This document shows, in pieces, positions 1 through 23,702 of a DNA stretch of 23,702 nucleotides. Under the pieces are notes generated by a model. It was not told the DNA's origin. It worked only from the letters and a program-made list of their open reading frames with translations, and ran no database searches. This DNA is from a virus. Each line of letters opens with the position of its first letter. Position 1 is the first letter of the stretch. The stretch is taken from positions 1-23,702 of the IMG/VR virus record IMGVR_UViG_3300028829_001027; one strand, given 5' to 3'. The position numbers and the translations under genes were made by a program.

Positions 1-3000
1 AAGAGAGATAGGGTTGTACCGGATGCTATCGTTCAAAAAAGTTGGGAAGATGTTCAAGGTAATTTGGGTGCCTTTCAAGGTTTATTCGGTGGTTCTAACT
101 TTATGATTGTTCAGAATAATAAGATGTTATCGGACTCTCAAATAACTAAGCATTTTAAGATGTTGGTTAGTAAGGGTATAGATACTTTTTTAAAGAAACC
201 AATTAAAAGTAAAGTTGGTAAAGCTTGGTTACGAAGAGAAAAGAAACATCAAAAGGTATTTAAAGATCCAGGTCAATCTAAGTTTTTCGAATCTATAGAA
301 GTTCCTGTTGACATAGGTGATACAGTTCTCATGGGTAGATTTAAAAATAAAAAGGTAGTTGTTAAGTCTATCGATTATAACGAAAAGGGAGACTTACTTA
401 TTAATGGTAGAACTGCTTTAAAATTTAGAATAATGAAAAAGGATGATGTTAAGGAAATGGATATACCATCACCAAGTCGTAAGATGGTAAAGAAGATGAA
501 GAAAAAGGGCAACACTTCAGTTCCTTATGGTAGTGGTTATAAGAAAGTAAGTGAAGCACAAGCCGTAAAGGGCAGTAAAGTAGCAAAGTTTATTACAGGT
601 CACAATCTTACTATGAAGGGTAAGAAATATAAAGAAATAGAATTTGAAACATTAGGCGTTGATAATAGTTCAAAGATGATTAAGTTAAAAATTATAGCAC
701 CTAAGAACTTATTTGGTATGGAGACACCTGTAAGGTTTTCAACAATAAGAAGAGGCCCCTTTACAAAAACCGATACTGGTAAAAAATTAAAAGAAGTTCA
801 AAAGACTGTAACAGATAAAGTTTTTGATAAAAAAAGAGAATCTGGTGCTTGGACAGTAATAGGACATATGAAAAAGAAAGGTAAATCTACCTTTCACGTA
901 AGAGATGAAAAGAGTGGTAAAAGATTTGATGTAAAATTGATGGAACAGAAACAAATCAAAAAAACCATCGGTGTATTCGGTGGAAGATTCCAACCATTTC
1001 ATAGTGGACATCTAGCCACATACAATTGGTTAAAGACAAAGGTAGATGAGGTTTACATAACAACATCTAATATTAAACAACCACCAAGACATCCAATGGA
1101 CTTTAAAGAAAAGGTTCGTCACATGACAAAGATGGGTATTCCAAAGAATCGTATCGTTATGGAAAAGTCACCTTACGTAGCAAAGAACTTACTATCAAAG
1201 TTTAATAAGGATACGACTGCTGTAGTATATGCATTTGGTAAGAAGGATGCTGGTAGGTTGAAGGCTGGTAAGGGTAAATATTTTCAAGACTATAAAAAAA
1301 GTCAAGGTAATATAAATGGTTATGAAGAAAACGGATACTTTATAACTGCTCCCCAATTTGGTAATGTAAGCGGTACACAGATGAGAAAACTTTTAGGTGA
1401 CCCGAAGCTTGATGATAGTGATAGGGTAAAATCTTTCAAAAAAGTATTTGGATATTATGATAAAGGTGTGTATACTATGATGACTAATAAGTTTAAAAAG
1501 TTATTTGAGTCATATACATTAAGTGACGATTTGATAAAAGAGTTTTTAACAGAAAGTACAACAGCATTATCACCAACAGATGATGGTCCACCAACATTTT
1601 ACAAAGGATTTAATGATTATAAAAAATATTCTAAAAAGTGGATGGATGATATGTACTCAGGTGCTGGTTGGAAGGTGCTACAATATATTTTAGGTAAACA
1701 TGCTATCAATCCTGATTTTGATTACACTTTGAATTACAATGTAGTTCCTGCAGTTGCATATGGTAATAAACAATCTGGTGAATATGGTACTAGATTTGGT
1801 ACAAACAATCCAATAAAGTCTTATAAAGATTATATAGAAGGAACTGTGCTACGTAATTTAGGATATGAACTTATCAAGTGGATGGGTATAACACCAGATG
1901 GTAAAAATTATACTGGTGTAGAAGTTGAAACTCCAGTTTTACCAGGTATTGGTGATGATAATGTAGGTAATACAGAAAAGAAAAAGTTAAAAGTAAAAGA
2001 ATCATTTAACTTAGATGATGAAGTTAAGTTATTGATAGAAGGTGGTGCTTATGGACACCTCAACCATCCTTTTGATGACAAAAATCTTACATTTTCAGAT
2101 TTTAAAACACTAATTATTAATACACTACAAGGTAAACTTGATAGTGAAGGAGCGGTTACAGAAAAAACAGATGGTCAGAATATAATGATAAGTTGGAAAA
2201 ATGATAAACTTATCGCAGCTCGTAACAAAGGACATATTAAAAATCATGGTGCTAATGCATTGAGTGTTAGTGGTATTAAAAATATGTTTGCTGGTAGAGG
2301 CGAAATAGAAACAGCATTTGTATCAGCTATGAGAGATTTAGAAAAGGCTCTTAAAGGTTTAAGTAAGAAACAAAAAGATAAAATATTTGGAGAAGGTAAA
2401 AAGTTTATGTCTTTGGAAGTTATTTATCCAAAAACAGCAAACGTAATACCATATGATAAATCATTATTACAATTTCATGGTACAATTGAGTATGATACAG
2501 ATGGTTCTCCCATTGGAGAAGACAGAGGAAGTGCTAGAGTATTAGCTGGTATGATAAAACAGATAAATCAAAACATACAAAAGACATATAGTATCACAAA
2601 ACCATTTATAACTAATTTACCTAAAGTAAAAAACTTTGCAAAGAGACAAAGTTACTTTTTAGGTAAGTTAAATAAACTACAAAGTCAATATCAGTTGGGT
2701 GACAGAGATACATTAGCTGATTATCATCAAGCTTATTGGATGGAATACATATATAATGGTGCTAAACAGACAGATTACAAGAATCCAGCTAACGATGTTC
2801 TTATGAAGTTAACAAAACGATGGGCATTCTTTGACAAATCATATAAAATACCACAGATTAGAAAAGATTTACAGAAATATCCTAAATTTTTAAATTGGGT
2901 ATTAAATACAGACAAGATAGACCATGCTAAACTACAAAAACAACACATTAGAGATTGGGAAGTTCTGTTTTTTGAGTTGGGAGCAGAGATATTGTCCAAT

Positions 3001-3270
3001 CTTAGTGACTTTATAGCCGCTAATCCATCAAAATCAGCTCAAACAATTCGTAAGGATTTAAAATCAGCTATAAATAAAGTAAAAACATCCAAGGATCCTA
3101 AAGTTATTAATACTTTGAAGGTTCAGTTAGATAGATTAAAGGCTATCGGTGGTTTAAAGGCGGTTGTACCAAGTGAAGGTATAACATTTGTCTATAAAGG
3201 TAAATTATTTAAGTACACAGGTGCTTTTGCACCAGCAAATCAAATATTAGGAATGTTAAAGTTCGTATAG
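1..3270 (+). CDS. NMNAT-like / ligase-type nucleotidyltransferase fusion (5' partial)
   Basis: The frame is open from base 1, so the gene starts upstream; at least 1089 codons are visible and an internal TTG at 64 is not a convincing start. Three parts follow a lysine-rich N-terminal region. First is an HxGH nucleotidylyltransferase domain: GGRFQPFHSGH at nt 979-1011 and SGTQMRKLL at nt 1369-1395, the latter like the family's C-terminal ISSTxxR element. This resembles NMN adenylyltransferases, but the substrate is unproven. Second is an unrecognised middle region (about nt 1555-2040) beginning near TDDGPP. Third is a ligase-superfamily nucleotidyltransferase domain with motif I KTDG (K at nt 2164-2166), motif Ia ARNKG (R at 2221), motif III LEVIYP (E at 2416), motif IV SEGITF (E at 3175) and motif V FKYTG (K at 3211). 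All expected ligase motifs appear present, so it may be catalytically competent. LxE sites sit at both module junctions. It ends 8 bases before the next gene. Confidence 0.8.
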   Translation, partial: KRDRVVPDAIVQKSWEDVQGNLGAFQGLFGGSNFMIVQNNKMLSDSQITKHFKMLVSKGIDTFLKKPIKSKVGKAWLRREKKHQKVFKDPGQSKFFESIEVPVDIGDTVLMGRFKNKKVVVKSIDYNEKGDLLINGRTALKFRIMKKDDVKEMDIPSPSRKMVKKMKKKGNTSVPYGSGYKKVSEAQAVKGSKVAKFITGHNLTMKGKKYKEIEFETLGVDNSSKMIKLKIIAPKNLFGMETPVRFSTIRRGPFTKTDTGKKLKEVQKTVTDKVFDKKRESGAWTVIGHMKKKGKSTFHVRDEKSGKRFDVKLMEQKQIKKTIGVFGGRFQPFHSGHLATYNWLKTKVDEVYITTSNIKQPPRHPMDFKEKVRHMTKMGIPKNRIVMEKSPYVAKNLLSKFNKDTTAVVYAFGKKDAGRLKAGKGKYFQDYKKSQGNINGYEENGYFITAPQFGNVSGTQMRKLLGDPKLDDSDRVKSFKKVFGYYDKGVYTMMTNKFKKLFESYTLSDDLIKEFLTESTTALSPTDDGPPTFYKGFNDYKKYSKKWMDDMYSGAGWKVLQYILGKHAINPDFDYTLNYNVVPAVAYGNKQSGEYGTRFGTNNPIKSYKDYIEGTVLRNLGYELIKWMGITPDGKNYTGVEVETPVLPGIGDDNVGNTEKKKLKVKESFNLDDEVKLLIEGGAYGHLNHPFDDKNLTFSDFKTLIINTLQGKLDSEGAVTEKTDGQNIMISWKNDKLIAARNKGHIKNHGANALSVSGIKNMFAGRGEIETAFVSAMRDLEKALKGLSKKQKDKIFGEGKKFMSLEVIYPKTANVIPYDKSLLQFHGTIEYDTDGSPIGEDRGSARVLAGMIKQINQNIQKTYSITKPFITNLPKVKNFAKRQSYFLGKLNKLQSQYQLGDRDTLADYHQAYWMEYIYNGAKQTDYKNPANDVLMKLTKRWAFFDKSYKIPQIRKDLQKYPKFLNWVLNTDKIDHAKLQKQHIRDWEVLFFELGAEILSNLSDFIAANPSKSAQTIRKDLKSAINKVKTSKDPKVINTLKVQLDRLKAIGGLKAVVPSEGITFVYKGKLFKYTGAFAPANQILGMLKFV

Positions 3271-3278
3271 GAGTTATA

Positions 3279-3827
3279 ATGGCAAGAAGTAGAGAAGATG
3301 TAAGACAAAATAAAGCAATGCAATCAATATTACGAGGTGAAACACCTGAAAAACGTATTTTTGTTGCTATGGAAGATACTAAAGAGAAAAAAGAAAGACA
3401 AAAACAAATAGCAAAGGAAAAAGAAGAGTCAAGTGAACGTTCAGAAGCTTTAAAAGCAGCTAGAACACCTTGGTTCTGTCCAACGTGTGATAAAGTGATG
3501 AAAAAACGATTAGATGACAAAATGTATCGTTTATACAACCATTGTTTTAATTGTCAGTTAGAAGTAGAAAATAAAATGAGAATAAATGGTACTTATAAAG
3601 AATGGGAAGATAAAAAAGTAAAAGCAAACACAATATCTTGGATACGTGAACAAAAAGAATCAATTGAACATTTTAAAAAACAAAAAACACCTGAATTTTT
3701 ACAACAAGTAAGACCAGATGGTTATTCTGTTGATAAAGAAAAATGGGTTGGTGATGACAGTTTATTAATTAAAAAAGCAGATGAGGCTTTAGAATACTTA
3801 CAAAAAATGGAGGATTCTTTAAAGTGA
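3279..3827 (+). CDS. zinc-ribbon protein of unknown function
   Basis: This 182-aa protein is preceded by a good ribosome site (GGAG, 8 bases before ATG). Residues 1-62 are highly charged and probably helical (many K, E, R). A four-cysteine zinc ribbon follows: C67-x2-C70 and C89-x2-C92, with H88 adjacent. The C-terminal half is again charged and helical. It lies two genes before the terminase large subunit, roughly where T4 carries its small terminase gene 16, so a DNA-recognition or packaging role is conceivable. However, I see no gp16-like sequence signature, and gp16 is not a zinc ribbon. Treat the function as unknown; zinc binding is inferred from cysteine spacing only. Confidence 0.75.
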   Translation: MARSREDVRQNKAMQSILRGETPEKRIFVAMEDTKEKKERQKQIAKEKEESSERSEALKAARTPWFCPTCDKVMKKRLDDKMYRLYNHCFNCQLEVENKMRINGTYKEWEDKKVKANTISWIREQKESIEHFKKQKTPEFLQQVRPDGYSVDKEKWVGDDSLLIKKADEALEYLQKMEDSLK

Positions 3828-3840
3828 TATATTTATATAT
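3828..3840 (+). promoter_or_regulatory. candidate late promoter element TATTTATA
   Basis: TATTTATA at 3830-3837 sits directly after the stop of the zinc-ribbon gene and 38 bases before the next ATG, which has a strong GGAGAG ribosome site. The same element recurs in the other long gaps of this window. Promoter function is inferred from position and recurrence. Confidence 0.45.
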
Positions 3841-3875
3841 AGGACAATTTTAACCCAAATCTTAGGAGAGATTAA

Positions 3876-4172
3876 ATGGCAAGAGCAGATGCAGGTGGGA
3901 TGCATAGTACATCCCATACAAACACACCAATAAATAGAGACGTTGGTGAATATAATAAAATAACCTTTGTTGATTCAAATGAGATAGTAGCGTTTACAGG
4001 TTCAAATGCAGCTGCTGGATTTATATGTGAAGTAGTAACTAATGTGGTAATACTTGCAACTAATGGTGGTTCAATACCAGGAACAGCATTAACAGCAGAT
4101 ACACTTTATCCTATTGGAGTTAGTAGAGTGAACATTGGTGCAAGTGGTAAGGTTTACGTTTTACATAAGTAA
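3876..4172 (+). CDS. small putative virion surface protein
   Basis: This 98-aa protein has a strong ribosome site (AGGAGAG) and its own candidate promoter. Composition is rich in small and beta-forming residues (G, A, T, V, S, I) with few charges. The C-terminal part (about residues 70-98) alternates hydrophobic residues and ends VYVLHK. There is no signal peptide or membrane segment. It resembles in style the 159-aa gene at 11945, which is also preceded by its own promoter-like element. A small abundant virion component such as a head decoration protein would fit, but I recognise no family. The position directly before gp17 does not match any T4 structural gene. Confidence 0.65.
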   Translation: MARADAGGMHSTSHTNTPINRDVGEYNKITFVDSNEIVAFTGSNAAAGFICEVVTNVVILATNGGSIPGTALTADTLYPIGVSRVNIGASGKVYVLHK

Positions 4173-4180
4173 AAAATAAT

Positions 4181-5761
4181 ATGCAAAGAAACTCAAAAGG
4201 ACAATTAAAAGATGTAATAAAACAGGAGTACGTTAAATGTGCTGCTGATCCTATTTATTTCTTGAAAAAATATTGTATGATTCAACATCCAATAAAAGGT
4301 AAAATACCATTTGCTCTTTATGATTTTCAAGAAAAAACAATAGAAGATTTTTCAGAACATCGTTTTAATGTTATTTTGAAAGCTAGACAGTTAGGTATAT
4401 CTACAATTACAGCTGGATACTCACTATGGATGATGACATTTCATCAAGATAAAAACATATTAGTAATTGCTACCAAACAAGAAGTTGCTAAAAATTTAGT
4501 AACCAAAGTAAGAGTGATGCACGCCAACTTACCCTCTTGGTTAAAACAAAAATGTGTTGAAGATAATAAATTATCATTAAGATATAGAAATGGTTCACAG
4601 ATAAAAGCTGTATCAAGTGGTGAAGATAGTGGTCGTTCAGAGGCTCTATCCCTTTTAGTTCTTGATGAGGCTGCTTTCATTGATAAAATTGATGGAATAT
4701 GGGCAGCTGCTTCACAGACACTATCTACTGGTGGACAATGTATCGCACTATCTACACCAAATGGTGTTGGTAATTGGTTTCATAGAACTTGGATGGATGC
4801 AGAAGATGGTTTAAATGATTTTAATTTTATTAAATTACATTGGACAGTACATCCAGATAGAGAACAAGATTGGAGAGATGACCAAGATACTCTTTTAGGT
4901 CCTTCTTTAGCTGCACAAGAATGTGATTGTGACTTTATTACTTCTGGTCAATCTGTCGTTGATGGTGTTATATTAGAAGAATACAGAGAAACTCAAGTTC
5001 AAGAACCAATTGAAAAACGAGGAGTAGACAGTAATGTTTGGATTTGGCAACCACCAAACTACACAAAAGATTATATAGTATGTGCTGACGTAGCTCGTGG
5101 TGATTCAACAGACTACTCTGCATTTCACATTATGGATGTTGAAAGTTTAGAACAAGTAGCTGAGTATAAGGGTAGAGTTTCTACTAGAGATTATGGTAAT
5201 CTACTGGTAAATATTTCTATCGAATACAATAATGCCTTACTAGTTATAGAGAACAACAATATTGGTTGGGCTACAATACAACAATGTATAGATAGAGAAT
5301 ATGATAATCTATTTTATATGAGTAAAGATTTACAAGTGGTTGATGTACATAGACAGGTAAATAATAAAATTAACAGAGCAGAGAAACAACTCATTCCTGG
5401 ATTTACATTAACACAAAAAACAAGACCTTTAGTAGTTGCTAAACTAGAAGAGTTTTTTAGAGAAAAATTAGTAAAGGTACGTTCAAATAGATTAATTGAT
5501 GAGTTGTTTGTATTTATATATAATGGTAGTAGGGCAGAAGCTATGTCAGGATATAACGATGATTTAGTAATGTCTTATGCTATGGGATTATGGATACGAG
5601 AAACTGCTTTGAGATTAAGAGCTGAAGGGGTAGAACTTCAGAAAAAAGCTATGAATAGCATAACATCAAATCAAGGTGTATATACACCAAAAAACAACCA
5701 AAATGATTCTTGGACTATGGAAGTAGATAAAAAACCAGAATCGTTAGATTGGTTACTTTAA
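4181..5761 (+). CDS. 17: terminase large subunit, DNA packaging motor (gp17)
   Basis: This is a T4 gp17-type packaging ATPase and headful nuclease of 526 aa. The N-terminal ATPase has a deviant Walker A, KARQLGIST at residues 67-75, where the lysine precedes the loop instead of the usual GKT. Walker B is LLVLDEAAF with D162-E163, and a coupling motif ALSTPNG follows. The C-terminal RNase H-fold nuclease retains an acidic triad: D303 in CADVARG, E357 in VIENNN, and D460/D461 in YNDDLVMS. The length is shorter than T4 gp17 (610 aa), mostly at the N-terminus. Only 8 bases separate it from the upstream gene and no Shine-Dalgarno is visible, so translation may depend on coupling. It docks on the portal encoded next. 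The T4 sheath and tube genes (18, 19), expected between 17 and 20, are absent here. Confidence 0.95.
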   Translation: MQRNSKGQLKDVIKQEYVKCAADPIYFLKKYCMIQHPIKGKIPFALYDFQEKTIEDFSEHRFNVILKARQLGISTITAGYSLWMMTFHQDKNILVIATKQEVAKNLVTKVRVMHANLPSWLKQKCVEDNKLSLRYRNGSQIKAVSSGEDSGRSEALSLLVLDEAAFIDKIDGIWAAASQTLSTGGQCIALSTPNGVGNWFHRTWMDAEDGLNDFNFIKLHWTVHPDREQDWRDDQDTLLGPSLAAQECDCDFITSGQSVVDGVILEEYRETQVQEPIEKRGVDSNVWIWQPPNYTKDYIVCADVARGDSTDYSAFHIMDVESLEQVAEYKGRVSTRDYGNLLVNISIEYNNALLVIENNNIGWATIQQCIDREYDNLFYMSKDLQVVDVHRQVNNKINRAEKQLIPGFTLTQKTRPLVVAKLEEFFREKLVKVRSNRLIDELFVFIYNGSRAEAMSGYNDDLVMSYAMGLWIRETALRLRAEGVELQKKAMNSITSNQGVYTPKNNQNDSWTMEVDKKPESLDWLL

Positions 5762-5776
5762 TTAAAGAGGTAAAAA

Positions 5777-7618
5777 ATGGCTGATAAAAGCTTATTTAGT
5801 AGACTAAGAAGATTATTTTCAACTAACGTTATTGTTAGAAACGTTGGTGGTAGGAAATTAAGAGTTAGTGATACAAGTCGTACACAAGCATTAAACAAAT
5901 CTAACTTAGTGGATAGATACCAAAAGATATTTACAGGTGCAGGTCTTAGTGGATATTCTGATGCACTATTAACAAAGTCTATGAGACTAAATCTTTTCAA
6001 AGATTACGAATCAATGGATACGGACGCAATACTATCTTCTGCTCTTGACATCTATGCAGATGAATCAACAATGAAATCTGAATATGGTGAAGTTTTACAA
6101 ATAAACACAGACAATGAACAAGTAAAAGAAATATTACATAATCTTTTTTATGATATTGTTAATATAGAATTTAATTTATGGCCTTGGATTCGTAATATGT
6201 GTAAGTATGGTGATTTCTTTTTGAAGTTAGAAATAAATGAAAAGTACGGCATTACAAATGTAATACCACTTTCAGTATATGATGTATCTAGATTGGAAGG
6301 ATTAGATCCTGAAAATCCAGAATATGTAAAATATTTAATTGAAGCAGCAACAAGTGAACATAGATATAAACAAGAACAATCTTCAACAAAAGAGGAGTTG
6401 GAAAATTATGAAGTAGCTCATTTTAGATTACTTTCAGATTCTAATTATCTTCCATATGGTAAGTCTCAAATTGAAGGTGCTCGTAAGATATATAAACAGT
6501 TAACTCTTATGGAAGATGCTATGTTGATACATCGTATTATGAGAGCTCCTGAAAAAAGAATTTTTAAATTAGATATTGGAAATATACCACCAGCTGAAGT
6601 TGACAACTACATGCAACAAGTTATTAATAAGATGAAGAAAGCTCCTGTTGTTGATGAAGCTACTGGTGATTATAATTTAAAATATAATATGCAAAATATC
6701 ACCGAAGATTTTTTCTTACCAGTCCGCGGTGGTGATAGTGGTACAAATATTGAATCCCTTCCAGGATTGACTTATGAGGCTACTGAAGATATTGAATATC
6801 TTAAAAATAAAATGTTATCTGCATTAAGAATACCAAAAGCATTTCTTGGGTTTGATGAGAGTATTGGTAGTAAAGCTACATTGGCTGCTGAGGATGTTAG
6901 GTTTGCAAGAACAATAGAACGAATACAAAGAATAACACTTTCTGAATTAACAAAGATTGCTATTGTTCATTTGTATTCACAAGGATATCAAGATTCCGAT
7001 TTAACAAATTTTGAATTAGAATTAACCAATCCATCTACAATATATGAACAAGAAAAGATTGAGTTGTGGAACAACAAAACTTCACTTGCAGAGTCAATGT
7101 TACGTGATGGAATAGTATCTACCGAGTGGATTTATAAAAATATATTCAAGTTTACAGATGATGAAATTAAAGAACAAGACGAACAAATTGCTTTTGATTA
7201 TAAAACAAAATTTAGAAGACAACAAATTGAAACAGAAGGTAATGATCCTGCTGAAAGTGGTGAGTCACAAGGAACACCATCGGATTTAGCTATGGGTAGA
7301 AGTGGTCATGAGTTAGATGATGAGGGTGGTTCAGAAGAAGGTGGACAGCCAGGTGCGGGAAGACCTAAAGAACCAAATAAATATAGTAAAGATAGTGGAG
7401 TAAGGGGAAGAGATCCATTAGGAGCTCATGATAAGAAAAAAGGTGGTAGTGGTGCACCTAAATATGGTAAAGCATTAGCTCTATCACATTATGATTCTCT
7501 TAAAAAATCAATGAGTTTTGGTAAAAAAGACCAAGAATTAATAACAGAAGTATCTGAATTAGAAGAAGAGTACCAAAATGAGGTAACTTCTTTAACTAAG
7601 GACACTTCAAATGACTAA
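5777..7618 (+). CDS. 20: portal vertex protein (gp20)
   Basis: The 613-aa product is a T4 gp20-like portal, the dodecameric ring at the unique head vertex through which DNA is packaged. Family-typical segments include the N-terminal YESMDTDAILSSALDIYADE (about 76-95), WPWIRNMCKYGDFFLKLE (about 135-152), MRAPEKRIFKLDIGN (about 255-270) and IPKAFLGFDESIGSKATL (about 352-370). The C-terminal part (about 490-580) is low complexity, rich in G, S, D, E and K, and likely disordered. The ribosome site is AGAGG. Placement directly after the terminase is unlike T4, where genes 18 and 19 intervene. Confidence 0.94.
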   Translation: MADKSLFSRLRRLFSTNVIVRNVGGRKLRVSDTSRTQALNKSNLVDRYQKIFTGAGLSGYSDALLTKSMRLNLFKDYESMDTDAILSSALDIYADESTMKSEYGEVLQINTDNEQVKEILHNLFYDIVNIEFNLWPWIRNMCKYGDFFLKLEINEKYGITNVIPLSVYDVSRLEGLDPENPEYVKYLIEAATSEHRYKQEQSSTKEELENYEVAHFRLLSDSNYLPYGKSQIEGARKIYKQLTLMEDAMLIHRIMRAPEKRIFKLDIGNIPPAEVDNYMQQVINKMKKAPVVDEATGDYNLKYNMQNITEDFFLPVRGGDSGTNIESLPGLTYEATEDIEYLKNKMLSALRIPKAFLGFDESIGSKATLAAEDVRFARTIERIQRITLSELTKIAIVHLYSQGYQDSDLTNFELELTNPSTIYEQEKIELWNNKTSLAESMLRDGIVSTEWIYKNIFKFTDDEIKEQDEQIAFDYKTKFRRQQIETEGNDPAESGESQGTPSDLAMGRSGHELDDEGGSEEGGQPGAGRPKEPNKYSKDSGVRGRDPLGAHDKKKGGSGAPKYGKALALSHYDSLKKSMSFGKKDQELITEVSELEEEYQNEVTSLTKDTSND

Positions 7619-7632
7619 TTATTATTTAACTT

Positions 7633-7642
7633 TATATTTATT
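7633..7642 (+). promoter_or_regulatory. candidate late promoter element TATATTTATT
   Basis: TATATTTATT lies in the 61-base gap after the portal gene, ending 37 bases before the ATG at 7680. That ATG has a GGAG ribosome site. The placement matches the other candidate late promoter elements. Confidence 0.45.
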
Positions 7643-7679
7643 TATGAGTAAATATACATACATATTGGAGTAATTTATA

Positions 7680-8549
7680 ATGGCTCGAAAATTAAAACAT
7701 TCGAAAATAAAGAATACAGGTATTCTTTTTGAATTATTAACAAGACAGATAACAGCTGATGTTTTAGCTGGAAAATCTACAAAATCAGTTTCTATATTAA
7801 AACAATATTTTAATGAGAACACCGAATTGGGAAAAGAGCTTGAACTTTATAAGTTACTTTCTGAAAAACATTATCAATCGGAAGTTAGGGCTAATGGTTT
7901 ATTAAATGTTGTTGTAAAACAACGTCAGAAACTAAGTAATTCAAATTTACGTAGAGAAAAATATAATTTAATTAAATCAATTAAAGAAAACTATAATGTA
8001 ACAGATTTTTTTGATGGACGTATTCCTAATTATAGAATACTTGCTTCTATATTTAACATATTTCAATCTGAAACAACAGATGAAAACTTTAAAGCAGAAC
8101 ATATAGTTAATTCTAAGTTTACTATATTAGAACACATTACAAATAAAAAAGTAGATGAAAAAAAGATTAAAGAAAAAGTTTTAAGTGAATATAGTAAATC
8201 TGATAAAGATTTAAGATTATTAGCATATCAAATTCTTGTTGATAAATTTAATAAAAAATATAAAACCTTAGACGAATCACAAAAAAGTTTATTAAAACAT
8301 TATATTAATAATGTAAGTAATACTAATTCATTACGAGAGTATGTAGACGTTGAAGTTTCTAAAATTAAAAAACAATTAAAAATACATTTACCAAAAGTAA
8401 ATGATAAGATTACAAATATTAAACTAACAGAATCTATAAATCAAATAGGTAATTTGACAAAGGGTAAAGTAGTTGATGAAAAACAAGTTTTAACATTGAT
8501 GAGATATTACGAACTTATTAAGGAGATTAAAAATGTCCACAAAACTTGA
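7680..8549 (+). CDS. conserved phage protein between portal and protease, unknown function
   Basis: This 289-aa, Lys/Asn/Ile-rich, largely helical protein has GGAG before the ATG. The N-terminus MARKLKHSKIKNTGILFELL is basic and then amphipathic; most of the rest alternates charged and hydrophobic residues with no cysteine and no signal or membrane segment. It occupies the place of T4 genes 67 and 68 (prohead core proteins) but is far longer than either and I see no sequence match. A role in core or prohead assembly is inferred from position only. Its last 17 bases overlap the next gene, whose AAGGAG ribosome site lies inside this reading frame, suggesting coupled translation. Confidence 0.75.
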   Translation: MARKLKHSKIKNTGILFELLTRQITADVLAGKSTKSVSILKQYFNENTELGKELELYKLLSEKHYQSEVRANGLLNVVVKQRQKLSNSNLRREKYNLIKSIKENYNVTDFFDGRIPNYRILASIFNIFQSETTDENFKAEHIVNSKFTILEHITNKKVDEKKIKEKVLSEYSKSDKDLRLLAYQILVDKFNKKYKTLDESQKSLLKHYINNVSNTNSLREYVDVEVSKIKKQLKIHLPKVNDKITNIKLTESINQIGNLTKGKVVDEKQVLTLMRYYELIKEIKNVHKT

Positions 8550-8934
8550 AATTCTTAGAAAGTATATTAGAGAATTAATTCAACAAGAGTTGGATGAAGT
8601 TTCCGTTACTGGTGCTATTGATGGTGGTGAAGGGCCACCAAAAACTCCTTTTGCTTTTAAAGGTAAGAAGAAAAAAAAGAAGAAAGTTGATGAGGGTAAG
8701 TATCATGATTATAGAAATGATGAAACAATGACACCCAAACAAAAAATTGGTCGTTCAATGAGAGAGGTTAGAGATAGTCTCAGTCAATTAGAAGGACTAG
8801 TAAAGATGAATGTAAGATTGAAAAATGAACTAAACGTTAATTCACAATCTTATTGGAAGAATACACATAAAGCGTTACATAAAATAAGTGAGAGGTTAGT
8901 AAAACTAGCAAACAAAGTCGGACAGTTACAGTAG
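8533..8934 (+). CDS. putative prohead core protein
   Basis: This 133-aa protein overlaps the preceding gene by 17 bases and has a strong AAGGAG site. The N-terminal 22 residues form an amphipathic helix containing (L/I)xE tripeptides (IRE at 12-14, LDE at 20-22), the T4 gp21 cleavage pattern. A Gly/Pro-rich stretch (DGGEGPPKTPFAFKG) and a poly-lysine run (about residues 46-52) follow, then a helical C-terminus. Size, charge pattern and place between portal and protease resemble the T4 core proteins 67/68, but there is no direct sequence identity I can recognise. Cleavage is inferred. Confidence 0.65.
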   Translation: MSTKLEILRKYIRELIQQELDEVSVTGAIDGGEGPPKTPFAFKGKKKKKKKVDEGKYHDYRNDETMTPKQKIGRSMREVRDSLSQLEGLVKMNVRLKNELNVNSQSYWKNTHKALHKISERLVKLANKVGQLQ

Positions 8935-8941
8935 GTTCGAT

Positions 8942-9130
8942 ATGCCTTTCGAAGATAAAAAGAAATCCTATATGGATACTCTTTTTAGTATTTCTACCTT
9001 GTTAAAGAGATGGCAAGTAGAGATACAAAATAAAGATGTGGATAAGAATTATATGTTAAAGAGACTTGGACAATGGATAGAAATGTTGGAAAGTCTTAGA
9101 ACTGAAATAATGATGGGAAGAGATAAATGA
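8942..9130 (+). CDS. 62-aa protein upstream of the prohead protease
   Basis: This short helical protein (62 aa) rich in charged residues and methionine has its ATG 8 bases after the previous stop, with only a weak AGG upstream. Its stop overlaps the protease start (ATGA at 9127-9130), a typical coupling arrangement that supports it being a real gene. It could be a small core protein, by position equivalent to T4 gp68. No domain was recognised. Confidence 0.6.
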   Translation: MPFEDKKKSYMDTLFSISTLLKRWQVEIQNKDVDKNYMLKRLGQWIEMLESLRTEIMMGRDK

Positions 9131-9738
9131 AACAACTAATAGTAGATTATTTACCTTTTGAGGTAAGACCAGAGCAAATAAATGAATCCATGAAAGATAA
9201 TGGTGGTAAGTTAATTGTTAAGGGTGTTTTACAAAGAGCAGAGGCTAAAAATCAAAATGGTAGAATTTACCCTCGTGAGATTTTAGAACGTGAAGCAGAT
9301 AAATATACAAAAGAATTTATTGGCCAAAGAAGAGCAATGGGTGAACTAGACCATCCCGAATCATCAGTAGTAAATTTACAGAATGTTTCCCACAATGTCA
9401 AGGAAATGCATTGGGAAGGTGACAATCTACTAGGTACAGTTGAAGTTTTAGGAACACCAAGTGGTAACATATTAAAAGAATTATTTAAGAGTGGTATCAA
9501 ATTAGGTATCTCATCTCGTGGTATGGGTTCAGTTGAATCTGTTAATGAGGGTGAAGCTCAAGAGGTACAAGATGATTTTGAATTAATAGCATTTGATTTC
9601 GTATCAAATCCATCTACACACGGTGCTTTCTTACATCCAACCAACGAATCAATCAATGAATCTAAGATAGTTGGTAGAACCTGTGGAGATTACTGTAAGG
9701 TAGAATCAATCATAAACGATATCATGAGGGGAAATTAA
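9127..9738 (+). CDS. 21: prohead core protease (gp21)
   Basis: This 203-aa T4 gp21-type serine protease (peptidase S78/U9 group) degrades the scaffold and trims head proteins after (L/I)xE. Catalytic candidates are H76 in GELDHPESS and S129 or S130 in GISSRGMGS; D157 in AFDFVSNPS belongs to a conserved segment that may complete the active site. INE tripeptides near both ends (E20 and E178) fit the known self-processing of gp21, though actual cuts are inferred. The start is set by the ATGA overlap with the preceding gene. Its likely substrates surround it: gp22, gp23 and the small proteins encoded just downstream. Confidence 0.93.
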   Translation: MKQLIVDYLPFEVRPEQINESMKDNGGKLIVKGVLQRAEAKNQNGRIYPREILEREADKYTKEFIGQRRAMGELDHPESSVVNLQNVSHNVKEMHWEGDNLLGTVEVLGTPSGNILKELFKSGIKLGISSRGMGSVESVNEGEAQEVQDDFELIAFDFVSNPSTHGAFLHPTNESINESKIVGRTCGDYCKVESIINDIMRGN

Positions 9739-9984
9739 ATGTATAATTACAAAAAAATGTCAGACCAATGGCATGAGTGGAGATATGGTGATAAAGAGTT
9801 GACAGAAGAAACTATAAATGAACGTTCTAATCCTAGTGATAAGAAAGAACTTTTCAGAGCTTTGAAAAACTCTAAAGTAGCTCATGTTTTTTCTTTGAAC
9901 AACGATGAGTTAGTGATAGAGATGACTAGTCCATCTGGAGAAAATTTCGTGATTGGTAATATAAGAAAGTATAAAAATGATTAA
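9739..9984 (+). CDS. small protein, candidate protease substrate
   Basis: This 81-aa unknown protein starts at the base after the protease stop, with GAGGGG as ribosome site. The N-terminal 28 residues are charged and aromatic (SDQWHEWRYGDKE) and contain LTE (21-23) and INE (26-28), matching the gp21 cleavage pattern. The remaining part alternates polar and hydrophobic residues (about 45-78) as in a small beta domain. The C-terminus overlaps the next gene by 8 bases. A role in the prohead is inferred from location between gp21 and gp22. Confidence 0.6.
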   Translation: MYNYKKMSDQWHEWRYGDKELTEETINERSNPSDKKELFRALKNSKVAHVFSLNNDELVIEMTSPSGENFVIGNIRKYKND

Positions 9985-10330
9985 ATTAAAAGATATGTTA
10001 AATGAATCCAATGTTTGGGATAGGCAGTTTGGACAACCACTTCCTACTTTGTCTGATGTCATGGGAGAAAAAGAAGACTGTGATTGTGGTGGTTCTTGTT
10101 GTGGTGTTGTAGAAAGTGTTGAGGACAAGAACAGAGCTAAGAAAAAATTTCAATCTCTTATGAAACACGAAGGTGGATTCAGAGATAAGATGTTTAAGTT
10201 AGAACAAGCTTTTCTTAGAGATGCAAGACCAGAAAATCGTGATGCAGCAAAACAACTTAAAAAAGCGTATAAAGATAATGTTACTAACTTCATGAGAGAA
10301 GCTGCAAAGTTAGTAAATAAATTAAAGTAA
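9977..10330 (+). CDS. small protein with capsid-targeting-like N-terminus and Cys cluster
   Basis: The 117-aa product begins MIKLKDMLNES, closely similar to the start of the 215-aa protein at 12459 (KIKLKDLLKEN). Both place an LxE tripeptide within 13 residues of the start, as in the cleaved capsid-targeting leaders of T4 internal proteins. A dense cysteine cluster CDCGGSCC spans residues 35-42 (C35, C37, C41, C42) and could bind metal. The C-terminal 65 residues are basic and helical. It overlaps the previous gene by 8 bases and the next by one (TAATG). The ribosome site is weak. Function unknown; packaging into the head is inferred. Confidence 0.65.
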   Translation: MIKLKDMLNESNVWDRQFGQPLPTLSDVMGEKEDCDCGGSCCGVVESVEDKNRAKKKFQSLMKHEGGFRDKMFKLEQAFLRDARPENRDAAKQLKKAYKDNVTNFMREAAKLVNKLK

Positions 10331-11862
10331 TGCCATCTAAATCCAAACAACAACAAAAGTTTATGGGTATAGTAAGGTCGATACAGAAGGGTGAAGCGCC
10401 CGCTGGTAAATTTTCAAAAGCAGCTCAAAAGGCTGCTAAGTCTATGGAAAAGGGTAGTGTAAGAAAGTATGCTAAAACAAAACACGATGATTTACCTGTA
10501 AAAAAAGAAGCTTATGACTTTAAGAAAGCTCACAAAAAGTTTAAAGAAACAGGTGAGTTACCACCACACTTGAAAAAGATGGTGAAAGATTTAGACAAAA
10601 TGGAAAAAAAATATAAGGTAAAAAATATTGTTGTTCCAGGTTTAGAGTGGATGTCGAAGATAAAAGAAGAGAGAGATTACAAAGATGAATATAATAAATT
10701 TCAATCTTCTACAAAGTCTAAAAAATATAGGGCAGAATTAAATAAGTACAATCGTAAGAAAGGTACTTATGGAAATGGTGATGGTAAAGATGCATCACAT
10801 AAGGGAGGAAAGATAGTGGGATTTGAATCACAATCTAAAAACAGAGGAAGAGCTGAAAAGAGTCGGTTAAAAAAAGAATCGGTTCTAAACGAAAATCCTG
10901 CAGCTATCGCAGCTGGTGTTAGAGCTGCTATGGCAAGAGCTAAAGAAAAAGAACTCTCAGCTGGTGGTGGTAAAAAAGTAAAAGTTTCTACAGCATTAGC
11001 TAATAAGAGTCACCCTAAACATAAACAAGCTAAGGGTATTATACAAAGAATTAAAGATAAAGCTAAATCAATGTTATCTAAATCTAAAAAGAAAAAAGCT
11101 GAACCAAAGAAGCAATCCAAGTCTGATACAAACTTTTATGCTAGACAATTCGGTGGTACAAGTGAATCCGTAGATGAACGTATGCCAGCTGGTAAACAAA
11201 AATTAGTTTACCAATTTAAAAGATTAAGTACTTCAGAAATGGATGAACTAGATGCTATGTTATCTAGAGCTGGAATAGTTGGAACACCAGACTTTAATAA
11301 AAAGACTTGGAGTACATATGCAAATAGAGATGCAATGAAACTAAAAAGAAATAAAACTTTACAAAAATTTATAAAAAGAAAAGGTGGAGTGCAAATTGAA
11401 GAAGGTTTTGGTGGAGAACTGAAAGGTTCTGATAAGAAAAAATTTGAAGACGATAGAAAGAAAAACGGAGAACAATTAGGATACACACTTACTGGCACAT
11501 CTGATGTAAAAGAAACACTTAAAAAGGTAGTTAAAGAAGAAGTTTCTAATATAATATCTGAAAGAATGGATAAAAGACAAGCAGGTGAAACCTTAAAACA
11601 ACTAGGTGGTAACAAATTTATTGCTATGACAGGTGCTAAAAACTTTGCAGTAGGCCCCAAAGGAATGGGTTTTAAGATTGGTAGAAATTCAAAAAGTATA
11701 AATTATATAAGAATTGATTTAAAATCAACTGATTTATATGATATGGAATTTATCAGACTAAGAGGAAGTAAGATAAATGTAGTTAAGAAAGTAACAGGTG
11801 TTTACAATGACCAACTACAAAAAATGTTTACTAAACATACTGGTATGTATACTAGTTTGTAA
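10330..11862 (+). CDS. modular basic protein, candidate gp21-processed polyprotein
   Basis: This 510-aa, very lysine-rich protein starts at a TAATG overlap without a visible Shine-Dalgarno. It is a chain of apparently independent modules. Residues 1-60 resemble DUF3008-type phage sequences (PSKSKQQQKF, AKTKHDDLP). Residues about 114-188 carry DYKDEYNKFQSST and KGTYGNGDGKDASHKGGK. Residues about 189-260 are Ala/Lys-rich. About 290-350 contain SEMDELDAMLSRAGIVGTP. Residues 412-510 hold a LGGNKFIAMTGAKNF domain ending TGMYTSL, which I recall from many phage proteins without a firm function. The only four (L/I)xE sites in the protein (E113, E188, E358, E411) fall between these modules. Placement between gp21 and gp22 suggests a core or packaged DNA-binding polyprotein, but that is inference. 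Confidence 0.75.
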   Translation: MPSKSKQQQKFMGIVRSIQKGEAPAGKFSKAAQKAAKSMEKGSVRKYAKTKHDDLPVKKEAYDFKKAHKKFKETGELPPHLKKMVKDLDKMEKKYKVKNIVVPGLEWMSKIKEERDYKDEYNKFQSSTKSKKYRAELNKYNRKKGTYGNGDGKDASHKGGKIVGFESQSKNRGRAEKSRLKKESVLNENPAAIAAGVRAAMARAKEKELSAGGGKKVKVSTALANKSHPKHKQAKGIIQRIKDKAKSMLSKSKKKKAEPKKQSKSDTNFYARQFGGTSESVDERMPAGKQKLVYQFKRLSTSEMDELDAMLSRAGIVGTPDFNKKTWSTYANRDAMKLKRNKTLQKFIKRKGGVQIEEGFGGELKGSDKKKFEDDRKKNGEQLGYTLTGTSDVKETLKKVVKEEVSNIISERMDKRQAGETLKQLGGNKFIAMTGAKNFAVGPKGMGFKIGRNSKSINYIRIDLKSTDLYDMEFIRLRGSKINVVKKVTGVYNDQLQKMFTKHTGMYTSL

Positions 11863-11893
11863 AAATAATTAATAACGAAAAATCTATATAACT

Positions 11894-11903
11894 TATATTT
11901 ATA
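11894..11903 (+). promoter_or_regulatory. candidate late promoter element TATATTTATA
   Basis: TATATTTATA in an 82-base gap ends 41 bases before the ATG at 11945. That ATG has the strong site AAGGAGAG. It is one of six gap copies in this window. Confidence 0.5.
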
Positions 11904-11944
11904 GATATAATAAAACAACCATTTAATTTTTAAGGAGAGTAAAA

Positions 11945-12424
11945 ATGGCAGGAGTAAAAAAAGATGAACTAAGACGAGTTTTAGGACAAGTTGTTAGTTA
12001 CGATGGTGGTAATAAAGTTGGCACCATTTCAAGTGTAATTGGAGATGGTATACGAGATATACCAGTTGTAGATGCAACAGGTGGAGGTGTCACCGTAGAT
12101 AGTGATGATTCTGGTGGATGTATATTTGCAGGTGGTGGTGCTAGAACTATCGTTCTTCCAGTTCCAGCAGCAGGTTTAAATTTTAAAATAGTAAGTACGA
12201 CAGCTCATAACCATGTAATATCAAGTTCTATAGGTAGATTTACAGATTTGGTATTGTCAGCTTTAGATAATACTAATGGTACTACACTAGCAAGAACAAA
12301 TATTGCAAACAAATGTGCTATTACACTTGCAAATGTACAAGTAGGTGAACAACTTGAATGTATTTCAGATGGTTCAAAGTGGTATTTGAAGGGTGACTTA
12401 AACGATACTCCTGTAGCTACATAA
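11945..12424 (+). CDS. putative virion decoration-type protein
   Basis: This 159-aa protein has a strong ribosome site and its own candidate promoter, which suggests high expression. After a charged N-terminal segment (about 1-13) it is Gly/Thr/Val/Ala-rich and almost certainly beta. Segments such as GGGARTIVLPVPAAGLNFKI (about 63-82) and the ending QLECISDGSKWYLKG resemble small beta-sandwich virion proteins that recur in marine phages. A head decoration or head-fibre protein is my best guess. No T4 homologue was recognised, and T4 has none at this position. Confidence 0.65.
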   Translation: MAGVKKDELRRVLGQVVSYDGGNKVGTISSVIGDGIRDIPVVDATGGGVTVDSDDSGGCIFAGGGARTIVLPVPAAGLNFKIVSTTAHNHVISSSIGRFTDLVLSALDNTNGTTLARTNIANKCAITLANVQVGEQLECISDGSKWYLKGDLNDTPVAT

Positions 12425-12458
12425 TAAACAATACTGTTAAATAAAAAGAGGACTTGAT

Positions 12459-13106
12459 ATGTCTAAAAAAATAAAATTAAAAGATTTACTAAAAGAAAAC
12501 TTTAGTATAGCAGGTGGTGTCGTGTCACGTAGTGCTTTTAGTAGTGATATGAATATGTCTAATATCGTCAGAGAAAAATATGGTGATGTAGACGGCCAAA
12601 ATGTTGATGTTAAAGGTTTGACTAAAGAAATAGCACACTTTAATAAAATTGGTGAAGCTATTTTTGGTAAATCTAATATAACAGATATATCAGAGAAATT
12701 AGGCTGGATTGCAAATCAAGCTAAATCACACACTCTCCAAGAAACAGAAGATTGGTTTGATAAGATAACAGTTAATCGTAATATGAAGGAACTTACTGGA
12801 TTGTCTAAACAGTTCAGTAAGATTTCTTCTGAGTCTGAATCATTACAACAGAGACTTGGAGCTTTGTATGAAGATATGGGTAATATTATTGGTAGATATT
12901 ATGAAATTGGTGAAAAACACGTACCAGGTCATGATTCAGATGATATTCAAACTAAAGACATAGAAGAAAATGCATATGAAAAATTCTTTCAAGGTGCAAT
13001 GAAAAAATTTGGTATTAGTTCACCAGATGAATTAGAAGATGATAAGAAAAAAGCATTTTTTAATTACGTAGATAAAAATTACAAAGCAGATAACGAAACC
13101 GATTAG
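12459..13106 (+). CDS. putative packaged prohead protein with LxE leader
   Basis: This 215-aa protein has a GAGG ribosome site. It begins MSKKIKLKDLLKEN, sharing KLKD(L/M)L(K/N)E with the 117-aa protein at 9977; LKE at residues 11-13 is a potential gp21 cut. The middle is helical and polar. The C-terminal 40 residues (FGISSPDELEDDKKKAFFN, then YVDKNYKAD) form a segment I recall as recurrent at C-termini of phage proteins, of unknown role. It is followed 8 bases later by the bS21 gene. By position (between gp21 and gp22) and leader it is a candidate internal head protein, unproven. Confidence 0.65.
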   Translation: MSKKIKLKDLLKENFSIAGGVVSRSAFSSDMNMSNIVREKYGDVDGQNVDVKGLTKEIAHFNKIGEAIFGKSNITDISEKLGWIANQAKSHTLQETEDWFDKITVNRNMKELTGLSKQFSKISSESESLQQRLGALYEDMGNIIGRYYEIGEKHVPGHDSDDIQTKDIEENAYEKFFQGAMKKFGISSPDELEDDKKKAFFNYVDKNYKADNETD

Positions 13107-13114
13107 GGGGATAC

Positions 13115-13300
13115 GTGATATACGTAAAAGTTTACAATAACAATATTGAAAAAGCATTAAGTAAATTTAAAAAACAAGTAAAAGAATCAAAGTTATTGGT
13201 AGAATTAAGAGAACGAGAGTTTTTTACAAAAAAATCTACTAAAAGAAAAGAATTAAAAGCAAAAGCTCGATTAAGAATGAAAAATAATTCAAATAATTAA
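13115..13300 (+). CDS. rpsU: ribosomal protein bS21 homologue
   Basis: The 61-aa product matches bacterial ribosomal protein S21 along its length: start IYVKVYNNNIEKALSKFKK against the usual IKVRENEPFDVALRRFKR, then LVELREREFFTKKSTKRKE against LAEVRRREFYEKPTTERKR, and a basic tail. E. coli S21 is 71 aa, so this is slightly short at the C-terminus. bS21 binds the 30S platform near the anti-Shine-Dalgarno region and helps initiation; viral copies have been described, including in marine phages. The start is GTG preceded by GGGGG at 13106-13110, with no ATG alternative nearby. It is the last gene before the promoter-like element and structured leader of the scaffold gene. Incorporation into host ribosomes is inferred. 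Confidence 0.88.
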   Translation: MIYVKVYNNNIEKALSKFKKQVKESKLLVELREREFFTKKSTKRKELKAKARLRMKNNSNN

Positions 13301-13318
13301 AGTTTTTTTTTATATTCG

Positions 13319-13328
13319 TATATTTATA
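13319..13328 (+). promoter_or_regulatory. candidate late promoter element TATATTTATA
   Basis: This copy of the recurrent gap element lies 112 bases before the scaffold start. It would drive the scaffold and capsid genes, with transcripts ending at the terminator after gp23. Function is inferred from recurrence. Confidence 0.5.
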
Positions 13329-13343
13329 TATACAAAAAACAAA

Positions 13344-13377
13344 TACACTACGGTCTATCCGACCATCTTGTAGTGTA
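13344..13377 (+). promoter_or_regulatory. bulged 12-bp RNA hairpin in the scaffold leader
   Basis: TACACTAC (13344-13351) pairs perfectly with GTAGTGTA (13370-13377). Inside it, GGTC (13352-13355) pairs with GACC (13361-13364) around the loop TATCC. The two helices stack, leaving only a five-base bulge ATCTT on the 3' side. The stem is unusually GC-containing for this AT-rich DNA. No U-run follows, so it is not a terminator. It could stabilise the mRNA, control scaffold translation or bind a protein. Confidence 0.6.
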
Positions 13378-13396
13378 ACCGAAATAGTAATTCTAT

Positions 13397-13416
13397 TATA
13401 GTTCATAATAACTATA
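13397..13416 (+). promoter_or_regulatory. second small hairpin in the scaffold leader
   Basis: TATAGTT (13397-13403) pairs with AACTATA (13410-13416) around a six-base loop, 24 bases before the scaffold start and upstream of its GGAG. It is AT-rich and weak alone, so it may be chance. Confidence 0.35.
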
Positions 13417-13440
13417 TTAAATCCAAAACGGAGAAATAAA

Positions 13441-14583
13441 ATGGATGATCTTTTAAAAGATGCCATTGCTGATGCTAAAGCTGTTCGAGAAACTGCTTTA
13501 GAAAATGCTAAAATTGCTCTAGAAGAAGCTTTCACACCTAGACTACAATCTATGCTTTCAAAGAAGATTCAATCTGAAATGGAACATGAAGACGAAGATG
13601 ATGTTGAAGAAATGCGTGGAGATGATGAAGAAGAAATGGAAGAAAGAGGTTCAATGCGTGATAACGATGAAGATCCTACTGATGACCATTCTGAAGCTAT
13701 GCATGATGATGAAGATGATGTTGAAGAAATGCGTGGAGATGATGAAGACGATGAACCTAAAATGGACATGGAAAGCGTCATTGAAATCGATGGTGTTAAA
13801 TATGCACCAGTAGTTTCTGAAGAAGAAGATGAAGAAGATGAAGAAGAAATGGAAGAATCTGATGATTTTGACCTTGACGAAATTCTTAAAGAATTAGAAG
13901 AGGAAGAAGATGAAGATGATGAAATGGACGAGTCTAAAGAAGACGAAGTAACTGAAGGTGAACATGAAGACGATGACAAAGAAGACGTTGACGAAGAAGT
14001 TGACGCTACAACTGGTATCGGTTCTTCTGATAACAAAAAAGGTTCAGCTGACAAATCTTCTGGCATAGGTTCAAAGGACAAAGCTAAATTCGAATCAGTT
14101 GAAGTGACTGAAGAAAAAGACGAAGACGATATGGACGAAGATATCGACCTAGAGGAAATCGTAAAAGCACTTTCTGAAGAAGAAGATGAGGAAGAGAAAA
14201 AGGATGAAAATTCTAAACTCCAATCAGAACTTGATGAGCATCGCAATGTCGTAAAATACTTACGTTCCAAATTAAACGAAGTTAACCTGCTTAATGCAAA
14301 ACTACTTTTCACAAACAAACTTTTTAGGTCACATGGCTTGTCCAATGACCAAAAAATGAAAGTTGTGGAAACTTTTGATAGAGCACATAACCTTCGTGAA
14401 GTCAAATTAGTTTATTCTACTTTGGCTGAATCATTTGGTTCGAAACAAACTAAAACTGAAATTAAAGAATCTAAAGGTTCGGCTTCTAAGCCTGTTGCCT
14501 CAACTAAGTCTGAAAAGCAAGAAGTAATTGCTGAAGGACATGAGATGAGAGACAGATTTAAGAAACTGGCTGGTATTCTTTAA
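13441..14583 (+). CDS. 22: prohead scaffold core protein (gp22)
   Basis: This 380-aa protein is T4 gp22-like, the main internal scaffold on which the capsid shell forms and which gp21 later degrades. It starts with a basic/helical segment (1-45). A very long acidic region follows (about 46-265), dominated by E and D with an internal repeat of EDDVEEMRGDDE at two places. The conserved C-terminal helical region (about 270-335) includes KYLRSKLNEVNLLNAKLL, FRSHGLSNDQKMKVVETFDR and the ending MRDRFKKLAGIL. T4 gp22 is 269 aa; the extra length is mostly acidic insert. It has a GGAG ribosome site and is immediately followed by gp23. Codons ending in C (GAC, ATC) look more frequent in gp22 and gp23 than in neighbours, consistent with high expression. 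Confidence 0.92.
   Translation: MDDLLKDAIADAKAVRETALENAKIALEEAFTPRLQSMLSKKIQSEMEHEDEDDVEEMRGDDEEEMEERGSMRDNDEDPTDDHSEAMHDDEDDVEEMRGDDEDDEPKMDMESVIEIDGVKYAPVVSEEEDEEDEEEMEESDDFDLDEILKELEEEEDEDDEMDESKEDEVTEGEHEDDDKEDVDEEVDATTGIGSSDNKKGSADKSSGIGSKDKAKFESVEVTEEKDEDDMDEDIDLEEIVKALSEEEDEEEKKDENSKLQSELDEHRNVVKYLRSKLNEVNLLNAKLLFTNKLFRSHGLSNDQKMKVVETFDRAHNLREVKLVYSTLAESFGSKQTKTEIKESKGSASKPVASTKSEKQEVIAEGHEMRDRFKKLAGIL
13594..13631 (+). repeat. 38-base direct repeat in scaffold gene, copy 1
   Basis: These 38 bases are identical to 13711-13748, 117 bases (39 codons) downstream and in the same frame. The two copies encode the same acidic segment ending MRGDDE. The repeat suggests expansion of the acidic region by tandem duplication. 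Confidence 0.85.
13711..13748 (+). repeat. 38-base direct repeat in scaffold gene, copy 2
   Basis: This is the second copy of the identical 38-base repeat at 13594-13631, in the same reading frame. Confidence 0.85.
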
Positions 14584-14604
14584 GACATAATTGGAGAAAA
14601 CATA

Positions 14605-16251
14605 ATGTCAAAACATAAAAACCTCGGTACTGTCGAGAAATTGATGGATGGATACAATCCTTACCGTCAAAGACAAGAGGAAACTCGTGGCTTGATTAAC
14701 AAGTGGGAAGCTACAGGATTGTTAGAAGGTTTAAGTAATGAACAAAAAGTCAACGGAATGGCTGTTCTTCTTGAAAACCAGGCTCGTCAGTTAATTGACG
14801 AATCTAGTCATACAGGAACATCTGCTAATTCTGAAGAATGGAGTGGAGTTGCTCTACCATTGGTTAGAAAAATCTTTGGTGAGTTAGCTGCTCAAGAGTT
14901 CGTTTCTGTACAACCTATGAACCTTCCTAGTGGTCTGATTTTCTATCTTGATTTCAAGTATGGATCAGCACAAGCTGGTTTTGGAAGTGGTGACCAAGTA
15001 TTTGGTATTACTTCTGGTTCAGGTGCAAACCCATCACAAGGTCTTTACGGAGCTGGTAGGTCAGGATATTCTATCAATGATCATACTGGTACCGAACAGT
15101 CAATGGCAGACCTTTCAGGTTCAGTTGCATGGGCCGATGTTGATTTTGAGCCAGATTTATCTGCCTCTTTGGATAATCTTAAATTCTATGATATCCCATT
15201 ATCAACATTAACAGATCCGGATAAAGAAGGTGTTAAAGCTTTTGAACCAACTGGTTCTTCTGCATTAACAGCATACTATCCAGCTTACACTAAGATACTA
15301 AATGGAGCAGCTGGTAGTGAAGTTAATCCTTCAGATGCTGCAGCTTCTCATGTACGTTTTATCGTAGACGAAGATGCATCAAACCCAACTGTTTCTGTTA
15401 GATATCACAAACAGCCTTCTGATATCACTCGTGGTGATTTTGAAGCTACAGGTGCTGGTACTAGTGCTAATCCTGAAACTGATATTGATATACCAGAGAT
15501 TGATATATCAATGCGTTCAATCCCAATCGTTGCTAAGACACGTAAATTGAAAGCAGTATGGACTCCTGAGCTTGCTCAAGACCTTAATGCTTATCATAGT
15601 GTTGATGCTGAAGCAGAACTTACTTCACTATTAAGTGAGTACGTTTCTATGGAAATCGATTTGGAAATCCTAGACATGCTTCATATGAATGCAAATGCTA
15701 AGACAGAACGTTGGTCAGCTAGAGTTGGATATGAGTATGATCCTAGTAGTACTCTTTTTAGAGAGTCTTCAGGAGCATCTAATGCTTACTCTAAAGGTGA
15801 TTGGTTCCAGACTCTTGGTAACAAGATACAGTCTGTTTCTAATGCTATTCATCAGAAGACTCTACGTGGTGGTGCAAACTTCATCGTAGTAAGTCCTGAA
15901 GTCGCTACTATCCTAGAATCTATTCCTGGATACGCTGCTTCATCTGATGGTGATGCTAACAACAAGTCCTATGCAATGGGTGTTCAAAAAGCTGGTTTGA
16001 TTAATAACCGTTACACGGTTTATAAAAATCCTTATCAGTTTGAGAACGTGATATTGGTTGGTTTCAGAGGAAGTAACTTCCTTGAAACAGGTGCGGTTTA
16101 CGCTCCATATGTACCATTAATCATGACACCTCTCGTGTATGATCCTAAGAACTTTACACCAAGAAAAGGTGTAATGACTAGGTATGCGAAGAAAATCGTA
16201 AGACCTGAGTTCTATGGAAAAGTCATTGTTGCGGACGTAAATTACGTTTAA
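14605..16251 (+). CDS. 23: major capsid protein precursor (gp23)
   Basis: The 548-aa product is a T4 gp23-like major head protein. Recognisable segments are EWSGVALPLVRKIFGELAAQ followed by FVSVQPMNLPSG (VQPMN from residue 102), MRSIPIVAKTRKLKAVWTPE, and a C-terminal run containing VLVGFRGSNFLETGAVYAPY, PLVYDPKNFTPRKGVMTRYA and KKIVRPEFYGKV. A predicted gp21 cleavage site LIDE/SS follows E66, essentially where T4 gp23 is cut (E65), leaving a mature protein of 482 aa. The ribosome site is GGAG. The gene follows gp22 by 21 bases and is closed by a strong terminator. It should be the most abundant virion protein, and its codon choice looks optimised. Confidence 0.97.
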   Translation: MSKHKNLGTVEKLMDGYNPYRQRQEETRGLINKWEATGLLEGLSNEQKVNGMAVLLENQARQLIDESSHTGTSANSEEWSGVALPLVRKIFGELAAQEFVSVQPMNLPSGLIFYLDFKYGSAQAGFGSGDQVFGITSGSGANPSQGLYGAGRSGYSINDHTGTEQSMADLSGSVAWADVDFEPDLSASLDNLKFYDIPLSTLTDPDKEGVKAFEPTGSSALTAYYPAYTKILNGAAGSEVNPSDAAASHVRFIVDEDASNPTVSVRYHKQPSDITRGDFEATGAGTSANPETDIDIPEIDISMRSIPIVAKTRKLKAVWTPELAQDLNAYHSVDAEAELTSLLSEYVSMEIDLEILDMLHMNANAKTERWSARVGYEYDPSSTLFRESSGASNAYSKGDWFQTLGNKIQSVSNAIHQKTLRGGANFIVVSPEVATILESIPGYAASSDGDANNKSYAMGVQKAGLINNRYTVYKNPYQFENVILVGFRGSNFLETGAVYAPYVPLIMTPLVYDPKNFTPRKGVMTRYAKKIVRPEFYGKVIVADVNYV

Positions 16252-16284
16252 TGTCAACTAAGACTGTACTTTAGGTACACTAAT

Positions 16285-16318
16285 AAAAAGGGGAAGTATA
16301 ACTTCCCCTTTTTTTTTT
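16285..16318 (+). terminator. intrinsic terminator after the capsid gene
   Basis: GGGGAAGT (16290-16297) and ACTTCCCC (16301-16308) form a perfect stem with an ATA loop, extendable by A:T pairs to 13 bp, followed by ten T residues (16309-16318). This is a textbook rho-independent terminator, 33 bases past the gp23 stop. It is the only strong terminator I see in the window and would isolate the scaffold-capsid unit from the neck genes. Confidence 0.93.
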
Positions 16319-16324
16319 GCTTGT

Positions 16325-16334
16325 TATATTTATT
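16325..16334 (+). promoter_or_regulatory. candidate late promoter element TATATTTATT
   Basis: This element lies six bases past the T-run of the terminator and ends 34 bases before the ATG at 16369 (AGGAG site). A promoter is expected here because the terminator would stop upstream transcripts. That makes this the best-supported copy of the motif. Confidence 0.6.
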
Positions 16335-16368
16335 AATGACTAATAGTATTTAATTTAGGAGATTTTAA

Positions 16369-17523
16369 ATGGCACAAGAATCTATTTGGGCTGGTAGTAG
16401 TACATTTACCACAGGAAGTACACCTTGGGGATTATATGACAATGATAGTGATTTCACATCAGATGTGGATAAGTTTGCAGATTGGTGTGCTCGTAGGTTG
16501 GGGTATCCAATCATGTCAGTTGAATTACAATCTGGTTCTTTTTATGCTTGTTTTGAAGAATCGGTTTCAGAATATTCTGCACAAGTAAATCAATTTAACA
16601 TAAAAGACAATTTATTACACCTTACAGGTCAAGCGACTGGTTCAAACGTAACACATAAAAAAGTTACACCAACGTTAGGTAGAACGGTATCTTTAGCTAA
16701 ACAATATGGTACAGAAGCTGGTGTTGGTGGTAACGTTGATTGGAAAAAAGGTAGTGTGAATATCACAAGTGGCACTCAAGAATATGATTTAGATGCTTTA
16801 TTCGCAGATGTTTCCGAAAGCGGTGAAGCAATAGAAATTAAAAGAGTTTATTATGAAGGTACACCTGCAATGCAAAGATTTTTCGATCCATACGCAACTA
16901 CAGGATATGGAACAATAAATATGGTAGAGGGTTTTGGTTTTGGTAATAACTCCCCAGCAGTATCATTTACATTAATGCCTATATTTGAAGATTTACTTAG
17001 AGTTCAAGCAATCGAAATGAATGATTCAATTAGAAAATCTGCGTATTCTTTTACATTGGTAAATAATAAATTAAGAATATTTCCAGATCCAACTGCAAAT
17101 AGTACTTTATATTTTGATTATGTTAAAACAGCAGATAGAGACAATGCATTGGTAACAGAACATGGTACTACATCAAACGTAGTATCAGATTTTTCTAATG
17201 TACCATATGATAACATGCAATATCAATTTATTAATGATGTAGGTAAACAATGGATACGAAAATATGGACTAGCTTTAAGTAAAGAGTTACTTGGTATTAT
17301 ACGTAGTAAATATGGAACTATACCAATACCAAATTCAGATACAACATTAGATGGTGATACTTTAAGAAGTGAAGCTTCAGCCGAAAAAGAAACTTTAACT
17401 ACTCAACTTAGAGAAATATTAGAACAAACAAGTAGAAAAGCTCTTTTAGAAGCAGATAAAGATGAAGCTGAGTTTTTACAAGAAAAACTACAAAAAGTTC
17501 CATACCCAATTTACATAGGATAA
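16369..17523 (+). CDS. putative neck / head-completion protein (gp13-like)
   Basis: This 384-aa structural protein is the first gene after the capsid terminator, with AGGAG before its ATG. Near the N-terminus, FADWCARRLGYPIMSVELQ (about 36-54) matches the start of phage head-tail connector or neck proteins that begin with a helical LGYP-VEL segment. The middle is beta-rich (SVNITSGTQEYDLDALF). The C-terminal part has IRKYGLALSKELLGIIRSKY then a charged helix and the ending LQKVPYPIYIG. Position before gp14- and gp15-like genes reproduces the T4 order 13-14-15. The gp13 assignment rests on order and overall pattern. A role at the portal-neck junction is inferred. Confidence 0.65.
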   Translation: MAQESIWAGSSTFTTGSTPWGLYDNDSDFTSDVDKFADWCARRLGYPIMSVELQSGSFYACFEESVSEYSAQVNQFNIKDNLLHLTGQATGSNVTHKKVTPTLGRTVSLAKQYGTEAGVGGNVDWKKGSVNITSGTQEYDLDALFADVSESGEAIEIKRVYYEGTPAMQRFFDPYATTGYGTINMVEGFGFGNNSPAVSFTLMPIFEDLLRVQAIEMNDSIRKSAYSFTLVNNKLRIFPDPTANSTLYFDYVKTADRDNALVTEHGTTSNVVSDFSNVPYDNMQYQFINDVGKQWIRKYGLALSKELLGIIRSKYGTIPIPNSDTTLDGDTLRSEASAEKETLTTQLREILEQTSRKALLEADKDEAEFLQEKLQKVPYPIYIG

Positions 17524-17527
17524 TCAT

Positions 17528-18013
17528 ATGCCAAGTCGTTTTTATTCACAAAAAGACATAGACACCTTTGATAAGTTTAATAAAGAACTTGTCGGTGATT
17601 TGTCTACAAGTAAAGATGGTATAATATATCAACCAGTAGTCGTATATAAAGTTTCTGTATATGATACGGAAGTTAATATGTATGGTGAAACTTCAAGTGG
17701 TAAAGTATATAAGCCAGGTGTTCAGATAAGTGCTATTGTTGATGCAGAAGACCAAACTACAACTACGGATGAATTTGGTCCTGATTTACAACAAAATGCA
17801 TTATTTTCATTTATAAGACAATCACTTGTTGATATCAACTATGTTATTGAAATTGGAGATGTTGTGAATTGGAATAATGGATATTGGGAAATATCATCAA
17901 TTAATGAAAATCAACTAGTTGGTGGACAGACAGATTATAATCATTCGGTTATATGTAATTCATTCTTAGTAAGGATATCTAATTTAAATATAGAACGAGT
18001 TAGGAGTATTTAA
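17528..18013 (+). CDS. putative neck protein (gp14-like)
   Basis: This 161-aa protein carries a segment (about residues 78-132) with FGPDLQQNALFSFIRQSLVD and VIEIGDVVNWNNGYWEISSI. This resembles the GDLIYFPMDNSLFEINWV region of T4 gp14. T4 gp14 is longer (256 aa), so this may be a reduced form. In T4, gp13 and gp14 bind the filled head's portal and form the site for tail joining. The ribosome site is weak (AGGAT); the stop overlaps the next start (TAATG at 18011-18015). Identification is by weak motif similarity plus gene order. Confidence 0.6.
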   Translation: MPSRFYSQKDIDTFDKFNKELVGDLSTSKDGIIYQPVVVYKVSVYDTEVNMYGETSSGKVYKPGVQISAIVDAEDQTTTTDEFGPDLQQNALFSFIRQSLVDINYVIEIGDVVNWNNGYWEISSINENQLVGGQTDYNHSVICNSFLVRISNLNIERVRSI

Positions 18014-18789
18014 TGTCTACAAAACCATTACCACGAAAAACTAGAATAGTAAATCGTGGATATCAATACTCTAGAAGTAAGAAAGATAATGTAAAAAATA
18101 TATCTGTTACTTTGAACGATATAGATTCTGCAGTAATATATTATATAAATAATGTAATTCAACCTTCAGTACTTGACAATGGAGAAAACGTAAAAGTTCC
18201 TATAATGTATGGTTCTATGGAACGATGGAAAGTAATAAAACGTGATGGTTTTATTAGAGATAAAAAAAGACAAATAATTACACCACTTATTATGTTTAAA
18301 AGAAATACAATTGATATAAATAAAAACATACCACAAGACAAATTAGATGCAAATAATCCTCATATGTTTTACACATTTGAAAAAAAATATTCTAAACAAA
18401 ATGTTTATGATAAACTAAGTGCACAGATTGGTGTTATTTCACAAAAAGAATATTATAATGTTTCGGTACCAGATTATGTAACCCTAAATTATAATTTTAT
18501 TATTTGGACAAGTTACATAAACCAAATGAATGGTATAATTGAAAAATTAAATTATTCAGATGGAGCATATTGGGGTAATCCTGATAAAATGCGATTTAAA
18601 AGTGTGATAGATAGTTTTGATGACGCCACGGAAATAGGTGATACTGAAAGATTAGTTAGAACAAATTTTAACTTAACACTTATGGGATATTTGTTATCAG
18701 AAAAAGGTAATGATAACAAACCAACAACTAATAAATTCGTGACTCCTCAAAAAGTAAATTTTAATGAGTCTATAGTAGAAGAGATTTAA
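18013..18789 (+). CDS. 15: tail sheath stabiliser-like protein, copy A (gp15-like)
   Basis: This 258-aa protein has a layout like T4 gp15 (272 aa), the hexameric ring that caps the tail and joins the head. Matching elements are NVKVPIMYGSMERWKVIKRD (gp15 has RVPITYASKEHF), ITPLIMFKR, VTLNYNFIIWTSYINQMNGI (gp15 IYELSIFTRYEDDMFQIVE), the segment with DATEIGDTERLVRT, and NLTLMGYLL (gp15 LTFEVNGWMYP). It has an AGGAG ribosome site within the previous gene and TAATG coupling. The next gene encodes a clear paralogue, with long shared stretches such as PHMFYTFEKK and SDGAYWG-PDKMRF. Whether both are in the virion is unknown. Confidence 0.78.
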   Translation: MSTKPLPRKTRIVNRGYQYSRSKKDNVKNISVTLNDIDSAVIYYINNVIQPSVLDNGENVKVPIMYGSMERWKVIKRDGFIRDKKRQIITPLIMFKRNTIDINKNIPQDKLDANNPHMFYTFEKKYSKQNVYDKLSAQIGVISQKEYYNVSVPDYVTLNYNFIIWTSYINQMNGIIEKLNYSDGAYWGNPDKMRFKSVIDSFDDATEIGDTERLVRTNFNLTLMGYLLSEKGNDNKPTTNKFVTPQKVNFNESIVEEI

Positions 18790-18790
18790 T

Positions 18791-20467
18791 ATGTCAAAAC
18801 CATTACCAAGAAAACAACGAGTCTTAAATAGAGGATATTTATATACAAGGTCTGGTGAAAATATTAAAAATCCAGAAGTTACACTTATTGATATTGATAG
18901 TTCTATTATGTTTTATTTTGAAAATGTAATTCAACCATCTATTGAAGATAATGGAGAAAATGTAAAAGTTCCTATTATGTACGCATCACCAGAACGTTGG
19001 AGTGCAATAAAAAAACAAGGTTTTATTAGAGATAAAAAAAGACAAATGATTACACCAGTTATTGCATATCGTAGAACTTCGATTGCAAAAGACGATAGTG
19101 TTCCACAAGATAAGTTAGATGCGAATGATCCTCATATGTTTTACACATTTGAAAAGAAATTTTCACAAGTAAATAAATATGATAACTTTTCAAAACAAAT
19201 AGGACTATTACCACAAAGAGAATATTATAATGTAATGATGCCAGACTATGTTACGATAACATATGATTTTATTGTTTGGACATCCTATATAGACCAAATG
19301 AATGGAATAGTTGAAAAAATAGTGTATTCGGATGGTGCTTATTGGGGTGATCCTGATAAAATGAGATTTAGAAGTAGTATAGAGACATTCGAAGATGCAA
19401 CTGAAATTAGTGATACTGAAAGATTAGTTAGAACAAATTTTACTGTTACGTTAAGAGGATATTTATTACCAAAGGGTAATTTTGACCATAGGTCAACTAC
19501 ACAAAAATTCCTTACACCAAAGAAAGTAATATTTGGAACAGAAACTGTAGATACAATTACTAAAAATATTGGTAAAAGTGGTCAATTTCAAGATACTTTA
19601 CCAGATGAAACAACTATATCAAGTGTTCCAGCAGTTGGTGATTTGGGAATAGTAGTTAGTAATCCATTGATTTTTAATCAAAGTACTGGAGTAACCCTAT
19701 CAAATTCTGGTGTTGAATTTAATGGTAGTAGTAGGTTAGAACAAACAATTTCTATAGGACAAAGTGTATCTCCTACCGATAATGTAGTGTTTAATTCTGT
19801 ATCTGCAAGTTCATTAATATTAGGAAGTACTATATTTAAAGATTCTCAAATAACTGGTAGTATATCTATAAACGGTTCTTTGGTAAGTGATGGTAATATA
19901 ACAATAACTGGTAATGCATCTGTTGAAGGAACTTTAACTGTAAAAGAATTACATACAGAATTTGTTTCAGCTTCTATCATATTTGCTAGTGGTTCTACAC
20001 AATTCGGAGATACAAGTGATGATAATCATGAATTTAGTGGAAGTGTATTAGTATCTGGTTCGTTAAGTTTGAATAATTATTCAGTTACAGAAATATCTAA
20101 TGACACGAGTTTAACAGATGCAAGTTCAACTGCATTGATTACTGAAAACGCCGCTAAGACTTATATAGATGACAATGTAACCGAACCAAATGCATATTTA
20201 AGAAAACAATTTTTTAAAACTTCTACTTCAATAACAGTTCCATCAACGGCTAGTTTCACTGCAGTGTCAGCTTCAGCACCATCAGTATTATCTGCAACAT
20301 CTAAAAATGATTTTATATTTTTTATAAATGGTCAGTATATGGAACACGATGCGGTATCAATACAACAAAATGGTTCTACATTTCACCTTATTGTTGATAC
20401 CGATAGTATAGGTTATGATTTAGAAAGTGATGATGAGATATTGGCTATAGGTAAATTTAACTCGTAG
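18791..20467 (+). CDS. gp15-like protein, copy B, fused to a fibre-type module
   Basis: This is a 558-aa fusion. Residues 1 to about 255 are paralogous to the preceding gp15-like protein (NGENVKVPIMYASPERW, DKLDANDPHMFYTFEKK, FIVWTSYIDQMNGIVEK, DTERLVRTNFTVTLRGYLL). Residues about 285-558 are unrelated to gp15: a Ser/Thr/Gly-rich beta region with IGQSVSPTDNVVFNSV, then SGSTQFGDTSDD-HEFSGS, then a terminal domain ending DESDDEILAIGKFNS-like (actual DLESDDEILAIGKFNS). The entire C-terminal half is paralogous to the next gene. The frame is continuous through the junction near nt 19560-19640, so the fusion is real in this sequence. One base separates it from the upstream stop. A tail-terminator ring carrying a fibre or whisker-like appendage is a possible reading. 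Confidence 0.75.
   Translation: MSKPLPRKQRVLNRGYLYTRSGENIKNPEVTLIDIDSSIMFYFENVIQPSIEDNGENVKVPIMYASPERWSAIKKQGFIRDKKRQMITPVIAYRRTSIAKDDSVPQDKLDANDPHMFYTFEKKFSQVNKYDNFSKQIGLLPQREYYNVMMPDYVTITYDFIVWTSYIDQMNGIVEKIVYSDGAYWGDPDKMRFRSSIETFEDATEISDTERLVRTNFTVTLRGYLLPKGNFDHRSTTQKFLTPKKVIFGTETVDTITKNIGKSGQFQDTLPDETTISSVPAVGDLGIVVSNPLIFNQSTGVTLSNSGVEFNGSSRLEQTISIGQSVSPTDNVVFNSVSASSLILGSTIFKDSQITGSISINGSLVSDGNITITGNASVEGTLTVKELHTEFVSASIIFASGSTQFGDTSDDNHEFSGSVLVSGSLSLNNYSVTEISNDTSLTDASSTALITENAAKTYIDDNVTEPNAYLRKQFFKTSTSITVPSTASFTAVSASAPSVLSATSKNDFIFFINGQYMEHDAVSIQQNGSTFHLIVDTDSIGYDLESDDEILAIGKFNS
19988..20014 (+). repeat. 27-base direct repeat in fibre modules, copy 1
   Basis: These 27 bases encode SGSTQFGDT and are identical to 20830-20856 in the next gene. 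The surrounding sequence is related but diverged, marking paralogous fibre modules. Confidence 0.8.
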
Positions 20468-20475
20468 GTATATAA

Positions 20476-21306
20476 ATGGCTAATATTTTTAGAGGACCAT
20501 TAATTATGATACAAGGCACTGGTGTTACTATAACACCCAATAACTTGGAATTACTAGGAAAAACATCACCCACAGAAATAATAACGATTGGAATTGGTAA
20601 TGACATATCACCAACTGCAAATCCTATATTTTTTACATTGACAACAACAACTGAACAATTTCAAATAAATGATTATATAATAAAACCAAATGCATTAACA
20701 GGTTCTATAAGTATACTAGGAAATACTACAGTTTCATCGTTAACTACACTTGATAATATGAGTGTTTTGGGAACTACCACTGCTAAAAAAATTGAGTCTC
20801 AATTAACACAATCAATTACATTGTTTGAAAGTGGTTCTACACAATTCGGAGATACATCAGATGATACTCATCAATTTAGTGGAAGTTTTATGTCATCGGG
20901 TTCTTTTTCAGTAAATCATTCTGTAAATGGTATTTCAAATGATACAAATTTAACAGACGGTAGTTCTGTAAAGTTAGTTACAGAAAATGCTGTAAAAACT
21001 TATTTAGATGCAAATGATGATGATACAATTACAGAGTATTTTAGAAAATGTTTTGCTCATACTGGTAGTTTTATTAGTTCAACCACTTCTAGTTTTACAG
21101 CTGTAACTGCGTCTGCACCATCTGAAGTTACATCTACTACTGAACATGATTTTATGTTTTTTATTAATGGTCAATTAATGGAAAATGATGGTATTTCAAT
21201 TAGACAAGCAGATTCATCCTTTCTTTTACATATAGATAACAATAGTATAGGTTATGATTTAACAAATGATGATGAAATAGTAGCTTGGGGTAAATTTAAT
21301 TCATAG
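20476..21306 (+). CDS. fibre-type structural protein
   Basis: This 276-aa protein is paralogous to the C-terminal half of the preceding fusion. It shares IGxxxSPTxNxxF near residue 38, LTGSISI in the middle, SGSTQFGDTSDDTHQFSGS (about 118-136), and a C-terminal domain with SSFTAVTASAP, DFMFFINGQLMENDGISI and DNNSIGYDLTNDDEIVAWGK. Ser/Thr/Gly-rich repeats of this type form trimeric beta-structured shafts in phage fibres, and the conserved C-terminal domain may be the trimer cap or tip. The ribosome site is weak (AGG). No gp15-like domain is present. It is probably a tail or neck fibre; the exact site is unknown. Confidence 0.7.
   Translation: MANIFRGPLIMIQGTGVTITPNNLELLGKTSPTEIITIGIGNDISPTANPIFFTLTTTTEQFQINDYIIKPNALTGSISILGNTTVSSLTTLDNMSVLGTTTAKKIESQLTQSITLFESGSTQFGDTSDDTHQFSGSFMSSGSFSVNHSVNGISNDTNLTDGSSVKLVTENAVKTYLDANDDDTITEYFRKCFAHTGSFISSTTSSFTAVTASAPSEVTSTTEHDFMFFINGQLMENDGISIRQADSSFLLHIDNNSIGYDLTNDDEIVAWGKFNS
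20830..20856 (+). repeat. 27-base direct repeat in fibre modules, copy 2
   Basis: This is identical to 19988-20014 in the preceding gene, 842 bases upstream. Confidence 0.8.
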
Positions 21307-21333
21307 TTCCACTTTTCTTTTAGTACTTCTTGA

Positions 21334-21341
21334 TATTTATA
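21334..21341 (+). promoter_or_regulatory. TATTTATA element at the start of the zinc-ribbon gene
   Basis: This copy of the gap element ends only three bases before the ATG at 21345. A transcript starting a usual distance downstream would begin inside that gene, so the element may instead serve the fibre genes from 21656 on, or be chance. Confidence 0.3.
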
Positions 21342-21344
21342 AGT

Positions 21345-21668
21345 ATGAGAAAAAGAAGTTGGAAAGATAGAAAGAATAGAAAATGTCCTACTTGTACTAG
21401 GATATTAACATATTCTAGAAAAGATTCTTTTGATAGAGCAGTTGGAAATAATACAGTTTGTAAGTCATGTGCACAAACGGATAGAAAACTTACAATGGAG
21501 ACGATACAAAAAATGCAACAACCTAAAACTGTTGAACATAGACAAAAGATTTCTATCAGTCAATACAAAAGGTCATACGATAGATACTTATTAGAAGTAC
21601 AGACGCCTAATTTATCATTTGATGAATTTATAGTGGCTAGAAAACAAGGATATACATGGCAATATTAA
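21345..21668 (+). CDS. zinc-ribbon protein with NUMOD3-like motif
   Basis: This 107-aa basic protein is inserted among fibre genes. It has C14-x2-C17 and C39-x2-C42 (a zinc ribbon) followed by KTVEHRQKIS (61-70), which resembles the NUMOD3 DNA-binding motif of homing endonucleases. There is no HNH, GIY-YIG or other nuclease core, so it may be a remnant of, or a DNA-binding relative of, a homing endonuclease. I chose ATG 21345; a TTG at 21330 would add MIFIS but lies within the promoter-like element. No Shine-Dalgarno is visible. Its last 13 bases overlap the next gene, suggesting it is long settled. Confidence 0.6.
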   Translation: MRKRSWKDRKNRKCPTCTRILTYSRKDSFDRAVGNNTVCKSCAQTDRKLTMETIQKMQQPKTVEHRQKISISQYKRSYDRYLLEVQTPNLSFDEFIVARKQGYTWQY

Positions 21669-22147
21669 AAAGTAAACAATTAAATCCAAATCTAACAGGT
21701 TCATTCGTCTTATCAGGTTCTAGTCAAACTTTACATGGCACTACTACTATTTTTGGAAACACTACCATAAGTGGTTCAGTAGCATCGTTAAAGGGTTCGT
21801 CAGCTGATTTAAGAATTAGACAAGATGACGATACAACTTTAATAAAATTAGAGACGGATTCAGGTGGTTCATCCGCATTATTATTATATGATAATAAACA
21901 TCATAGTGGTGGTAATACAGTTGACATAAATTCTGCAGATACAAACGCCTTAACCATAAAGTCTGGTAGTTCAACAATATTTACAGTTGATAGGGATAAT
22001 GTAAAAATAAGTGGTTCATCTAGTTCTACTGGTTCATTTGGAAAAGTAGATACGGCTGGTGATATTGTAGCTAGTGGAAGAATTTTTGAACAAGGAACAT
22101 CAGTAATAGACCACGCTACGGCGATGGCAATAGTATTTGGAGGATAA
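21656..22147 (+). CDS. fibre-type structural protein with SGS repeats
   Basis: This 163-aa protein has an AAGGA site inside the upstream gene. It opens with MAILKSKQLNPNLTGSFVLS, then Ser/Gly/Thr-rich repeats (TISGSVASLKGSSADLRI), a segment LLLYDNKHHSGGNTV, and the cassette SGSSSSTGSFGKVDTAGDI (about 119-137). That cassette recurs twice in the fibre gene at 22478. It ends AMAIVFGG. This is typical of trimeric beta fibre or baseplate-attached proteins in marine phages. Partner and location in the virion are unknown. Confidence 0.65.
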   Translation: MAILKSKQLNPNLTGSFVLSGSSQTLHGTTTIFGNTTISGSVASLKGSSADLRIRQDDDTTLIKLETDSGGSSALLLYDNKHHSGGNTVDINSADTNALTIKSGSSTIFTVDRDNVKISGSSSSTGSFGKVDTAGDIVASGRIFEQGTSVIDHATAMAIVFGG

Positions 22148-22149
22148 TA

Positions 22150-22476
22150 ATGGCTAATACATTTAAAAGTGCAGCAAGTGGTTCAACAACAACGATACAG
22201 ACTTTGTATACCTGTCCAGCCGCAACATCTGGTGTGGTTCATGCAGTATATTTAAGTAATATAGATGGAACTAATGATGCTACTGTAAATTTATCAATAA
22301 GTGGAAGTGCAAATTTTGTTACGAGAAGATATATATTAAAGACCATAGATGTACCAGCAGATTCAACTGTGGTAATTGAGAAACCTATTAACTTAGGTGC
22401 TGGAGATAAATTGGAAACACAAGCTTCTGCTAATGGAGATATAGATGTTTTCGCAAGTATATTGGAAATAACATAA
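22150..22476 (+). CDS. small beta-rich putative virion protein
   Basis: This 108-aa protein has a strong GGAGG ribosome site 8 bases before the ATG, and the ATG lies 2 bases past the previous stop. The composition is rich in T, S, V, A and I. Features are LYTCPAATSGVVHAVYLSNI (about 19-38), NLSISGSANFVTRRYILKTI and the acidic/hydrophobic end DVFASILEIT. The pattern of alternating residues suggests a single beta-sandwich domain. Similar small proteins sit beside fibre genes in marine phages, and a fibre accessory or decoration role is inferred. Confidence 0.6.
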   Translation: MANTFKSAASGSTTTIQTLYTCPAATSGVVHAVYLSNIDGTNDATVNLSISGSANFVTRRYILKTIDVPADSTVVIEKPINLGAGDKLETQASANGDIDVFASILEIT

Positions 22477-22477
22477 T

Positions 22478-23702
22478 ATGGCAAACCTAAAATACATAGG
22501 TAAAAATATATTTAACCACAGTCTTGAGGTAAAGAAAGGTAATATAATTGGTGACCACACAGAGGTTATTAAAGTTACTGTTGTCTCCGATGGTGGTAAT
22601 AAGTATGCTTTTGAGGGTGCTACGACACCTGATTTTACTATTGATGAGGGAAAGACTTACAGATTCGACCAATCGGATAGTTCTAATGATACTCATCCTT
22701 TAAGATTTAGTATAGTAGAAAATGGAACTTGGGGTGGTGGTAGTGCTTACTCAACAGGAGTGATAACTCATGGAACTGCTGGAACAAAGGGAGCTTACAC
22801 AGAAATAAATGTTACAAAAGTTACTCCAAATCATTTATATTACTATTGTGTCAATCATAGTGGAATGGGTAATGATGCTCTTCTACTTAAAAATGATTTT
22901 TTAAACTTACATAGGGTAAGTGGTTCAGCTGTTTCAACAGGTTCGTTTGGTAAGATTATTGTTTCGGAGATGTCCAACTCAGATTTAAAATCTGTTTCAT
23001 CTTCTATATCTACAAGATTAACAACGGAAGAAGGAAATGTAGATACACTTCAAGCTAGAGATTTAATAGCTGGTACAGGTTTAACAGGTGGTGGAACATT
23101 AGCCTCCGATAGAACTTTCAATGTAGTCGGTGGAACTGGCATTACAGCAAATGCAAATGATATAGAAATAGATTTTTCAGATTCTACTTTACAAACTACA
23201 ATTAGTGGTTCAGTTACTTCGGTAAGTTCTTCATTAGCTGGTAGGATTACTACAGAAGAAGGAAATGTAGATACGTTACAAGCTAGAGATTTAATAGCAG
23301 GAGCTGGTTTAACTGGTGGTGGTACATTAGCTTCTGATAGAACTTTTAATGTTGGTGCTGGAACTGGTGTTACTGTAAATGCTAACGATGTAGCTATTGG
23401 ACAGTCAGTTGCAACATCTGATAATGTTACATTTGGTAGTGTAACTACAACAGGAAACGTAAGTGGCTCATCAACCTCGACTGGTTCGTTTGGAAGAGTA
23501 GAATCAAACACATTTAATGCAACAACATTTACAAGTACAGAAGTAACCTCTACAAATCTAACGGTTACAGGAACAATAACTGGTTCTTCTTTAGATGTAA
23601 GTGGTGATGGTATATTCGGTGGTAATATAAGAGCAGTAGGTGATGTAATAGCAGAAAGATATATTGTATCGTCTTCGGTTACACATCTTACACAATCATT
23701 CA
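22478..23702 (+). CDS. fibre protein with cupredoxin-like domain (3' partial)
   Basis: The frame is open from ATG 22478 to the window end (408 codons visible). Residues about 50-131 look like a cupredoxin fold: FTIDEGKTYRFDQSDSS, then HPLRFS with H73, GGGSAYSTGVITHGTAG, and YYYCVNHSGMG with C124, H127 and M130. The spacing C-x2-H-x2-M equals that of the amicyanin copper site. The remainder is a fibre shaft: the cassette SGSAVSTGSFG (about 146-156), two copies of a 35-residue segment starting TTEEGN, IGQSVATSDNVTFGSV, and SGSSTSTGSFGRV. The ribosome site is weak (GGAA). It is probably a tail fibre or tip-associated protein. Copper binding is untested. Confidence 0.78.
   Translation, partial: MANLKYIGKNIFNHSLEVKKGNIIGDHTEVIKVTVVSDGGNKYAFEGATTPDFTIDEGKTYRFDQSDSSNDTHPLRFSIVENGTWGGGSAYSTGVITHGTAGTKGAYTEINVTKVTPNHLYYYCVNHSGMGNDALLLKNDFLNLHRVSGSAVSTGSFGKIIVSEMSNSDLKSVSSSISTRLTTEEGNVDTLQARDLIAGTGLTGGGTLASDRTFNVVGGTGITANANDIEIDFSDSTLQTTISGSVTSVSSSLAGRITTEEGNVDTLQARDLIAGAGLTGGGTLASDRTFNVGAGTGVTVNANDVAIGQSVATSDNVTFGSVTTTGNVSGSSTSTGSFGRVESNTFNATTFTSTEVTSTNLTVTGTITGSSLDVSGDGIFGGNIRAVGDVIAERYIVSSSVTHLTQSF
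23021..23125 (+). repeat. 35-codon in-frame repeat in fibre gene, copy 1
   Basis: The copy encodes a 35-residue segment (TTEEGNVDTLQARDL, then IAG-GLTGGGTLASDRTFNV). It is nearly identical in protein to 23249-23353 but differs at several third codon positions, so the duplication is old and under selection for protein sequence. Confidence 0.8.
23249..23353 (+). repeat. 35-codon in-frame repeat in fibre gene, copy 2
   Basis: This is the second copy of the 35-residue segment, 228 bases downstream of the first. It is followed by a related stretch (GAGTGVTVNANDV against GGTGITANANDI after copy 1), so the true repeat unit is longer, about 50 residues. Confidence 0.8.

Follow-up and report, generated by a model that had tools for sequence, protein, structure and literature searches.

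The fibre-like virion protein at the right end of a 23,702-nucleotide stretch of viral DNA contains a domain that is almost certainly a cupredoxin with a type-1 copper ligand set. In the absence of metal or spectrum data, we consider it probable that this domain binds copper in nature. We infer that the site is a genuine type-1 copper site and that the module holding it is extracellular and either structural or adhesive; the binding of copper, the ligand geometry and the role are all inferred.

The stretch that was analysed, called the window below (23.7 kb in all), is virus record IMGVR_UViG_3300028829_001027, which is described as a marine virus. It carries T4-like head genes (terminase, portal, protease, major capsid and head-tail adaptor), and the nearest relatives of its capsid protein, at 52-56% identity, belong to Microcystis phage Mel-JY01 and Flavobacterium immuto phages. 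At positions 1-3270, adjoining the structural genes, lies a 1089-aa protein with a cytidylyltransferase domain, its start cut by the window. The fibre protein matched PHROG tail-fibre families 30742 (E 9.7e-21) and 693. Adjoining fibre-like proteins at 18791-23701 have short SGSSxSTGSFG-type motifs in common, which suggests exchangeable fibre cassettes. The features of the fibre gene are listed here, with ligand counts per alignment column taken from a set of domains thinned at 85% identity.

22478..23701, + strand: fibre-like virion protein (ORF translation; 408 aa read, 3' end beyond the window)
22562..22903, + strand: cupredoxin-fold domain, fibre residues 29-142 (AlphaFold2; Foldseek and VIA-align matches to copper cupredoxins)
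22694..22696, + strand: His73, putative copper ligand 1, in the HP motif before a beta strand (HPLRFS); kept in 122/123 non-redundant domains
22847..22849, + strand: Cys124, putative copper ligand 2 (YYYCVNHSGMG), the sole Cys of the domain; kept in 120/123
22856..22858, + strand: His127, putative copper ligand 3; kept in 120/122
22865..22867, + strand: Met130, putative axial ligand; Met in 119/122, with Gln in 2 more
22904..23701, + strand: repetitive fibre region with TTEEGNVDTLQARDLIAGxGLTGGGTLASDRTFNV repeats (translation)

An earlier reading made from the sequence only had picked out His73, Cys124, His127 and Met130 with a C-x2-H-x2-M spacing, and translation bore out both the positions and the spacing. 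The interval it proposed, 22625-22870, does hold the motif, but the domain is bigger, at about 22562-22903. The ligand order His, Cys, His, Met with a short C-terminal loop, which is the type-1 blue copper pattern, is present in the window domain, and Cys124 is the single cysteine among the 408 residues of the fibre read. Shuffling the fibre 200,000 times produced the pattern H-x30-75-C-x2-H-x2-M in 17 cases, and in the six frames of the window it occurs once, at the fibre domain.

When searched as a single sequence, the window domain matched no family significantly in Pfam, NCBIfam or the PDB sequences, and profiles had to be used instead; an initial alignment of the N-terminal region (A2) proved too variable for searching. 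The AlphaFold2 model of the domain, built from an alignment of 76 relatives, had a pLDDT of 91 and a pTM of 0.84. The best-ranked structures in a Foldseek search of the PDB were copper nitrite reductase, pseudoazurin, rusticyanin, laccases, plastocyanin and amicyanin, with modest scores (best E 2e-4; TM-scores about 0.4-0.6), and small laccases were also among the leading PDB fold matches listed. With VIA-align the best match was the N-terminal cupredoxin of 2DV6 (Z 9.3, rmsd 3.1, 98 residues), and all 50 of the 50 matches listed were copper proteins, either cupredoxins or multicopper oxidases. In model numbering, His45 (that is, His73) stands right before a strand and Cys96 at a strand end, while His99 and Met102 lie in the loop preceding the last strand; as modelled, this placement is the cupredoxin layout, the distances between the ligands not having been measured. 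By the model and both structure searches the domain belongs to the cupredoxin fold superfamily, whose mark is a Greek-key beta-sandwich with the ligand loops at one end, in agreement with the cupredoxin-like domain proposed from the sequence.

The window domain did not reach the cut-off of PF00127 (Copper-bind) or of any other Pfam family. Matches to PF00127 were obtained for 11/76 of its relatives (best E 0.0011), and the copy of phage P-HM1 scored 20.3 bits against a cut-off of 21.2 bits. The domain is therefore outside PF00127 by score, yet a cupredoxin by fold and ligand set. In P-HM1 and at one further locus (L243:2554-6225) a virion-type protein combines a subtilase domain with two complete cupredoxin domains.

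To guard against circularity, the four ligand columns of the search profile were masked when relatives were collected, and the scan took in loci fetched by ligand-free peptide patterns. With the masked profile, 207/210 complete distinct domains had the full ligand set; among the three exceptions, two had Met changed to Gln and one had lost the site. Gln in place of Met is the natural axial variant of stellacyanin, and it was seen in a SAR86 record (L211:3-7763) and in a Prochlorococcus record (L235:3393-9062). Included in this count are the samples taken with ligand-free patterns, which had full ligands in 52/52 viral and 52/55 genomic cases. That the conservation is an artefact of search patterns containing the ligands was excluded for the sampled relatives by these patterns and the masked profile. 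The ligand columns were among the most conserved in the set thinned at 85% identity, where the median share of the commonest residue over all columns was 0.74, and copies only 35-45% identical to the window domain had all four ligands in 18/19 cases. For the spacing in the C-x2-H-x2-M loop, most relatives had x2 and a subgroup x3. Exactly one Cys was present in 246/247 complete domains, which rules out an intradomain disulfide as the reason for the conserved cysteine.

The domain is also widespread, as had been guessed from the sequence. It matched 324 of 50,697 phage records, nearly all of them marine cyanophages, with pelagiphages and Methylophilales phages in addition. A complete copy in a lake phage of Actinomycetia argues against a strictly marine distribution; in this phage, DSL-LC01, the HPFWIK-type domain is adjoined by collagen-like genes and a tryptophan halogenase. 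A divergent version was found in 349 records, essentially of marine cyanomyoviruses, where it makes up the C-terminal part of gp9, the baseplate wedge-tail fibre connector (phrog_677; T4 gp9/10 N-terminal domain PF07880). By hhalign the gp9 version matched the window family with an E of 1.9e-17 and aligned ligands, and gp9 connectors were present at ranks 26 and 35 among the BFVD matches of the window model. AlphaFold2 applied to the gp9 version alone (A9; shallow alignment, first strand missing) gave a pLDDT of only 70; the PDB matches of this model were weak antibody-like sandwiches, and none of those ranked highest was clearly a cupredoxin. The gp9 link rests on the hhalign and BFVD matches, not on the weak model. 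In a sampled ligand-free scan, HP...C-x2-H-x2-M with a single Cys was present in 53/53 distinct gp9 copies, so that conservation of the four ligands in homologues, which the sequence-only reading had proposed as a check, holds for these as well as for the close relatives (207/210).

Metal sites in tail fibres are not without precedent. Iron is held by HxH motifs in the tail fibres of T4 (gp37) and of Alteromonas phage R22Y, and a Trojan Horse idea proposes a role for this iron in host contact or trace-metal cycling (PMC11705849). These fibres resemble what we propose for the window domain in having a metal site in the tail fibre of a marine phage; they differ in fold, metal and ligands, and in placing the site on a trimeric fibre axis rather than in a self-contained domain (PMC11705849). 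By analogy, copper-loaded fibres could pass for a copper carrier and attach to host surface proteins for copper uptake or handling, and such a lure fits a domain located both in fibres and in the fibre-attachment protein gp9. We nevertheless find it unlikely: no receptor is known, gp9 sits at the baseplate and not at the receptor-binding tip, and the domain is common to phages of very different hosts. A blue copper protein that cyanophages do encode is plastocyanin, carried as the metabolic gene petE, but that is a host-derived photosynthesis gene whose product is made in the cell and is not described as part of the virion (PMC2984593).

We also surveyed phage isolates (16 genomes, 37 copies), with the state of the ligands judged partly by eye from alignments. 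Four ligands were present in 23/37 copies and none or one in 14/37, whereas no copy had two or three. Because they are kept together or lost together, the ligands appear to act as one site, for which such concerted loss is expected. Degenerate cupredoxin-like copies that had lost three or four ligands together were observed in baseplate and virion proteins of phage isolates (L024, L025, L241, L247, L271-L273 and L279), for example in the stand-alone PSS2 gp080 and in the S-WAM1 fibre. The 14 copies without the site indicate that the fold and the virion do not always need copper. The earlier reading needs a correction here: the fold does not need the site, as distant paralogues have lost all or nearly all of the ligands together. 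The persistence of ligand-free copies in virion proteins, together with the very low level of free copper in seawater, could be taken to mean that the domain is a beta-sandwich without metal in the virion, its residues kept for packing or folding. We give this little credence, as packing can hardly explain why two His, a lone Cys and a Met are kept and lost together, and Met changes to Gln, which is another copper ligand.

The domain is shared with surface proteins of host cells. Cellular copies were found in a Prochlorococcus DUF4214 protein encoded beside a gamma-glutamyltranspeptidase gene, in a probable lipoprotein of Actinomarina and in giant C-type-lectin/DUF11 adhesins of marine Flavobacteria; many other matches, on contigs of metagenome-assembled genomes, may be viral. 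In a tree, viral copies and copies from cellular records were interleaved, with short sequences and many unresolved forks, which suggests exchange of the domain between viral and cellular genomes, without a direction and on sequence evidence alone. Secreted HPFYIK-type relatives from marine bacteria (L255-L257) pass the PF00127 cut-off. Like the window family they have the HP...YYxCxxHxxM pattern and all four ligands aligned; in contrast to the window domain they are short secreted cellular proteins. In hhalign, the window family matched the cellular cupredoxins over the cut-off with an E of 1.1e-10 and aligned H/C/H/M columns, and the ligand alignment was weaker against classical cupredoxins. 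Relatives of this kind link the family with the classical blue copper proteins.

The type-1 ligand set and the fold would also suit a redox module, in which the copper switches between the Cu(I) and Cu(II) states and either transfers electrons or senses the redox state of the host. In two Actinomarina contigs the gene for the cupredoxin lipoprotein is directly followed by a flavin/NAD oxidoreductase gene (L218:4374-6166 and L217:3663-5385). However, this is a different protein, known from only two closely related contigs, and the virion has no electron partner, so we regard a redox function of the fibre as very unlikely.

Among characterised proteins, the plastocyanin/azurin family (PF00127), amicyanin and pseudoazurin share with the window domain the fold and the His...Cys-His-Met order. 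The likeness to amicyanin noted from the sequence stands for the loop, whose C-x2-H-x2-M spacing recurs in the window domain (CVNHSGM), but not for the first ligand, which is His-Pro, as in multicopper oxidases, and not His-Asn. The members of PF00127 likewise have His-Asn, and they are soluble electron carriers, whereas the window domain is part of a virion fibre and scores below their cut-off. Amicyanin is a soluble electron carrier with a dehydrogenase partner; the window domain is instead one part of a tail-fibre protein, encoded within a cluster of virion genes. The best fold matches were the N-terminal cupredoxin of three-domain copper nitrite reductases (2DV6, 6TFO) and multicopper oxidases, with Z-scores of 9.3 and about 8.5. 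In these enzymes, as in the fibre, the cupredoxin is a domain of a larger protein, but no catalytic copper centre or enzyme partner domain was seen in the fibre. His-Pro at the first ligand is a multicopper oxidase feature. Blue copper sites can also bind zinc and cobalt in vitro. Iron being known in phage fibres (PMC11705849), the site might hold zinc, nickel, cobalt or iron in nature, but we find this the least credible of the readings, as a single Cys with two His and Met or Gln is the type-1 copper pattern and copper is present in all the leading fold matches listed.

The reading we favour, with a little less assurance than copper binding as such, is that the domain is a true cupredoxin whose type-1-like copper site works, and that it serves as an exchangeable extracellular module of fibre and baseplate which copper stabilises or shapes, the role being inferred. 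What the analysis itself shows is the sequence, the predicted fold, the conservation of the ligands, the place of the domain in gp9 of relatives and its occurrence in host surface proteins. Against a copper site stand the lack of metal and spectrum data, a score short of every Pfam cut-off, His-Pro in place of the classical His-Asn, and the loss of the site in 14/37 isolate copies. The fibre would be made copper-free in the host cytoplasm and would acquire Cu(I) or Cu(II) either when the cell lyses or from seawater. Once bound, the ion may hold the His loop and the Cys-His-Met loop together at one end of the beta-sandwich, and this clamp would stabilise the exposed module and shape its tip for the next fibre part or a partner on the host surface; electron transfer would not be the main job of the site. 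The weakest step is to give copper the task of stabilising or shaping an exposed module in preference to redox chemistry or host luring.

A search of the literature, with most subscription journals outside its scope, returned nothing relevant that links cupredoxin or plastocyanin-like domains to phage fibres or to cyanophage virions, and there appears to be no sign of any earlier copper-binding test on a phage-fibre domain. The fold and the site are already known; as far as we have seen, the setting and the spread in ocean phage virions are new. Blue copper sites are familiar from electron carriers and enzymes. If abundant ocean phages carry a conserved set of them in their fibres and baseplate connector, copper would join the metals of virions, hypothetical phage proteins would gain a function open to testing, and phage infection would be tied to the chemistry of trace metals. 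It is possible, though we hold this only tentatively and would sooner doubt it, that copper is a general and overlooked component of marine T4-like virions, with many blue-copper domains per particle (gp9, fibres) needed for fibre attachment or host contact. If this were true, ocean phages would make up a pool that binds copper, and infection could be copper-dependent.
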